A stretch of 64,000 bases of DNA from contig OY282385.1 in NCBI GenBank assembly GCA_958295935.1, forward strand, positions 1,116,001-1,180,000. Reading direction: 5' to 3'. Below are positions 1-64,000 of the stretch, in pieces. A model generated the notes under the pieces. That model was not told the origin of the DNA and did no database searches. It saw only the letters and a program-made list of their open reading frames with translations. Both the position numbers and the translations under genes were made by a program. The first letter of the stretch is position 1, and each line of letters starts with the position of its first letter. The DNA is from an uncultured Dehalococcoidia bacterium (GTDB taxonomy: Bacteria; Chloroflexota; Dehalococcoidia; Lucifugimonadales; Lucifugimonadaceae).

Positions 1-1053
1 ACCGTGGGCGTCGGAGAGGCAGGAGTGCACGGATGGCAGAGACCCACCGAAACCATGCTCCGCATGTTCGAGCCTTACCTACTAGGCAAGGACCCCTCGC
101 AGATAGAGCACCACTGCCAGTACCTGTACCGCAACTCGCACTTCATGGGCTCCGTGGTACAGGGCGCCATCTCCGCCATCGACATCGCACTGTGGGACGC
201 CAAGGGCAAGAGGCTGGGCGTTCCCATATACGAGCTGATGGGCGGGCAGACCAGACACAAGGTGCGATGCTACATGCACGTCGGCGGAAACACCGCAGAC
301 GAACTCGCGGAAGACGCCGTCCGGCAGGTGCGCGCAGGGTTCTCAGCCGTTCGATTCACACCCTTCGCACCCGAATACTGGCTGCACAGAACCTATTCCG
401 AGTGGGCCGACGAAGCCGTTAACAGAGTCGGAGCCGTCCGAGAAGCCGTCGGCCCCGCCATCGACGTATGCGTCGAGATACACCGGCAGATGAATCCCTC
501 CGAATCCATCTCCCTCGGCCGAAGACTGGAACAATTCAACCCCTTCTTCTACGAAGACCCCATGCTGCCCGACAGCCCCGACGTAATGGGCGAAGTGCAA
601 CGGCGCGGAAACCTCCCCATAGCCACCGGGGAACGCTTCACCACCATCTTCGAGTTCCAACAACTGCTCGAAGCCAGAGCATGCGCATACGTCAGACCGG
701 ATCTATGCCTATGCGGCGGACTCTCCGGCTGCAAGAAGGTCGCCGCCATGGCCGAAGCCCAGCACGTCAAGGTCATCCCACACAACCCACTAAGCCCCAT
801 CAGCACCGCCGCATGCGTCCAACTCGACGCCTGCATACCAAACTTCGCCCTACAGGAATACACCGGAGAGTCCGAACCGCCCAAGAGCGACCTGCTCATC
901 AACCCGCTCAAACTGGAAGACGGATTCCTGATCGTGCCGGACGGGCCCGGCCTAGGCGTCGAACTCAACGAGAAGGCCCTGACTGCACACCCCTTCACCG
1001 ACAAGGTGCTCGACACACCGCTCCACGAGGACGGCTCCGTAGCCGACAGATGA
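1..1053 (+). CDS. Galactonate dehydratase-like enolase superfamily enzyme, 5' end missing
   Basis: The frame is open to the left edge of the window, so the true start and most of the N-terminal capping domain lie outside; the GTG at 4 is not taken as the start. The remaining 349 residues form the barrel part of a mandelate racemase-subgroup enzyme. Counting from the GTG, metal ligands fall at E158 (in VEIH, where D-galactonate dehydratase has Asp), E184 (FYEDP) and E210 (ATGER), and a likely catalytic His is H260 (PHNPLSP). The C-terminal tail HEDGSVAD matches the end of DgoD. Such enzymes dehydrate sugar acids, but the exact substrate cannot be read from sequence. It converges with the FAH-family gene at 1102-1860. 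Confidence 0.8.
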   Translation, partial: TVGVGEAGVHGWQRPTETMLRMFEPYLLGKDPSQIEHHCQYLYRNSHFMGSVVQGAISAIDIALWDAKGKRLGVPIYELMGGQTRHKVRCYMHVGGNTADELAEDAVRQVRAGFSAVRFTPFAPEYWLHRTYSEWADEAVNRVGAVREAVGPAIDVCVEIHRQMNPSESISLGRRLEQFNPFFYEDPMLPDSPDVMGEVQRRGNLPIATGERFTTIFEFQQLLEARACAYVRPDLCLCGGLSGCKKVAAMAEAQHVKVIPHNPLSPISTAACVQLDACIPNFALQEYTGESEPPKSDLLINPLKLEDGFLIVPDGPGLGVELNEKALTAHPFTDKVLDTPLHEDGSVADR

Positions 1054-1101
1054 AACGCCGCCAACAACAGGCCACCCCGCGAACGGCGCCGTCAAACCGC
1101 C

Positions 1102-1860
1102 CTACTCCACCGGGTTGGACAACACCCCGATGCCCGCGATCTCCACCTCAGTAACGTCCCCAGGCTTCAGGGACGGCGGAGCCCCGGACGTGCCGGTGAA
1201 CAGCAGGTCGCCCGGCTCAAGCGTCGAGTAGCGGCTGATGAACGAAATCGCCTCCGCCACACCAAAGATCATCTCGCTAGTGTGGCAGGTCTGCCCCTCG
1301 ACCCCGTTCACACGCCCGTAAATGCGGATGTCCGTCGGGTCCAACCCCGTAACGATGTACGGCCCGATCGGGCTGAAGGTGTCAGACGACTTGGCCCGCC
1401 ACCATTGCACGTCGGAATCAGCGCCGCTCTGCCATTCGCGCTCGCTAACGTCATTGCCGCACGTATAGCCCAATACGTAGTCCAGCGCATCCACCTCCGA
1501 AACATTCTTAGCCGACTTACCGATCACCGCCACCAGCTCCGCCTCCATGTCCACCCGGCGCGAATCCGGCGGCAGTACAACCGCGTCGCCCGGGCCCGCG
1601 ACGGACGAGGAAGTCTTGTAGAACGGCTCCGGCCGCGAAGGAGGCCGCGCACCGTGCAGATGAGAGCCGTAGTTGAGCGCCATCGCCAGGATCTTCCCCG
1701 GCCGCGAAACAGGAGCCAACAGCCTGACCGCATCAAGACGGTGAACCGCTCCCGTCTCCGAGTACTCCTCGAATGGCGCCGAGGATATCTCACGAATGCT
1801 ATCCCCCTCGACGATTCCGTATGCACTCTGCCCGTTCGCCTCGAATCTGCCGTACTTCAT
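1102..1860 (-). CDS. Fumarylacetoacetate hydrolase (FAH) family protein
   Basis: This 252-residue protein has the FAH fold signature: a short N-terminal domain, then the conserved stretch beginning about residue 55 (PGKILAMALNYGSH) and a metal site formed by E106, E108 and D137 (DMEAEL and GNDVSER). FAH-family enzymes cleave or decarboxylate acylpyruvates and related 2-oxo acids in aromatic and sugar-acid catabolism. The length is typical of the single-domain hydratase/hydrolase group. The ATG at 1860 is the natural start. It points towards the dehydratase-like gene on its left; the two may act in the same catabolic route, but that is inference. Confidence 0.85.
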   Translation of the reverse strand: MKYGRFEANGQSAYGIVEGDSIREISSAPFEEYSETGAVHRLDAVRLLAPVSRPGKILAMALNYGSHLHGARPPSRPEPFYKTSSSVAGPGDAVVLPPDSRRVDMEAELVAVIGKSAKNVSEVDALDYVLGYTCGNDVSEREWQSGADSDVQWWRAKSSDTFSPIGPYIVTGLDPTDIRIYGRVNGVEGQTCHTSEMIFGVAEAISFISRYSTLEPGDLLFTGTSGAPPSLKPGDVTEVEIAGIGVLSNPVE

Positions 1861-2154
1861 CTCTTACCTCGTCCTTCCTTGCATTGATCTCGAAAGCAGC
1901 GCGCCGATAGGCTCCCCGGACACACATTATGCCCTGAAGCGACAACCCTGGAAGCCCGACGCACACAGAACCGCGTCAGAATTTACCGGCGCCACACTGC
2001 CGACGGGCTCGATTCCAAACCCCGGTATCCCGGCGATCCGGTGTTGCGCGCGCCGCTGATTTCACTTAGGTTGAGTCGCGTAGCGCCTACCCGCGCGCAA
2101 GAGTCAGCGCAAGATGCCGAGGCGCATGCGAGCAAATTCCTGGAGAGACACCGG

Positions 2155-2478
2155 ATGCCTGGACCAGATTTTCAGAGAGTGGCCAACCTCCCAGACCTGC
2201 CCGCTGGAGAGATGACAAGCGTGGACCTGGACGGGGAAAAAGTACTTGTCGCCAATGTCGACGGCGAAATCTGCGCTGTAGCCGACCTATGCCCCCACGC
2301 CGACGCCCTGCTCAGCGACGGATACCTCGACGACAACCTCGTCGAATGTCCATTGCACGCCTCTGTGTTCGACCTAACCAGCGGCGCAGTTCTCGAGGGG
2401 CCGGCAAGCGATGACATAGAAAAGTATCAGGTCGCCGTAGAAGGTGACGATATCTATGTCGGCCCCCCGGTGGACTAG
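2155..2478 (+). CDS. Rieske [2Fe-2S] ferredoxin-like protein
   Basis: A 107-residue single-domain Rieske protein. The cluster ligands are the C-x-H pair in LCPHAD and the C-x2-H pair in ECPLHAS. The frame is open further left (to 2041), but the ATG at 2155 is preceded by GGAGAG at about 2142-2147, a good ribosome binding site, and gives the usual length. Proteins of this size serve as soluble electron carriers for ring-hydroxylating oxygenases; no oxygenase subunit is visible in the window. It lies alone between the divergent FAH gene and ccmA. Confidence 0.88.
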   Translation: MPGPDFQRVANLPDLPAGEMTSVDLDGEKVLVANVDGEICAVADLCPHADALLSDGYLDDNLVECPLHASVFDLTSGAVLEGPASDDIEKYQVAVEGDDIYVGPPVD

Positions 2479-2514
2479 CAGCCCCTGTCCCGGCTGACAC
2501 GGCCCAACCGCGCA

Positions 2515-3267
2515 TTGGCCCCGCAACCAATGGGCGATGCGAACCCCAAGAGCAAGGCCGTCATAGCGCGCGGAATCGTCAAGTCATACGGCGCAAAGGG
2601 CGTTCTTAGAGGCATCCATCTGGAGGCCAAGACAAACCAAGCCCTTGTCCTCTTTGGACCAAACGGAGCCGGAAAGACAACCCTCCTGCGAATACTCGCC
2701 ACCCTCTCCAGGCCCGACCAGGGAGACCTGCTCATCAACGGGCACGACACCTCCCGCAGCAGCGTATTTGCACGTCAGACCACCGGAGCCGTCCTGCACG
2801 CCCCGATTCTCTACGGAAACCTTACCGCTAGGGAAAACCTGCTCTTCCACGCTCGCATGTTCCGCGTACCCAACCCGGCACAGCGCATAGCGGAAGTGGC
2901 AAGCCTCCTGAAAATCGAGGCTCGACTCGACGACCGCGCACGGGAACTTTCAAACGGATTGCAGAGGCGAACCTCTCTCGCCCGCGCCCTCTTGCACCGA
3001 CCCAAACTGCTGCTGCTCGACGAACCGGAAACCGGCCTCGACCAGGACGGCCTGGACCTCCTGGACAACGTCATACGCCAATACCGGCAGGACGGCAGAG
3101 CAGTGGTAATGACCACACACTCCCTCAGCCGAGGAATCAACCTCGCTGACCGCATATGCATCATGTCACAAGGCAAAATCGTATACGAAGAGGCACGGGC
3201 CAACGTCGAACCGGAACAAGCCCGGAGACTCTACCGAGACGTGATCGGGGCGGAAACCAGACCATGA
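2515..3267 (+). CDS. ccmA: Heme exporter ATP-binding protein CcmA (ABC transporter ATPase)
   Basis: An ABC ATPase of 250 residues with Walker A GPNGAGKTT (48-56), a degenerate signature LSNGLQRR, Walker B LLLLDEPETGLD and the H-loop TTHS. The TTG at 2515 or the ATG at 2530 could be the start. Its stop overlaps the next start (ATGA at 3264-3267), and that gene is clearly ccmB, which fixes the identity: the ATPase of the CcmAB(CD) complex that releases holo-CcmE in cytochrome c maturation System I. The protein is membrane-associated on the cytoplasmic face. Confidence 0.88.
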   Translation: MAPQPMGDANPKSKAVIARGIVKSYGAKGVLRGIHLEAKTNQALVLFGPNGAGKTTLLRILATLSRPDQGDLLINGHDTSRSSVFARQTTGAVLHAPILYGNLTARENLLFHARMFRVPNPAQRIAEVASLLKIEARLDDRARELSNGLQRRTSLARALLHRPKLLLLDEPETGLDQDGLDLLDNVIRQYRQDGRAVVMTTHSLSRGINLADRICIMSQGKIVYEEARANVEPEQARRLYRDVIGAETRP

Positions 3268-3938
3268 GCGGCTCACTCTCCGTCATTTGGACCCTCGCCC
3301 ACAAAGACATCCTGCTCGAGTTCAGAAACCGCGACGTCGTGGTCACCATAGCCGCCTTCTCCATCCTGGTACTCGCAATCTTCACCTTCGCGGTAGACCT
3401 GTCACCGGAGAACGCACGCGTCATCGGCCCAGGAGTGCTATGGGCAGGCATCGCTTTCGCAGGAGTGCTGGGCCTGAGCAAGGCCTTCGCAAGCGAAATC
3501 CAACAGAACGGGCTCGACGGACTCATACTCGCACCGGTAAGCCGAGACCTCATCTTCATAGGAAAGGCCCTCGGCAACTTCATCTTTCTCGCCCTCGCCC
3601 AACTCGCAGTCCTGCCCCTCTTCGCCGTCCTCTTCAACCTCGTCGTATTCAGATGGGAAATGCTAGCCGTCTGCCTGCTGGCCACCATAGGATTCTCGAC
3701 CGTCGGCACCCTCTTCACTGCCGCATCGATGCGGACCAGAGCCACGGAAATCATGCTGCCCATGCTCTTCCTGCCAGTGGTCGCGCCATTGATCATGGCA
3801 GCGGTGGAAGCAACCGCGGCCGTCGCCGCTGAAGAAAGCTGGTCCAACATGGCGCAGTGGCTGCAGCTCGCAGCAGCCTTCGACGCCGTATTCATGATCG
3901 TCTCCGCACTGGCTTTCCAATACGTCTTGGAAGACTAG
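3264..3938 (+). CDS. ccmB: Heme exporter permease CcmB
   Basis: A 224-residue integral membrane protein with about six hydrophobic segments, starting MSGSLSVIWTLAHKDILLEF, typical of CcmB, with the family feature FASEIQQNGLDGL after the second helix. It is translationally coupled to ccmA by a 4-base overlap. In the usual gene order ccmC follows directly; here the next 1.6 kb hold an antisense hsdS gene and repeats before ccmC appears. Confidence 0.9.
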   Translation: MSGSLSVIWTLAHKDILLEFRNRDVVVTIAAFSILVLAIFTFAVDLSPENARVIGPGVLWAGIAFAGVLGLSKAFASEIQQNGLDGLILAPVSRDLIFIGKALGNFIFLALAQLAVLPLFAVLFNLVVFRWEMLAVCLLATIGFSTVGTLFTAASMRTRATEIMLPMLFLPVVAPLIMAAVEATAAVAAEESWSNMAQWLQLAAAFDAVFMIVSALAFQYVLED

Positions 3939-3946
3939 AGCCAACC

Positions 3947-3972
3947 AACCAACCCCCGCGCGCTAGAAAAAA
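3947..3972 (+). repeat. Left copy of a 26-bp direct repeat flanking hsdS
   Basis: The 26 bases starting AACCAACCCCCGCGCG and ending in CTAGAAAAAA occur without mismatch at 3947-3972 and 5320-5345. The left copy contains the last codons and stop of hsdS on the minus strand; the right copy lies about 50 bp upstream of the hsdS start. A third, degraded copy seems to lie near 5406-5452. Confidence 0.75.
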
Positions 3973-5270
3973 ACCCCCGCCTCGCGCACGTCCAGCTTGC
4001 CCGTAACCGCATCGGCGATCAGGCGGGTGCGGTACTCCTCCAGCAACTCGATCTGACGACGGGCCCGGACGGCCGCGGCGTCGATTCGCGCAGTTGCTCG
4101 GTCGACGTACTCGACGATGGCGGCCTGCTCGGCAAGGGGCGGGAGGGGAACATTCATGTTGCCAATGAATTGCCAATTGGCACGGGGCATCTTTGCTCCA
4201 AAGGTCGAGGCGTCTATCGCATCGATAACCGACTTGGAACGCAGCAGTTGCTCAAGATACCTTGACGACAAGTTGGCAACGCTGGATCGAAGCACCAAGA
4301 ATTCTCCTACACAAACCCCGCTCCGGTTTGGGTAGGTGACTTTCGCCAAGTAGGGCCTCAGCTTGCCGAAAAGCACGTCGCCAGCCCGAAACCGCTTCAC
4401 CTGACTATCAAAGTTAACGTCATCGCCAGCAGCGGCAAACTTGCCCGTCCAGCTCTCAACGTGTTCAAGGGCAAGGTAAATATCGTCATGGCTTGATTCG
4501 CTGGTGAGGTCAACGACGTTGGCGACGTGATTCTTCAGCCGCCGCACCTCCCAATGCGCCGGTACGTCGCCGAGCCACTCGACGCCCGACGGCCTGAGGC
4601 GGACGTTCGGGTCGAGGCCGCGGGTGACAGCCTGGTTGATGACGGCCTGCCGCTCCTCCTCCAGCAGCTCCACGAGCCGCCTCTTCGCGCTGACGTAGCC
4701 CCGAATGCCCCGGTCCGCGTGGTCCAGATACCGCACGATAGCCCGCTGCTCCGAAACCGGCGGAAGAGGAACGTGAAACGAACTGAACCGACTCCCTGGG
4801 ATGGCAGGATAGGCAGTCCCAACCGATTCAGCCGTTACCCGGTCGGTAATTGGATTGCTCTGGGCAAGGTAACTTACAAACTTGTGAGAAGTTGCTCCGC
4901 GTGGAGTAAGAACTGCGAACCCGGTTGAACAGATCAGGGCATCGCTAACTTCTTCTGCAAACCAGGTCGCCTTAAGATACGTCCTCACCGTAGAGAAGAT
5001 AGTGTCCCCCGTTCTGACGATGCGTCTGGCTCGTGATGGGGCGTTGGCAAACCGGATTCGGACCGGTTCATCTACAAGTACGCCGGTGCCTACCATCCCG
5101 ATCTCCAGATACCGAAACTCGAAATCAGGTTCAGTCGTCTCTGGCAATACAACTTCATTTATGCCCACCCAATGCTTCAGCCGCCTCACCTCCCAATGCG
5201 CCGGCACGTCGCCAAGCCAGGGAACGCCGGAAGGCCTGTAGGCGGGATAGGGTCGAAGGGTGGTGGTCAC
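3963..5270 (-). CDS. hsdS: Type I restriction specificity subunit HsdS (orphan)
   Basis: A 435-residue protein built of two homologous halves, each beginning with PSGVxWLGDVPAHWEVRRLK (from residues 13 and 227), followed by a variable target-recognition domain and a conserved helical segment (SEQRAIVRYLDHADRGI and AEQAAIVEYVDRATARI). This is the architecture of HsdS, whose two target-recognition domains read the two halves of the type I site. The chosen start is GTG at 5270; the open frame runs to 5723 but the extra 151 residues are repeat-rich and unlike HsdS. No hsdM or hsdR lies nearby. It stands antisense inside the ccm cluster between 26-bp direct repeats, and its base composition lacks the strong C excess of its neighbours, which suggests acquisition. 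Confidence 0.85.
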   Translation of the reverse strand: MTTTLRPYPAYRPSGVPWLGDVPAHWEVRRLKHWVGINEVVLPETTEPDFEFRYLEIGMVGTGVLVDEPVRIRFANAPSRARRIVRTGDTIFSTVRTYLKATWFAEEVSDALICSTGFAVLTPRGATSHKFVSYLAQSNPITDRVTAESVGTAYPAIPGSRFSSFHVPLPPVSEQRAIVRYLDHADRGIRGYVSAKRRLVELLEEERQAVINQAVTRGLDPNVRLRPSGVEWLGDVPAHWEVRRLKNHVANVVDLTSESSHDDIYLALEHVESWTGKFAAAGDDVNFDSQVKRFRAGDVLFGKLRPYLAKVTYPNRSGVCVGEFLVLRSSVANLSSRYLEQLLRSKSVIDAIDASTFGAKMPRANWQFIGNMNVPLPPLAEQAAIVEYVDRATARIDAAAVRARRQIELLEEYRTRLIADAVTGKLDVREAGVFF

Positions 5271-5319
5271 GGTAAGCCCATCATAGTCTGCTGCATCCGT
5301 ACATAGCGCCGCACGCCAC

Positions 5320-5345
5320 AACCAACCCCCGCGCGCTAGAAAAAA
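5320..5345 (+). repeat. Right copy of the 26-bp direct repeat flanking hsdS
   Basis: Identical to 3947-3972; the distance between copies is 1373 bp, which is essentially the hsdS gene and its start region. Confidence 0.75.
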
Positions 5346-5558
5346 CCGTCCCTCGTAGGGGCGGATCACGATCCGCCCCCGCCGCCCGCGCCTACCACGA
5401 CATTCCAACCAACCTCCGCCACCAGCAACCCGCGAGTCCGCTAAAAAACAATCCGCCCTCCATGACCCGCCCCCCAACCACCGTATCCACCGGCGCAACG
5501 GTCGTTCAACAACCCCCGTAGCGAGGCGGGGAGAATGAAACCAGGAATCCCGGCCCTC

Positions 5559-5569
5559 TGTGATAAAAT
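5559..5569 (+). promoter_or_regulatory. Putative extended -10 promoter of the ccmC operon
   Basis: TGTGATAAAAT has a TG-n extended -10 character and lies about 50 bp upstream of the ccmC ATG. No good -35 hexamer is seen. If real, it gives ccmC-ccmE their own transcription after separation from ccmAB. Confidence 0.4.
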
Positions 5570-5619
5570 GCACACACCCTTTGCAGAAACAAGGGGATGA
5601 CGGGGCACCGCCGTCCAAT

Positions 5620-6330
5620 ATGAAATTTCTATCCACTTCTCGCACACTGCTCCTGACCCTCAGCCTGGCTCTTGTAGCTATTACCCTGTGGATGGTCTTC
5701 CTCTGGGTGCCCACCGAGACCAATCAGGGAGCAGTACAGCGATCTCTATACGTTCACGTTCCCGTTGCCTGGGTATCCATGCTCTCCATCGTGGCGGTAG
5801 CCCTCTTCAGCATCCTGTACCTCGCCACCGAACGCTCCCGCTGGGACAGGCTGGCAGTAGCCGCCGCCGAGACCGGAGTGGTCTTCGCAGCGCTGATGCT
5901 GCTGACCGGCGTCATATGGGCTAGGCCCGTATGGGGTGTCTGGTGGACCGGCGAGGCGAAACTTACGACCGCACTTATCCTCTTCTTCGTATACGTCGCT
6001 TACCTCATGTTCAGGGCGTACTTCCCGCCAGGAGTACAACGCGAAAGGATAGCCGCCGTTATAGCCCTCGTCGGAGCGATAGACGCACCCATCATCTACT
6101 GGGCCGCAAACCTATGGGCAGAGGCCCACCCGCCAGCCGTCATAGGGCCAGTGCGTGATCCGGACGCAGCCCTCGCCGCAGACATCGGGTACACACTCAT
6201 GGTTAGCGCGGTCGCTTTCACCCTGCTATTCGTGTATATCCTCATGGAGCGCTACCGCATAAGACGCTCCGAGGACGAGTTGACAATGCTGAACCGCAAA
6301 ATTGGAGACCTGCCGAGGGCCGCAGGGTGA
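5620..6330 (+). CDS. ccmC: Heme exporter CcmC
   Basis: A 236-residue membrane protein with six hydrophobic helices and a degenerate tryptophan-rich WWD-type segment WGVWWTGEAKLT in a periplasmic loop, with conserved His in YVHVPVAW before it. This is CcmC, which loads heme onto CcmE. The ATG at 5620 is preferred over the open frame from 5560, because the protein then starts directly with the first membrane helix. Its stop overlaps the start of the next gene. Confidence 0.9.
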   Translation: MKFLSTSRTLLLTLSLALVAITLWMVFLWVPTETNQGAVQRSLYVHVPVAWVSMLSIVAVALFSILYLATERSRWDRLAVAAAETGVVFAALMLLTGVIWARPVWGVWWTGEAKLTTALILFFVYVAYLMFRAYFPPGVQRERIAAVIALVGAIDAPIIYWAANLWAEAHPPAVIGPVRDPDAALAADIGYTLMVSAVAFTLLFVYILMERYRIRRSEDELTMLNRKIGDLPRAAG

Positions 6331-6887
6331 AGCGCGCAGCGGCCTTGGCCATCATCGCCGGGGCGTTTCTGATCGCAAGCGCTTTACCCCTCAGCGCACA
6401 AACTGACGACCTGATCAGCGGCGTCATCGTAGGACGAGAAGAAAACGACGACGGAGAACTCGCATACCTTTCCATAGTCGACGAAACCGGAGCCGAGCAT
6501 CGCTTCGAGCTGGCGCCCAACACCGAGTACGGCCTTGAAAACCAGGCCGGCGACAGGTGGGTAGCTATACACTCCGACGACCCCGCGGAAGCCGACAAAC
6601 GAATCCAGGAAAGCCAGCGAAGATTCGCCCCCGTCACGGTGAGAGTCGAAAATGGAGAGGCCCGCACCATAGTCACCAGGGAAAGCGGCAGACTGGAAAC
6701 CAACCTGGGCTATCTCTTCGCAGTGTTCGCAGTTTCATGGGCGGCCTTCTTCGCATATATCTTCCTGATGTCCGGAAGGCAAAGAGACCTTGAACGGCAG
6801 ATAGCGCAGTTGAAGAAGATAGTCCAGCAACCTAATATGGAAGAAGACACCCAAGACCCCGACCGACCAACAGCCCCAACAGCCTGA
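6327..6887 (+). CDS. CcmD-like protein with an extra exported N-terminal domain
   Basis: A 186-residue protein starting at a GTG that overlaps the ccmC stop (GTGA). It has a signal peptide (residues 1-25, ending LSAQ), an extracytoplasmic domain of about 90 residues, then one membrane helix (LGYLFAVFAVSWAAFFAYIF) followed by a basic, coiled cytoplasmic tail (RQRDLERQIAQLKKIV). The helix-plus-tail part is the whole of a normal CcmD (45-70 residues), so this looks like CcmD with a secreted beta-rich domain added. The function of the added domain is not known; its position between ccmC and ccmE suggests a role in heme handover. Confidence 0.6.
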   Translation: MKRAAALAIIAGAFLIASALPLSAQTDDLISGVIVGREENDDGELAYLSIVDETGAEHRFELAPNTEYGLENQAGDRWVAIHSDDPAEADKRIQESQRRFAPVTVRVENGEARTIVTRESGRLETNLGYLFAVFAVSWAAFFAYIFLMSGRQRDLERQIAQLKKIVQQPNMEEDTQDPDRPTAPTA

Positions 6888-6929
6888 AAGACCGCCCCCA
6901 ACCCTAAGACCCACTCACCGACCCGATAA

Positions 6930-7469
6930 ATGATCGACCAAGACGAAAAACACGACCGACAGCCGCTCGCCGTCCCCACCACGCTATTCACCTCCAGGAC
7001 GAAAATCGCCTTCGCCCTGGTACTGATCGTTGGCGCGCTGGCCTGGTTCGCCTACGGAGCATTCCAAAGAGCCACCGTCAACTTCATGACCATCGATGAA
7101 GTCGCAGCCCTCGGACCCACTCCCGAAGACCGGACCGTAGGCGTATCAGGCAAACTGGTCAAAGACTCCTTCATCCGCTCGCCGGACGGGCTCGTAGCAA
7201 ACTTCAAGCTGAAGGACGAAAACGGCGGCCGCCAAGTATTGGACGTCCGATATAACGGCGAAATCGGCCAAGTCTTCTTCAACGACTTCTCCGAAATCAT
7301 AATGAGGGGAGCCGTCGGACAGGACGGCGTATTCACGGCAGCTGAACTAACCGTGCGCTGCCCGTCCAAGTACCTGACCGAGCAGGAACAAGCCGAAATC
7401 GAGTCCCAGCAGGGCGCGGAACCCATGCCGCCGCCATACCAGCCAGGCTACTTCGACCCGAAAGCCTGA
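6930..7469 (+). CDS. ccmE: Heme chaperone CcmE, CxxxY type
   Basis: A 179-residue protein with an N-terminal membrane anchor (about residues 28-47) and an OB-fold domain typical of CcmE, which carries heme covalently in the periplasm. The usual heme-binding motif is HxxxY; here the residues are CPSKY (C-x-x-x-Y), the variant known from archaea, Desulfovibrio and others that use the so-called System I*, generally without CcmH. It follows ccmC and the ccmD-like gene on the same strand. No ccmF, ccmG or ccmH is present in the window. Confidence 0.9.
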   Translation: MIDQDEKHDRQPLAVPTTLFTSRTKIAFALVLIVGALAWFAYGAFQRATVNFMTIDEVAALGPTPEDRTVGVSGKLVKDSFIRSPDGLVANFKLKDENGGRQVLDVRYNGEIGQVFFNDFSEIIMRGAVGQDGVFTAAELTVRCPSKYLTEQEQAEIESQQGAEPMPPPYQPGYFDPKA

Positions 7470-7482
7470 CCAAAGACGTTCA

Positions 7483-7514
7483 AGGGCCGCAGGGAAGCTT
7501 TCCCAAACGGCCCT
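7483..7514 (+). terminator. Hairpin after ccmE
   Basis: AGGGCCG (7483-7489) pairs with CGGCCCT (7508-7514); the loop itself contains GGGAAGCTTTCCC, which can form an inner stem. There is no clear T-run, so it may be a factor-dependent or weak terminator closing the ccm operon. Confidence 0.45.
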
Positions 7515-7540
7515 CATCCAGAAGTCGAAAACTGACGCGA

Positions 7541-7549
7541 TGGTATAAT
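7541..7549 (+). promoter_or_regulatory. Extended -10 promoter of plsY
   Basis: TGGTATAAT is a perfect extended -10 element. It ends only 10 bases before the plsY ATG at 7560, so the transcript would have a leader of a few bases at most, or none; no Shine-Dalgarno sequence is seen. The -35 is weak. Confidence 0.65.
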
Positions 7550-7559
7550 CGGCTTCTCT

Positions 7560-8249
7560 ATGACCGAATCCACCACAATCGCAGACTTGGCCATTTCCGC
7601 CATCGCCGGATACACCTTGGGCGCATTGCCCATAGCATATGTCGCAGGACGATTGGGCGGCGTCGACGTGTTTCAGGTCGGAAGCCGGCAGGCAGGCGCA
7701 ACAAACGTATTCAGGGAAGTCTCAAGAACCTTTGGAATAGCCGTATTCTTTGCAGACTCCGTAAAGGGATTGCTTGCCGTACTCATAGGCAGGTTGCTGG
7801 GACTGGAAGGCGGATGGCTGCTCCTACCAGCCAGCGCCGCAGTGCTTGCACATTGGAACTCCCCCTTCACGCGCTTCAAAGGCGGAGACGGAGTATCCAC
7901 GATCACCGGAATCGCCGTCGGACTGACGCCCGCAGGCATAGTTTTGCCCTATCTCGTAGGCGGCCTAATCGCCCTGGTCGGAAACTCCCGCTTGGCTCAT
8001 CCCTCCATGTGGGGAGCGGCCACCTCATACACAATCTTCCTCATCATCTCCCTCGCCCCATTCGAATACGTCAACCCATACCTCACCCCGCGCCTGAACC
8101 CGGTCATCATCATTGGATTGACCTCCCTCGGACTGGGCATCCTCGTACACAGCATGGTCTACCGCTACAGGTCGCGCAGCTGGAAGCATACGGCGGAAAG
8201 CAACGAAGGAACCGCGGTACAGCCCGCCCCGCTGACAGAAAAAGACTGA
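7560..8249 (+). CDS. plsY: Glycerol-3-phosphate acyltransferase PlsY
   Basis: A 229-residue polytopic membrane protein with PlsY motifs: GSRQAGATN (41-49, usually GSxNPGATN), HW near residue 98 and FKGGDGV (106-112, usually GGKG[V/L]). PlsY transfers acyl from acyl-phosphate to glycerol-3-phosphate, the first step of membrane phospholipid synthesis. The substitution of Lys by Asp in the GGKG motif is unusual and could indicate a divergent paralogue. The C-terminal tail is hydrophilic. It is transcribed alone, with its own promoter. Confidence 0.85.
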   Translation: MTESTTIADLAISAIAGYTLGALPIAYVAGRLGGVDVFQVGSRQAGATNVFREVSRTFGIAVFFADSVKGLLAVLIGRLLGLEGGWLLLPASAAVLAHWNSPFTRFKGGDGVSTITGIAVGLTPAGIVLPYLVGGLIALVGNSRLAHPSMWGAATSYTIFLIISLAPFEYVNPYLTPRLNPVIIIGLTSLGLGILVHSMVYRYRSRSWKHTAESNEGTAVQPAPLTEKD

Positions 8250-8361
8250 CGGAAGTACGACGGTTCCGGACAACTCGCCGCCGGCAAGCGCGCCGCGAAC
8301 CATCCGGTGCAGGATTCGAGGATGCGGGGCCGATCCGCCTCACAAAACCGCCGCCCCCCCC

Positions 8362-8378
8362 GCCGGGAAAGGCCCGGC
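8362..8378. terminator. Hairpin between convergent plsY and anti-sigma genes
   Basis: GCCGGG (8362-8367) and CCCGGC (8373-8378) form a 6-bp stem with a 5-base loop, preceded by a C8 run. Its position between two converging genes suggests a bidirectional terminator. Confidence 0.4.
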
Positions 8379-8578
8379 TAGCCGTCTGGCAGACTACGGA
8401 TCCTTTGCAGCAAGGACCGGGGTGTCTCCACTCTGGGCAGTCCGCGTAGAAGGTTTATGGTCGACCACAGGCCGCTCAACCACCCATCGCAATCATCGCA
8501 AAGCCCCAGGTGAAAGCGGATGCGGTTCGCAAGAGAGTCCGGGAGGTCGCCGTCCAGGTAGTCAGACGCCTTCTCCAT
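8378..8578 (-). CDS. Putative zinc-finger anti-sigma factor
   Basis: A 66-residue soluble protein with the HxxxCxxC motif (FHLGLCDDC) of ZAS-type anti-sigma factors and the preceding DYLDGDLP segment common to them. The ATG at 8578 has GAGGAG just upstream. The frame stays open above it and encodes a Cys four residues further upstream, where ZAS proteins normally carry their first zinc ligand (C-E-E-L-M-E-K), so the true start may be earlier at a non-canonical codon, or the first ligand is missing. Divergent from the ECF sigma gene at 8839, its likely target. No membrane segment is present, so it would act in the cytoplasm. Confidence 0.65.
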   Translation of the reverse strand: MEKASDYLDGDLPDSLANRIRFHLGLCDDCDGWLSGLWSTINLLRGLPRVETPRSLLQRIRSLPDG

Positions 8579-8838
8579 CAACTCCTCGCAAGGTATTTCT
8601 TCATACGCAGCTATTGAGGTCGCTCCCTAAGCTTATTCCATGCCCGTCCTGTCCAAAGCGAAATGAAACCATCCACTGTCAACTTGGATGCTCAAGCACG
8701 TCGAAAGGCGCGGGGTCGAATCATTTCCTGCAAGATAGTAATCTATCTCAAAGCCGGAAGGCAGCTTTCGTTCCACTCATGACGATTTCGCATATAGACC
8801 CCAGGGAAGGGGATTAGCGCAAAGGCGCTCAGGGCCGA

Positions 8839-9351
8839 ATGCAAGCCGAAGAGTTCACAAAAATAGCCGAGGAAAACGCCGGATTCGTGTACAACGTCGC
8901 CCTGCGGATGATGGGAAATCCGCACGACGCAGAGGAAGTGGCGCAGGAAGCCTTCACCTCAGCCTTCAAAGCCAGGAATCGCTTCCGCAGAGATGCACGA
9001 GCCACCACCTGGCTTTACCGAATAACCGTCAACGCAGCCCTCATGCGCCTGCGCAGGGAAAAACGGCGCACCCAGTCCACCGTGAACGAGGATGAACGAC
9101 CCGACGCGCCCATTACAGACCGCTCACAAATGCCGGCCCGCGCAGCCCTGAACAAGGAGCTGGGACAGCAGTTGGCCGCCGCCATCCTGGAACTGCCCCC
9201 GGACATGCGAGCCGCCATCGTACTGAGAGACGTCCAGGGTCTCTCGAACTCCGAGGCATCGGGAATCCTCGAAGTCTCTATACCCGCTCTCAAGGCCCGC
9301 CTCCACCGAGGACGCATCGCACTGAGGGAAAAACTCAGCGGATACCTGTAG
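8839..9351 (+). CDS. ECF-family RNA polymerase sigma factor
   Basis: A 170-residue sigma-70 factor with region 2 (residues 10-75, DAEEVAQEAFTSAF for core binding and -10 recognition) and region 4 (about 115-168, with the helix-turn-helix LSNSEASGILEVSIPALKARLHRGR). There is no region 3 and no C-terminal extension, as in ECF factors. It is divergent from a small ZAS-type anti-sigma gene, with about 260 bp between that could hold an autoregulated promoter; no motif is clear enough to call. Confidence 0.9.
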   Translation: MQAEEFTKIAEENAGFVYNVALRMMGNPHDAEEVAQEAFTSAFKARNRFRRDARATTWLYRITVNAALMRLRREKRRTQSTVNEDERPDAPITDRSQMPARAALNKELGQQLAAAILELPPDMRAAIVLRDVQGLSNSEASGILEVSIPALKARLHRGRIALREKLSGYL

Positions 9352-9360
9352 ACGCCCGGA

Positions 9361-10224
9361 TCAAATAGCGTAGCTCTCCAGAATCTGATCCACAGTCCTG
9401 TGGTTTGCCCGCTCCAGAAGATCCGACTGCCGATCCTCAAACGTCGGATGCTCATCCTTGTACACGAGGCCAAGCGGTATGCCCGGACGCTCCAGAAGGT
9501 CCACGGCCGCCTGCCGGCTCGTCGGGTCATGGTCTGCAGGAACGTCCCACGCCATACCGGGTATGCCCTTACGGCGATTCCCCTTCAACAACTCATACGT
9601 ATCGTTGTACGTGGTGCAGGGAGACTGGACGTGAACGATAGAGAACCCGCGATGCTCCATCGCATCCTCGATCATCGATGCCAACTGACGGGGCTTGCTG
9701 GAGTAGTGAGAACCGACGTAGCTAACGCCCATGGTCATGTACAGCTTGAGCGGGAACATCTGGGTCTCGATCTTCCCATGAGGCGTAGAACTCGTGACCT
9801 GCCCAAGCTCAGTGGTAGGAGAACTCTGACCCTTCGTAAGACCGTAAACCCCGTTGTCCATCACGACACAGGTGACGTCCAGATTCCGTTGCGCCTGAGG
9901 GCCAATGTGCTCCGCCCCAATGCTCAGAAAGTCACCGTCACCCGCCACCACCACCGTGTTCAGCTCGGGACGAGCAACCTTGACCCCAAACGCCAACGGC
10001 AGCGTGCGCCCATGAATCCCATGCAAACCAAAGGGCTGCTCACCCTCCGTAAGATGCACCATATTCCCCGAACACCCAATGCCCGCAACTATGACGTTGT
10101 TGGAAAACGGCACCTCATACTTGGCCGTTCTCGCCTCCAGCGCCCACTCCAGCGCACGCCGCACCCCGAAATCTCCGCAGCCCGGGCACCACTTGAAATC
10201 ATATTCCGCGTTTCTGGGACTCAT
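9361..10224 (-). CDS. korB: 2-oxoacid:ferredoxin oxidoreductase beta subunit
   Basis: A 287-residue beta subunit with the cluster-binding segment WCPGCGDFG near the N-terminus, another ligand Cys in GIGCSG, and the thiamine diphosphate motif GDGDFLSIG...NGVYGLTKGQ. With the adjacent alpha subunit it oxidatively decarboxylates a 2-oxoacid (probably 2-oxoglutarate) to the acyl-CoA with reduction of ferredoxin. The start ATG overlaps the stop of the alpha subunit gene by four bases, so the two are translationally coupled. Confidence 0.9.
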   Translation of the reverse strand: MSPRNAEYDFKWCPGCGDFGVRRALEWALEARTAKYEVPFSNNVIVAGIGCSGNMVHLTEGEQPFGLHGIHGRTLPLAFGVKVARPELNTVVVAGDGDFLSIGAEHIGPQAQRNLDVTCVVMDNGVYGLTKGQSSPTTELGQVTSSTPHGKIETQMFPLKLYMTMGVSYVGSHYSSKPRQLASMIEDAMEHRGFSIVHVQSPCTTYNDTYELLKGNRRKGIPGMAWDVPADHDPTSRQAAVDLLERPGIPLGLVYKDEHPTFEDRQSDLLERANHRTVDQILESYAI

Positions 10225-11945
10225 ACACCCACCCTCTCGCCAAGTTCCTGACTCACTCGAGACGAAATCCTGTCCGACAGACCGATCGGGCGAAACGGAG
10301 TACCAGTGTACTGCGTGATCGACTCCGCCCTAACGCCTTCCATGCGCAGCATGGCCGACCATTGGCCCTGGTAATTCAACTCAGGCACGATCACCAAGCG
10401 CTTTTCCAACAACGTCTCAAGCACCGCAGCAGGAAGAGGGTTCAGCGCCAGGGAATACACCCAACCCAACTCCACCCCGGCCGACTTGAGCCGGTTATAA
10501 GCCTCTCGGGCAGCCCCCTTAGACGAACCCCAAGGCATTATCACGATGTCCTCACCCGCGTCTTCCAGCTCATACGGAGAGTCTCGCAAAAGCTCCAACT
10601 TGCTGAATCGCCGCTCCGTCAGCCTGATGTGATGACGGGGCAGATGAGTCGTATCGCCGATCTCGTCGTGCTCGCTGCCATTGGCAACGTACGCGCCGGG
10701 CCCGCCGGGAAGAGGCATAGGCGTAAGATCACCCTCCGACCACGACTGATAACGCCTGAAACCATTGGAACCCGAATACACCCGGCGACTCTCCACCTGC
10801 AACTCGTTCAAGTCGGGAGCGCGTATGTTTTCCCCGCGCTCCGCCAGCTGGAACTCACTCATCACTATCACCGGACCCTGATAGCGCTCCGCCCAATTGA
10901 ACGCCAGCGCAGCAGCGTAGAAACATTCCTCCACAGAACCCGGAGCAATCACCGGAAGCTTGACGTCCCCGTGCGCAGGGTGCATACACGCAAATAGATC
11001 GGACTGCTCAGACTTCGTCGGAAGACCCGTAGCAGGGCCGCCCCGCTGCACGTCCGTGACCACCAGCGGTATCTCAGCCATCCAGGCCAGACCAAGGCCC
11101 TCGCTCATCAACGAAATGCCCGGCCCAGCAGTGGCCGTCATCGCTTTCTTGCCCGAAAATCCCGCACCCACCGACGCGCCGATCGCCTCGATCTCGGAAC
11201 TCACCTGATAGGCCACCTTGCCAGGCCCCGTGAGATTGTTCTGCATCCAGACCAGTATCGTCGTCGCAGGAGAAATCGGATAGCCCACGTAGAACTCCAC
11301 CCCGGCAGCGGCCGCACCCAGGGAAAGGGCAGCGTTCCCGGTGATCATAAGCTGCTTGTAGTCGGGAGGCACAGGAGGAGTCAACTCGCCAACGTGAAAT
11401 CCACTGGTCTCAGCCACCTCCGAACCCAGGCGAACCGCCTTGATATTCGCTTCGATGATCTCAGCATCACCGGGCCGGCCGCGGGTAAAGCGTTCACGAA
11501 TGAAACTATCTATCTGCTCCAACGAAAAATTGATCAGGTTCGAGACCGCGCCGATCACCACCATGTTCGCAGCACGTGCATTGCCGGTCGACTTGGCAAG
11601 CTCGTCAGCCTTGATCCCAAAGTACTTGCCCCCCAACGGCAAGTCGTACTCGGAAGAATCGTAAATCGCAACCCCGTTCTCGCTCATGTCCTCGCTGTGA
11701 TGATCAAAGGCGTACTGATTCAGCGCCACCAGAACGTCAACGCTGTCACCCGCGCTCAGAACCGGAACCGTGGAAATGCGAACCTGAGAGGACGCCGGCC
11801 CGCCCATGATCTGAGAAGGAAACGTCGAAAAAGTCTGAACGTAATAGCCCGCCAGCGCCGCCGATCGGGCCAAAGCGTCGGCAGACGTCACCAGCCCCTG
11901 CCCGCCTTCACCGGCGAACCTGATCACAAAATCGTTTTTCCGCAA
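10221..11945 (-). CDS. korA: 2-oxoacid:ferredoxin oxidoreductase, fused gamma-alpha subunit
   Basis: The protein joins a gamma domain (roughly residues 1-190, starting FAGEGGQGLVTSADALA) to an alpha/pyrimidine-binding domain (from about 205, GNAALSLGAAAAGVEFYVGYPISPAT, with the family motif FPTKS-like GLPTKSEQSD). The TTG at 11945 is preferred because GGAGGAAG lies a few bases upstream; the frame opens at 11966. The gamma-alpha fusion is typical of KorA/ForA-type enzymes of bacteria with ferredoxin-based oxidative TCA steps. No separate ferredoxin subunit is seen. Confidence 0.9.
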   Translation of the reverse strand: MRKNDFVIRFAGEGGQGLVTSADALARSAALAGYYVQTFSTFPSQIMGGPASSQVRISTVPVLSAGDSVDVLVALNQYAFDHHSEDMSENGVAIYDSSEYDLPLGGKYFGIKADELAKSTGNARAANMVVIGAVSNLINFSLEQIDSFIRERFTRGRPGDAEIIEANIKAVRLGSEVAETSGFHVGELTPPVPPDYKQLMITGNAALSLGAAAAGVEFYVGYPISPATTILVWMQNNLTGPGKVAYQVSSEIEAIGASVGAGFSGKKAMTATAGPGISLMSEGLGLAWMAEIPLVVTDVQRGGPATGLPTKSEQSDLFACMHPAHGDVKLPVIAPGSVEECFYAAALAFNWAERYQGPVIVMSEFQLAERGENIRAPDLNELQVESRRVYSGSNGFRRYQSWSEGDLTPMPLPGGPGAYVANGSEHDEIGDTTHLPRHHIRLTERRFSKLELLRDSPYELEDAGEDIVIMPWGSSKGAAREAYNRLKSAGVELGWVYSLALNPLPAAVLETLLEKRLVIVPELNYQGQWSAMLRMEGVRAESITQYTGTPFRPIGLSDRISSRVSQELGERVGV

Positions 11946-12349
11946 TCCGCTTCCTCCGCTCTGCAAGATGCGCGACTCAACCCTGCGGGCCGCCGCGACG
12001 GCTCGGCCTCATGCCCAGCGCATGACCACTCCACCCAAGTTCGAAACCGAACCCGAGCTTTGGAAGTGCAGAATCGCCTGCCATGCAAATACAGCGTTCT
12101 CTCAGATGGTACGGCCGGATAGCGCCCCGGCACAGCGAGGCGCATCATAAAGAGGGTCGATATGGTTCTAGACGCGCCCATAGGTCTCTCCTAATTATCG
12201 AGCCGACCCGATTGAGTGTCAATTTGAAATCAGCATCCCCTCAAGCGTTTTCCCAACCCTTACCCATACGTTAACCCAAAATCCAATCTCCCCTTGACCA
12301 CCTTCCCGGGGTCTACCTAGAATCCGCCGGCAACAGCAGGAGGAAAGGA
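11946..12349. other. Intergenic region between korA and the NUDIX gene
   Basis: About 400 bp between divergent genes. The right end holds a good promoter (12294-12323). The left part may carry the korA leader; a CTGAGAGA stretch there recalls part of the thiamine pyrophosphate riboswitch, but the rest of that structure cannot be traced. No gene was recognised. Confidence 0.6.
12294..12323 (+). promoter_or_regulatory. Sigma-70 type promoter of the NUDIX-GNAT operon
   Basis: TTGACC (12294-12299), an 18-base spacer and TAGAAT (12318-12323). Expected transcription start near 12330, followed by the strong ribosome binding site AGGAGGAAAGG and the TTG start at 12350. Confidence 0.65.
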
Positions 12350-12817
12350 TTGCCCAAAGAAACGGACCGCGTAAGCGGCTCCCAAACGCACACGGAAACC
12401 ACGATATGGTCGGCAGGCGGCGTCGTGATGCGCCGATGCCCACAGGGAACCCACCAGGTAGCCCTATGCGGCAGAACCGCAGAAGGACTGTGGGCGCTGC
12501 CAAAAGGAACCCCGGACGGCAGCGAGTCTCCCCTCGAAACCGCCGTCAGAGAGGTCAGCGAAGAAACCGGGCTCGAAGTGCAACCCGGACCCAAGGTCGG
12601 AGACATTCAATATCCCGTAAAGTTAGAGGCCGCGAGCCACGCGATGATCAAGACCGTCTTCTACTACCTCATGACACCTGTCGGAGGCGACTTTGCCAAA
12701 CACGATGACGAATTCGACCAGGTCCAATGGTTCGAAACCGGCCGCGCCCTCCAAGTGCTGACCCACCGGAATGAAGCCAGAATCGTGGAAAAAGCTCTGG
12801 CCTTGGCAGCGCTATAA
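12350..12817 (+). CDS. NUDIX hydrolase
   Basis: A 155-residue protein with a complete Nudix box G53-x5-E59-x7-R67-E-V-S-E-E-T-G-L75, which binds the metal and hydrolyses nucleoside diphosphate-linked compounds. The sequence ahead of the box (GGVVMRR...LWALPKG) is that of the Ap4A/8-oxo-dGTP hydrolase group, but substrate cannot be assigned. The TTG start at 12350 is supported by AGGAGG seven bases upstream. The 3' end overlaps the next gene by 47 bp in another frame. Confidence 0.9.
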   Translation: MPKETDRVSGSQTHTETTIWSAGGVVMRRCPQGTHQVALCGRTAEGLWALPKGTPDGSESPLETAVREVSEETGLEVQPGPKVGDIQYPVKLEAASHAMIKTVFYYLMTPVGGDFAKHDDEFDQVQWFETGRALQVLTHRNEARIVEKALALAAL

Positions 12818-13481
12818 ACCAAGAGTCCGGAACATAGAACCACTACAGGGCGATCTCGTAGTCCTCAGAGCCAAGCGCATGGAGGACGTGCCCGCCGATT
12901 ATGAGTGGCGCACAGACCCCGAACTCGCACGCCTCGACGCCGCAAGGCCCATAAACCTCTCTCTAAGAGAGTACGGACGCTATCAGCAAGACGAACTCCG
13001 ATTCCCATCGCCATGGTCCGTAAGGCTCGCAATAGACACCAAGGACGGGCGCCACATTGGCAACTGCATGTACTACGACATCGACTTCAACAAGCGGAAG
13101 GCCGAGCTGGGAATCATGATCGGAGACCGGGACCACTGGAGCAAGGGATACGGCGCCGACGCCGTCAGAACCCTCCTCAGGCACCTGTTCACACAAACAC
13201 CCATCGAACTCGTTTACCTACACACACTCGCACAGAACCTCCGAGCACAGCGGTGCTTTAGCAAGGTCGGCTTCAACCCCACGGGAGAGGTGCGACGCGA
13301 AAGCCAGGACTTCGTGAGAATGGAAATACTCCGCTCGCACTGGGCCGCTGAAAACCAGGTAAGCGAATCCCCGGAGGAAGCCCCGACCCCCGAAAACCAG
13401 CCAGCGCACACACCCCGGCCCAAACACTCATCCTGGAGAAAAACCCGCGCGAAGCGTGTAACCTGCCGCCGGCAGGAGTAG
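12771..13481 (+). CDS. GNAT family N-acetyltransferase (RimJ/RimL-like)
   Basis: A 236-residue protein with the GNAT fold: acetyl-CoA motif A around DRDHWSKGYGADAVRTLLRHLF and motif B with NLRAQRCFSKVGF, as in acetyltransferases acting on protein or antibiotic amino groups. The ATG at 12771 is the only plausible start and puts the first 15 codons inside the NUDIX gene, so the two are likely coupled. The last 50 residues are Pro-, Lys- and Arg-rich and probably disordered. Confidence 0.85.
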   Translation: MKPESWKKLWPWQRYKPRVRNIEPLQGDLVVLRAKRMEDVPADYEWRTDPELARLDAARPINLSLREYGRYQQDELRFPSPWSVRLAIDTKDGRHIGNCMYYDIDFNKRKAELGIMIGDRDHWSKGYGADAVRTLLRHLFTQTPIELVYLHTLAQNLRAQRCFSKVGFNPTGEVRRESQDFVRMEILRSHWAAENQVSESPEEAPTPENQPAHTPRPKHSSWRKTRAKRVTCRRQE

Positions 13482-13497
13482 ATACGTCCAACGTATC
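13463..13497 (+). terminator. Two adjacent hairpins after the GNAT gene
   Basis: CCTGCC/GGCAGG (13463-13477, 3-base loop) overlaps the last codons, and GATACGT/ACGTATC (13481-13497, 3-base loop) follows the stop. No T-run; possible terminator or RNA end-protecting structure. Confidence 0.35.
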
Positions 13498-13541
13498 TCA
13501 CCCGCGGAACGCCCCAAGCGCCGCCAAACTCGGAGCAGCGA

Positions 13542-14468
13542 ATGAAGATTGCAATCATGGGAGCCGGCGCCGTAGGCGGGTACTACGGCGGAACCCTGGC
13601 ACGGCACGGCCTCGACGTGGCCCTGATATGCCGAGGACCGCATCGAGACGCCATCGCACGAAACGGCCTACAGGTGACGAGCCACTGGGGAAAGTTCACC
13701 GTCCACCCGCTCGCCTCCAGCGACCCGGCAGAGGTTGGCCAAGCCGACCTCGTACTCCACTGCGTAAAACTCTACTCCAACCACGAGGCCGTGCCGCTCA
13801 TGAGGCCCCTCGTAGGAAGAAACACCCGCATACTCACCATCCAAAACGGCGTTACCAGCGGACAACGCCTCGCTGACGAGTTCGGATGGGACAGGGTATT
13901 GCAAGGCGCAACCTACATCGAAGCGGCCATTACGGCCCCAGGCAGCGTCGAGCAGACCGGCCCCACCGCGCGCATCGAGTTTGGAGAAAGAGACGGAACG
14001 AAGAGCGAGCGAGCGGAATCCGTCAGGAAACTCCTCGACCGAACTGGAATACAGGCAGAAATCAGCTCCGACGTCACCGCCGCGCTCTGGACCAAGATGG
14101 TGGCCGTGGCATCCATAGGCACCCTCATGACCGCCGCACGAGCCTCGCTAACGGAAGTATTGGGCTGGCCCGGCGGCGCTGACGTGATCAGAACCGTCAT
14201 GGAAGAAATCGTGGCCGTCGGAAAATCGAAGCGAGTCGCCTTTCCGCCGGACGTCGTTTCCGAAAGATTTCAAGCCGCCGCAAGCGAAGCGGAACACTTC
14301 AGATCATCGCTCCAGATGGACCTGAACGCCGGACGACCACTCGAAGTGGACGACCTGCTGGGAGCCGTCGTTCGCATGGCGCGGGAGGCGGGAATACCAA
14401 CCCCCGCAAGCGAAACCCTGGTGATGACCCTGGAACGCTTCAAGAGAGGCTCCCCAACCCCGTCCTGA
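13542..14468 (+). CDS. Ketopantoate reductase family protein (PanE/ApbA-like)
   Basis: A 308-residue two-domain dehydrogenase. The N-terminal Rossmann fold opens with GAGAVGGYYGG (residues 7-17), and the C-terminal helical domain has the conserved LWTKMVAVASIG with the catalytic-type Lys. The family reduces 2-dehydropantoate with NADPH for pantothenate synthesis, but many members act on other 2-oxo acids, and no other pan genes are near. The ATG at 13542 directly precedes the Rossmann motif. Confidence 0.85.
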   Translation: MKIAIMGAGAVGGYYGGTLARHGLDVALICRGPHRDAIARNGLQVTSHWGKFTVHPLASSDPAEVGQADLVLHCVKLYSNHEAVPLMRPLVGRNTRILTIQNGVTSGQRLADEFGWDRVLQGATYIEAAITAPGSVEQTGPTARIEFGERDGTKSERAESVRKLLDRTGIQAEISSDVTAALWTKMVAVASIGTLMTAARASLTEVLGWPGGADVIRTVMEEIVAVGKSKRVAFPPDVVSERFQAAASEAEHFRSSLQMDLNAGRPLEVDDLLGAVVRMAREAGIPTPASETLVMTLERFKRGSPTPS

Positions 14469-14500
14469 GCAAGAACCCAACGCCCCGGAACCGCCCCGAG

Positions 14501-14890
14501 TCACCCACCCCTGGCAGCGTCCGAAGTCAACACGGCAGCCCTAACGACGTTCGTGATCTGCTGCGCCTCGTGCGCCTGCTCTATAAGCCCGCGAATCGAA
14601 TGCTCCACCTCATCCCTCGTCTCATCATCCGACCGCTCCTGACAATCGGACAGCGCATGCAACGTCAACACCTGGTGGGCAGATTCAAGAAGCTCCGCCC
14701 AGTTGGTGAACAGTTCGACCGGCACCTCCGCCCTCACGTTCTCAGGCGCACGCTCCTCCAGCAGGCGCTTCGCAAACGCCAAGTCAGTGCGCGCCCAGGT
14801 CAGGGCCGCGGCGATGACCCCAACCTCACGAGGGCTGAGAAAAATCCCCAGCCTTCCCGAACGACGCGCCTCCAATTCCCGTTGCTGCAT
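14501..14890 (-). CDS. Hypothetical protein, all-helical
   Basis: A 129-residue protein not recognised. It is rich in Glu, Arg, Ala and Leu, predicted mostly helical, with no membrane segment or signal peptide. It starts at ATG 14890 and converges with the reductase gene to the left. The opposite strand also has an open frame, but this one has the G-rich coding composition seen in real minus-strand genes of the window. Confidence 0.55.
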   Translation of the reverse strand: MQQRELEARRSGRLGIFLSPREVGVIAAALTWARTDLAFAKRLLEERAPENVRAEVPVELFTNWAELLESAHQVLTLHALSDCQERSDDETRDEVEHSIRGLIEQAHEAQQITNVVRAAVLTSDAARGG

Positions 14891-15267
14891 ACTCCCTGCT
14901 CTCCGCTGTCGTACCTAAACGCTATTTCCCCCGCCAGTCCCCTTCGCCCCACCCGCGCAACCTTACACCTTACCTAATAGATCAAAGCCCCCGGCAGACT
15001 TTGAATTCGCAATTCCACCCCCGCATCCCCCATAGCATTCCGAACAACCTGCCCGCCATTCCCCCCCGGACCGCGGCAGCGCAGACCCTCGGATACTCTC
15101 ATTGCCACCTGCTGAAGCCATTCCCCCTGGACCGCAGCAGCGCCCCGCGTAGCTTCCCGTCACGGTGTATCGTTTATCGTTAAACTCACAATCTCAGACT
15201 CAACGCCCGCTGCGCTCCACCGGGCGGAAGCAAGCTCCGGCCAAGGACAAGAGGAGTTACCACAAAC
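14891..15267. other. Intergenic region with a short direct repeat
   Basis: No gene is seen in 377 bp. A segment of about 25 bases of the form CCATTCCCCCYGGACCGCRGCAGCGC occurs at about 15057-15082 and again at about 15119-15144 with two or three differences. The region serves two divergent genes. Confidence 0.5.
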
Positions 15268-16332
15268 GTGAAAATGAAAGTAGCCGTTACCTCCCGCTCC
15301 GACGTCTCCGCTGAGGTCATACAAGTACTCGAAGAAGCCGGCCTCGAAATCGCACAACGCCCATGCGCAACTGAAGATGAGGTCATAGAGACCGCCAAAG
15401 ACGCCGACGCAATACTCGTCGCCACACTGCCACTGACCAGTCGAAGGGTCCTGCAAGCGTTGCCAAGACTCAAAGTCGTATGCCGCAACGGCGTCGGAGT
15501 AGACTCCGTGGACCTCGACGCTGCAACAGAACTCGGCATCTGCGTATGCAACTCCCCGGGCGTCAACACCACAGAGGTCGCAGACCACGCCATGGCCCTA
15601 CTCCTCTCTATCACCAGGCAGATACCGGAACTCAGGGAACGAGTCGAGGCAGGCGCGTGGAGCGACCGGCCAAGCGAACTCGCGGGCATACGGAAGCGCA
15701 TGACCAGAATCGCCGGAAGCACCGTCGGAATCGCAGGATTCGGCAATATCGGACAAGCCTTCTCTCTAAGAATCCGGGGCTTTGGACCAAACCGCATCAT
15801 CGCTTACGACCCATACGCACCGCAGACCGTAGCCGACCTCTTTGGCGTACGGCTCTGCGACTTGGACGAACTGCTAACACAATCAGACTTCATCTCCATA
15901 CACATGCCGCTCACCGAGAGCAACAGACATCTGTTTGGACGCGCAGCCTTCCAGGAGATGAAGCCCTCCGCCGTGCTCATCAACACCGCAAGAGGCCCCA
16001 TCGTGGACGGCGCAGCCCTTCACGAGGCTCTGACCACCGGGCAGATCGCCGCCGCAGGACTCGACGTGACCGAGGTAGAACCCCTCGACCCAGAAAGCCC
16101 ACTCCTCGAACTCCCCAATCTCACCATCACCCCCCACTTTGCAGGCGCATCAGGATTCTCCGCCGCCGAAGGATCCAAGCGGTGGGCGGAAAACGCCGTG
16201 CGCGTACTGAACGGCAAACCGCCATGGGGCCTGGCAAACCCGGACGTCGTCAAGCGAATCGCCATCATGCGTGAACACAAAGCCCGCAGATGGGAAGGCA
16301 TACCGGACATGCGGCTGTCTACCGGGTTCTGA
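15268..16332 (+). CDS. D-isomer specific 2-hydroxyacid dehydrogenase
   Basis: A 354-residue NAD-dependent dehydrogenase of the phosphoglycerate dehydrogenase superfamily: NAD-binding fold with GIAGFGNIGQAFSLRI (about 150-165), catalytic Arg in INTARGPIVD, Glu in VTEVEPLD and the late His in TPHFAG. Substrate is uncertain; the lack of an ACT domain argues against a full SerA. The GTG at 15268 is preferred over the ATG at 15274 because GAGGAG lies 11 bases upstream. Confidence 0.88.
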   Translation: MKMKVAVTSRSDVSAEVIQVLEEAGLEIAQRPCATEDEVIETAKDADAILVATLPLTSRRVLQALPRLKVVCRNGVGVDSVDLDAATELGICVCNSPGVNTTEVADHAMALLLSITRQIPELRERVEAGAWSDRPSELAGIRKRMTRIAGSTVGIAGFGNIGQAFSLRIRGFGPNRIIAYDPYAPQTVADLFGVRLCDLDELLTQSDFISIHMPLTESNRHLFGRAAFQEMKPSAVLINTARGPIVDGAALHEALTTGQIAAAGLDVTEVEPLDPESPLLELPNLTITPHFAGASGFSAAEGSKRWAENAVRVLNGKPPWGLANPDVVKRIAIMREHKARRWEGIPDMRLSTGF

Positions 16333-16340
16333 AAAAGCCC

Positions 16341-18773
16341 CTAGTCCCCGGCCCTCACCCACAGCCGCTCTCCATCCGACTCCAGCGTCACCGTTCCGGA
16401 CTCGCGCGTCACGAATACCTGCCCGTTTGGAACCGAGGCGTATAGCCGCGCCATCACCTCCGCCGAAGGGTGACCAAACGGGTTGCGGTTCCCCACCTGC
16501 ACTATCGCAATAGCAGGCGACGACACACGCAAAAACTCCTCAGACGAAGACGTCTTGCTGCCGTGGTGTGGAACCTGCAACACGGTCGAGCGAAGATCCA
16601 TCCCCGACCTCACCAGATTCGCCTCCGAACCCCTCGATATATCCCCCGGCAGAAGCGCCGATACGCCGCCGTAGGTCAACCTCGTCACGACCGAAGTGTC
16701 ATTGAGCGGCAGGTTCGGCTCCTCATGACGAGCCATCAGAACGTGAAGAGCCACCCCGCGGTCCAGCAGAACCACCTGACCGGCGCGCGCAGTCACGCGG
16801 CGAGGGTGCGCCCCCGCCGCCTTGCGCCATCCGGAGTAGGTGAGGCTGTCGTGGGACGCCGACGACTCCATCAACAGATCCACCTCGTACCGCTCCAACA
16901 CGGCTTGAAGACCGCCAACGTGATCCGCGTCAGGATGGGTCAACAAGACCATTCCAAGCGACCGGTTCCAGAACGGCATGTGAGACTCCAAAGCCCTCAC
17001 CGCTCCCCCCGGACTGCCGCCCCCGTCGATAAGCGCCGTGTTGCCCCCGGGCGTCTCGATCAAAGTCATGTGCCCCCGCTCCGTCTCGAAGAACGTCACC
17101 CGCAAAGAGCCGGGAGGCCGGGAAGTCGCAGCCAGGGTCAGACAGGTCGCCGCCAAACCAACCGCCACAATCGCCAGCCACGCCGGCGGCCCAGTCGCAG
17201 CCGCTCGAAACAACGCCAACTGGCTGTGACGCCTCACCGACTTCCCCGCCGCCGCGATCTGACCGCGCAGCAAGAAAACGACCAGTCCGCCATAGTAAAC
17301 CGCAGCCGCCGGCCCAGCCCACCTGCCGGCCTCGACAGGGCCGGGAGGTATGCCGCCAAACACCCCGGACACCTCCGCAATGTAACCAGTCACCACCCAC
17401 AGCGGCCAGCCCAAAGCCGTTCCGGCCTGCGAAAGCAATAGACCCGCAAGCCCAACCAACCCGGACAGCCCTATCGCGAAAGGCAACAGAGGCAGCGAGA
17501 GCAGCGTGGCAGGTATGCCCCACAGAGGAACTCTGCCGAAATAGAGCGCAATCAGAGGCGCCGTCGCAGCCGTCGCAGCTAGCGATACCGCCACCATCCC
17601 AGCCAACGACGACCACGCAAACCCGGATAAAGGCCCTCCCCCGGTCATCTCACCGATACGGCGAACCAACAGATCCCGCAAGGGCTCGGCAAATAGAGCA
17701 ATACCGGCGATGGCCGCAAAACTCAGCTGAAAGGAAATCGAACCCAGCGCCGACGGGTCAACCGCAACCATACCCAGGGCCGCCAGGCTGACCGCCGGCA
17801 GAATAGCCCGCTGCCTGCCCATGAAACGGGCGGCCAGATAGGCGCTCGCCATGATCGCCGCACGCGTCACAGAAGGCGAAAAACCCGCCAGAGCAGCGTA
17901 ACCCCACACCATGAGCGCCGGCGCCAGAAGGTACATTCGACGACCGCGGCCAAACGCAGCAGCAGCAGCTCCCATAGCCAACATACCCACCAACCCCACG
18001 TGCAACCCCGATATCGCCAATATGTGCGAGGTGCCGGCAGAACGGAAATCCTCAACCAGCTCCCTGTCCAGACCAGTCCGCAATCCAGTCACCAACGCGG
18101 CCCCCAAGCCGCCCCCCGCGCCCGAAACCGACCGCTCGATCGAAGATGCCAGGTTCTGCCGGACAGATGCCAGCCAGCGCCTTACAGGATTACCCTCCCC
18201 CTCCCCAAGCAGAATCGCAGTCGTCGAGAAGATCCGCCCGGCCACCGGTACCCCGGCATCCACGGAAGGCTCGTACATCCCGGAAATCGCATACCGGTCT
18301 CCATATCGGAATCCATCTAACGGCCGGGGCCCCGCGTCGGACTCTCTGAGGTCAACCAGCGTGGCAGCGTACGCGTCAACCGCAAAACGAACCTCGCGCC
18401 GCTGCCCCTCCCTCCGTAACACCGTCACCTCCAGCCGAAGACGAGTAGTTTCCCCCGCAACAGCAGGATCGCTGAGCAGCGCACCCTCCACTTCAACCGC
18501 CTCGGCAGAAACGGGCGCGCCGTACCACTGCCCGGCAGGGTCGACAGCAGCCGCATGGCCCCCGCGCCACGCGCCGAGCAGAACCACTATCAGAAGCAAG
18601 AAGATGCCCGCATTCCGTGACGGAGACAGCAGCCCAGCCGCCAGCGCAGTCACCCCCGCGGCCAGCAAGAGGTAGAAAGGCGCGGCGGGAATTCGCAAAC
18701 CGGGCGCAAGACCGAACCCCAGAGCGCCGCCGGCGCCCAGCAAGAAGGCAACGGCCGCAGCCGTCAACCTCAA
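16341..18773 (-). CDS. comEC: DNA uptake channel protein ComEC/Rec2
   Basis: An 810-residue protein with an N-terminal membrane region and small soluble domain, a central competence channel domain (signature HILAISGLHVGLVGML about residue 250) with many helices, and a C-terminal metallo-beta-lactamase-like nuclease domain (LLTHPDADHVGGL, with LIDGGG before it). ComEC carries single-stranded DNA across the membrane in natural transformation. It overlaps comEA by four bases, forming a two-gene competence operon, so this cell may be transformable, which is relevant to the acquired modules in the window. Confidence 0.92.
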   Translation of the reverse strand: MRLTAAAVAFLLGAGGALGFGLAPGLRIPAAPFYLLLAAGVTALAAGLLSPSRNAGIFLLLIVVLLGAWRGGHAAAVDPAGQWYGAPVSAEAVEVEGALLSDPAVAGETTRLRLEVTVLRREGQRREVRFAVDAYAATLVDLRESDAGPRPLDGFRYGDRYAISGMYEPSVDAGVPVAGRIFSTTAILLGEGEGNPVRRWLASVRQNLASSIERSVSGAGGGLGAALVTGLRTGLDRELVEDFRSAGTSHILAISGLHVGLVGMLAMGAAAAAFGRGRRMYLLAPALMVWGYAALAGFSPSVTRAAIMASAYLAARFMGRQRAILPAVSLAALGMVAVDPSALGSISFQLSFAAIAGIALFAEPLRDLLVRRIGEMTGGGPLSGFAWSSLAGMVAVSLAATAATAPLIALYFGRVPLWGIPATLLSLPLLPFAIGLSGLVGLAGLLLSQAGTALGWPLWVVTGYIAEVSGVFGGIPPGPVEAGRWAGPAAAVYYGGLVVFLLRGQIAAAGKSVRRHSQLALFRAAATGPPAWLAIVAVGLAATCLTLAATSRPPGSLRVTFFETERGHMTLIETPGGNTALIDGGGSPGGAVRALESHMPFWNRSLGMVLLTHPDADHVGGLQAVLERYEVDLLMESSASHDSLTYSGWRKAAGAHPRRVTARAGQVVLLDRGVALHVLMARHEEPNLPLNDTSVVTRLTYGGVSALLPGDISRGSEANLVRSGMDLRSTVLQVPHHGSKTSSSEEFLRVSSPAIAIVQVGNRNPFGHPSAEVMARLYASVPNGQVFVTRESGTVTLESDGERLWVRAGD

Positions 18774-19504
18774 CGCTGCACCACGTGCGGCCGGAGCAAC
18801 TCCACGATCCCAGACCCTATGCCGTCTATCTCAAGCAAATCGTCCACAGACGTGATAGGGCCGTTACGCTCGCGAAACGCAATGATCGACGCCGCACGAC
18901 GCTCCCCTATGCCCGGAAGAGACATCAGCTCCGTTGACGACCCGGTGTTCAGATCCACAAAGTCCCCGGCCCGCGATTCGCCATTCGACTCAGACCCGGA
19001 AGAATCGAGACCCGACTCGACCGCGTCATCGATCCCCCCGCCAAGCTGGTCGCCCGCCGCAGCGGGAACCAACAAACGCGAACCGTCCACAACCAACGCC
19101 GCAAGGTTGATTCGAGACAGATCCGCATCCGGCCTGGCGCCCCCCGCAGCCTCTATCGCATCGATCGCCCGCGAACGCACAGGAAGCTCATAAGCGCCCG
19201 GCCGCGATACCGCGCCAGCCACGTGCACCACCACAGGCGCCGGCGTCGGAACGAAAACCTCCACACGACCAGGATCAGGACGCTGCGCCAGCCACAACCC
19301 GCCCGCAGACAATGCAATCAGAAACGAGACCGCCGTAAGCGTCCACAACGCAAGGTGGTAAGTGAATCTCACCTCCGTAGCAGCGGAAGCCGCCTCGACT
19401 GGCGCATCCTCGGAACCCGGTTTGACCGATGCGCCCGATGAAGCAGGCGACGGCGCATCCCCGGAACCCGGCTTGACCGTAGAGTTACGTTCCTGAGAGG
19501 ACAT
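18770..19504 (-). CDS. comEA: DNA-binding competence protein ComEA
   Basis: From the ATG at 19504 the protein has 244 residues: a disordered Ser/Pro-rich N-terminus, one membrane helix (LWTLTAVSFLIALSAGGLWLA), an SLBB domain (VVVHVAGAVSRPGAYELP) and a C-terminal pair of helix-hairpin-helix motifs (LMSLPGIGERRAASIIAFRERNG, DLLEIDGIGSGIVELL) that bind double-stranded DNA. The frame is open to 19546 but no better ribosome site is seen there. It delivers DNA to ComEC. Confidence 0.9.
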   Translation of the reverse strand: MSSQERNSTVKPGSGDAPSPASSGASVKPGSEDAPVEAASAATEVRFTYHLALWTLTAVSFLIALSAGGLWLAQRPDPGRVEVFVPTPAPVVVHVAGAVSRPGAYELPVRSRAIDAIEAAGGARPDADLSRINLAALVVDGSRLLVPAAAGDQLGGGIDDAVESGLDSSGSESNGESRAGDFVDLNTGSSTELMSLPGIGERRAASIIAFRERNGPITSVDDLLEIDGIGSGIVELLRPHVVQR

Positions 19505-19678
19505 GGAAATTGAATCCGAAGCAGTGAGACTACTTGCTAACGCCAACCTATGCCCGCGGCCGAGCCGGTCAGTCTTGCAAACGGGAAGTGAATGATATAG
19601 CGAGCGCGACGAGAAAGACGGCCCGCCCTGAAACGCACCCGCACCCGGATAGCGATTAAACTATCTGAATACCTTAGA

Positions 19679-19768
19679 GGAGGGGTGGCAGAGCGGTTGA
19701 ATGCGCCGGTCTTGAAAACCGGTATCCCGTCACCGGGATCGCGGGTTCGAATCCCGCCCCCTCCGCCA
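19679..19768 (+). tRNA. tRNA-Ser (UGA)
   Basis: A full cloverleaf with acceptor GGAGGGG/CCCCTCC, anticodon stem CCGGT/ACCGG around loop CTTGAAA (anticodon TGA at 19713-19715), the long variable arm of class II tRNAs, T-arm GCGGG/CCCGC with TTCGAAT, discriminator G and an encoded CCA (19766-19768). A C12 run follows at 19777-19788. Confidence 0.95.
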
Positions 19769-19849
19769 CCATACCGCCCCCCCCCCCCGCCCGTTAACCT
19801 TCAAACCTCTGCGCCGCAGGCCCCGTGGCACTACGAAAAACCCTGCAAG

Positions 19850-19877
19850 TTGACAGCGTTTGACGCTCTGCTAAAAT
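19850..19877 (+). promoter_or_regulatory. Strong sigma-70 type promoter of the peptide-type ABC operon
   Basis: TTGACA (19850-19855), a 16-base spacer and TAAAAT (19872-19877), about 55 bases upstream of the start codon at 19932. Confidence 0.7.
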
Positions 19878-19931
19878 CCCGCGCCATTGCCGACGGAGAA
19901 AGTTATCCCAATTCCAAACAGGATTTGAAAC

Positions 19932-22082
19932 ATGAAATCAACTAAATACAGATTCAGACACACCTTGACGGTGGTCATCGCACTCATGATGACGGCGCTC
20001 ATAGGCGCAGTCGCATGCGGAGGCGATGACCCAGCGCCCACCGCTGCGCCGGCCCAAGTGGATTCACAGATGATCGCCGAGGCCGTTAAGCAAGCTATGG
20101 AATCCACAGCAGGCGATGACGTATCCGCTGAAGAAATAAGGTCCATGGTCGAAGCCGCTGTAAAAGCCTCCGCACCTGAATCTGCATCTCCTCAAGAGAT
20201 AAGAGCCATGGTGGAAGAGGCCCAGCTATCGGCATCAGAGATCCAGACCATGGTCCAGGCCGCGGTAAGCGCCGCCGCACCGGACTTAAATCCTGAGCAG
20301 ATACAAGCCATGGTCCAGGCCGCGGTAAGCGCATCGGTCGCCAATCTGCCCGCAGGCGCCTCCGCCGAAGAAATACAGAGCCTCGTCACAAAAGCCGTCA
20401 CCGAGGCCGCCTCCGGAATTGATACCGGAGTCTCAGCCGGTGAGGTCAGCTCCATAGTCGCAACAGCCGTCGCAGGTTCCGCACCCCCAGCCATGGAAGG
20501 CCCCTCCGGAGAGGAAAAGGTGCTGAGAATCTCCACAAACGCAGCCCCGCCAAACTTCAACCCACTGATCGCCGTTAGCCGCACACAGGGATGGGTCTTC
20601 AACCACATCTACTCATCGCTCACCATGGCGGACCCCGTAGGGCAGAGAATGTCCCCCGATCTCGCAGAACGATGGGAATCCGCCACCGACGGCTCCTCCA
20701 TGACCTTCCATCTAAGGAAAAACGCTCTCTGGCACGACGGAACACCCCTCACTGCCGATGACGTCGCCTGGACGTACCACATGTACCTGAACGGCGAAAC
20801 CGGCTCCAAGCGCACCGGACAACTCGCCCTGATCGAGGGAGGCGAGGCCTACACAAAGGGAGAGGCAGCCAGCGTTTCCGGAATCGTCGTCGTTGACGAT
20901 CAGACCATACGATTCGATCAGGCATTCCCGAACATACTCTTCGTCCAGCAGACCACCTACCCGATTCTGCCAAAGCACGTCCTTGGAGAAGTTGAACCCA
21001 TCGCCCTCGCACAGGAGAAGTTCTTCTTCGACGCCCCAATGGGCTCAGGTCCATTCCGCTTCGTAAGCTACGTACCCGACCAGAGAATCGAACTCGAAGC
21101 CAACGGAGACTACTACTTCGGCAGGCCAAACATCGACCGGGAAGTCATCACGGTCATCAAGTCACCCGACGCCGTACAGATAGCTCTCCAGCGAGGCGAA
21201 ATTCACCTGCCCATCTTCGACGGCGGAGAAAACGCATCCACCGAACAGTTCCAGGCCTTCATACAGGACCCAAGATTCGTAGTTGCGGCAAGCAAGGGCA
21301 CAACCCTCATCTCCTACGCTTTCAACTCACGAAACGACTACCTCAACAACGACAAGATGCGACAGGCATTCCTCCACGCCCTCGACCGACAGAAGCTCGT
21401 GGACACCTTCGCACAGGGCAACGGCTCCATCTTCAACTCCTTCCTGGTCCACGGCTGGTACCAGCTCCCAGACTGGTCGGAGAAGTATCCCTACGACCCC
21501 GAAAAGGCCAAGCAACTCATCGCAGAGTCCGGATGGGACACCAGCCGAGAAATCGGATGCACCATCATCGCGGTCTCCAGTGAAGAAGCCAGGGCAATGC
21601 TCAGGGCAGAGCAGCAGATGCTCGCCGAGGTTGGCATCAAGATCAAGTACCACGAAGTCGAACTCGGACTCTGGGTCGAAACCTTCTACGAAACATACGA
21701 ATGGGAAACCATACGAGTCACCTTCGGAGTATTCCCCGACCCCGACGGCTTCCTCAGCTTCCACATGCGCTCCGGCTCCAGGAACGCAATGGGATACGCC
21801 AACCCCACCTTGGACGCCAAGATAGACGCGGGCAAGCGCTCCATCGACGTGGCCGACCGCACGAGCATCTATCAGGACATAAACGAGGAAATGCTCACGA
21901 AGCTCCCGCTGGCCCCCGTCCACCTGCTGAACCAGTGGTGGATCATCGACAAGAAGTTCAGCATCCCCTTCTTCGACTCCCTCCCGGAGGCGAGCAACTT
22001 CTCCACAGTGCCGATCGGCCCCGCTTTTCTGGGACACTCGGACTGGCAGAAGTACCACATTGAGCAGTGGGACCTGAAATAG
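19932..22082 (+). CDS. Family 5 (peptide/oligosaccharide type) ABC substrate-binding lipoprotein with an N-terminal helical repeat region
   Basis: A 716-residue lipoprotein: signal peptide with lipobox before Cys29 (IGAVAC), then a region from about residue 45 to 195 of five or six related 25-30-residue units of the form EIxxMVxAAVxAxAP, and finally a normal SBP_bac_5 domain (from about 197, EKVLRISTNAAPPNFNPL, with LAERWE and HDGTPLTADDVAWTY). The binding domain captures a peptide or similar solute for the permeases that follow. The repeat region, likely an amphipathic helical stalk between membrane and domain, is not part of the classic family. The gene has its own promoter and is followed by a hairpin. 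Confidence 0.9.
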   Translation: MKSTKYRFRHTLTVVIALMMTALIGAVACGGDDPAPTAAPAQVDSQMIAEAVKQAMESTAGDDVSAEEIRSMVEAAVKASAPESASPQEIRAMVEEAQLSASEIQTMVQAAVSAAAPDLNPEQIQAMVQAAVSASVANLPAGASAEEIQSLVTKAVTEAASGIDTGVSAGEVSSIVATAVAGSAPPAMEGPSGEEKVLRISTNAAPPNFNPLIAVSRTQGWVFNHIYSSLTMADPVGQRMSPDLAERWESATDGSSMTFHLRKNALWHDGTPLTADDVAWTYHMYLNGETGSKRTGQLALIEGGEAYTKGEAASVSGIVVVDDQTIRFDQAFPNILFVQQTTYPILPKHVLGEVEPIALAQEKFFFDAPMGSGPFRFVSYVPDQRIELEANGDYYFGRPNIDREVITVIKSPDAVQIALQRGEIHLPIFDGGENASTEQFQAFIQDPRFVVAASKGTTLISYAFNSRNDYLNNDKMRQAFLHALDRQKLVDTFAQGNGSIFNSFLVHGWYQLPDWSEKYPYDPEKAKQLIAESGWDTSREIGCTIIAVSSEEARAMLRAEQQMLAEVGIKIKYHEVELGLWVETFYETYEWETIRVTFGVFPDPDGFLSFHMRSGSRNAMGYANPTLDAKIDAGKRSIDVADRTSIYQDINEEMLTKLPLAPVHLLNQWWIIDKKFSIPFFDSLPEASNFSTVPIGPAFLGHSDWQKYHIEQWDLK

Positions 22083-22130
22083 ACCAACACCCAGGCGATC
22101 CCATTCGCCGCAAGCTCCAGTGAAAACTTG

Positions 22131-22165
22131 GCGGGCGCTTTGGCCACTCCGGTTGAAGCGCCCGC
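22131..22165 (+). terminator. Hairpin between binding protein and permease genes
   Basis: GCGGGCGCTT (22131-22140) pairs perfectly with AAGCGCCCGC (22156-22165), followed by the T-rich TCGGTTCTTCT. Such intra-operon attenuators keep permease expression below that of the binding protein. Confidence 0.65.
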
Positions 22166-22235
22166 TCGGTTCTTCTAACTCATTTACAGTGAAACAGCCG
22201 GACCTACGGTTGCAATGAACCGGAACTAAAACCCC

Positions 22236-23213
22236 TTGGGCGCATATCTGATCAGACGCCTGGCGATGTTCATACCGATGCTGATAGGCATCACGGTAAT
22301 AACATTCGTCATCGCAAACCTCGCACCAGGTGACCCCGTAACCGCTCTGATCAGCCCGGAAGACCAACTACGAGAGGAAGACCTCGAAAGAATGCGCAGG
22401 GCGCTGGGACTCGACAGGCCCATCCCTGTGAGATACCTCGCCTGGGTTAGAGAACTAGTAACGGGAAACTTCGGGTTCTCTTACTACACCAAACGACCCG
22501 TCATAGACACTATAACCCCCAGGATACTGCCCACCCTTGAACTCACTGGTATAGCCCTCGTTCTATCCTTGGCCGTCGGAGTGGTGTTCGGCACCATCTC
22601 AGCCCTCAAACAGTACAGCTTCTGGGACTACGCGCTGAGCGTACTCTCTTTGGTAGGCCTCTCGATACCCACCTTCTTCTTTGGCCTCGTCGCACTCCTC
22701 ATATTCGGATGGTTATGGCCCGTTTTGCCCGTCTACGGAATGCAGAGCTTCAACGAAGACCTCTCGCTAATAGGCAAAATCGTAGACAACCTCAAGCACA
22801 CCATCCTCCCTGCAAGCATCCTGTCCATCGATCTCGTCGCCACAAACACACGCTACGCTCGTACCGCCATGCTGGAGGTGCTAGGCTCAGACTACATAAG
22901 GACCGCGAGATCAAAGGGGCTCTCCGAACGAATAGTCTTCGGCAGGCATGGCCTGAGAAACGCCCTACTCCCCATAATCACCATCACTAGCCTAAGGCTG
23001 CCCCTGCTCCTGGGCGGAGCGGTCGTCATCGAAATCGTATTCTCATGGCCGGGACTCGGACAACAGCTCGTCGATGCCATTCACTGGCGAGACTATCCTG
23101 TGCTGATGGCACTGGTACTCTTCACGTCCACTCTGGTTTTGGCATCCAACCTCCTCGCAGACGTGCTCTACGCATACGTAGACCCCAGGATTCGATACGG
23201 CGAGGCAAGCTAG
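22236..23213 (+). CDS. ABC transporter permease, DppB family
   Basis: A 325-residue permease with the DppB N-terminal signature (YLIRRLAMFIPMLIGITVITFVI, followed by PGDP), six helices and the EAA loop (LEVLGSDYIRTARSKGLSERIVFGRHGLRNALLP) that contacts the ATPase. It begins at a TTG (22236) and pairs with the DppC-type permease 22 bp downstream. It moves the solute captured by the upstream lipoprotein. Confidence 0.92.
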   Translation: MGAYLIRRLAMFIPMLIGITVITFVIANLAPGDPVTALISPEDQLREEDLERMRRALGLDRPIPVRYLAWVRELVTGNFGFSYYTKRPVIDTITPRILPTLELTGIALVLSLAVGVVFGTISALKQYSFWDYALSVLSLVGLSIPTFFFGLVALLIFGWLWPVLPVYGMQSFNEDLSLIGKIVDNLKHTILPASILSIDLVATNTRYARTAMLEVLGSDYIRTARSKGLSERIVFGRHGLRNALLPIITITSLRLPLLLGGAVVIEIVFSWPGLGQQLVDAIHWRDYPVLMALVLFTSTLVLASNLLADVLYAYVDPRIRYGEAS

Positions 23214-23234
23214 CCCAACAGGCGGTTTCACAAA

Positions 23235-24149
23235 GTGGCCCTTCAGCAAACCATAGACCGTACCACCACCCGCGACACTGATACCGTCGACGAAATTACG
23301 CGGAGATCCGGACGAGGCCTATGGAGGCGGTTCCGAAGGCACAGACTGTCCCTGATAGGCATGGCCATCCTGGGCCTCATAGCCTTTGGGTCGATCTTCG
23401 CCCCATGGATATCCTTTCACGACCCAAACTTCATAAACCTCGACAAAATCAAAGAAGCGCCAAGCCTGACTCACTACCTCGGCACCGACGCCGCAGGAAG
23501 CGACGTGTGGGCCAGACTGCTATATGGGTCGCGCATAACTCTCGTCATAGCTGCGGTAGGGCTCCTAATCGGAGTCGTCATCGGAACACTCATAGGAATG
23601 CTCTCCGGTTACTACGGCGGATGGATCGATAACGTACTCATGCGATTCACTGAACTCATAATGACCTTCCCAACACTCTTTGCACTGATAATTCTCGTCT
23701 CCATACTCGGCCAAACCGTCTTCAACATCATGTGGATAATGGGAATCCTTGGATGGACCGGAATCGCTAGGCTCGTGAGAGGACAGGTCCTCGCAATACG
23801 AGAAATGGACTACGTAGCCGCAGCCGGAGCCATCGGCGCCTCCGACCGACGAATACTCTTCGGACACATTCTCCCAGCAGCCATGCCATACGTAGCTGTA
23901 GCCGGAACACTTGGACTCGCAAGCTTCATACTCATCGAGGCCGCACTCAACTTCCTAGGCCTCGGAGTACACATCCCAACACCCACCTGGGGCAACATGA
24001 TGAAGGGTGCCCAGAACATCCACACCATCCAGAACGAACCCTGGCTATGGGTCCCGCCCGGTCTCGCCATAGCCCTCACAGTGCTGGCCGTCAACTTCGT
24101 CGGAGACGGACTGAGGGACGCGCTAGACCCAAGAATCCAGATCGACTAG
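23235..24149 (+). CDS. ABC transporter permease, DppC family
   Basis: A 304-residue permease with a cytoplasmic N-terminal stretch, the OppC-type first helix and an EAA loop (REMDYVAAAGAIGASDRRILFGHILPAAMPY). The start GTG at 23235 follows closely after the DppB gene. The DppD/DppF ATPases usually next in line are missing; the next gene is a dehydrogenase, so the ATPases must be supplied from elsewhere. Confidence 0.92.
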   Translation: MALQQTIDRTTTRDTDTVDEITRRSGRGLWRRFRRHRLSLIGMAILGLIAFGSIFAPWISFHDPNFINLDKIKEAPSLTHYLGTDAAGSDVWARLLYGSRITLVIAAVGLLIGVVIGTLIGMLSGYYGGWIDNVLMRFTELIMTFPTLFALIILVSILGQTVFNIMWIMGILGWTGIARLVRGQVLAIREMDYVAAAGAIGASDRRILFGHILPAAMPYVAVAGTLGLASFILIEAALNFLGLGVHIPTPTWGNMMKGAQNIHTIQNEPWLWVPPGLAIALTVLAVNFVGDGLRDALDPRIQID

Positions 24150-24159
24150 GACAGACGCC

Positions 24160-25164
24160 GTGAAGACCGCCGTCATCACGAGGCCATACCAAGTCTCCAT
24201 TGAGGAGACCGAAATCCCAGAGCCAGAACCGGGCCAGATCCTCGTGCGAACGACCATCTCGGGCATCAGCGCAGGTACCGAGATGAACCTGTACTGCGGC
24301 TCCAACCCAGACCTGGTAAGAAGGCGTTGGGGTGAAAGATTCGTATACCCATTCGTACCCGGATACCAGGCCGTCGGCCAAGTCGTTCACCGCAGCCCGG
24401 ACGTCACCCAGTTCGAGGTTGGAGACCGCGTATTCACACACGGAAGCCACGCCGAATACACCCTCGCACAGGCCGACAACTCCGTGAAATTGCCCGACAG
24501 CCTGAGCGACGAAACCGCATCTCTCCTCTCCGTTGCACGCGTCGCCCTGCACGGAGCACGCAGGGGGCGCATCGAATACGGTGACTCCGTGGCCGTCGTC
24601 GGAATGGGACTCATGGGACAACTCGCAATCCAGCACGCCAGACTGGCCGGCGCAGGCAGCACGATCGCCGTAGACATAGACCCCTGGAGACTCGAAATCG
24701 CCGCACGACTCGGCGCAGACCACGTCATAGATCCACACTCCGACGACCCGATCAAACTAATGTCCCAAATCACCGAACACGGCGCAGACGTCGTGCTGGA
24801 AACCGCCGGAGCACCCTCCGCAGTCCCCCTAGCCATCTCCCTCGGACGCTACGGCGCAAGGGTGGTAATCGTCGGATGGCACCTAAAGCCCATATCCATC
24901 GACCTCGCAGAAGACCTGCTATACAAGGAACTAGACCTACTCCCCTCACGGGCCGGAGGAATGGACGAGGACGCACCCGCGCACGTACTGCGATGGAACA
25001 AGACGCGCAACATGCAACTACTCATGCGGCTCTTGACCCAGAATCGCCTGTCTACCCACAAGCTCATCACACACGTATTCCCGGCAACCGAGTTGAAGAA
25101 GGCATACGAGATGATACGCAACCGCTCCGGGCAATCGATCCACGTCGCGCTCGACTGGAGATAG
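24160..25164 (+). CDS. Zinc-type medium-chain dehydrogenase (MDR superfamily)
   Basis: A 334-residue alcohol-dehydrogenase-like protein: GroES-like N-terminal domain with GISAGTEM (the usual first zinc-ligand Cys is absent), and a Rossmann domain around VAVVGMGLMGQLAIQHARLAGA (about 147-168). The SAGTE variant is shared by the threonine/bacteriochlorophyllide-type and polyol-type dehydrogenases. It starts at a GTG 10 bp after the permease gene, so it belongs to the ABC operon, and precedes a Gfo/Idh oxidoreductase, a pairing typical of cyclitol or sugar catabolic loci. Confidence 0.82.
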   Translation: MKTAVITRPYQVSIEETEIPEPEPGQILVRTTISGISAGTEMNLYCGSNPDLVRRRWGERFVYPFVPGYQAVGQVVHRSPDVTQFEVGDRVFTHGSHAEYTLAQADNSVKLPDSLSDETASLLSVARVALHGARRGRIEYGDSVAVVGMGLMGQLAIQHARLAGAGSTIAVDIDPWRLEIAARLGADHVIDPHSDDPIKLMSQITEHGADVVLETAGAPSAVPLAISLGRYGARVVIVGWHLKPISIDLAEDLLYKELDLLPSRAGGMDEDAPAHVLRWNKTRNMQLLMRLLTQNRLSTHKLITHVFPATELKKAYEMIRNRSGQSIHVALDWR

Positions 25165-25244
25165 AAACACGTCCCCCCGGTCTAACGCCGCAAGGCCCCC
25201 AACCCGCTTGACAACGTCCCAAGTGACACAGGAGTCCTCAAACC

Positions 25245-26282
25245 ATGCTCGAGCAATATAGGGCCGCCGTTATAGGCTGCGGCGTCGTAGGCAGCTTCAT
25301 CGAAGACACCATGATCGACTCCGCCAGCCGATTTGGATTCCCAAACGGCCATGCCTCCTGCCTGAACGCAATGCACGAAACCCAACTCGTCGGAGGCGCC
25401 GACACCCACCCGGAACGGCGAAAGGCATACGCGGAAAGATGGAACCTGCCCGAGGAACACGTATACCAAGACTACCGAAAACTCCTCGAAGAACAGAACC
25501 TGTACATAGTAAGCATCTCCACCCCCTCCCCCCTTCACACAGACCCGGCCCTCGCCTCCATAGATGCAGGCGTCAAGGCCATATTCCTTGAAAAACCCAT
25601 CGCAAGCAACATCGCAGACGCCAACAAGGTCATCGAAGCATGCGACCAGGCCGGAGTAGCCTTGGCCATAAACCACACGCGCCGCGGAGACTACGCATAC
25701 CGGAAGGCCAAACAGCTCATCCAGGACGGCGCCATAGGCGAACTACACACCATGATCGCTCACTTCAGCGGAGAACTCATGTTCATCGGGTCACACGCAT
25801 TCGACCTGATCAACTACTTCGCAGACGATTGCCCCGTGGCATGGATGACAGGCCACCTGGACGACAACCCAGGCTTCGACGCCGGCGGAAACGCCTACCT
25901 CCTATACGAAAACGGGGTAAGGGCCTTCGTCAACGGAACGACCGGCCACGCCGTCGGATTCAGGGCACAGGCCATAGGCACGAAAGGCGAAATAATCATC
26001 GGCAATTACGACCTCCAACTCTGGCGCTCAAACCCACAAACCAGCAGAGGGGAACTCGCCATGCACCCATTCCCCCAAGTCTACAGAGCCGTATCGCCAA
26101 TGGTCGCACTCATCGAGGAACTGATCGAAACCTCCAACGGCGGCCCCGAACCCATCTCCAGCGGACCAACGGCCCTGGGCGCACTCAAGCTCGTCGTAGG
26201 CCTCCACGTGTCCTCCCGAAACGGCTCAAGCCCAATCACCATGGCCGAACTGGACGAAAACTTCGACATCCCCTCCAAATAG
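25245..26282 (+). CDS. Gfo/Idh/MocA family oxidoreductase
   Basis: A 345-residue NAD(P)-dependent oxidoreductase with an N-terminal Rossmann fold (AAVIGCGVVGSFIED), the EKP motif typical of the family (FLEKPIASN, about residue 108) and a C-terminal beta-sheet domain. Members oxidise inositols, sugars and amino-sugars. It lies in the same run of genes as the MDR dehydrogenase and the phosphotriesterase-like hydrolase. Confidence 0.88.
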   Translation: MLEQYRAAVIGCGVVGSFIEDTMIDSASRFGFPNGHASCLNAMHETQLVGGADTHPERRKAYAERWNLPEEHVYQDYRKLLEEQNLYIVSISTPSPLHTDPALASIDAGVKAIFLEKPIASNIADANKVIEACDQAGVALAINHTRRGDYAYRKAKQLIQDGAIGELHTMIAHFSGELMFIGSHAFDLINYFADDCPVAWMTGHLDDNPGFDAGGNAYLLYENGVRAFVNGTTGHAVGFRAQAIGTKGEIIIGNYDLQLWRSNPQTSRGELAMHPFPQVYRAVSPMVALIEELIETSNGGPEPISSGPTALGALKLVVGLHVSSRNGSSPITMAELDENFDIPSK

Positions 26283-26373
26283 ACGACCCACCCCGAAACA
26301 GCCCAGAACACAACGAAACTCTGATACCGTTCCAACCCACCACCCCCATTCCTGCATACAGGGAGGCTAACCC

Positions 26374-27351
26374 TTGTCCTCAGAAGTAATGACCGTCACC
26401 GGTCCCGTAAAAAGCGACCAACTCGGATTCACACTGATACACGAGCACGTCTACCTCGACCTCATGAGGGACACATGGGACGGACGAGGATACCTCAACG
26501 ATCCCGAAATCGCAGAAATCGAACTCAAACGATACAAGGACGCCGGCGGTGTCACACTCGTCGACCAGACCAGCGGAGGACTCACCGAAAACGACCAGGA
26601 CCTGCTCTTCGACGCCGAACTTAACCACCTCAAACACGCCAACGCAGTGAGGGACGTGGCGCAAAAGACCGGCCTGAACATCGTCCTCGGCTGCGGCTGG
26701 TACAGGGAGTCCTACTACGAACCCCGACTCTGGAGAATGAAGACAGAACAGATAGCCGAGGAGATGGTCCGAGACCTCACCGAAGGAATCGACGGCACAG
26801 ACGTACGAGCCGGGATCATCGGAGAAATCGGAGCGCACTTCAACTGGCTCTCAGCAATCGAAGAACGAGTACTACGCGCAGCCGCACGAGCACAATTGAA
26901 AACCGGAGTCGGCCTCACCACTCACGCCACCAGAGGGCCGCAAGGCCTCGAACAACTCGACGTCCTACAGCAGGAAGGCGTAGACCCCCGACGAGTAGCC
27001 ATAGGCCACTCCGGAGGCTTCCCCATACACAGATACCACGAAGAAATCGCCAAACGAGGCGCATACATCACCTTCGACCGCATGGGAAATCTGAAGAACG
27101 CAAACGAATTCGACGCGAACAGAACACTCAACCTGATAAAGATGGTCATCGACGCCGGATATATCAAGAACCTGCTCCTCTCCCACGACGTCTGCTACCG
27201 GGCCGACTACGACATCTACGGAGGAAGCGGATACGACTACCTCTCCATACACGGCTTGTCCCTGCTCAGCAGCAAGATCGGACTGACCGAGGAACAGTTC
27301 CACACCATCATGGTCGACAACCCCCGCAGGCTCATGACCGGCGAGGATTGA
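26374..27351 (+). CDS. Phosphotriesterase family metal-dependent hydrolase
   Basis: A 325-residue amidohydrolase-superfamily protein of the phosphotriesterase homology group. Metal ligands are HEH in LIHEHVYLD, the bridging Glu in IIGEIG (PHP-type, instead of the carbamylated Lys of true phosphotriesterase), His in LTTHATR, His in IGHSGG and Asp in LLSHDV. The TTG at 26374 has GGGAGG eight bases upstream and is preferred to the ATG at 26389. Members are mostly lactonases; a lactonase step would fit after an Idh-type sugar dehydrogenase (inference). Confidence 0.87.
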   Translation: MSSEVMTVTGPVKSDQLGFTLIHEHVYLDLMRDTWDGRGYLNDPEIAEIELKRYKDAGGVTLVDQTSGGLTENDQDLLFDAELNHLKHANAVRDVAQKTGLNIVLGCGWYRESYYEPRLWRMKTEQIAEEMVRDLTEGIDGTDVRAGIIGEIGAHFNWLSAIEERVLRAAARAQLKTGVGLTTHATRGPQGLEQLDVLQQEGVDPRRVAIGHSGGFPIHRYHEEIAKRGAYITFDRMGNLKNANEFDANRTLNLIKMVIDAGYIKNLLLSHDVCYRADYDIYGGSGYDYLSIHGLSLLSSKIGLTEEQFHTIMVDNPRRLMTGED

Positions 27352-27528
27352 CCAACCAGCCCCAGCCTGACAACACGTTCGACATCCGGACTACCCTGAC
27401 ATAACATCCCCCGTGTTCCCTGCGGCCAGAGCAGGTAGCAGGCATATCGTGCGCTCGGCTGTCCGCCAAATCAGGAAGAAAGCCGCAAACCGCGGCGTGA
27501 CCACCAGCGCGCGCCGGTAGTTGACAGC

Positions 27529-28488
27529 ATGAGCGAGACAATCCAGCCGCAAATTCAGCAAATCGCCAACCCCGAATTCGCCTTCAACCGCATCATCACC
27601 GGAGACGCCCGGAACGTACTCCCAAAACTTCCACCCGGAAGTGTAGACCTCAGCTTCTGGTCGCCCCCTTATTACGTCGGCAAATCCTACGAGCGCCATC
27701 TTGACTTCGAGGATTGGCAATCGCTCGTACGCGACGTGATTCAGTGCCACGTACCGGTCATCCGGCCCGGCGGCTTCCTCGCCATAAATATCGGCGATAT
27801 CCTCTGCTTCACAGACCCGGACATACCAAGATTTCAGGCCAACAACCTACGAGGCAAGAAAATATCAATTACCAAGAACCAGATACTGGAAGCAAAAAAA
27901 CTGAACCCAGGTGCAAGTCGACAGGAACTAGGCCGGCTACTCGGTTGCAGCGAGCAAACTATTCAACGACGCATGCAAGATAACAACGTTCGAGGCGGAA
28001 AGCAGAACTATTCTACAAAGGTCATGCTCACTGGATACCTGCTGGCCCAGTGGGCAGAAGAGGATGGATTTTATCTCTACGATCAACGCATCTGGCACAA
28101 GGACCCGTGCTGGGCAAACAGCCGATGGCACTCGAACTCCTACCGGGCCGTTGACGAATTCGAGCACGTATTCATCTTTTGGAAGCCAGGTATCACAGAG
28201 TACGATCGAGATCGCTTGAACCCCGACGAGTGGGCCGAGTGGGGTTCGAGAGGCGTTTGGAATATCCCGTCTATTCGCAAGAACGATCGTCATGAAGCCG
28301 AATTCCCTGAAACCCTGGCCGAAAGAGTAATACGCCTGTTCTCGCCGCACCGAGGAGTAGTGATCGACCCATTTGTAGGTACAGGAACTACGACCAGCGT
28401 GGCTAAGAGGCTCGGACGACAGTGGCTAGGCATAGATATTGAACCCCGGTACACCGAAATCGCAAAAAGACGAACTCATGACACCTGA
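27529..28488 (+). CDS. Type II DNA methyltransferase, N4-cytosine (SPPY) type, with inserted helix-turn-helix
   Basis: A 319-residue methyltransferase. Motif order is that of the beta class: SPPY (45-48) first, the AdoMet motif DPFVGTGTT near the C-terminus. SPPY is characteristic of N4-cytosine methylation. Between them, about residues 112-152, lies a segment (SRQELGRLLGCSEQTIQRRM) that reads as a helix-turn-helix and is absent from the basic fold; it may help recognise the site or repress the operon. The stop overlaps the start of the SfiI-like nuclease gene by 11 bp. The gene lacks the C-over-G excess of the flanking catabolic genes. Confidence 0.85.
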   Translation: MSETIQPQIQQIANPEFAFNRIITGDARNVLPKLPPGSVDLSFWSPPYYVGKSYERHLDFEDWQSLVRDVIQCHVPVIRPGGFLAINIGDILCFTDPDIPRFQANNLRGKKISITKNQILEAKKLNPGASRQELGRLLGCSEQTIQRRMQDNNVRGGKQNYSTKVMLTGYLLAQWAEEDGFYLYDQRIWHKDPCWANSRWHSNSYRAVDEFEHVFIFWKPGITEYDRDRLNPDEWAEWGSRGVWNIPSIRKNDRHEAEFPETLAERVIRLFSPHRGVVIDPFVGTGTTTSVAKRLGRQWLGIDIEPRYTEIAKRRTHDT

Positions 28489-29146
28489 TGAACTCGAACG
28501 GGTCGAGCAAACGGCATTATCGATGGTAGTGCAAGCCTTGACAGACTACCGGGACGCAGCAGCTACGATTTTTCGAGAAGAAACTGATCGGCCCCAAGAC
28601 ATCGCGGAAGACGTAACGCGGGAAGCCATCGAGTCCATGGGCTTTTCCGGTCTCCGCGATAGGCTTTACGGCAAAGTCGACGTCAAGAAGGCGATTTATG
28701 TATTCTTGCCTAAGGCCCAACACGTTGCGCTCATGCTGGACGCCAAAGCTGAAAAATATAATGGCAACCGCACGGCCACAATCCAAATGTCGCAAACTTC
28801 GATGAGAGTAAAGATGCGTAGAGCAGGCAAGATCATTGACGAACCCGGAAAGCTACAAATGGAAATTAGACGCGGAGAGAGGTTGTTCTACGTCGTCACG
28901 ATGATCGCCAAGTTCGTATACGAAGAACACGACTCATCCCACAGACTCCGCCAGATAATAGTCGCGTGCATACCAAACGGCAGGCTGCAACAAAAGTACA
29001 ACCCAGACCCCGATGACACCATCTGGCTCGCAGGCCGGAACGCCCCCACCCTGAACGAGGACTTCAGAGTTCGCCTTAGCTACGCCCGCCTGCTAGACAA
29101 GGCCAAGTGGAGGGTTCAGCAAGTCCCGGTATCCGGAGCCCCCTGA
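28478..29146 (+). CDS. SfiI-family type II restriction endonuclease
   Basis: From the ATG at 28478 the protein has 222 residues. It resembles SfiI along most of its length as I recall that sequence: N-terminal ELERVEQTALSMVVQAL, catalytic PD-(D/E)xK residues D68 (KVDVKK), D88 and K90 (LMLDAKAEK), and the late segment RLQQKYNPDPDDT with WRVQQ. SfiI is a tetramer that cuts GGCCNNNNNGGCC after binding two sites. This protein is about 45 residues shorter, with a shorter C-terminus, so its site may differ. It pairs with the overlapping N4-cytosine methyltransferase. Confidence 0.78.
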   Translation: MTPDELERVEQTALSMVVQALTDYRDAAATIFREETDRPQDIAEDVTREAIESMGFSGLRDRLYGKVDVKKAIYVFLPKAQHVALMLDAKAEKYNGNRTATIQMSQTSMRVKMRRAGKIIDEPGKLQMEIRRGERLFYVVTMIAKFVYEEHDSSHRLRQIIVACIPNGRLQQKYNPDPDDTIWLAGRNAPTLNEDFRVRLSYARLLDKAKWRVQQVPVSGAP

Positions 29147-29155
29147 AATCCTGTA

Positions 29156-29161
29156 TATAAT
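29156..29161 (+). promoter_or_regulatory. -10 box of the SDR gene at 29198
   Basis: A perfect TATAAT just after the SfiI-like gene and about 37 bases before the SDR start; no clear -35. It may restore transcription of the catabolic block downstream of the R-M pair. Confidence 0.5.
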
Positions 29162-29197
29162 TGCAACCCCCAACAACTCACACGCCGGAGAACGCTA

Positions 29198-29971
29198 ATG
29201 GGCAATCGAATGCAGGATAGATCCGTCATCGTGACCGGTGGCAGCAAGGGCATCGGACGAGGCATCGCCAAAGTCTTCGCAGCAGAAGGCGCAAAGGTCC
29301 TCCTCGTCGCACGACAACCCGGCGACGGAGAAAAGACCGCCAACGAAATCGCCGACTCCGGCGGCGATGCATCATTCTTCAGAGCAGACGTCAGCGACCC
29401 CCAAGACGTACGGGACATGGCCCAGGCAGCCGTCGAACGACATGGCGGCATCGACGTACTATGCAGCAACGCCGGAATCTTCCCATCCGCTAACCTTGAA
29501 GAAATGACCGTTCAAGAATGGGACAACGTCAACTCCGTAAACCTGAAGGGCGCATTCCTCACCCTAAAGGCATGCCTGCCTGAACTGAAGAAATCCAACC
29601 AGCCACGCGTACTCCTGACGTCATCCATCACAGGACCCATAACAGGCTACCCGGGCTGGTCGCACTACGGCGCAACTAAGGCCGGACAACTGGGATTTAT
29701 GCGCACCGCCGCTATCGAACTAGCCAGGCACAACATCACCATCAACGCCGTCATGCCAGGCAACATCATGACCGAAGGACTCGACGACATCGGAGAAGAC
29801 TACCTCCGCACCATGGAAAGAGCCATCCCCATGGGACGCTTGGGAGACCTTGAAGACATCGCATACGCCATGCTCTTCCTGGCCTCGCATGAAGCGAAAT
29901 ACATCACCGGACAAACCCTGGTCATCGACGGCGGACAGACCCTGCCCGAATCCATAGACGCCATGCCCTGA
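29198..29971 (+). CDS. SDR family oxidoreductase (FabG-like)
   Basis: A 257-residue short-chain dehydrogenase with cofactor motif TGGSKGIGRGIA, the NAG motif (CSNAGIF), catalytic Ser in LLTSSITG and the YGATK active site (Y-x-x-x-K). The ribosome site CGGAGAA precedes the ATG. It leads the run to the copper amine oxidase; role probably oxidation of an alcohol in the catabolic block. Confidence 0.88.
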   Translation: MGNRMQDRSVIVTGGSKGIGRGIAKVFAAEGAKVLLVARQPGDGEKTANEIADSGGDASFFRADVSDPQDVRDMAQAAVERHGGIDVLCSNAGIFPSANLEEMTVQEWDNVNSVNLKGAFLTLKACLPELKKSNQPRVLLTSSITGPITGYPGWSHYGATKAGQLGFMRTAAIELARHNITINAVMPGNIMTEGLDDIGEDYLRTMERAIPMGRLGDLEDIAYAMLFLASHEAKYITGQTLVIDGGQTLPESIDAMP

Positions 29972-30071
29972 ACACCCGCAAACGCGCACCAAGACACCCA
30001 GCGGGCCGAGACGCACGACGCAATTCGCACCCCATTCATCGACACGCCAAGAGCCGGAAAGGAAGAAGAAA

Positions 30072-32096
30072 ATGGTACAGACCATTGAACGAAAACCGGA
30101 ACCCCAAAGCAAAGAGTCACCCATACACCCGCTTGAGCCGCTGTCCAAAGAGGAAGTACAGGCCGCCGTCGCCATCGTGCGGGCAGACCCCCGCATGACC
30201 CCAACCACCCGCTTCGTAGGCGTGACCCTCCACGAGCCGCCAAAGGAAGAGGTACTCCAATACGCCCCAGGCTGCCCCGCCGAACGACAGGCCGCCGTCA
30301 TTCTGCTCGACAGCAAGACCGGAGTCTGCGCCGAAACCGCGGTCTCCCTAACACGCCAGACCATAGCCTCATGGCGCCTGATGCAAGGCGTGCAGCCCGC
30401 CATCATGCTGGACGAATTCGTCGAATGTGAAGAGGCCGTCAAACGATCCCCGGAATTCCTCGAGGCCCTGCGCAAGCGAGGAATCCAGGACGTCGACCTC
30501 GTAATGGTCGATCCATGGTCCGCCGGCTCATACGGCATAGAACCGGAGGACGACAAGGGACGACGCCTCTCACGCGCCCTCTCTTTCGTACGCTCCGAAC
30601 CCAACGACAACGGATACGCCAGGCCCCTGGAAGGCGTCATAGCCGTCGTTGACCTGAACAAGATGGAAGTCCTGCGTGTCGAAGACTACGGCGTCGTGCC
30701 CCTGCCCCCTGAACCCGGCAACTGGACCAGAAACTACATAACCAACACGCGGAACGGCTCCAAACCCCTGGAAATCATTCAACGCGAAGGCCCAAGCTTC
30801 TCTGTCGACGGACACGAAATCCAGTGGCAAAAATGGCGCTTCCGCATCGGGTTCACACCGCGCGAGGGACTCGTCCTGTACACCGTCGGCTACGAGGACA
30901 ACGGCAAGCTGCGACCAGTCCTATACCGGGCATCCCTCTCCGACATGATCGTACCCTACGGAGACCCAAGCGAAGCCAGCTTCCGAAAGAACGCCTTCGA
31001 CATCGGAGAATACGGCATAGGACAACTCTCCAACCCACTCAAACTCGGATGCGACTGCCTAGGAGAAATTCGATACTTCGACGCCCACATGGTCAACAGC
31101 AAAGGAGACGTCGCAACCATCGAAAACGCCGTATGCCTACACGAAGAGGACAACGGCATACTCTGGAAACATACCGACTGGCGCACCGAGGAGGTCGAGG
31201 TCAGACGATCCAGACGGCTCGTCGTGTCCTTCGTCTCCACCGTCGGCAACTACGAGTACGCCTTCTACTGGAACTTCTACCAGGACGGCTCACTCGAACT
31301 CGAAATCAAGCTGACCGGAATAGCAAACACCACAGCCCTGATGCCGGGACGAAAACCCGCGTTCGGCACAGAAATCGCCCCGCAGCTCAACGCCCCCTAT
31401 CACCAGCATATCTTCAACGCACGACTCGACCTCTCCATAGATGGGCAAGACAACTCCGTATATGAAGTCAACAGCAAGGCCCTGCCAAGAGGCCCCGAAA
31501 ATCCACACGGAAACGCCTTCATCGCCGAGCACACACTCCTAGAACGAGAAAAGGAAGCGCAAAGAATCTGCAACATGGCATCCAGCCGTTACTGGAAGGT
31601 CGTCAATCCCTCCGTCAGAAACAGAATGGATCAGCCCGTCGGATACCGACTCCTCCCCGCTGAAAACGTACTACCCTTCGCTCAGGACGACGCCGCCGTC
31701 ATCAAGCGCGCAGGATTCCTCAAGAAGCACCTATGGGTCACCCCATACAGGGAAGAAGAAAAATACGCCGCCGGAGAATACCCAAACCAGCGAGACGGAT
31801 GCGACGGACTCCCAACTTGGACCGAACAAAACAGGCCCATACAAAACACAGACCTCGTGGCCTGGTACACCTTTGGACTCACTCACATACCAAGGCCCGA
31901 AGATTGGCCCGTCATGCCCGCTCACAAGATCGGCTTCATGCTAAAGCCAGACGGCTTCTTCCACTCGAACCCGGCAATGGACCTGCCCCCAGCCGACTCA
32001 CACGCAACACACTCTAGCCACAACGGGGCCGACCGCGAACTGGCCCGCGAACTGAAGATCAGAGCCGCAAACACTCACGCCTGCAAGTGCTGTTAG
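30072..32096 (+). CDS. Copper-containing primary amine oxidase
   Basis: A 674-residue protein matching bacterial copper amine oxidases: catalytic Asp about residue 337 (YFDAHMV), the topaquinone-forming Tyr in GNYEYAF about residue 393, copper ligands HQH about 444 and a third His about 618 (MPAHKIG). It oxidises primary amines to aldehydes with release of ammonia and hydrogen peroxide. There is no export signal, so it is probably cytoplasmic. The C-terminus is unusually Cys-rich (HACKCC). Its neighbours suggest use of amines or amino acids as carbon and nitrogen source. Confidence 0.9.
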   Translation: MVQTIERKPEPQSKESPIHPLEPLSKEEVQAAVAIVRADPRMTPTTRFVGVTLHEPPKEEVLQYAPGCPAERQAAVILLDSKTGVCAETAVSLTRQTIASWRLMQGVQPAIMLDEFVECEEAVKRSPEFLEALRKRGIQDVDLVMVDPWSAGSYGIEPEDDKGRRLSRALSFVRSEPNDNGYARPLEGVIAVVDLNKMEVLRVEDYGVVPLPPEPGNWTRNYITNTRNGSKPLEIIQREGPSFSVDGHEIQWQKWRFRIGFTPREGLVLYTVGYEDNGKLRPVLYRASLSDMIVPYGDPSEASFRKNAFDIGEYGIGQLSNPLKLGCDCLGEIRYFDAHMVNSKGDVATIENAVCLHEEDNGILWKHTDWRTEEVEVRRSRRLVVSFVSTVGNYEYAFYWNFYQDGSLELEIKLTGIANTTALMPGRKPAFGTEIAPQLNAPYHQHIFNARLDLSIDGQDNSVYEVNSKALPRGPENPHGNAFIAEHTLLEREKEAQRICNMASSRYWKVVNPSVRNRMDQPVGYRLLPAENVLPFAQDDAAVIKRAGFLKKHLWVTPYREEEKYAAGEYPNQRDGCDGLPTWTEQNRPIQNTDLVAWYTFGLTHIPRPEDWPVMPAHKIGFMLKPDGFFHSNPAMDLPPADSHATHSSHNGADRELARELKIRAANTHACKCC

Positions 32097-32125
32097 ATCC
32101 AACCCGGACAAACAAACCCCGCGAC

Positions 32126-32150
32126 GCAGGGATGTCACGCCCATCCCTGC
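32126..32150 (+). terminator. Perfect 9-bp hairpin after the amine oxidase gene
   Basis: GCAGGGATG (32126-32134) and CATCCCTGC (32142-32150) with a 7-base loop; no T-run follows. Could be a terminator or an operator for the aminotransferase gene, 64 bp downstream. Confidence 0.4.
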
Positions 32151-32213
32151 TGGCCGAGTCCGCCGTTCGACGCAGCTAGACCCGCACCCGCCGGACGCCA
32201 CTAGGAGACACCG

Positions 32214-33356
32214 ATGAAACCCGAAGAAGTCCGCTCTCTGTTTCCAATAATGGAACAGCGTACATACCTCTTCAGCGGCGGACACTCCCCCATGTCAACC
32301 CCCGCCATCGAGGCCGTACGGGAACTCACGGAACAGTGGACGTACGGCATCGCAGAACTCTATGAAAGGCTCAGCGAACACGTCGAAGCCGCCAGAACAC
32401 TATACGCCCGGCTCATAGGCGCTGATCAGGACGAAGTCGCCGTCGTAGATAGCACAGGCGCAGGATCCAACCTCGCAGTCGAACTCACAGACCTCAAGCA
32501 CGGCGGAAACGTCGTCTTCGACGAATGGAGCTACCCCTCCAGCATATTCCCCTGGATGCTGCCGCCCAAAGAAGACCTGGAACGCCGCTTCGTCATGTCA
32601 CGCAACGGCATAATCGAACTCGAAGACATAGCCGAGGCCGTTGACGACGACACCATCGCTATCAGCATCTCACACGTCACGCAGGGAGAGGGCTTCAGAC
32701 AAGACCTCGCCGCAGTCTCGAAAATCGCACAAGAACACGGCGCACTGCTCCTCGTCGACGGCGCACAGTCCGCCGGCGCCGTAAGCATCGACGTAAAAGA
32801 ACTCGGAGTCGACTTCCTCTCAGCGGGCGCATGCAAGTGGCTCCTCGGCGCAGCAGGCGTCGCCTTCTTCTACGGCAAACGAAACCTCATCGAACGAATA
32901 CCCCCGCCAAGGGCCGGCGGGCCCAGCGCACTCAGACCACCCGGATCCAGCCCCGCAGACGGCTTCACACCAAAACCCGGAGCCGCTCGATTCCAGCTGG
33001 GAATGCCAAACCTACTCGGACTCGCAGCCACCATACCGGGACTAGAAATCCTCACACAGGCCGGCAAGAGCCAGGTGGAAGCCCACGTACTGGAACTCTC
33101 AGGATACTGCGGCCAAGCCCTAAGAGAACGAGGATACGAAGTACTCACACCCGCCGAACCACAACGACGCGGAGGCGTCGTTGCCGTCGTCATGGAAGAC
33201 CCACCCGACGTCGAGCGATTCATGAGAGACCAGAAAGTCGATGTCTACTCCGGCCATACCTACAACCGCACCCTCCGAATCGACCCGCACATATTCAACA
33301 ACAGCGGAGACATAGACGTCTTCCTCGCAAAGCTGGATGAATACGAGGCAATGTAA
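32214..33356 (+). CDS. Aminotransferase class V family PLP enzyme
   Basis: A 380-residue PLP enzyme of the cysteine desulfurase/isopenicillin epimerase group, with DGAQSAGAV (Asp that binds the pyridine nitrogen) and the Schiff-base Lys in SAGACKWLLG (about residue 208). The substrate is unknown; there are no Fe-S assembly genes around it and the active-site Cys loop of desulfurases is not evident. A GGAGA site lies before the ATG. Its stop overlaps the next gene by one base. Confidence 0.85.
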   Translation: MKPEEVRSLFPIMEQRTYLFSGGHSPMSTPAIEAVRELTEQWTYGIAELYERLSEHVEAARTLYARLIGADQDEVAVVDSTGAGSNLAVELTDLKHGGNVVFDEWSYPSSIFPWMLPPKEDLERRFVMSRNGIIELEDIAEAVDDDTIAISISHVTQGEGFRQDLAAVSKIAQEHGALLLVDGAQSAGAVSIDVKELGVDFLSAGACKWLLGAAGVAFFYGKRNLIERIPPPRAGGPSALRPPGSSPADGFTPKPGAARFQLGMPNLLGLAATIPGLEILTQAGKSQVEAHVLELSGYCGQALRERGYEVLTPAEPQRRGGVVAVVMEDPPDVERFMRDQKVDVYSGHTYNRTLRIDPHIFNNSGDIDVFLAKLDEYEAM

Positions 33357-34357
33357 TGCCCCGCAAAGGCTCCATCGACTTCAGCAGCTTCGACCCGGAA
33401 AGCCAGCAGCCCGGAACCAAGCAAATCTACTGGCTGGACGTAACCGCCCTGCCAGGCGGAGACATGCTCCGACTGGCCGTGCTCGTGGTCAAAGGAAAAG
33501 AACCGGGCCCCACCCTCGTGGCATTGGGCGGAGTACACGGCGACGAGTATGAAGGACCACACGCCGTCCGACTCGTATACGGAAAACTAGATCCCGCCGA
33601 CGTGAAAGGCTCCTTCATCGGCGTACCCCAATGCAACGTCCCCGCATTTGCCGCAGGCACGAGAACCAGCCCCGTAGACGGCCTCAACCTCGCACGCATA
33701 TTCCCCGGAGACCCGCGAGGAACCGTCACCGAGCGAATAGCATGGAATCTCGCCAAACACGTCATAGACAGAGCAGCATTGCTCATAGACCTCCACAGCT
33801 CAGGCGTAAACACAGACATAGCCCCGCTAATAGGATACTGCCTCTCGGAAAGCGACCTCGGCCGCAAATCCCTCGACGCCGCCCTCGCATTCGGAATGCC
33901 CGCGCTATGGGGACACCCGGACCTCGGACCAGGACGCTCGATCTCATATGCCCACGAAAGAGGCATCCCGTGGCTCTACACCGAAACAAACGGAGGCGGA
34001 TGGCTCGTCCAGAAAAACGCCCGACGATACGCCGCTGGAGTCGTCAACGTCCTCAAGCGCCTGGGCATACTGAGCGGAAAACCCAATCCACCAAAACCCG
34101 AACGACACCTCATAGGAGACGGCAATAACGACGTCACAGGGCTGAGAGTAAACGAAAGCGGCTATTTCGTCTCAGAAGTCAACGTCTTGGACAAACTCAA
34201 GAAAGGCGACCTCATAGGACGCGTCGTAAACATCGCCGGAGAAACCATAGACCAAACCCTGGCCCCGGATGACGGAACCATAGTCCTCCTGAGAGCCAAC
34301 CCCACCGTCGCCGCAGGAGACTCAGTGGCCGTCCTGACCGGTGAGAAGGACGTATGA
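33356..34357 (+). CDS. Succinylglutamate desuccinylase/aspartoacylase family zinc hydrolase
   Basis: A 333-residue zinc carboxypeptidase-like protein with HGDE (about 61-64, two zinc ligands) and the third ligand in DLHSSG (about 147), then a C-terminal beta domain. Enzymes of the family remove acyl groups from N-acyl amino acids. It is coupled (TAATG) to the class V aminotransferase, so both likely act on one compound. Confidence 0.87.
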   Translation: MPRKGSIDFSSFDPESQQPGTKQIYWLDVTALPGGDMLRLAVLVVKGKEPGPTLVALGGVHGDEYEGPHAVRLVYGKLDPADVKGSFIGVPQCNVPAFAAGTRTSPVDGLNLARIFPGDPRGTVTERIAWNLAKHVIDRAALLIDLHSSGVNTDIAPLIGYCLSESDLGRKSLDAALAFGMPALWGHPDLGPGRSISYAHERGIPWLYTETNGGGWLVQKNARRYAAGVVNVLKRLGILSGKPNPPKPERHLIGDGNNDVTGLRVNESGYFVSEVNVLDKLKKGDLIGRVVNIAGETIDQTLAPDDGTIVLLRANPTVAAGDSVAVLTGEKDV

Positions 34358-34418
34358 AAACACCACCTCGCCGCTCGGTAAAGACCGCAATGAACTAGAC
34401 CCCCCCAACACAGCGCAC

Positions 34419-34495
34419 TGGTACCCCGTACGGGATTCGAACCCGTGATCTCCGGCTTGAAAGGCCGACGTGCTAGGCCGCTGCACCAACGGGGC
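34419..34495 (-). tRNA. tRNA-Glu (UUC)
   Basis: On the minus strand, acceptor GCCCCGT pairs with ACGGGGT, the anticodon loop is CTTTCAA (anticodon TTC), the T-arm has GGTTCGAATCC, and CCA is encoded at 34421-34419. It separates the + strand catabolic block from the minus-strand housekeeping block. Confidence 0.93.
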
Positions 34496-34551
34496 TAAAG
34501 CGCCTCTCCCAGCATAGCAAAGCCACGGCCCCGAAACCCCCTCATAGCCCC

Positions 34552-35571
34552 CTACGGATACACCGGAAGGCCCGAAAGCCCGGCAGTCTCAGGCAAACCC
34601 AGCATCACGTTCATGTTTTGCACCCCGCTGCCCGCTGCCCCCTTTACCAGATTGTCCAGCGCAGTAACCACCACCAGCCAACCAGTCTCACCCCTCACCA
34701 CCGGATAGACGAGGCAATCGTTGCTAGCCCAGGTCTGCTTGGTCGATGGAGGCTCCCCGGCCACCGCCACAAACGGCTCACCCGCATAGAAATCACGGTA
34801 GAGGGACTCCACGCGACCCTGATCCACACCATCCTCCAGCCGCGCGTAGCAGGTGCCAAGAATGCCCCGCGTCATAGGCGCCAAGTGCGGTATGAAGGTC
34901 ACCGAAACGTCACCCGACGAGGAGACCGCGCTCAACTCCTGACTCATCTCCGGCTGGTGACGGTGCCCAGACAAACCATACGCCTGCGAGTTGTCGTTCA
35001 ACTCCGAGAAATTGTACCGCACGTCACCGCTGCGCCCCGCTCCGGATACGCCACTCTTCGCGTCATACACCACCTCCGGCTCAACGATCCCGGCATGCAC
35101 CGCAGGCGCCATACCCAGAATAGCCCCCGTCGGAAAACAACCGGGATTGGCCACAAGACGAGTACCCGAAATCTCACGACGACGCAATTCAGGCAGACCG
35201 TACACCGCCGCCTCGATGTACTCCGGATAAGGGTGCTCAACCCCGTACCAAGATTGATAAACCCCAAGATCCTTCAGCCGGAAGTCCGCACTAATGTCAA
35301 CCACCGACACACCGCGCTCCAAGAACGGACCAAGACGCTCCGCACTCGCCGCATGAGGAAGAGCCGAAAAAACCACGTCCACAGCCTCTTCAACCTCCGA
35401 AGATATCCGCAGGTCCACGCCCCGCAGGTGCGGAAAAACCTCGCACAAATCCTTACCCGCGCCGCTGCGGCCCGTAACAGACACCAACTCCACGCCGGGA
35501 TGTCCGTGCAGAATCCGCGCCAGCTCAGCCCCCGCGTAACCCGTCACGTTCAAAATCGCCGCTCTTGTCAT
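34552..35571 (-). CDS. argC: N-acetyl-gamma-glutamyl-phosphate reductase
   Basis: A 339-residue enzyme of arginine synthesis that reduces N-acetylglutamyl phosphate to the semialdehyde. It has the cofactor-binding start (AAILNVTGYAGAELARIL), catalytic Cys in NPGCFPTG (about residue 146) and the HRHQPEM segment with the catalytic His. ATG 35571 or TTG 35577 can be the start; a G-rich ribosome site fits either. No other arg genes are in the window. Confidence 0.93.
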   Translation of the reverse strand: MTRAAILNVTGYAGAELARILHGHPGVELVSVTGRSGAGKDLCEVFPHLRGVDLRISSEVEEAVDVVFSALPHAASAERLGPFLERGVSVVDISADFRLKDLGVYQSWYGVEHPYPEYIEAAVYGLPELRRREISGTRLVANPGCFPTGAILGMAPAVHAGIVEPEVVYDAKSGVSGAGRSGDVRYNFSELNDNSQAYGLSGHRHQPEMSQELSAVSSSGDVSVTFIPHLAPMTRGILGTCYARLEDGVDQGRVESLYRDFYAGEPFVAVAGEPPSTKQTWASNDCLVYPVVRGETGWLVVVTALDNLVKGAAGSGVQNMNVMLGLPETAGLSGLPVYP

Positions 35572-35651
35572 GCTCAACCCAAATCCCCCCTAGCCAAACT
35601 CTCAGATTACCACTCGAAGAGGCCCAAATCGCACCGCCCAAAGGCACGACT

Positions 35652-36362
35652 TTACGACCCCGCAGCCTCTAAACCCGGCCGGGCAGGACACTCCGCGTAA
35701 AGCGGGCAATCACCGCACAATGGCCGCCGGGCCTTGCACCTGCGCCGGCCATGAGTGATCAGCAGCACGTGAAACGCAAACCGGTCGTCCGGAGCCACCA
35801 TACCCTCCAACACGTCATGCGCATCATCCGCAGAAGTCCCCGGGCCGATCAATCCCAAGCGGCCGGAAACCCGATGTATGTGAGTATCCACCGGCATCGC
35901 CGGCATACCAAGAGAGAAGGAAAGCACCACCGCCGCCGTTTTTGGACCAACCCCGGGCAACTCCCGAAGCCACGCCTTCGCATCAGACAACGACAGGTCC
36001 GACAGGAAATTCAGATCGAGCTCGCCCCGACGCTCCAGTATCTCACCCAGGATCCGCTGTATCCGTACCGACTTCTGATTGGCAAGACCGCCCTCGCGTA
36101 TGGCGCTTGCAACCTCCGTAGACGGCGCGCCCATCACATCGGGCCAAGTCGGGTAGCGTCTCCGCAGCGACCGATAGGCCCGCTCCGCGTTCAGGTCCGA
36201 AGTGTGCTGAGTAAGCACCGTAAAGACCAACTCCTCCAGCGCAGCCATGCGAGGCCGCCACTCCACAGGCCCATATAAAGCCTCCAACCGGTCTGCGACC
36301 TCAGACGGCGGAAGCGCCAACCGGCCCGGACTGACGCGCTTCCCGCGGATTCTGCGGCGCAC
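35652..36362 (-). CDS. nth: Endonuclease III (DNA glycosylase/AP lyase)
   Basis: A 236-residue HhH-GPD enzyme with the hairpin LPGVGPKTAAVV (catalytic Lys), catalytic Asp in VDTHIHRVSGRL and the four-Cys [4Fe-4S] loop CKARRPLCGDCPLYAEC at the C-terminus. It removes oxidised pyrimidines from DNA. It begins at a GTG and lies 7 bp after the polyprenyl synthase gene. Confidence 0.92.
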   Translation of the reverse strand: MRRRIRGKRVSPGRLALPPSEVADRLEALYGPVEWRPRMAALEELVFTVLTQHTSDLNAERAYRSLRRRYPTWPDVMGAPSTEVASAIREGGLANQKSVRIQRILGEILERRGELDLNFLSDLSLSDAKAWLRELPGVGPKTAAVVLSFSLGMPAMPVDTHIHRVSGRLGLIGPGTSADDAHDVLEGMVAPDDRFAFHVLLITHGRRRCKARRPLCGDCPLYAECPARPGLEAAGS

Positions 36363-36369
36363 GAGGATC

Positions 36370-37359
36370 TTAGCTGACCCGCAAACGAGCGTACTGCACC
36401 AGACCCAGCAAAGACTCCCTAGCCTCTGAAGCAGGCACGCTCAGAAGAGCCGCCGCCGCCCGGTCCAGATACTCCTCAGCAGTACCGCGAGCCTCCGACA
36501 GAGCGCCCGATGCACGCACCTGAGCGTAAGCCTCAGGCAAAAGAGACGGACGACAAGAAGACTCAGCCGCCAGGTACTCCTCAAGCCCAGGCGCCTTCCC
36601 GCTGTGAAGCGCAATCAGAGAAGGCAGAGTCAACACCCCCTCCCCAAGATCATGACCCACCGGTTTGCCAAGCTCGTCGCTGGCGCACTGAAAATCAAAT
36701 AGATCGTCCACGATCTGATACGCAATACCCATGTCCCGACCGTAGCTCCGAAGAGCCTCCACCCCATCCGCGTCACCCCCTCCAAGAACCGCCCCGCTCT
36801 CCGCAGCCGTCGAAAACAAAGACGCCGTCTTGTCATACACGCGCGCAAAATAGTCGTCACGAGTAACCCCAGGACTCCACGCGTCCAACATCTCGTGAAG
36901 CTCCCCGCGGGAAAGATCCGCTATCGTCTCCGCAAATCGACGGATCAGGCGCACGCTGTTGGTATCGCACACGAAGATCGCAGAGGTCGCAAATACGTAA
37001 TCCCCCAGCAGAACCGCCATATTCCCACCCCACAGACTGCTCGCCGTAGCGCGGCCCCGACGAGTATCCGCGCTGTCCACAGTGTCATCATGAATCAGAG
37101 TCGCTATGTGCAGAAGCTCAACAGCCGTAGCCATCTTGATCGTACGATCATCCGGATCGCGGCCCCAAAGCCTCGACGCAAGCAACGTCACCGCAGGACG
37201 AACCCGCTTACCGGGAGTAGCCAAAATGTGCGCAAGACGCCTAGCTACCGCAGCGTGACGAGTCTGCTGACTGCTCCAAACACCGGCGAGGTTATCGACC
37301 ACCACGTCCAGGTCGCGAGCAACCGGCGCGTAGATACGCTGCTGACTTTGGACAACCAT
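36370..37359 (-). CDS. Polyprenyl diphosphate synthase (trans-isoprenyl transferase)
   Basis: A 329-residue helical enzyme with the two Asp-rich motifs LIHDDTVDSADTRRG (first, DDxxD type) and YQIVDDLFDF (second). It condenses isopentenyl diphosphate onto an allylic starter to make the side chain of quinones or lipid carriers; chain length cannot be told. It is 7 bp downstream of metG and probably in one operon with metG and nth. Confidence 0.9.
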   Translation of the reverse strand: MVVQSQQRIYAPVARDLDVVVDNLAGVWSSQQTRHAAVARRLAHILATPGKRVRPAVTLLASRLWGRDPDDRTIKMATAVELLHIATLIHDDTVDSADTRRGRATASSLWGGNMAVLLGDYVFATSAIFVCDTNSVRLIRRFAETIADLSRGELHEMLDAWSPGVTRDDYFARVYDKTASLFSTAAESGAVLGGGDADGVEALRSYGRDMGIAYQIVDDLFDFQCASDELGKPVGHDLGEGVLTLPSLIALHSGKAPGLEEYLAAESSCRPSLLPEAYAQVRASGALSEARGTAEEYLDRAAAALLSVPASEARESLLGLVQYARLRVS

Positions 37360-37366
37360 GATCCGA

Positions 37367-39049
37367 TCAGACCGACCGCGCCGCAGATCCCTCCAGCCGG
37401 GCGTACTCCTCCTCCACTACAGACTCATCGAGCTTGCGAAACAGAGGCCGGGAAGGTTGCAGCCGAGCATGGGCCGCCACCTCCTGCCGGGCCCAGCCGC
37501 CTTCCACCACGCTGCCGCCGGCCCCTAACATCTCATGAATCCTCTCCGACGCAAGAGGAACGAACGGATGCATCACGGTCCGCAGCGTCGACACGAGGTT
37601 CAAGGCAGTCCACAAAGTCGTACCCGCAGAACCGCGGTCCCGCTTCACCTCAGACCACGGAGCCTTCTGATCAACGTAGCGGTTGCCATGCTGCGCAAGA
37701 GACATCGCAGCACGAAGGCCGTCACGGAAACGACGAGCCTCTATGGCCGCGGATACGTCTGACAGCGCAGTGTCGCACGCCGCCAGCGCCGCACGATCCA
37801 CCTCCGCCAACTCGCCGGGCTCAGGTACCGTTCCCCCAAAATTGCGATACGTGATCGTAAGAACCCGGTGAACGAAATTGCCGAACGTCGCCACCAACTC
37901 ATTGTTGTTGGCAGCCACGAATCCCTCCCAGGTGAAATCCGTATCCGAAGTCTCCGGCATAGACGACGCAAGAAAATAACGCAGAGGATCCGCCTCATAG
38001 CGCTCAAGATAGTCCGGCAGCCACACCGCCCAATTACGGCTCTTCGAAAACTCGCGACCACGGAAATTGAGGTACTCGTTGGCCGCCACGTCCGTAGGCA
38101 GGTTCAAACCCCCATACCCCATCAACATCGCAGGCCAGATCAGCGTATGGAACGGAATGTTGTCCTTACCCTGGAAATAGTAGGTCTCACCATCCGGATC
38201 CAGCCAGAAACGCTCCCAAGCATCCGGCTCCCCCTGACGACGCGCCCACTCCTTCGTAGCAGAAAGATACCCGATCACCGCCTCGAACCACACGTAGATC
38301 CGCTTGTCCTCATAGCCCGGCAGAGGAACCGGAACACCCCAATCTATGTCGCGAGTAATAGCCCGATCCCGCAAACCCTCCCGCAGCCAGCTCAACGTCT
38401 GCATACGTACTCCCACCCGCCAATCCTCCCGCGCACTCACCCAACGCTCCAGAGCATCCTGAAACGCGCTCAGCCTGAAGAACTGATGCACCGTATCCCG
38501 AAACTCCGGCGTCGAGCCGTCACGCTTGCTGCGGATATTCAACAGGTCCGAAGGATCCAGCGTCCGGCCGCACCCGTCGCACTGATCGCCGCGAGCCCCG
38601 TCATTGCCGCAGTGCGGACACGTCCCCTCCACAAAGCGGTCCGACAGATAGCGGCCCTCGGTAACCGAGTACGGCATCGTCTGACCAGACTCGTACAGGT
38701 AGCCGCCCTCCGCCAGTCTCAGGAAGAGGTCTTGCGTAACCTCCCGGTGGTTCTCAGTATCCGTGTGAGTGTAGATGTCGTACGAAAAACCCATGTCCGA
38801 CAGGCACTTCGACCACACCGCGTGATAGCGCTCCGCGACCACCGAAGGCGCAACACCCTCGTCAGCCGCCCTCAACGCAGTCGGTGTACCGTGCATGTCG
38901 CTGCCAGAAACCATGATCGCATCGTTGCCGGCCAGCCGGTGGTAACGCACGAAGATATCCGCCGGAACATTCATCCCGGCGATATGGCCAAGGTGCGGAG
39001 GCCCGTTCACGTAGGGCCAGGCGACCGCTACGAGAATACTGCGGGGCAA
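37367..39049 (-). CDS. metG: Methionyl-tRNA synthetase
   Basis: A 560-residue class I synthetase with the HLGH form of the HIGH motif (PPHLGHIAG), a four-Cys zinc knuckle (CPHCGNDGARGDQCDGC), and a FSKSR form of KMSKS. Length and content match the short MetG without the C-terminal tRNA-binding extension. The start is TTG at 39049, ahead of the first strand of the Rossmann fold; a promoter box lies at 39115-39120. Confidence 0.93.
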   Translation of the reverse strand: MPRSILVAVAWPYVNGPPHLGHIAGMNVPADIFVRYHRLAGNDAIMVSGSDMHGTPTALRAADEGVAPSVVAERYHAVWSKCLSDMGFSYDIYTHTDTENHREVTQDLFLRLAEGGYLYESGQTMPYSVTEGRYLSDRFVEGTCPHCGNDGARGDQCDGCGRTLDPSDLLNIRSKRDGSTPEFRDTVHQFFRLSAFQDALERWVSAREDWRVGVRMQTLSWLREGLRDRAITRDIDWGVPVPLPGYEDKRIYVWFEAVIGYLSATKEWARRQGEPDAWERFWLDPDGETYYFQGKDNIPFHTLIWPAMLMGYGGLNLPTDVAANEYLNFRGREFSKSRNWAVWLPDYLERYEADPLRYFLASSMPETSDTDFTWEGFVAANNNELVATFGNFVHRVLTITYRNFGGTVPEPGELAEVDRAALAACDTALSDVSAAIEARRFRDGLRAAMSLAQHGNRYVDQKAPWSEVKRDRGSAGTTLWTALNLVSTLRTVMHPFVPLASERIHEMLGAGGSVVEGGWARQEVAAHARLQPSRPLFRKLDESVVEEEYARLEGSAARSV

Positions 39050-39114
39050 GGGGTGTCTCTACAGATGAAGTTCAAGAGTAAAACGTGAATCCGATCACAA
39101 TCCGGTCACACCCC

Positions 39115-39120
39115 ATTATA
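39115..39120 (-). promoter_or_regulatory. -10 box of metG
   Basis: TATAAT on the minus strand, 66 bp before the metG start; no strong -35 was found. Confidence 0.5.
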
Positions 39121-39139
39121 GAGACCTCCACACACCCCC

Positions 39140-39330
39140 GGACACAACAACCTCCCCCTCTCCCCTCCTCCCCGCACGTGCACCATGGGCTGATCGTCAT
39201 CGAGGCGCATCTCCCTTCGCTCAAACGACAGCGCATCCGAAACCCGTAGCCTGGCTCTCCACGTGATCAGCATCATGAGCCTAGCCCGCGAACGGCGCGC
39301 TGTTCCACTATTGCAGACCTCGACAAGCCC
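39140..39330 (-). pseudogene. Relic of a tyrosine recombinase (phage-type integrase)
   Basis: In the 400-bp gap between metG and the chromate transporter gene, the minus strand encodes, without an apparent start, a stretch with ARLMMLITWRARLRVSDAL followed by SFERREMRLDDDQPMVHVRG. This matches the Arg-box region of tyrosine recombinases (RALxxLLxxxGLRxSExL, then a beta strand ending V-x-G-K-G); the Arg in LRVSD would be the first catalytic Arg. The rest of the catalytic domain is missing. It marks a former mobile element. Confidence 0.55.
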
Positions 39331-39467
39331 AAATCTCCAATTTGATCAAAATTGAAAACACCACGCAAACCGCACCGCTATCAGGGTTGAATGCTTGGCC
39401 CCGCAAACCGCCCCGGTATTCTATTCAGTAAGCCAAAAACAAGGAACCATCCCATTGGCGGCTCAGC

Positions 39468-40679
39468 CTACAGGAACGCCCACAGCGCTCCCCCAGCCAA
39501 AGCCGACAGGGGAACCACCAACCACGGCGGCCACTTCCAGAACGCCAACAAGCCGAAAGCCGCCATACCCAAAGCAAAATCCCGCGGAATCTCTACCGCA
39601 GTCGTCCACACCGGATCGTAAAGCGCAGCCGCCAGCAGCCCCACCACCGCAGCGTTGATACCAGTCAGCGCAGCCCGAAAACCCGCATTCCCCCTAAGCC
39701 CCTCCCAAAAAGGCAACACCCCCGTCAGCAACAGAAACGACGGCAAGAAGATAGCCCCAAGCGCAAAAAGACCCCCCATCCAACCGCCGGGCGAACCATC
39801 CATCACCGAACCCAGATACGCCGAAAAGGTCAGCAGCGGCCCTGGAACAGCCTGCGCAGCGCCATAACCGGCAACGAACTCCTCATTCGTCACCCAACCC
39901 GGAGTCACAACCTCCGACTGAAGCAACGGCAGAACCACGTGACCGCCGCCGAACACCATCGAGCCGCTGCGGTAGAACCCATCGAAAACACCCAGCCAAT
40001 CGCTTTGCCAAACGTACCTCACCAGCGGCAACCCGATAAGCAAAGCAAAAAACACGAAAAGGCTGAAGAAGGCCACAAGACGACTGAACGGCCTTGCCGC
40101 AACCGACTCCCCCGCCGGCTCGCTATGACCGCGCAACAGCAGCCAGCCCACAAGCCCCGACGCAACGATGAGAACCGGATACCCAGCCAGGTTTTGCCAT
40201 AGCAAAAGCGCCACGGCAGTCGAGATAGCAATCGTCGCACGCAACCGATCCGGCGCCAGACTCCTGGCCATCTCCCACACCGCAAGGCCAACCACCGCCA
40301 AAGCCGCAACCTTCAGCCCACGCAGCCAGTCCCCATCCACAGCGCCGCCAAATTCAACCACACCATACCCAAACACCATCAGCATCGCCGCCGACGGAAG
40401 CGTGAAACCCAGCCACGCCGCAACACCGCCAACCAGCCCGCCGCGAGCAATCCCAACGCCTATCCCCACCTGGCTGCTAGTAGGACCGGGCAGAAACTGA
40501 CAAAGAGCCACCAGATCCGCATATCTACGCTCGTCAAGCCACTTGCGAGACGAAACGTACTCCTGCCGAAAATAACCCAGGTGCGCAACCGGCCCCCCAA
40601 AAGACGTCAACCCCAGCCGAAGCGCAACCAGCAGTATCTCCAACCAGCCCGCCAACGCCCGCCCCGGCCCCGGTTTCAC
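39468..40679 (-). CDS. chrA: Chromate transporter (ChrA/CHR family)
   Basis: A 403-residue membrane protein with two homologous CHR domains; the first has the signature LGLTSFGGPVAHLGYF and QFLPGPTSSQVGIGVG, the second VFGGGHVVLPLL and AVPGPLLTFSAYLG. Long-chain CHR proteins export chromate by proton antiport. It lies beside the integrase relic and may have arrived with it, but its G-rich coding strand resembles resident genes. Confidence 0.88.
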   Translation of the reverse strand: MKPGPGRALAGWLEILLVALRLGLTSFGGPVAHLGYFRQEYVSSRKWLDERRYADLVALCQFLPGPTSSQVGIGVGIARGGLVGGVAAWLGFTLPSAAMLMVFGYGVVEFGGAVDGDWLRGLKVAALAVVGLAVWEMARSLAPDRLRATIAISTAVALLLWQNLAGYPVLIVASGLVGWLLLRGHSEPAGESVAARPFSRLVAFFSLFVFFALLIGLPLVRYVWQSDWLGVFDGFYRSGSMVFGGGHVVLPLLQSEVVTPGWVTNEEFVAGYGAAQAVPGPLLTFSAYLGSVMDGSPGGWMGGLFALGAIFLPSFLLLTGVLPFWEGLRGNAGFRAALTGINAAVVGLLAAALYDPVWTTAVEIPRDFALGMAAFGLLAFWKWPPWLVVPLSALAGGALWAFL

Positions 40680-40784
40680 TGGCTCCTCAGGCGTTTATAT
40701 CCTCCGCTGACCCGTGCCGGAAGGAACGACCCCGCAACCTGTCCGGCCTCGCCGCAGTTCGCGCTCACTCCAACCTCGGCAAGA

Positions 40785-41645
40785 TCAGCCCCGACGCTCG
40801 CTATCTCGCCGCTCCTCCAGCGCAAGCCGGTAGATGCGGCTGCGAGGCGCCTTCGTAGAAGTCGCCACCGCCTGAACGAGATCGCGACCCGCCAAACCCC
40901 TCGAACGCGCCGAACGTATGTCCGCTAGCAACTCGTCATCCGCAAGCCTTCGGTCTACCCCGCCCGACCCCTCTATGACCATGATGAACTCGCCCCGCGG
41001 CTTGACGAAATACTCCAGAGCGCCCGCAGCCGTACCCCGGTATATCTCCTCGTGAAGCTTCGTCAACTCTCTACACACCGCAATGTTGCGATCCGGAAAT
41101 AAACCCGCAATGTCCTCCAGCGTGCGGCGCATCCTGTGGGGGGCTTCCAGAGCCACCAAAAGACCCGGCTCATCCGAGACAGACTGCAGCAACTCCACGC
41201 GCCTCTTCTGCGGGCGGGGCAGAAAACCCAGATAGAGGAACCGACCAGCGGGCATACCCCCAACCGACAACGCCGCCGTGATCGCAGAAGGGCCGGGAAC
41301 CGCCACAACCTGATGCCCAGCCCCCACCGCCGCTGACACCAGATCCGCTCCCGGATCGCTCAAGGCAGGCGTACCGGCATCCGTCACCAAAGCAACGTCC
41401 CCGGATTCCAATGCTCCCACAATCTCCATCAGCCTACCGGAAGGCGAACTCTCGTGAAAACTCACGAGACGAGGCCGAGCCTTGATACGCGCAAGCAACT
41501 TCATCGTTACACGGGTGTCCTCCGCAGCCACCACGGGAACCGACCGCAATATCTCAGACGCCCGGATGGAAAGATCCCCCAAGTTCCCTATGGGCGTCGC
41601 AACAACGTACAGCGCGCCCCCTTTCAACTGTGCACTGTTAGACAT
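40785..41645 (-). CDS. rsmI: 16S rRNA (cytidine-1402-2'-O)-methyltransferase RsmI
   Basis: A 286-residue SAM enzyme of the tetrapyrrole methylase fold, with the RsmI signature LYVVATPIGNLGDLSIRA, AEDTRVT, VTDAGTPALSDPG and the AALSVGGMPAGRFLYLGFLP segment. It 2'-O-methylates C1402 of 16S rRNA. The ATG at 41645 gives the expected length. Confidence 0.93.
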   Translation of the reverse strand: MSNSAQLKGGALYVVATPIGNLGDLSIRASEILRSVPVVAAEDTRVTMKLLARIKARPRLVSFHESSPSGRLMEIVGALESGDVALVTDAGTPALSDPGADLVSAAVGAGHQVVAVPGPSAITAALSVGGMPAGRFLYLGFLPRPQKRRVELLQSVSDEPGLLVALEAPHRMRRTLEDIAGLFPDRNIAVCRELTKLHEEIYRGTAAGALEYFVKPRGEFIMVIEGSGGVDRRLADDELLADIRSARSRGLAGRDLVQAVATSTKAPRSRIYRLALEERRDSERRG

Positions 41646-41703
41646 GGAACGGATCTAAACGCCTCGTGACTTCGAGCCATAACCGTAAGGTGGCAAGCAA
41701 AAT

Positions 41704-42642
41704 TCAAGCGAACTCCCGCGACGGACCGACGCGCGGCAACGTTTCAACCGCAGCCTCATGCTGCACGTCGGCGTGGTATGAGCTGCGCACCAGCGGCCCA
41801 GCCGCCACGTGCCGGAAACCCATCGCCATGCCCGCATCGCGGAAACCATCGAAATCCGACGGAGAGTAGAAACGGATGAGAGGATGATGCTTCCCAGTCG
41901 GCCTCAGATACTGCCCGACCGTAAGCAACTCGCAGCCCACCGAACGCAGATCGCGCATCGTCTCCAAAACCTCATCCCGCGTCTCTCCAAGACCAACCAT
42001 CATCCCAGACTTGGAAGGAAGAGAAGGGTCCATCTCCTTGCAGCGACGAAGCAATTCCAGCGAAAGGTCGTAGTCACCCTTGGGACGAACCTTCGGAAAA
42101 ATACGACGCACCGTCTCGATATTGTGGTTCAAAACCTCAGGACCCGCAGAAATCACCGTGCGCAAAGACTCGGCTTCACCCGAAAAATCCGGTATCAACA
42201 CCTCCACCTTGCACGAAGGCGACAAACGACGGATCTCTCTGATCGCATGAGCGAAGACCCCCGCTCCACCGTCAGGAAGATCGTCCCGGTCAACCGACGT
42301 GACCACCGTGTAGCGAAGACCCATCTCTGCAACCGTCCGAGCAAGACGGAAAGGCTCCAAAACGTCAAGCGTACCCGGCCAACCCGTCTTCACGTTGCAA
42401 TAAGAGCACGCGCGGGTGCACGTATCACCCAAAATCATGAACGTCGCAGTACGACGCTCCCAACAGTCGCCAATGTTGGGGCAGCCAGCCTCCTCACAAA
42501 CCGTGTGAAGCTTCGCACCGCGAAACCTTCGCCGAAGGTCGAGATAGTTCTCGCCGCCAGGCGCAGGTACCTTGAACCACTCTGGAAGGCGTCTTACAAC
42601 TGACAAGTCAAAATCCACAAATCGCCGAATCTGTCCAACCAA
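41704..42642 (-). CDS. lipA: Lipoyl synthase
   Basis: A 312-residue radical SAM enzyme with both Fe-S sites: CEEAGCPNIGDC (auxiliary cluster, C-x4-C-x5-C) and CTRACSYC (C-x3-C-x2-C radical SAM cluster). It inserts sulfur into octanoyl-protein to form lipoyl groups. TTG at 42642 is the first usable start; no strong ribosome site helps the choice. No lipB or lipoylated-subunit gene is nearby. Confidence 0.93.
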   Translation of the reverse strand: MVGQIRRFVDFDLSVVRRLPEWFKVPAPGGENYLDLRRRFRGAKLHTVCEEAGCPNIGDCWERRTATFMILGDTCTRACSYCNVKTGWPGTLDVLEPFRLARTVAEMGLRYTVVTSVDRDDLPDGGAGVFAHAIREIRRLSPSCKVEVLIPDFSGEAESLRTVISAGPEVLNHNIETVRRIFPKVRPKGDYDLSLELLRRCKEMDPSLPSKSGMMVGLGETRDEVLETMRDLRSVGCELLTVGQYLRPTGKHHPLIRFYSPSDFDGFRDAGMAMGFRHVAAGPLVRSSYHADVQHEAAVETLPRVGPSREFA

Positions 42643-42759
42643 ACAGCGGGCCCCTCGCCCGTGCGAGAAACACCCCTGTAGCGCAGAATATCAAATGACG
42701 ACAGTTTAACCGACCCAGAAGCTAAAACACCCCCGGCAGAACAAGACCCACAAAGCAAA

Positions 42760-44013
42760 TTGGCCAAGAAGAGACACAGACCCCGCTACGACGGACCCCC
42801 CCTGACAGACCACCTCGCCATCGCCCAGGGAGACACCCTCAGGCTTAGGCTCGATGACTTCAACGACGCCGGAGAGGCCGCCGCGCTGATCGACGGCGCA
42901 CCCGCCTCCGTAACCGGAGGCATACCCGGAGAACTCGTATCAGCAGAAGTCGTAAAGGTATTCCCCGAGCGCGTAGCCCTCCGCGTCGTAGAGGTCATAG
43001 AAGCCTCACCCGACCGAGTACAACCACCCTGCCCATACGTCGCAGATTGCAGCGGATGCCAATGGCAACACCTCTCGCCCAACCGACAACTCACCGAGAA
43101 AGCCCGGCGAGTGCAAAAGGCCCTCTATGCCCACGAGAACCTTCGCAACGCCAGAGCAACGCCCCCCATAGCCAGCCCAGCACAGTTCGGATACCGAAAC
43201 CACGCAAGGCTCACGGTCGGAAAGAAAGGAGAAGACGCCGGCAAAGCGGGATTTGTAAACGCAACCACGAGGCGTTTCGTCCCCGTCGACAAATGCCTCA
43301 TCATGCACGAAACCCTGAACCACACGATGAAACGCATACAGGGACGACTGCACGGCATGACCCAGATATCCCTACGAACCGGAATCAACCGAGGATCCAC
43401 CCTCATACAGCCCGCGTTCAAGCCACCATGGCCCGATCTCGATACCGGCCAAACGCACTTCCGAGAGGAAGTAGAAGGCGTGAGCTTCAGGATCGCCGCC
43501 TCATCCTTCTTCCAGGTCAACACACCGCAACTCGCCAACACCATCGACCTCATGATGAAAGCTCTCAGGCTAACGGGCCGCGAGGTAGTCGTGGACGCCT
43601 ACTGCGGAGTGGGTACCTTCGCAATACTGCTCGCCCCAGCCGCAAAGCGCGTAATAGGCATCGAGGAGTCCGCCTCCGCAATCGCAGACGCACGGCAGAA
43701 CGCCAAAGGAATCCACAACGTACACTTCATTCAGGCGCGGACCGAAAACGGCCTGGAAAATATCGACCGCGCAGTAGACGTCCTCATACTCGACCCCCCG
43801 AGGAGAGGCTGCTCATCGGAAGCCATAGCAGCCGTCAAGAACCTCGCGCCCACGCGCCTCGCCATGATCTCATGCGAACCCGTCGCAATGGCCAGAGACC
43901 TGGCCCGGATGTGCGATGGCCCGTACTCACTAGACGAGGTATACCCCATCGACATGTTCCCTCAGACCAGACACGTCGAAGCCATGGCGGTTCTTTCCCG
44001 CCTACCTCGCTAA
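42760..44013 (+). CDS. 23S rRNA uracil-C5 methyltransferase, RlmD/TrmA family
   Basis: A 417-residue enzyme: short N-terminal TRAM-like beta domain, [4Fe-4S]-type Cys residues (PCPYVADCSGC, then KCLIMHE), SAM motif DAYCGVGTFAILLA, the NPPY-equivalent DPPRRGC and the catalytic Cys in MISCEP. It methylates uracil in 23S rRNA (U1939 or U747 type). It begins at a TTG. Confidence 0.9.
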   Translation: MAKKRHRPRYDGPPLTDHLAIAQGDTLRLRLDDFNDAGEAAALIDGAPASVTGGIPGELVSAEVVKVFPERVALRVVEVIEASPDRVQPPCPYVADCSGCQWQHLSPNRQLTEKARRVQKALYAHENLRNARATPPIASPAQFGYRNHARLTVGKKGEDAGKAGFVNATTRRFVPVDKCLIMHETLNHTMKRIQGRLHGMTQISLRTGINRGSTLIQPAFKPPWPDLDTGQTHFREEVEGVSFRIAASSFFQVNTPQLANTIDLMMKALRLTGREVVVDAYCGVGTFAILLAPAAKRVIGIEESASAIADARQNAKGIHNVHFIQARTENGLENIDRAVDVLILDPPRRGCSSEAIAAVKNLAPTRLAMISCEPVAMARDLARMCDGPYSLDEVYPIDMFPQTRHVEAMAVLSRLPR

Positions 44014-44189
44014 GCCCCTACCCATATCTTGGTCAGCTCGCAGGCCCCGGCCTCGATCGATCGTCCCGCGCCATTGCCCGCGCGCTCAGCCCCGCCCCCG
44101 CGCCGGATCTATCGCAAGTACTCGAAAATCGCATCCGCTGGTATCCTTGAACCGCCCCAACTTGCCGCAAGACACACGCCAAGCCAAAC

Positions 44190-45404
44190 ATGACCGCTAC
44201 AGCCACAACAGGACACGCACTACCCGACCAGAACGGCCGCTTCGGCCCATACGGCGGCAAATTCGTTCCAGAGACGCTCATGAGCGCGCTTGAAGAACTC
44301 GAACAAGCCTACGACGAGGTGAGACGAGACAAGTCCTTCAACGAAGAGCTAAGTGAACTCCTGCGACGATACGTAGGCCGTCCCACCCCACTATATTTCG
44401 CCCCAAACCTCTCCCGGGAAATGCAGGGCGCCAGCATATACCTCAAGCGGGAAGACCTCGCACACACCGGCGCACACAAGATCAACAACGCTCTCGGACA
44501 AGCCCTACTAGCACAGAGGCTCGGAAAGCGACGCATAATCGCAGAAACCGGAGCAGGACAGCACGGCGTCGCAACAGCCACCGTATGCGCAAAACTCGGC
44601 ATGGAGTGCGTCGTTTACATGGGCGAAGAGGACATTCATCGACAGTCCCCCAACGTATACCGCATGAAACTACTCGGCGCAGAAGTCCGCTCCGTCACCT
44701 CCGGCAGCCGCACACTCAAGGACGCCATCAACGAAACCATAAGAGACTGGGTAACCAACGTAGAGACCACCCACTACATCATCGGAAGCGTCGTCGGACC
44801 GCACCCATACCCCAAAATGGTCCGAAACTTCCAGGCCGTCATCGGGAGCGAGGCGAGGCGCCAAGTACTCGAACAAGCCGGACGCCTGCCCGACTACGCC
44901 GTCGCATGCGTCGGAGGCGGCAGCAACGCCATAGGCCTCTTCTACGCCTTTATTCCCGATGAGACGGTCCAACTCATCGGAGTCGAAGCCGCAGGAGAAG
45001 GCGTACATACACACCGACACGCCGCCACCATCACCAGGGGAAGACCCGGAGCGCTGCACGGCTCCATGAGCTACCTACTACAGGACGAGCACGGACAGGT
45101 ACAAGAGGCGCACAGCATCTCAGCCGGCCTCGACTACCCGGGAGTAGGCCCCGAACACAGCTACCTCAAAGACTCAGGAAGGGCCGAGTACGTAGCTATA
45201 ACCGATAGCGAAGCCCTCGACGGCTTCGACCTCATCACACGCAGGGAAGGCATCATACCCGCTCTCGAACCCGCCCACGCCATCGCATACCTCAAGAAGA
45301 TGAAACCATCCCTGACCTCGAATCACGTCGTCATACTCTTGATGAGTGGAAGGGGCGACAAGGACCTCGGAGCCGTCGCAGCGGCAAGAGGAATCTCAAT
45401 ATAG
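44190..45404 (+). CDS. trpB: Tryptophan synthase beta chain
   Basis: A 404-residue PLP enzyme with the Schiff-base Lys in [13 protein letters not shown] (about residue 97), [12 protein letters not shown], and the phosphate loop [10 protein letters not shown]. This is TrpB1-type in length and motifs. trpA and the other trp genes are absent from the window, so it is a stand-alone copy here. Confidence 0.94.
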
Positions 45405-45446
45405 CCCCCGACAGCCGGCGGGTCGGCCAGCGGAAAGGCAGTCAGC

Positions 45447-45659
45447 ATGGCCGAACAACACACAGGATCGCACAAGCCTGAAACGGGGGACGATTCCGGC
45501 ATACCGCCCGCGTCCGCCAGCAACGAGGCCCGCAAAACCCGCTCGCGCCTCAAAATCACCCACCCGGTGGAACTCAACCAGTCCTTCACCATAGACGCCG
45601 ATGACCGGAACCGTAAGAGCCCGAAACGCAAGAGACCCAAGCCAAGGCCATCCCCCTGA
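45447..45659 (+). CDS. Small basic hypothetical protein
   Basis: A 70-residue frame after trpB with a GGAAAGG site before the ATG. It is hydrophilic, disordered at both ends, with a short ordered-looking core (RLKITHPVELNQSFTIDADD) and a strongly basic Lys/Arg/Pro tail, as in small nucleic-acid-binding proteins. The opposite strand also has an open frame; this one agrees better with strand composition of real genes. Confidence 0.45.
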   Translation: MAEQHTGSHKPETGDDSGIPPASASNEARKTRSRLKITHPVELNQSFTIDADDRNRKSPKRKRPKPRPSP

Positions 45660-45755
45660 CCGGCGCCCCGCTGAGAACCGCCGCCGCCTGACCCGCAAGA
45701 TAACGCCCGTCCCTGCCGCATCGCGCCGGGCCGCTCCCTACAAAAGTAAATCCCC

Positions 45756-46433
45756 CTAATCGGGTTTTCGAAGGCGCATCAGCAGGTGCCGCCCCCCGCG
45801 AGCTGCGTAAGGCGTAACGTTTTCGTTGATGATCTCCACAAGCTCACGAGGCTCCAGCATACCCGCCTGCAGCAGCAACCTCGCCTCCTCCTCCTTAGCC
45901 CGGTGAAACGCAAACGCCAGAGCCGTAACGTCCAGACCGGACTCAAGCTCAAGCCCCCAGGCCGAAGCAAGAGAACTGAACGTCGCCCTGGGGTCGTCCC
46001 AATAGACGCTGATGATGAACGCGCCCCCAGGCTTCAACACCCGCCGCACCTCCCCGGGATCGAAGATGTCCGTGGAGATAGCCAGATCGAAAATGCCTGC
46101 CTCGAAAGGCAACTCATTCGCATTGGCCCTCAAAAAAGTGCACAGATCACCGATACCCTCTATATCCGCAAGGTCGCGAGCCACTTCAAGCTCGCCCTCG
46201 TTAATGTCTATTCCCGACACCGAGCAGCCATACAGAGACGCCAACCACCTCGCATTCCCCCCCACCGCACAAGCTATGTCCAGAGCACGCATCCCGGATG
46301 TGACCGACAGACCCTTCAGAGCCACCCGGAAGAGCGTCTGGTTCGCACCAACGTGCATAAACTCGCCATACGAGGCCGCCCCCCAGCTCGGGTGCTCTTC
46401 TATCCACTTCTGTAGCCTCTGAGTCTTGTTCAT
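45756..46433 (-). CDS. Class I SAM-dependent methyltransferase
   Basis: From the ATG at 46433 the protein has 225 residues with the SAM motif LDIACAVGGNARWLA, the acidic loop GIDINEGEL and the post-motif region LPFEAGIFDLAIS. Substrate unknown; the fold is that of small-molecule (UbiE/Mmt-like) methyltransferases. The frame is open to 46496, but the extra residues are not typical. Confidence 0.8.
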   Translation of the reverse strand: MNKTQRLQKWIEEHPSWGAASYGEFMHVGANQTLFRVALKGLSVTSGMRALDIACAVGGNARWLASLYGCSVSGIDINEGELEVARDLADIEGIGDLCTFLRANANELPFEAGIFDLAISTDIFDPGEVRRVLKPGGAFIISVYWDDPRATFSSLASAWGLELESGLDVTALAFAFHRAKEEEARLLLQAGMLEPRELVEIINENVTPYAARGGRHLLMRLRKPD

Positions 46434-46674
46434 CTCGCGTTCCGTCTTTCGGATCGGGCATACCGCGCAAACGCAGCCCAACCATCTCAGGTACATTGCC
46501 CCAACGGGCAGCTTACGGCATTATCGCCCCCAACTGCCGCCCGCGTAAGAGACCCCCGCAGAACCCAACGATCTAGCCATCCGGAACCGCAGGCAGCCGC
46601 AGCGTGTACGCGCGCTCACCCGAGGAGTAGGGTGTTCCCCAACGCCCCCAAAGGCCAAGGAGTCGACCAGCAAG

Positions 46675-47310
46675 ATGCCGAGCATAATCCCCGAAGAAAT
46701 CGAGCGATACGCCCACGACCACACCTCCGACTCCGGCCCGTTGATGAACGAACTCGCCGAAACAACGCGGAAACGAATGCCCTCACACGGAATGATGTCA
46801 GGCAAGGCCGTTGGAAGGTTGCTACAGGGCCTCGTGCGCGCACTACAGGCAAGGAACGTTCTGGAAATCGGTTCCTTCACAGGATACAGCGCACTCATGA
46901 TGGCACAGGCCATGCCGGACGAAGGTCGGATCATCACCTGCGACGTAGACCCGGAAGCCACCGCCATAGCAAGGGAGTTCTGGGCAAGATCGCCCCACGG
47001 ATCCAAAATCGAACTGAAATTGGGCCCGGCGCTCCAAACCATGAAATCGCTGGAAGGCCCGTTCGACTTCATCTTCATAGACGCCGACAAGGAATCCTAC
47101 CCAGACTACTACACCCGCGCAATGGAACTACTCGCGCCCAACGGCATGATCGCAGTCGACAACGTTCTCTGGAGCGGCCGAGTACTCAGCCCGGTATCCC
47201 ACTCCGACAAGGCCATAGCCGAATTCAACAACATCGTCCAAAACGACCACCGAGTCGTTAACCTCATACTCCCCGTCAGGGACGGAGTGATGCTCATATG
47301 GCCCCGCTAG
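46675..47310 (+). CDS. O-methyltransferase, caffeoyl-CoA OMT family
   Basis: A 211-residue SAM-dependent O-methyltransferase: LEIGSFTGYSALMMA (motif I), FIFIDADKESYPDYY (metal and SAM site) and AVDNVLWSGRV, as in metal-dependent catechol-type methyltransferases. Its last 62 codons (from 47124) are repeated almost exactly at 49681-49867 as a headless fragment. It converges with, and by four bases overlaps, an SDR gene, of which only the 3' part is present on this side. Confidence 0.92.
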   Translation: MPSIIPEEIERYAHDHTSDSGPLMNELAETTRKRMPSHGMMSGKAVGRLLQGLVRALQARNVLEIGSFTGYSALMMAQAMPDEGRIITCDVDPEATAIAREFWARSPHGSKIELKLGPALQTMKSLEGPFDFIFIDADKESYPDYYTRAMELLAPNGMIAVDNVLWSGRVLSPVSHSDKAIAEFNNIVQNDHRVVNLILPVRDGVMLIWPR

Positions 47311-47534
47311 CGAGTAAAGACCGTACCCGTAACGTAATCCGCCTGGTCGCTAGCCAAAAACGCGCAAATGCGGGAAATCCCATCCGGTGAAACCAGTGAC
47401 TCCGTCGTAGCCTCATACGTCGCCCGGTCCCCGGCGACCTCGAAGGAACGACGGGCAGTCCGCACCTTCAGCGGAGTATCAACCGACCCAGGAGCAACGT
47501 CGTTCACCCGAATACCGTACCCCCAAGACGACGA
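47124..47534 (+). repeat. Long direct repeat, left copy (OMT 3' end plus SDR 3' end)
   Basis: The 411 bases here match 49681-50092 with seven substitutions (for example 47130 A/C, 47265 C/G, 47433 G/A) and one 1-base gap near 47524, about 98% identity. The repeat spans the junction of two converging genes: the last 187 bases of the O-methyltransferase and about 228 bases of the SDR 3' end. Confidence 0.95.
47307..47534 (-). pseudogene. Headless 3' fragment of the SDR gene
   Basis: The minus strand encodes the last ~75 residues of the SDR whose intact copy is at 49864-50604 (from about GIRVNDVAPGSVDTP to VTGTVFTR). A 1-base deletion lies near its upstream end, and the frame then runs into unrelated DNA. 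It has no start and no catalytic residues. Confidence 0.92.
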
Positions 47535-47539
47535 CCGCG

Positions 47540-49583
47540 TCAGCGCACGCCCGTCTTCAGGACGGGTTCGGACGGCCCTGCGACCGCCTCGACCCGATTC
47601 CCGCTGACGTCGGTGTACCACACGGATACCCGCAGCCGGTGGCCCACGTCCGCGGCGGTGGGAGTGTACCAGTAGCTGCGTCCTGAGCCGGTCGGGATCT
47701 CAGTCCAGCCAACCTCATCGCTGCCGCGTTCCCACCGCAACGACCGGTTGAGGACGCCGGCACGCAGCGCGCCGGACAACGAGACACCGAACGACTCACC
47801 CACCACCGGAGCTCCGCCTATGGTGAAATAGGCGAGAGGGAGACGGGCGCGCAAGTCACCACGATATATTGCGCCGTCCGACAGATCAGCCGCACGCTCC
47901 AGCCCCAGCAGCTCCGTCAGCATGTCAATGCGGCCCCGCCGGCGCGGAATCGAATCTAACCACACGACGTATCCGACAGATCCGGCATCTTGCGCCTGAA
48001 CCCTTGGCCCGCCCCAGTCGTCGACGGAATAGATGTGTTTCCCTTGACCGGCGTGAATGTATACCGCGGCGATTGAATCACTGAATAAATGGCTGCCGGC
48101 GGGCAACTCACGAGCGCGCCGCAGAACCTCGGAGTCTGCCCACCTGGCGCCAGATAACCCCAAACCCACTCCCTGGCTCGCCAAACCTATCCCACGCGCG
48201 TTCAGAGCAGCATGGTATGCCAGCCAGAGACAGAGTACCGAGGCCAGGACGACCGCCCCCCCCCCCCCGCACAATTGTTCTAGTATTCACCCCGGCGGCG
48301 CCTGGGGAAAGGTCAAGATCGGAGCGTTCATAAACTGCAAACCGGTCCAGAGCGAATAGACCTGCCAACAGCAACGGGATGTACAGGGGCATCAAATGCC
48401 TGGTCTGTACTCCGTCCCAGGTGGCCCCCACCAGCAACGAAACGACGTACAGAACGACCGACGACAGCGCGAAACCGCCGAACAAGTAGAATGCGCGCCA
48501 GTCCTGCCCCCCCTCCCTCTGCCGATGTCCTCGCACGAATGTGAACACAACCGCAGCAGCAAACGATGCTAGGACAAGCCCCAAGGAGTATTCGGCGGCG
48601 AGCCGGATGCCTCCATCCACGAAACCCGGAATCACCAAGGATCCCATCGTGGTTAGAAGGTCATTCATCAACTCCGGCAGCGGGGAGGGAACTTTGAACC
48701 TGTTTTTCCCGGTGAGCGTTCCGTCTATCAGGAAATTCCTCATCATCCAAACCGCTATGGGGGCCGCGGCAATCAGCCCATAGAGGACGGCTCGCCTCAG
48801 CTTCTGCGGCAGCGCGGCGGCCCGCTGGGAAATCAGCAGCAGTCCCACAGTGACCACCACCGCAACGCCCGCGTATCGCGTCAAACATGCCAGCCCCGCA
48901 AATATTCCCGCCCACACCAGCGCCGAGCGCCTGCCCTCGTCGAGGTACTTGTCTGCCTGGATAAGCGCCATCAGCGTGAGCAGGATGAAAACCGGCTCGG
49001 ACAATGCATAAGACGAGAGCCGGACCAGATGGAACGACAGCGCAATGGCGAGGCAGCCCCATAGGGCCAGGAAGCGGGTTTCCAGCCGGCGCCCCAGCCA
49101 ACGCCCGGCCACGAAGACGGTAAGCCCGAAGATTATCGCGTTGAGCGGCCCTGCAACGGCGTATGGGTCCAGCCCCCCGAGCCCGCCCGCGGCCAGCAGC
49201 AGCGGATATAGCGGCGGCCATAACGTATACATATTTCCGTTGAACTGAACGAACCCATCGCCCGCCAGCAGGTTCCGGGCAACGGATACGTAGGCGACCG
49301 AGTCCCACTCCAATCCGGGGCCATAGCTCACCTGACGCGCCAATGACAGCGCCGAGCCCAGGAAGGCGATGGCGGACAGCAGCAGGGTGAACCGGTCGGG
49401 CCGCAGCCGGACCAAGGCCGCGGCAACTCTCCGGGTCTGGTTCACAGGTAGTCCCAGGCCAGTCAGGGCGCAACGCCTCGCGCTGTGGGGACCGGCAGAT
49501 CTCGCGGACGCCAGCACGCCGAGGGAGCCGCCTTCCCGCGACAGCTCGACGCCCAATGCGGACAATCCCTTGGCTTGGAGCAT
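47540..49583 (-). CDS. Membrane glycosyltransferase (GT-C/GT39-like), frame broken at a G13 tract
   Basis: Two overlapping frames make one protein of about 680 residues. The first (49583 to the tract at 48268) encodes about 438 residues with some ten membrane helices and GT-C features (LEWDSVAYVSVARNLLAGDGF with the acidic catalytic-type loop, LSEPVFILL, CLTRYAG). The second frame continues with the last helix (VVLASVLCLWLAYHAAL) and an extracytoplasmic domain ending in an Ig-like unit (YTPTAADVGHRLRVSVWYTD). The change of frame falls exactly in 13 consecutive C on the + strand; 12 would join the frames. It is either a phase-variable gene in the OFF state or a sequencing error. It likely transfers sugar from a polyprenyl phosphate to a surface substrate. 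The gene lies between two long direct repeats. Confidence 0.8.
48256..48268. repeat. C13 (coding-strand G13) homopolymer in the glycosyltransferase gene
   Basis: A mononucleotide run of 13 in a coding region, at the point where the two reading frames of the glycosyltransferase must be joined. Runs of this length are prone to slipped-strand errors. Confidence 0.9.
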
Positions 49584-49680
49584 GACGCTACACCCACTTG
49601 AAGGCTGGGCCAGAATATCGCTTCAGGCCGCGTCCATTCACTTCGCTCTATGGTGTAAGGCATCTGTCTGAACGAGATCA

Positions 49681-50092
49681 GGAACTCCTCGCGCCCAACG
49701 GCATGATCGCAGTCGACAACGTTCTCTGGAGCGGCCGAGTACTCAGCCCGGTATCCCACTCCGACAAGGCCATAGCCGAATTCAACAACATCGTCCAAAA
49801 CGACCACCGAGTCGTTAACCTGATACTCCCCGTCAGGGACGGAGTGATGCTCATATGGCCCCGCTAGCGAGTAAAGACCGTACCCGTAACGTAATCCGCC
49901 TGGTCGCTAGCCAAAAACGCGCAAATGCGGGAAATCCCATCCGGTGAAACCAGTGACTCCATCGTAGCCTCATACGTCGCCCGGTCCCCAGTGACCTCGA
50001 AGGAACGACGGGCAGCACGCACCTTCAGCGGAGTATCAACCGACCCAGGAGCAACGTCGTTCACCCGAATACCGTACCCCTCAAGACGACGA
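49681..50092 (+). repeat. Long direct repeat, right copy (OMT 3' end plus SDR 3' end)
   Basis: Second copy of the 411-base repeat (offset 2557 from the left copy). Here the SDR part continues into the complete gene, while the O-methyltransferase part lacks its 5' portion. Confidence 0.95.
49688..49867 (+). pseudogene. Headless 3' fragment of the O-methyltransferase gene
   Basis: Encodes the last ~59 residues of the O-methyltransferase (LLAPNGMIAVDNVLWSGRV to LIWPR) in frame, without a start or SAM-binding motifs. It is left over from the insertion of the glycosyltransferase module. Confidence 0.92.
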
Positions 50093-50604
50093 GCCATCAC
50101 CATAGCCAGACCGTGCACCCCGCCCTTGCTCGATCCGTACGCAAACGAAGAACTGCCGCCGATAACCCCGGCCCCGGACGACGCAAGCACGATCGTCCCC
50201 CGACCCTGCCGCTTCATCACCCCGGAAACGTGCTTCGAAATCAGGAATGAACCTTTCAGATTCACGTCAATCACCTGATCCCAAACTTCCTCCGAAAATT
50301 CGTCCAACTCAACCGAAGCGCCCTCCAGGATCCCCGCAAAATGCAGCAACACGTCTACGCCGCCCAGCCAGGACTCCGCAGCCAGCACACCGCCCGAAAC
50401 CGCCACCTCGTCCATAACGTCCACGCGCCAATAGCGAGCGTCTCCGCCCGCTTCATTGATGTCGGCCACCGTCGCCGAACCCCCTACGTCGTTGACGTCG
50501 AAAGCCGCAACCCTGGCCCCGTATGCCGCGACCCGCAGGGCCGAGGCGCGACCGATACCCGTAGCCGCGCCGGTAACTATGATGCGTTTGCCCTTAAGGT
50601 CCAC
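49864..50604 (-). CDS. SDR family oxidoreductase (FabG-like)
   Basis: A complete 246-residue short-chain dehydrogenase: cofactor motif TGAATGIGRASALR, catalytic Ser in VLASSGAG, YGSSK (Y-x-x-x-K) active site. It converges with and overlaps the O-methyltransferase fragment by four bases; before the insertion it converged with the complete O-methyltransferase gene at 46675. Confidence 0.9.
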   Translation of the reverse strand: MDLKGKRIIVTGAATGIGRASALRVAAYGARVAAFDVNDVGGSATVADINEAGGDARYWRVDVMDEVAVSGGVLAAESWLGGVDVLLHFAGILEGASVELDEFSEEVWDQVIDVNLKGSFLISKHVSGVMKRQGRGTIVLASSGAGVIGGSSSFAYGSSKGGVHGLAMVMARRLEGYGIRVNDVAPGSVDTPLKVRAARRSFEVTGDRATYEATMESLVSPDGISRICAFLASDQADYVTGTVFTR

Positions 50605-50780
50605 GTGACACCCGTACCACTATCTAACAACTCTTCCGGAACCCGGATTCACAGCGCAAAGCCCCGCAACACTCTGACCAAGGAAAAGACGATCCACAGG
50701 TTGCCCGCAACCAACTCGCTTCATCATGCTGTTCACCGGAAGACTGTACAGAAATCCCAGGATTGGCCCATACAACCATT

Positions 50781-51644
50781 TTAGGCACAATCGAAAACTA
50801 TGCCACAACGATTCGCAGCCATCAGAAGACCCTCCAACGCCGCAGGTATCAGATCGTCCGGAAGATGCTCGATCAGCACGTGACCGCGTGGACAAGACGC
50901 CTGCATACCCGACAGAAAAACCCCCTGGTCCAGAATCCCACGCCCAATGACCTCCTCCTCAAGGTGCAACAACAAAGCGTCCACGATCCTGAAATCCTTG
51001 GCGTGCGCCCCAAGAATGCGACCCGAAAGAAGATCATAGAACTCACGCTGAAGAGCCGCGTTGTCGTACGCCTGCCCGATAGAGTCGATGAAATTCACCG
51101 GATCGACGTTGAAGCCAAGGCTCGGAGATCCCACCGACTCGATGAACCGCAGAACGCGCCGCGCAGAGTAAAGCGGAGACACCGCACCCCCCTCCACGGC
51201 AACCATCACCCCCTCGGACTCCGCAGCAGCGCAGATCTGACGAGTCGAATCCACCAGCCGGTCAAACACCTCCTCAGATCGATTGCCCGCGTGAGGAAGC
51301 CACGCCCCATTAGAATTCAAACTGCCTGGACGCAGATAGGTGTTGGGAGCGCCAAGAGCCGCCGTCGCACTGCACGTCCGCTTCACGAACTCGATCGCCG
51401 CAGAACGCTCCGCATCATCCGGGCTTACCAACCCGCCGCCGTAGTTGCCAACCGTCTGCCCCATCACCACACCGTGCTCCAAGAACATCTCACGCAATCC
51501 CGCCGCCTCAACCGGGCCCAGAGAAGCAGGGTCGTCAATCCGTACTTGCAACACGCTGAAACCCAAACCCCGCACCCGACGCAGTACCCCCGAATCGATA
51601 GCACGCCAATCCCCGTTCACAAGACCCGAAACCCCTAAGAGCAC
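50781..51644 (-). CDS. Sugar phosphate isomerase/epimerase (xylose isomerase-like TIM barrel)
   Basis: A 287-residue AP endonuclease 2-type TIM barrel, with the metal-site Glu in VAVEGGAVSP, Asp/His in GFNVDPVNF and GAHAKDFRI, and Glu-like residues near the C-terminus. Members epimerise or isomerise sugars and cyclitols; the substrate is unknown. It starts at a GTG with a G-rich ribosome site. Downstream genes are unrelated. Confidence 0.82.
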   Translation of the reverse strand: MLLGVSGLVNGDWRAIDSGVLRRVRGLGFSVLQVRIDDPASLGPVEAAGLREMFLEHGVVMGQTVGNYGGGLVSPDDAERSAAIEFVKRTCSATAALGAPNTYLRPGSLNSNGAWLPHAGNRSEEVFDRLVDSTRQICAAAESEGVMVAVEGGAVSPLYSARRVLRFIESVGSPSLGFNVDPVNFIDSIGQAYDNAALQREFYDLLSGRILGAHAKDFRIVDALLLHLEEEVIGRGILDQGVFLSGMQASCPRGHVLIEHLPDDLIPAALEGLLMAANRCGIVFDCA

Positions 51645-51656
51645 CGCGCCACCCCC

Positions 51657-52175
51657 CTACAGGCCCACCCGGCGAGATGGCAGCTCCGGCTCAGCTCCCC
51701 GGCCCCTTGACCTACCCGAACGCGCAAGCAAATCCCGCTTTTCGCACTCCAGACGAGTCTTGATAACACCTAAACCCGTCTCCACAACCCGGTTCATCTC
51801 GCTCAGGAATACACCGCGAGACAACCGGTTACGCGGCGCAGGACCGTCCGCCCAAGCCTCGCTGGTTATCGTGGTACGACGAAAATCCCCGCGGATCCTG
51901 ATCACGTGACGAGTCCGAGAAAGCCAGTTACGGGAAGCCCAACTCATCTCCCGCAACTCCCGCCAAGTCTCCACGCGGCAGGTGAAATGAAAAATCTTAC
52001 GAAGACGATACTTGAACAAGCCCCGACCGCCCGACTCGCCAACCCAACCGGACGCTACAATCTCCGGATGCCAGTCCGCCCACAAATCCACCCGGCTAAG
52101 CCAATCCCAAACCACCTCAGGAGGCGCAAAAACCTCTATCTCGTGTCTGGTCTGAATCGGTGCGGTAATGTTCAT
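51657..52175 (-). CDS. SRPBCC superfamily protein (polyketide cyclase/START-like)
   Basis: From the ATG at 52175 (GTGGAA upstream) the protein has 172 residues. It opens with the family beta strand and helix (HEIEVFAPPEVVWDWLSRVDLWADWHP) of helix-grip hydrophobic-pocket proteins. The strongly basic last 30 residues are probably disordered. Function is not known; it likely binds a lipid or aromatic ligand. Confidence 0.72.
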   Translation of the reverse strand: MNITAPIQTRHEIEVFAPPEVVWDWLSRVDLWADWHPEIVASGWVGESGGRGLFKYRLRKIFHFTCRVETWRELREMSWASRNWLSRTRHVIRIRGDFRRTTITSEAWADGPAPRNRLSRGVFLSEMNRVVETGLGVIKTRLECEKRDLLARSGRSRGRGAEPELPSRRVGL

Positions 52176-52374
52176 GTCAATTCCACGGCCTGACACGCCA
52201 AGGACCGCTTCTCACCCCGGCGCAAACAGGGATTGAGACTAAAAGCCCTTTGCCCATGAGTCAAACAGACTCCGAGATCAGCCCGCGCAGCGGACAAGCC
52301 GTATTCTTTGCAAGTTTGACAGAACCAACGGAAGGAGTGAACCGATTTACAGAAACTGTGAAAAATGGCGCCGA

Positions 52375-53181
52375 ATGGTTCGGGACGAACATCAGCAGTC
52401 CGACAGGGTAAAGGCCGAACCGCCGCAAGAAGACTTCTGGAAAGATCTCGCGCACCGATTCACGCCGACGCGGCCCGAAGAGGCCCAGGATGACACACTC
52501 GACGCACTCCTTGCCATCGTGCGGCCACAGGATACCGTGATCGACGTCGGCGCAGGCGCAGGGCGCTTGGCCATTCCACTAGCCCGGCATTGCCGACAAG
52601 TCACAGCCGTCGAACCATCCCAAAGCATGAGAGACGGACTCGCAGCAGCAGCCCAGGAATGGGGCATCGAAAACCTGCGGGTAATACCGGAAAAATGGGA
52701 AGACGCACGCACACATACCGCAAACGTGAGCATATGCGCCCACGTCCTGTACACCGTTACGGCAGTCGAGCCGTTCGTCAGAAAACTGCACCGATCCAGC
52801 AAAGATACCGTAGCCGTCATCCTCTTCGATCAGCCCGCAATGTCAAACTACTTCCCACTGTGGAAAATCGTGCACCAGGAAGAGCGGCTGAGGCTCCCGT
52901 GCCTCGGAGAATTCAGAGACGTCCTCGCGGAATTGGGAATCGAATTCTCAGAAAAACGGCTGCCCCGGCAGGCCCCCGCAGCCTTCCAGGACCGCCGCAC
53001 AGCAATGAGTGAGTGCATGGCGAGGCTCTTCATACAGCCAGGCTCCCCAAAGGCCGACCGCCTGGACGCAGCCCTCGACGACTCCCTGGTGGAATCTAAC
53101 CGCGGACTCGCCTTCCCATGGGCAAAACCGCATACGCCATGGCTCATAACCTGGAACCCACAAACAGCCGTATCGAGCTAA
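52375..53181 (+). CDS. Class I SAM-dependent methyltransferase
   Basis: A 268-residue methyltransferase with VIDVGAGAGRLAIPLARHC (SAM motif I, about 54-72) and AVEPSQSMRDGL (motif II acidic residue). Beyond the fold the substrate is unknown. The ATG at 52375 lacks a clear ribosome site, and a short frame at 52256-52414 overlaps it. Confidence 0.78.
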   Translation: MVRDEHQQSDRVKAEPPQEDFWKDLAHRFTPTRPEEAQDDTLDALLAIVRPQDTVIDVGAGAGRLAIPLARHCRQVTAVEPSQSMRDGLAAAAQEWGIENLRVIPEKWEDARTHTANVSICAHVLYTVTAVEPFVRKLHRSSKDTVAVILFDQPAMSNYFPLWKIVHQEERLRLPCLGEFRDVLAELGIEFSEKRLPRQAPAAFQDRRTAMSECMARLFIQPGSPKADRLDAALDDSLVESNRGLAFPWAKPHTPWLITWNPQTAVSS

Positions 53182-53198
53182 ACCCCGAGGAATATCTG

Positions 53199-54635
53199 TT
53201 GACAGGGACCGGCAAACACCAAGTCGAGGAAAAAGCGCAGGCCCAGCCTGCTCACGGAAACATAGACCACGAAGTACCCGACGCTACGAAACTCGCCGAA
53301 ATACAGCACCTCGTACAACACCTCGCCGAAGAAAACCGAACGCAACTGGCCGTCACCGAACTCGCAAGCCTAAGGCCCCCTGACCGGGCAGCGGTCCTTG
53401 AAGGACTGAACCCCAGAACGCGCGGCAGCCTCATCGCGGAGGTACACGACGATCAAACCGTCGCAGAGGCCTTCGAGCACATAGACCCAGGTGAAGCCGC
53501 AAACGTCTTCGAGTACATAGGCCCGGAAAGAATGGCAGCCATACTGGACTGCTGCCCCCCGGAAATAGCCACCGACATACTGCACAAACTACCGTGGGAA
53601 CAGGCCGGAGCGGTTCTTGGAAAAATCAAAGACCGCAAGGCCGTAGGCGACCTGCTCCTCTATAGGGACGACAAGGCCGGCGGCCTGATGTCCCCGCGAA
53701 TCGTCACACTGCTCGATTCATGGCCCGCCGCTCACGCCATCAACGTCCTGCGCTACTCAGGACTCGATCCCGAAGAAATGATGGAACTCTTCGTGGTCGA
53801 CAGCCAAAACGTCCTCGTAGGAGCCCTACACCTCTCAGACCTCGTCTTTGCAGAGCCGGGCGCCGCCGTCGAGGAAATCATGTCCCAAGACGTGATCTCC
53901 GTAGAAACCGGCGTAGACCAGGAGGAAGCTGCCCGCCTCATGGACCGATACGAAGTACGCAGCCTACCCGTCGTCGACTCCGACGGCGCTCTCAAAGGCT
54001 CCATCGCTATCGAAGAACTCGTACACGTCGCAAGGGATGAAGCCACCGAAGACATGTACCGAATGGTCGGCGTCACCCACGAAGAGCACGAGGCCGGGCG
54101 ATTCATGGCCGCAGTAAGAGGCCGACTCCCATGGCTCACCATCAACCTGGGAACCGTACTCCTGGCCGGGTGGGTCCTAAGCCTGTTCCAGTCAACACTC
54201 GACAGCCTCACCATACTCACGATCTTCCTGCCCGTCGTCATGGGCCAGGCAGGAATAGCAGGCGCACAGACCCTCACCATCACAGTACGCTCAATCGCCC
54301 TGGGAGAATTAGCGCCATCCGGCACGCACAGAATGCTGGCAATAGAAGCCGCACTAGCGCTATGTCAAGGCCTCGCAGTAGGAACCCTGCTCGCCGCCAT
54401 CGTATGGGCTTGGCGAGGAGACCACTACCTCGCACTCATAGTCGCAGCCGCACTCATAGTCAACATGATCGTCGCAGCCATGAGCGGAGTATTGGTACCC
54501 CTCCTGCTCCGAACCGTCCGCATCGACCCCGCAACCTCCTCCGCAGTATTCGTCACCACACTCACCGACGTCGTAGGAATCGCCGCATACCTGGGCCTCG
54601 CCACCGCCTTCCTCTCCGCCTTCAACCCAGCCTAG
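53199..54635 (+). CDS. mgtE: Magnesium transporter MgtE
   Basis: From TTG 53199 (CCGAGG upstream) it has 478 residues: an N-terminal superhelical domain (ELASLRPPDRAAVLEGL...AAILDCCPPEIATDILHKLP), two CBS domains (MSQDVISVETG..., YEVRSLPVVDSDGALKGSI) that sense Mg, and a C-terminal five-helix pore domain (FLPVVMGQAGIAGAQTLT). The open frame reaches back to 53118 inside the previous gene. Its last 109 bases, ending at the stop, are repeated perfectly at 57051-57159. Confidence 0.9.
   Translation: MTGTGKHQVEEKAQAQPAHGNIDHEVPDATKLAEIQHLVQHLAEENRTQLAVTELASLRPPDRAAVLEGLNPRTRGSLIAEVHDDQTVAEAFEHIDPGEAANVFEYIGPERMAAILDCCPPEIATDILHKLPWEQAGAVLGKIKDRKAVGDLLLYRDDKAGGLMSPRIVTLLDSWPAAHAINVLRYSGLDPEEMMELFVVDSQNVLVGALHLSDLVFAEPGAAVEEIMSQDVISVETGVDQEEAARLMDRYEVRSLPVVDSDGALKGSIAIEELVHVARDEATEDMYRMVGVTHEEHEAGRFMAAVRGRLPWLTINLGTVLLAGWVLSLFQSTLDSLTILTIFLPVVMGQAGIAGAQTLTITVRSIALGELAPSGTHRMLAIEAALALCQGLAVGTLLAAIVWAWRGDHYLALIVAAALIVNMIVAAMSGVLVPLLLRTVRIDPATSSAVFVTTLTDVVGIAAYLGLATAFLSAFNPA
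54527..54635 (+). repeat. 109-bp perfect direct repeat, left copy (3' end of mgtE)
   Basis: Bases 54527-54635, from CCCCGCAACCTCC to the mgtE TAG, are identical to 57051-57159 (offset 2524). Flanking bases differ on both sides. Confidence 0.97.
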
Positions 54636-54817
54636 CCCACAACCCCGGAAGCCCAGAGTGGACAGCGAAATGTTTGCTTAGCCCTTATCCTTCCGCGGAT
54701 CGCGCTGGCATCAACGCCTTGGCTGGCTTCCATGGTGAGCGGCAAATTCGTGAACACTCTCAGTGAACATGTGTGCTATTCTCCAAGCGAGATCAATTCG
54801 GTGGCAGTACTGAGAAA

Positions 54818-56266
54818 ATGACCCGAGAGAACAGGCCGGTGCGAGGATTCGTGCCCACACCCGATAGGCTCGTCGACCATATGGTCGACTTGTTGTTCGA
54901 CGGAAAGGCAGTCGCCCACGAAGAGCGTCTACTGGATCCCGGCTGCGGCGCAGGGGCCTTCATGAAAGGGGTCCTACGTTGGTCCGCAAGAACCCACTCC
55001 CCCCTGCCGCATGTAACGGGCATAGAGCTTGACAAGCAGCTCGCTCGCGAAACTGCTTCGCAACTCTGTAGCAACCCCCAGGTCAACGTGATCCAGGAGG
55101 ATTTCCTGAGAACCAGGCCCGGAGAAAAATATCATTACGTCATAGGAAATCCTCCCTACGTCTCTATCCTTCAACTGGATGAACGAGAAAAGGCCGAGTA
55201 CAAAACCCTCTACCGCAGCGCTACTGGACGCTTCGATCTATACATGCTGTTTTTCGAGCGGGCGCTGCAAATCCTTGAACCCGGCGGCAGGCTCGTCTTC
55301 GTAACCCCTGAGAAGTTCACCTATGTTGATTCGGCCTCTTCACTTAGAGCCTTGATGAGAGCCTACGACGTTCGCAAACTGGAGCTCCTACCGGAAAACG
55401 TGTTCGGAGACCTCACCACCTACCCCCTTGTCACGGTAGTAGAGAATAGTAAGGACCGACGGCCAACGAGCATCTTGAACAGGGAAGGCGATGAGAAAAC
55501 GGCCGCGCTTCCACGCGGCGGCGCGAGTTGGGGGCCGCTCCTGAATGGACCAAAGTCAGACTTGAAGCCCCGACGAATGACGAATGTTCTCTCCAGAATC
55601 TGTGACCGCGTCAGCTGTGGGATAGCCACCGGCGCAGATGAAATCTTCGTATTCGAACGAAACGAATTGCCCGACGACCTTCATAAATTCGCTTGGCCCA
55701 CGGTTGCCGGAAGGGACCTCGACCCGTCCAAAGGACGGATTGAGACCCGCTCGGTGATGCTAATCCCATACAACGCCCACGGCACGCTCATACCCCTGGA
55801 GGACTTGGGGCCCCTCAGGCAGTACCTCATGGATCCCCAAGTCGTAGCTAGACTGCTAAAACGGACCTGCGCCAGTCGAAAGCCTTGGTATGCGTTCCAT
55901 GAAAATCCAGCAATGTCCCAAATCCTGAGGCCAAAGATCCTCTGCAAAGACATCGCACGCCAACCCGCCTTCTGGCTGGATAGATCAGGAGAAACGGTGC
56001 CCCGGCACTCTGTTTATTACGTTGTACCCAAAGACGAGTCCCTGCTCGATCCTCTATGCGAATACTTGAACGGAAAGCAGGCGCGAGATTGGCTGATCGA
56101 AAACTGCCAACGAGCAGCGAACGGGTTCATACGAACCCAGAGCAACGTGCTTAAACGTCTCCCGATACCTTATGAGCTCGTCACGGATACCCGGAATTTG
56201 ATTGGGCCAATGCTCAACCCACAACGCCTGCACCCGATGCCAACTGTGTTGGAGATGGTAGCTTGA
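54818..56266 (+). CDS. N6-adenine DNA methyltransferase of a type II R-M system (TaqI/Eco57I-like)
   Basis: From ATG 54818 it has 482 residues: SAM motif LLDPGCGAGAF (38-47), acidic ExxxD loop (GIELDKQLA) and the catalytic NPPYVS (111-116) in gamma-class order, then a large C-terminal recognition domain that ends like TaqI-type enzymes (NGFIRTQSNVLKRLPIP). GTG 54773 is an alternative start. It is coupled (TTGA overlap) to the nuclease gene. Local G and C contents are balanced, unlike flanking genes. Confidence 0.85.
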   Translation: MTRENRPVRGFVPTPDRLVDHMVDLLFDGKAVAHEERLLDPGCGAGAFMKGVLRWSARTHSPLPHVTGIELDKQLARETASQLCSNPQVNVIQEDFLRTRPGEKYHYVIGNPPYVSILQLDEREKAEYKTLYRSATGRFDLYMLFFERALQILEPGGRLVFVTPEKFTYVDSASSLRALMRAYDVRKLELLPENVFGDLTTYPLVTVVENSKDRRPTSILNREGDEKTAALPRGGASWGPLLNGPKSDLKPRRMTNVLSRICDRVSCGIATGADEIFVFERNELPDDLHKFAWPTVAGRDLDPSKGRIETRSVMLIPYNAHGTLIPLEDLGPLRQYLMDPQVVARLLKRTCASRKPWYAFHENPAMSQILRPKILCKDIARQPAFWLDRSGETVPRHSVYYVVPKDESLLDPLCEYLNGKQARDWLIENCQRAANGFIRTQSNVLKRLPIPYELVTDTRNLIGPMLNPQRLHPMPTVLEMVA

Positions 56267-57045
56267 ACACGCCCTTCGATGACGTCATACGCCGGGTTGT
56301 AGAGCGCAGGTACCACAATCATAGAAAAGCCGAGCATTCCGATATCGTATGCAGGGGCATCTGGGCAGACCTGCTCGCACGATGCGAAAATATCAGGGAA
56401 GATTACGAAAGGGGAAAGATTGCATCTTGGCTGAACCAGCCCGCCCCAGACCTCCAAAGACGCAGGGCAGACCTGCTCGTTTTTGAAATAGTAGATTCGC
56501 CAGACCGGCCGGATCTCAGCCGCGTCCGGATCTGTTTAGAGAACAAGTCCGTGATCACGGCCCATCGGAACAAAGGAGAGCGGTTCAGAGATCTCGATAA
56601 CTTCAGGTCCGAGGTACAGCAGCGAAGACGAGAGGCAATCGTATTGGGAACTGTCCTCATCGGCACTGCCGAGCGATACCTCAACGTCGCAGACCAGGTC
56701 AGGAAGCTCTACAGGAACCACCCGAAAGAGTTCGAACAGTCCGTTCTCCCGCGTCTTTCAACTGGAGACGACACGCTCTGGGACGACTTTCCCTTTGCAA
56801 TTAGCGAAAATCGTACTGATGATGCCCAGAAGACTCTTGAACACTTCCGCCGTATGCCGACTCGAACGCCCAACCTCACGCACCAGGAGGGGTTTGACTA
56901 CCTGCTGATGATTCCGGTACACGTCGACAACGTGAACCCGCCTCGGGTCGACAGAGACAACACCCTTGGCCTTGACGTTGACGAGGAATACGAAAGGCTC
57001 CTTGAAACCGTCCAGCGCGGCTATATCGCGCGGTGGCACGTCTAG
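56263..57045 (+). CDS. Putative type II restriction endonuclease (PD-(D/E)xK-like)
   Basis: A 260-residue protein directly downstream of and overlapping a DNA methyltransferase gene. A nuclease core is suggested by D70 (RRADLLVFE) followed after about 22 residues by E93-x-K95 (ICLENKSV), the D...E-x-K pattern of PD-(D/E)xK nucleases. Family not recognised; recognition site unknown. It begins at TTG 56263 inside the methyltransferase stop. Confidence 0.65.
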   Translation: MNTPFDDVIRRVVERRYHNHRKAEHSDIVCRGIWADLLARCENIREDYERGKIASWLNQPAPDLQRRRADLLVFEIVDSPDRPDLSRVRICLENKSVITAHRNKGERFRDLDNFRSEVQQRRREAIVLGTVLIGTAERYLNVADQVRKLYRNHPKEFEQSVLPRLSTGDDTLWDDFPFAISENRTDDAQKTLEHFRRMPTRTPNLTHQEGFDYLLMIPVHVDNVNPPRVDRDNTLGLDVDEEYERLLETVQRGYIARWHV

Positions 57046-57050
57046 AGTAT

Positions 57051-57159
57051 CCCCGCAACCTCCTCCGCAGTATTCGTCACCACACTCACCGACGTCGTAG
57101 GAATCGCCGCATACCTGGGCCTCGCCACCGCCTTCCTCTCCGCCTTCAACCCAGCCTAG
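57051..57159 (+). repeat. 109-bp perfect direct repeat, right copy (orphan 3' end of mgtE)
   Basis: Encodes the last 35 or so residues of MgtE in frame without the rest of the gene. It ends at a TAG that overlaps the stop codon of the converging M16 peptidase gene (57158-57156), so it probably marks the original mgtE/peptidase junction. Confidence 0.97.
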
Positions 57160-58487
57160 AACTCCAAAGACGAAAGGAACGGCTCCACGCTATCGAACGG
57201 CCCCACTATCGCCAAAACAGTGTTCTCAGGCCGGATCAAACGCTCTGCAACCCTCACCAAATCCTCAACCTCGACCGATTCCAGGTCCCCGATCAGCTGC
57301 GGTACCGTACGCACCTCACCCCGCAGCAACTCCTGCGCTCCCATTGACGAAACAACCGAACGGCCATCCTCCATCCGCAACAGCAGCCGACCCTTCGAAA
57401 GCTCCTTCGCCTGACTGAGCTCGACATCCGTAACGCTCTCCCCCAAGCCCTTCACAACCTCCACGATAATCGGAACCGCCTCCGCAGCACGCTCAGGATC
57501 CACACCCGAACCAATCGTCAGAGAACCGCAATCGTTATACACAGACACCCCGCTGTGAATATCGTACGCCAGACCCCGCTTCTCACGAACCTCCTCGAAC
57601 AACCGGCTGCTCATAGACTCCCCAAGTATCACCGAGAACAGACCAAGGGCATGACGGTCCTTGTCGAACATCGAAACACCCTTGATACCCAACGAAAGAT
57701 GCGCCTGCTCCGTGTCTCGGCGATCCACCTTCACCTGCGGACCCCTCAGGTTATCCACAAACGGAATCAACGGAAGCGTCTCACCGTCCGGCAAATCCCC
57801 CATAACCTCCTCCACCTGCGCCACAACCTCATCGTGGCCCACGTTCCCGGCAACCGCAATCACAGTGTTCGACGCCGCATACTGCGTATGCAGATACTCC
57901 AGCATCGACTCGCGAGAAATCGCAGACACCGACTCCACAGAACCCGCAACGTCCCTGCCCATAGGCTGATCAGGCCAAAGCAACTGATCCTGGATCTCCG
58001 ACGCACGCCCACCCGGAGAGTCATGCACCGCACGAATCTCCTCATACACCACCTGCTTCTCCCGCATGATGTCAGACTCCCGGAAAAGCGAGTTCAAAAC
58101 CATATCCCCAAGCAAATCTATGCCAGCCCGATAGTGCGGACGAGCCATCCGGCACCAGTAACCCGTAACCTCCCGATCGGTAAACGCGTTGATCGACCCT
58201 CCAACACCCTCCACCGTCTCCGATATCTGGCGCGGAGTGGGACGACGGGCAGTACCCTTGAACAACAGGTGCTCGAACAGATGCGACGCGCCCGCAAGCT
58301 CCTCGCTCTCGTAACGAGAGCCGGCCCCAAAGAGAAAACTCACGTTCACCGCATACGTATGAGGCAACGTGCTCGTCAGCACCCGTACACCGCCAGGCAA
58401 CACCGTCCGCTCGTAAACAAGCGACCGCGCAATCTGCTCCTGCGCAGCATCAGCCCCAACCGACTCGGCGCCCTGTCCCGGATTCAA
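57156..58487 (-). CDS. M16 family zinc peptidase (processing peptidase-like)
   Basis: From TTG 58487 (GGGGTT upstream) it has 443 residues, a normal length for bacterial M16B peptidases; the open frame to 58748 would collide with the divergent gene. The inverted zinc site HLFEH (about 71-75) is followed at the expected distance by the EExRAVHDSP Glu. It is predicted to cleave small peptides or protein leaders, and is cytoplasmic as no signal is seen. It converges with mgtE. Confidence 0.9.
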   Translation of the reverse strand: MNPGQGAESVGADAAQEQIARSLVYERTVLPGGVRVLTSTLPHTYAVNVSFLFGAGSRYESEELAGASHLFEHLLFKGTARRPTPRQISETVEGVGGSINAFTDREVTGYWCRMARPHYRAGIDLLGDMVLNSLFRESDIMREKQVVYEEIRAVHDSPGGRASEIQDQLLWPDQPMGRDVAGSVESVSAISRESMLEYLHTQYAASNTVIAVAGNVGHDEVVAQVEEVMGDLPDGETLPLIPFVDNLRGPQVKVDRRDTEQAHLSLGIKGVSMFDKDRHALGLFSVILGESMSSRLFEEVREKRGLAYDIHSGVSVYNDCGSLTIGSGVDPERAAEAVPIIVEVVKGLGESVTDVELSQAKELSKGRLLLRMEDGRSVVSSMGAQELLRGEVRTVPQLIGDLESVEVEDLVRVAERLIRPENTVLAIVGPFDSVEPFLSSLEF

Positions 58488-58692
58488 TCGACTAACCCCA
58501 TAATCACATGATATACGCCCACCGCCACGGCCATCAGCACGAAAGAATACCGGTCGCACGCATAACCATGCCCGAGCGCACCAGGCACAAACCTCAATCC
58601 GACTCCGCAGAACCTGCCAGGCCGTACAACCACGCCAGCCGAACCTCCCGCCCGCTAGTGCAGCTTGCCCGGCGCCCATTAGACTTTCGACA

Positions 58693-61600
58693 ATGACCCT
58701 GGCCAAACTAACAAACAAACTGGGCCCGCCCCTACAGACATGGCGCAAGGCCCCAAACTATTGGCTGATACTACTCGTCGTACTCTCTATCGCACTCGGA
58801 CTCCGGCTGTTCGGCATCAACTGGGACCAGGGAGGGCTATTCCACCCAGACGAGCGCGCCATACTCATGATCGCACATGAACTCGAAATTCCCCCTCCCT
58901 CCAAACTCGCAGACCTCTTCAACGCCGAAAAAAGCACGCTAAACCCCCGCTGGTTCAACTACGGAAGCCTGCCCATATACCTCATAAAGGCTGTCCAGTA
59001 CGTAGTCGCACCCTTCACAGACCTCGACCTGTTCGACCTAAGAATCCCCGGCCGGATCATCTCCGCCATAGCAGACACCGCAACCGTCGCACTCGTATTC
59101 CTGATCGGATACCGATGGTTCAGCCCCCGAATAGCAGCGCTCGCCGCACTACTAACCGCGCTCGCAGTCATACACATACAGCTCAGCCACTTCTTCGCAG
59201 TAGACGGCATCATGACCATGTTCATCGTGGCAGCCGTCATCTTCTCCATAAGGGTGGCCCACCACGGCCGAAAAACCGATTCCGCCCTTGCTGGATTGAT
59301 GCTTGGCCTCGCCCTCGCCACGAAATCCGCCGCCGCGCCCGCAGTACTCGCAATCATCGCCGCACACGTCATATACGCCATCTCCAAACCCGGAGACGCC
59401 ATCGACACAGCCGGCGCAATGGCCGGAGAAGCCAGCGCAAGGAGATGGCGCGCGCTCAGAAACCTCGCGCTGGCAGGATTCGTGGCAGTGCCAGCCATGA
59501 TTCTCGCGCAACCCTACATGATCATCGACTACCAAACCTTCTGGTCAAACGTCAACGAACAGTCCGAGATGGTCCGACGAATACGCGACTACCCATATAC
59601 CAGGCAATACATAGAAACCCCCAAATACTGGTACCAGATATACCAGCTCGGCGTATGGGGACTGGGACCCGTCGCAGGAATCGCAGCATGGCTGGGACTC
59701 GCAGCCGCAACCGTGGCCGCATGGACCGCAAGACGAAAAGTAGACCTCGTCATACTCGCATGGGTCATCCCATATCTACTCATCACAGGATGGTTCGAGG
59801 TCAAATTCCTGCGATACATGCTGCCCCTCACTCCATTCATGCTCCTATACGCAGCAAGACTACTCTACTGGATCGCAGACGCCATACGGAGAGCATCGCC
59901 AAGGATCAGACACGCAGCGCTCATACCAACCATAGTCGTCGTCGCAGCAACCGCACACTACGCAATAGCATTCACCTCCGTATACGCAGGCGACCACCCA
60001 GCCCAAGAGGTCGCACAATGGCTCGACAGAAACGCCCCAACAGGCTCCTTCGTCCTACAAGAACACTGGGAAGAAGGAATACCCACAGTACCCGGCATCT
60101 ACTACGACCGGCTAGAAATGTACAACCCAGACTCCAGACCCAAGTTCGAAGTCATCGCAAGACAACTCTCATACGGAGACTACTTCGTACTCTTCAGCAA
60201 CCGGCTGTCCGCAACCATACCCAGACTCCCGGAACGTTACCCCGTCAGCGCCCGCTTCTACAAAGCCCTATTCGATGGCTCACTCGGATATCAACTCGTA
60301 TACGCAGCAGACAAGACCGCCTCAGCGCTAGGCGTCGCATACGAGGAAGACCCATTCGCAAGAATCGACTTCTCACCCGCAGGATACCGCCTCCCCAGCG
60401 GACACGTAGCAACCCTACGATTCGGATGGGCCGACGAGAGCTTCACCGTATACGACCACCCAAAAAGCTTCGTCTTCCAGAACACCGAACGGCTAGACCC
60501 CCAAGAAATCATCAAACGCATCGGATACATAGGACCATACGCACCACACTACGAACCACCCGAAGGCCTCACCTTCAGCGAAGAAGACGCGCGCATACAG
60601 CAGCAGGGAGGCGACTGGACCTCCGTAGCATTCCTACACCGAATGCCCAACGCAGTAGCGCCAATCATATGGCTGCTAGCCATCCAGCTAATAGCGCTCG
60701 CAGTACTCCCGCTGGCCCTCATCATCTTCAAACCACTCCCAGACCGAGGATACCTACTCGCCAAACCACTCGGACTCCTGCTCGTAGCCTCAATAGCATG
60801 GATCATGGCAAGCCTCGGATGGATCGGATTCAGCTTCGGATCAGTACTCGCAAGCCTCATCGCAGTCGCCATCCTTTCGATACTCGCATGGACGCGTTAC
60901 CGCAGCGAAATAGCGACGTTCCTCAAGCAGCGATGGCGGCTAATACTGCTCATGGAATGCCTCTTCCTCGTGGCATTCCTGGCATTCCTCGGACTGCGGA
61001 TAGCCAATCCAGACCTATGGCACCCCTACAGGGGAGGCGAAAAACCCATGGACTTCGCCTACCTAAACGCCGTCGCGCGCTCTACCATAATGCCCCCGTA
61101 CGATCCATGGTTCGCTGGCGGATATCTCAACTACTACTACTTCGGACAGTTCATAATCGCATCGGTAATGCGCCTGACCGGAATCATTCCCCAAGTCGCA
61201 TACAACATCGCAGTACCCATGCTCTTCGCCATCACCGCAGGAGCAGCCTTCTCAATCGTGCACAACCTCGCAGCACTCACTCTCAGGTCCAGAGCACACC
61301 CCCCGGCCCCCATGAAATCCCCTGTCCTCGCAGGACTGGCAGCCGTCGTGTTCGTGACCGTCGCAGGAAACATCGACGGCCTCTTCCAACTCGCCGAGCG
61401 ATTCAAGTACGCCGTCATTGACCGAGTAAACGCGCCCGCCTTCGACTACTGGCGAAGCTCAAGAATGATGGCCCCGGACTCCGGCGGAAACGAAATCACA
61501 GAATTCCCATTCTTCTCATTCCTCTTCGCAGACCTGCACGCACACCTCATAGCAATGCCATTCGCAATACTGGCATTGGGAATCGGCATGGCAGTACTCC

Positions 61601-63012
61601 TACGAGCAGGCTCTGCCCGGCCAAAGATCGAAACTTGGGGAACCCTCGTCATACTCGGCATCGCCATCGGAGCGTTATCCATCATCAACACCTGGAGCCT
61701 CCCAACCGCCCTCGTCCTCGCCGCAGCATTCATCGCCGGAGGTGAACTATTCAGATCGCCGGACCAAATACCCGGCCGGATACTCCCGGCCGCAGGAAAA
61801 TTGGCCCTCGTAGTAGTAGTCGGATACCTCTTCTTCCTGCCATTCCGCCAGAACTTTGAATTCTTCAACAGCGGAGTCGTCCCAAGCAGTACACAGACCC
61901 CCATATGGCGATACCTCGCCATACACAGCATCTTCATCTTCATAATCCTGACCTGGCTACTACATCAATGGCGCACCGGCCTGGCCCCAGCAAGACGCAG
62001 CCTCGCAGAAATCCTCTCCAAAAATGGAAAAGCATGGCTCGCCCTACAGGCCGCAGTAGCGCTAGCCGCCGGAGGACTCTTCGCCGCAATACTCGCCGGA
62101 TACGCCACCGCGGCAATCGCTCTTATAGCCGCCCTCATCGTAGGCGCAACCGCCGCCGCAACCGCACTCACCTTCAGACCGGAAGGAAGATACATATTCT
62201 TCGCCGGAGCCATGGCCGCATTCGCCCTACTACTCACAAGCGGAGTCGACCTACTCACCGTACAAGGAGACATCGGCCGACTGAACACCGTCTTCAAGTT
62301 CTACTTGCAAGCATGGGTCCTCATGGCATTGGCATCGGCATACTTCCTGTGGCTCCTGGCGTCCAGCGGGTGGTTCTCACTCGAGAAATTGAACCCCGCC
62401 CGATCCCTATGGATCGCAGCATTTGCAATACTCGCCGTCAGTGTCATGATCTACCCCGTCCTCGGAACACGGGCGCGGCTCAGCGACCGATTCAACCACA
62501 TAGGTCCCGGAATCGACGGCGCAGCATACGCAAACCAGGCCCGCTTCACGGACAAGACCGGAGGAATCGACCTGCGAACAGACATGCCCGCCATAAGACA
62601 CATGCAGACACAGGTCAAAGGCTCCCCGGTCATCATAGAAGGGCTTACAGACCTATACCGATGGGGCAACCGATTCTCCGTATACACCGGACTGCCCGCC
62701 GTGGTCGGATGGGACTGGCACCAGCGCCAGCAACGCGTCGAATACGCCTCCTCCGTGACCAAACGAAGAGACGAAGTTGAACGCTTCTACAGCGCCACAG
62801 ACCCCGAAACCGCCCTGCAAACACTCGAAAAGTACAACGTGAAATACGTCATCGTAGGCCAACTCGAAAGGAACATATACCCACAAATAGGACTCGCAAA
62901 ATTCGACCGCATGGAAAACTCAGGGCTGACCCCCTTCTTCAGGGACGAACACGTCACCATCTACCAATACCAGCCACCCGACATGGCTCAAACAACCGCC
63001 GACTCCCCGTAG
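58693..63012 (+). CDS. Giant membrane protein: GT39-type glycosyltransferase fused to a YYY (DUF2298) domain
   Basis: A 1439-residue protein in two parts. Residues about 20-640 form a GT-C/GT39 glycosyltransferase: LFHPDERA with the acidic catalytic-type loop (about 50-58), many helices, and a C-terminal soluble domain. Residues about 650-1430 carry a second polytopic domain with the NYYYFGQ motif (about 811-817) and EFPFFSFLFADLHAHL (about 934-950), typical of the Chlor_Arch_YYY family of Chloroflexi and archaea. It likely glycosylates surface structures using a polyprenyl-phosphate sugar; the fusion suggests one membrane complex. It is divergent from the M16 gene. Confidence 0.85.
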   Translation: MTLAKLTNKLGPPLQTWRKAPNYWLILLVVLSIALGLRLFGINWDQGGLFHPDERAILMIAHELEIPPPSKLADLFNAEKSTLNPRWFNYGSLPIYLIKAVQYVVAPFTDLDLFDLRIPGRIISAIADTATVALVFLIGYRWFSPRIAALAALLTALAVIHIQLSHFFAVDGIMTMFIVAAVIFSIRVAHHGRKTDSALAGLMLGLALATKSAAAPAVLAIIAAHVIYAISKPGDAIDTAGAMAGEASARRWRALRNLALAGFVAVPAMILAQPYMIIDYQTFWSNVNEQSEMVRRIRDYPYTRQYIETPKYWYQIYQLGVWGLGPVAGIAAWLGLAAATVAAWTARRKVDLVILAWVIPYLLITGWFEVKFLRYMLPLTPFMLLYAARLLYWIADAIRRASPRIRHAALIPTIVVVAATAHYAIAFTSVYAGDHPAQEVAQWLDRNAPTGSFVLQEHWEEGIPTVPGIYYDRLEMYNPDSRPKFEVIARQLSYGDYFVLFSNRLSATIPRLPERYPVSARFYKALFDGSLGYQLVYAADKTASALGVAYEEDPFARIDFSPAGYRLPSGHVATLRFGWADESFTVYDHPKSFVFQNTERLDPQEIIKRIGYIGPYAPHYEPPEGLTFSEEDARIQQQGGDWTSVAFLHRMPNAVAPIIWLLAIQLIALAVLPLALIIFKPLPDRGYLLAKPLGLLLVASIAWIMASLGWIGFSFGSVLASLIAVAILSILAWTRYRSEIATFLKQRWRLILLMECLFLVAFLAFLGLRIANPDLWHPYRGGEKPMDFAYLNAVARSTIMPPYDPWFAGGYLNYYYFGQFIIASVMRLTGIIPQVAYNIAVPMLFAITAGAAFSIVHNLAALTLRSRAHPPAPMKSPVLAGLAAVVFVTVAGNIDGLFQLAERFKYAVIDRVNAPAFDYWRSSRMMAPDSGGNEITEFPFFSFLFADLHAHLIAMPFAILALGIGMAVLLRAGSARPKIETWGTLVILGIAIGALSIINTWSLPTALVLAAAFIAGGELFRSPDQIPGRILPAAGKLALVVVVGYLFFLPFRQNFEFFNSGVVPSSTQTPIWRYLAIHSIFIFIILTWLLHQWRTGLAPARRSLAEILSKNGKAWLALQAAVALAAGGLFAAILAGYATAAIALIAALIVGATAAATALTFRPEGRYIFFAGAMAAFALLLTSGVDLLTVQGDIGRLNTVFKFYLQAWVLMALASAYFLWLLASSGWFSLEKLNPARSLWIAAFAILAVSVMIYPVLGTRARLSDRFNHIGPGIDGAAYANQARFTDKTGGIDLRTDMPAIRHMQTQVKGSPVIIEGLTDLYRWGNRFSVYTGLPAVVGWDWHQRQQRVEYASSVTKRRDEVERFYSATDPETALQTLEKYNVKYVIVGQLERNIYPQIGLAKFDRMENSGLTPFFRDEHVTIYQYQPPDMAQTTADSP

Positions 63013-63040
63013 ACAGGGCCAAGCGCGGAAACCAAAACAT

Positions 63041-63607
63041 ATGTCCACTGCCGACCAGCGCCAAACAATGGGAAGACGCATCTGCGTAGTCGGAAGCGCA
63101 GGCAAGACGTCACTCGCACGATCCATAAGCCGAAAGACCGGTCTGCCATGGATAGAGTTAGACGCCCTGCACTGGCTGCCAGGATGGAAAGAATCCTCAC
63201 CCCGACAAATACAGGAAAAGGTCGCCAAAGCAATCGAGGACGCACCCAATGGGTGGATATGCGACGGAAACTACATCAGCAAGATCGGAGGACTAGCCAT
63301 CGGCCAGGCTGACACCGTGCTATGGGTGAACATGCCGTGGCCAGTCGTCATATGGCGCATATTTCTCAGATCCGTACAACGCGCAATCGACAAAAAGCCC
63401 ATATGCGGCAACAACTACGAATCTTGGCGGAATCTCATAAGCCCGGATTCACTCATCCTATGGCACCTACGCAACCCGCGCAGAAGCCGACTCATGAGAA
63501 AAAAGATATCCGCGTTCGCTCACCCTGACGCCTTGGTGATAGAAATCGGCTCGCCCAGAGAACTGAACCGTTTCTACGAAGACCAAGAGCTTGTCAGAGA
63601 AACCTAA
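63041..63607 (+). CDS. P-loop kinase-like protein (adenylate kinase/topology modulation family)
   Basis: A 188-residue protein resembling FlaR/topology modulation NTPases (IELDALHWLPGWKES, WICDGNYIS, DTVLWVNMPWPVVIWRIFLRS). The P-loop reads VVGSAGKTS, one or two residues shorter than a normal Walker A (GxxxxGKS/T), which would change the phosphate pocket. ATG 63041 is used; ATG 63068 is also possible. Its stop overlaps the stop of the converging hibernation factor gene. Confidence 0.78.
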   Translation: MSTADQRQTMGRRICVVGSAGKTSLARSISRKTGLPWIELDALHWLPGWKESSPRQIQEKVAKAIEDAPNGWICDGNYISKIGGLAIGQADTVLWVNMPWPVVIWRIFLRSVQRAIDKKPICGNNYESWRNLISPDSLILWHLRNPRRSRLMRKKISAFAHPDALVIEIGSPRELNRFYEDQELVRET

Positions 63608-64000
63608 CCGGCAACCGACTCCCCGGGAACGATAAGCCCGTAATTGTTGTCCCGACGCCGGTAAACCACGTTGTGAGAACCCGTCTCGCTGTTGAGAAAC
63701 AAGAAGAAACTGTGCCCAAGCAACTCCATGCGGGCCGCTGCCTCCTCGACGCCCATCGATTCGACAACGTGGGACTTCGTCCGAACCAGCGCGCCCCCAG
63801 ACAACTCCACCACGTCCCCATCCGGCTCATGCCCCTGATCGACAAGCTCCCCGCCAATCCCGGCCTCCAACTTCATAGCGCTCCGACGACGACGGGAAAG
63901 CCTCGTCTTGTAGCGGCGAATCTTGCGGTCGATGTTCTCCTCGACCGCGTCGATAGCCACACGAGGCGTCGCACCGCGCTCCTCACCACGGATCACGCCG
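63604..64000 (-). CDS. hpf: Ribosome hibernation promoting factor (HPF/RaiA), 5' end outside window
   Basis: The frame continues through the right edge, so ATG 63996 is not the start. The part here is the end of the N-terminal domain (AIDAVEENIDRKIRRYKTRL), a linker and the C-terminal dimerisation domain of long HPF (MGVEEAAARMELLGHSFFLFLNSETGSHNVVYRRRDNNYGLI). Long HPF joins 70S ribosomes into inactive 100S dimers in stationary phase. Confidence 0.92.
   Translation of the reverse strand, partial: GVIRGEERGATPRVAIDAVEENIDRKIRRYKTRLSRRRRSAMKLEAGIGGELVDQGHEPDGDVVELSGGALVRTKSHVVESMGVEEAAARMELLGHSFFLFLNSETGSHNVVYRRRDNNYGLIVPGESVAG

Follow-up and report, generated by a model that had tools for sequence, protein, structure and literature searches.

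The entry of restriction-modification (R-M) genes by insertion with long target duplication (ILTD) was reportedly described in Helicobacter pylori by Nobusato et al. in 2000 (Gene 259:99), and R-M genes are said to have been linked to genome rearrangements by Furuta et al. in 2010 (NAR 38:2428). According to several papers, ILTD was found by comparison of two H. pylori strains and often involves R-M genes (PMC1643837, PMC3874152, PMC3031569, PMC4978471); PMC3874152 also summarizes R-M-linked genome rearrangements. Among eukaryotes, the repeat-flanked transposed genes of Arabidopsis present a parallel, and a circle model has been put forward for them (PMC2869330). The window analyzed here, a stretch of 64,000 nucleotides, covers positions 1116001 to 1180000 of a single-contig 2.75-Mb genome whose nearest named records are Chloroflexi, Dehalococcoidia, and SAR202-cluster metagenome-assembled genomes (MAGs). 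It includes an R-M unit of 2.4 kb that probably entered the junction between the magnesium transporter gene mgtE and an M16 peptidase gene by ILTD, a reading to which we assign a probability of about 0.7.

The mgtE/M16 junction and its R-M cargo

Bases 54527 to 54635 and 57051 to 57159 of the window, both read on the plus strand, form a direct repeat in which 109 of 109 positions are identical, with a spacing of 2524 bp. The 109-bp unit is present just twice in 1.664 Mb of the source genome, and the probability of a perfect 109-mer arising by chance is negligible. The left copy is the terminal 109 bp of mgtE (53118 to 54635, plus strand), including its TAG stop codon at 54633 to 54635. The right copy stands alone and meets the stop codon (57156 to 57158) of the M16 peptidase gene (57156 to 58748, minus strand), and the CTAG at 57156 to 57159 is common to this copy and to the end of the M16 gene. 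Both resident genes are intact and encode full Pfam domains. The original prediction had described an R-M pair inserted together with a perfect duplication of the mgtE 3' end that finishes at the mgtE stop, with overlapping stops where the right copy meets M16 and with both neighbors left whole, and it is borne out in all of these respects.

The inserted DNA (54636 to 57050, plus strand) is 2415 bp long and has a GC content of 55.2%, compared with 58.3% in the flanks. No terminal inverted repeats were found in it, and neither its open reading frames nor a domain search of them revealed an integrase gene, a transposase gene, or an integrase remnant. The cargo is oriented in the same direction as mgtE, and the scan detected no recognizable promoter of its own.

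One of the two cargo genes, M (54773 to 56266, plus strand, with a likelier ATG start at 54818), encodes an Eco57I/TaqI_C-type N6-adenine methyltransferase. It matched Eco57I (4.5e-21) and TaqI_C (7.5e-07) in Pfam and MTase_II (1.6e-43) in PADLOC; its nearest solved structures are M.TaqI (2.5e-15) and M.BseCI, and its translation includes an NPPY motif. M is predicted to have the methyltransferase catalytic motif and the specificity domain expected of a Type II R-M system. It had no phage or IMG/VR match, and its nearest plasmid relatives are haloarchaeal (37 to 44%); the gene beside one of these was, as judged by eye, not recognizably R. The R gene (56263 to 57045, plus strand), which overlaps M by 4 bp (TTGA), encodes a probable restriction endonuclease of an unnamed family with a PD-(D/E)XK-like motif (RADLLVF...RICLENKS, a D-x(n)-ExK pattern). 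R had no useful match in Pfam, NCBIfam, or PADLOC, no meaningful PDB match by sequence, and no plasmid or IMG/VR match; an AlphaFold model of R alone had a pLDDT of 38.

A homolog of R in genome G080 (E value, 5e-11) keeps the ExKS part of the motif, and its gene overlaps a methyltransferase gene. When a two-sequence R profile was used to search 400 genomes of the phylum, R homologs were found in five further genomes. R homologs adjoin DNA methyltransferases in five of the six other genomes, one of which has the M-R order: in G540, a homolog of M (50502 to 51884; 48% identical) is followed by a homolog of R (51941 to 52711), and a PF01555 methyltransferase lies beside the R homolog in G080, G458, G606, and G548. 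Among 393 genomes of the class, no relative was comparable in length and similarity, the best reaching 36% over part. On the basis of its D-x(n)-ExK motif and of the methyltransferase neighbors of its homologs, R is very probably the restriction enzyme partner of M. The M-R order in G540 and the methyltransferases beside the R homologs of the other four genomes suggest that the pair is a real, transferable R-M unit.

Repeat-flanked inserts across the genome

Direct repeat pairs lying within 15 kb of each other were collected by a k-mer scan of a contiguous 1.664 Mb (60% of the genome, window included), with inverted pairs from the same 1.664 Mb as a control. When pairs were required to be isolated, to measure 80 bp or more, to have an identity of 93% or higher, and to be separated by 1 to 5 kb, eight direct pairs and zero inverted pairs remained. 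This filter was chosen after the list had been viewed and describes rather than tests; the contrast between direct and inverted pairs is independent of it. The control held one isolated inverted pair, of 82% identity. Pairs that were shorter, closer, or more decayed, among them those at 403, 428, 468, and 540 kb, were regarded as ambiguous and excluded from the count.

The eight pairs, given here in genome coordinates and gapped lengths, enclose varied cargo. Those at 400 kb (400685-401019/402562-402897; 336 bp, 93.5%) and 437 kb (437354-437577/439336-439560; 225 bp, 94.7%) flank unrecognized genes, one of which carries an RNMRNH motif that we take to be reminiscent of HEPN nucleases. HEC-01A/B (AAA_21 plus DUF4276) lies within the pair at 414 kb (414142-414611/416582-417051; 470 bp, 93.4%), DUF262/GmrSD (PADLOC Orf5/HEC-06) within that at 592 kb (592492-592575/594356-594439; 84 bp, 100%), an N6_N4 methyltransferase fused to HNH within that at 1057 kb (1057609-1057808/1059704-1059903; 200 bp, 98.5%), and RmrA (HTH plus M78 peptidase) within that at 1578 kb (1578946-1579137/1580409-1580600; 192 bp, 98.4%). 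The remaining two are the mgtE/M16 R-M insert at 1170 kb (1170527-1170635/1173051-1173159; 109 bp, 100%) and a glycosyltransferase insert at 1163 kb (1163124-1163534/1165681-1166092; 412 bp, 98.1%). The 1057-kb insert also contains a remnant resembling an IS1595 transposase, below the curated cutoff. Three inserts have a GC content well below that of their flanks (46 to 52% versus 58 to 61%).

PADLOC matches to antiphage defense genes with E values of <1e-20 were obtained for five of the eight inserts (MTase_II, MTase-HNH, HEC-01AB, DUF262/GmrSD, and RmrA) and for 0 of 17 randomly chosen genes. An 18th random pick was the DUF262 defense gene beside the 1578-kb insert, which makes the control 1/18 if counted as a match; two other picks spanned stretch borders.

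The 1163-kb insert lies in the window, where domain searches placed a PMT/PMT_2-type glycosyltransferase gene (48108-49583) within 47535 to 49680 (minus strand). Its left repeat copy (47124 to 47534, plus strand) comprises the 3' end of an O-methyltransferase gene and a 3' fragment of an SDR gene, and its right copy (49681 to 50092, plus strand) comprises an O-methyltransferase fragment and the SDR 3' end. This repeat, at 412 aligned bp and 98.1% identity, is longer than first read, and the claim that the glycosyltransferase insertion follows the same logic as the R-M insertion holds.

In all eight pairs the repeats hold pieces of resident genes or of the regions upstream of them. The repeat length varies from 84 to 470 bp, and no common sequence or attachment core was found at the ends of the eight inserts, as expected without a dedicated integrase. 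The varied repeat identities suggest that the insertions took place separately and differ in age, but 0 differences in 109 bp are no proof that the mgtE/M16 insert is younger than the 98% cases. The expectation of recurrence is supported and extended, with one kind of event seen at least eight times in 1.66 Mb. Two genomes of the same family, sampled at 0.4 Mb each, yielded no comparable pair, where about 4 would be expected at the density of the source genome; the insertion habit appears to be concentrated in the source genome, with no clear sign of it across the family.

The original prediction had also placed this mechanism at convergent 3' ends, which did not hold: three junctions are convergent (592, 1163, and 1170 kb), four are tandem (400, 414, 437, and 1057 kb), and one is divergent (1578 kb). 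Against a genome background of 72% tandem, 14% convergent, and 14% divergent pairs, the probability of at least three convergent junctions among eight is 0.09; convergent ends may be mildly favored yet are not needed. At each of the four tandem junctions, the cargo is co-oriented with its neighbors. In the 400-kb case, a ribosome-binding site and ATG within the repeat form the start of the cargo gene, and the right copy retains the start of a small resident open reading frame; at 592 kb, the upstream gene takes its final codon and its stop from the insert. Overlaps of 4 bases, such as that of the right copy with M16, do occur, though rarely (5 of 178 convergent gene pairs). Common to all cases is a duplication across a gene end that keeps both neighbors whole, and the survival of harmless insertions alone would suffice to yield such geometry.

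Two of the sites are found empty in relatives. GreA and TerC are adjacent without an insert in the loci of 14 relatives (L221-L232, L234, and L236), and the ABC ATPase and permease genes abut in those of three (L239-L241). The source genome has a 1.9-kb insert with a 200-bp duplication of the TerC 5' end plus spacer at the one junction and a 1.8-kb insert with a 225-bp duplication of the ATPase end plus the permease start at the other. Judged by the uninterrupted junctions of the relatives, both cases are shown as insertions with target duplication. For the NHL/dehydrogenase junction (592 kb), the orthologs were on no common contig among the matches listed.

The mgtE/M16 junction has a different history. 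In all of the relatives read, which are at the family level, mgtE is the last gene of an SDR-TIM-methyltransferase-mgtE block, and M16 lies elsewhere, adjoining genes that sit at 1402 kb in the source genome; the SDR-side neighbor in relatives is the gene at 1529 kb. Judged by gene order, both ends of the SDR...mgtE block are lineage-specific junctions, each with a repeat-flanked insert. The suggestion that mgtE/M16 was the ancestral junction fails at the family level, as the two genes were never adjacent in these relatives, and their adjacency can only be, at most, the immediate, lineage-specific state before the insertion.

Routes of entry

For ILTD, we infer a break-and-fill chemistry: the target would be opened by breaking its two strands at points some 109 bp from each other, foreign DNA would be joined between the opened ends, and fill-in of the single-stranded parts would copy the 109 bp onto both sides. 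Staggered breaks and fill-in explain a duplication of any length at any target, and the lack of an integrase, terminal inverted repeats, or a common end sequence argues against a dedicated recombinase. The mgtE end would be kept in the left copy and the M16 end in the right copy, making the insertion harmless because the copied stretch spans the gene end. Given the direction of mgtE and the lack of a recognizable promoter, the R-M cargo may be expressed as part of the mgtE transcript. Flanking repeats invite deletion, and R-M or other defense cargo would persist if cells that delete the insert between the repeats lose protection or die; the bias of the cargo toward defense would follow from this cost of losing a defense unit. 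The Kobayashi group is said to have made a postsegregational argument for the persistence of R-M genes.

The observed structure would result equally well if a circle bearing a 109-bp piece of mgtE had entered by one crossover. In such a Campbell-type integration, a circle with the R-M genes and the 109-bp mgtE end, either cut out of this locus in another member of the species or formed by ligation, would recombine homologously with the resident mgtE; the product is identical, the direct repeats would permit excision as a circle and reentry at the same place, and a circle route has been proposed for the repeat-flanked transposed genes of Arabidopsis (PMC2869330). However, an earlier event must then have placed the mgtE end beside the R-M genes, and, with a different target piece at each of the eight inserts, eight such circles would be needed, so that this route, a better account of spread within a species than of origin, is unlikely to be the source of the insert. 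A point against ILTD is that the insertion and the block-joining rearrangement could be one complex event, since mgtE is not beside M16 in relatives. Repair during the joining of the mgtE and M16 blocks would have captured R-M DNA and copied the mgtE end; both ends of the SDR...mgtE block are synteny breakpoints relative to the family, each with its repeat-flanked insert, and R-M genes have been described in link with rearrangements (PMC3031569, PMC3874152). We consider this improbable, because the TerC/GreA and ABC inserts occupy family-conserved junctions with no rearrangement and the close CTAG overlap between mgtE and M16 resembles that of an established compact convergent pair.

The remaining explanations are highly improbable. 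One is a site-specific element of the integrase type, with the mgtE 3' end as its attachment site, that has decayed to its cargo. Integrative elements typically duplicate the 3' end of a gene and thereby restore the target gene, as seen here, but the 2415 bp hold no integrase or remnant, and in the other cases the duplicated DNA is a 5' end or a gene junction, varies in length, and lacks a common core. A site-specific integrase or genomic island was rejected on the lack of an integrase gene and of a common attachment core, and the insert does not fit a DNA transposon, as there are neither terminal inverted repeats nor a transposase and the 109-bp duplication is not short and fixed. Nor is an assembly artifact, with 109 bp written twice, at all likely: the genome is a single 2.75-Mb contig, the cargo is an intact M-R pair found together in another genome as well, and the sister copies have diverged (93 to 98.5% identity), which an assembler does not invent.

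With ILTD as the preferred reading, a broader and more doubtful proposal is that ILTD serves as a general, transposase-free entry route for single defense operons, placing them in line with resident transcription. It would then extend to R-M, GmrSD-like, HEC-01, RmrA, and perhaps HEPN-type systems rather than being peculiar to R-M genes, and the duplicated gene ends would make entry harmless and reversible.

Comparison with described systems

The present genome bears on how compact defense systems move without a visible mobility gene. Its eight clean-bordered inserts differ in divergence, and two of them have an empty junction in relatives; the event can thus be reconstructed, and its cargo bias and junction rules are open to testing through a simple search of complete genomes for such repeats. 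The R-M unit shares with M.TaqI- and M.PaeR7I-type methyltransferases, which have an adjacent restriction enzyme, the Eco57I/TaqI_C domain layout, whereas its R lies outside the Pfam, NCBIfam, and PADLOC families and has no PDB relative by sequence. As in integrative elements that rebuild the 3' end of a gene, the 3' end of the target gene is duplicated; unlike in those, there is no integrase or common attachment core and the length is variable. The insert resembles the R-M-linked rearrangements reportedly described by Furuta et al. (2010) in that synteny with the family breaks at its position, but the repeats are direct, and there is no inversion with inverted duplication.

The closest likeness is to ILTD in H. 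pylori. At mgtE/M16, 109-bp direct target repeats stand at both borders with R-M genes inside, and the repeat is the 3' end of the resident mgtE; the empty junction is seen for two sister cases, and family relatives lack the mgtE-M16 adjacency. The H. pylori cases likewise have R-M genes flanked by direct target repeats, variable in length and on the order of 100 bp, are linked to no known mobile element, and formally resemble transposon insertion with a long duplication. The differences are that the host here is a Dehalococcoidia-type Chloroflexota genome, that the sister cargo includes HEC-01, DUF262/GmrSD, RmrA, and a glycosyltransferase, and that eight cases occur in 60% of one genome. Gene gain by ILTD is already known; what is added here is its abundance in one genome and its non-R-M cargo.

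Repeat-flanked inserts

The sister insert includes a PMT-domain ORF (48108-49583) that is overlapped, in another frame, by a second ORF (47540-48274) resembling the C-terminal part of the same glycosyltransferase; the gene (47540-49583) may be frameshifted. Elsewhere in the genome, at the TerC/GreA junction, the 5' end of TerC is duplicated over 200 bp, and between the two copies, at positions 2010 to 3826 of stretch L068, lie an MTase-HNH fusion gene and an adjoining remnant that resembles the C terminus of an IS1595-family transposase. In the repeat-flanked insert at genome positions 400685-402897 (L095:4685-6897), the inserted gene takes its ribosome-binding site and start codon from one copy of the duplicated stretch, and the second copy retains those of a small resident ORF.

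Defence-rich and repetitive regions

Genome positions 400-490 kb (L095-L099) are rich in defence genes and contain numerous additional local direct repeats. HEC-01 lies here, as do toxin-antitoxin-like genes and a gene for a DrmB-like protein with an MZB domain. Very long, internally repetitive stretches at 1270-1278 kb (L035), 1314-1334 kb (L037-L038), and 1375-1381 kb (L040-L041) are probably giant repeat proteins or arrays.

The probable endonuclease family

The predicted restriction endonuclease R and its homologs in other Chloroflexota (G080, G458, G497, G540, G548, and G606) form a probable restriction-enzyme family without an existing name. The methyltransferase neighbors of these homologs differ in type between Chloroflexota.
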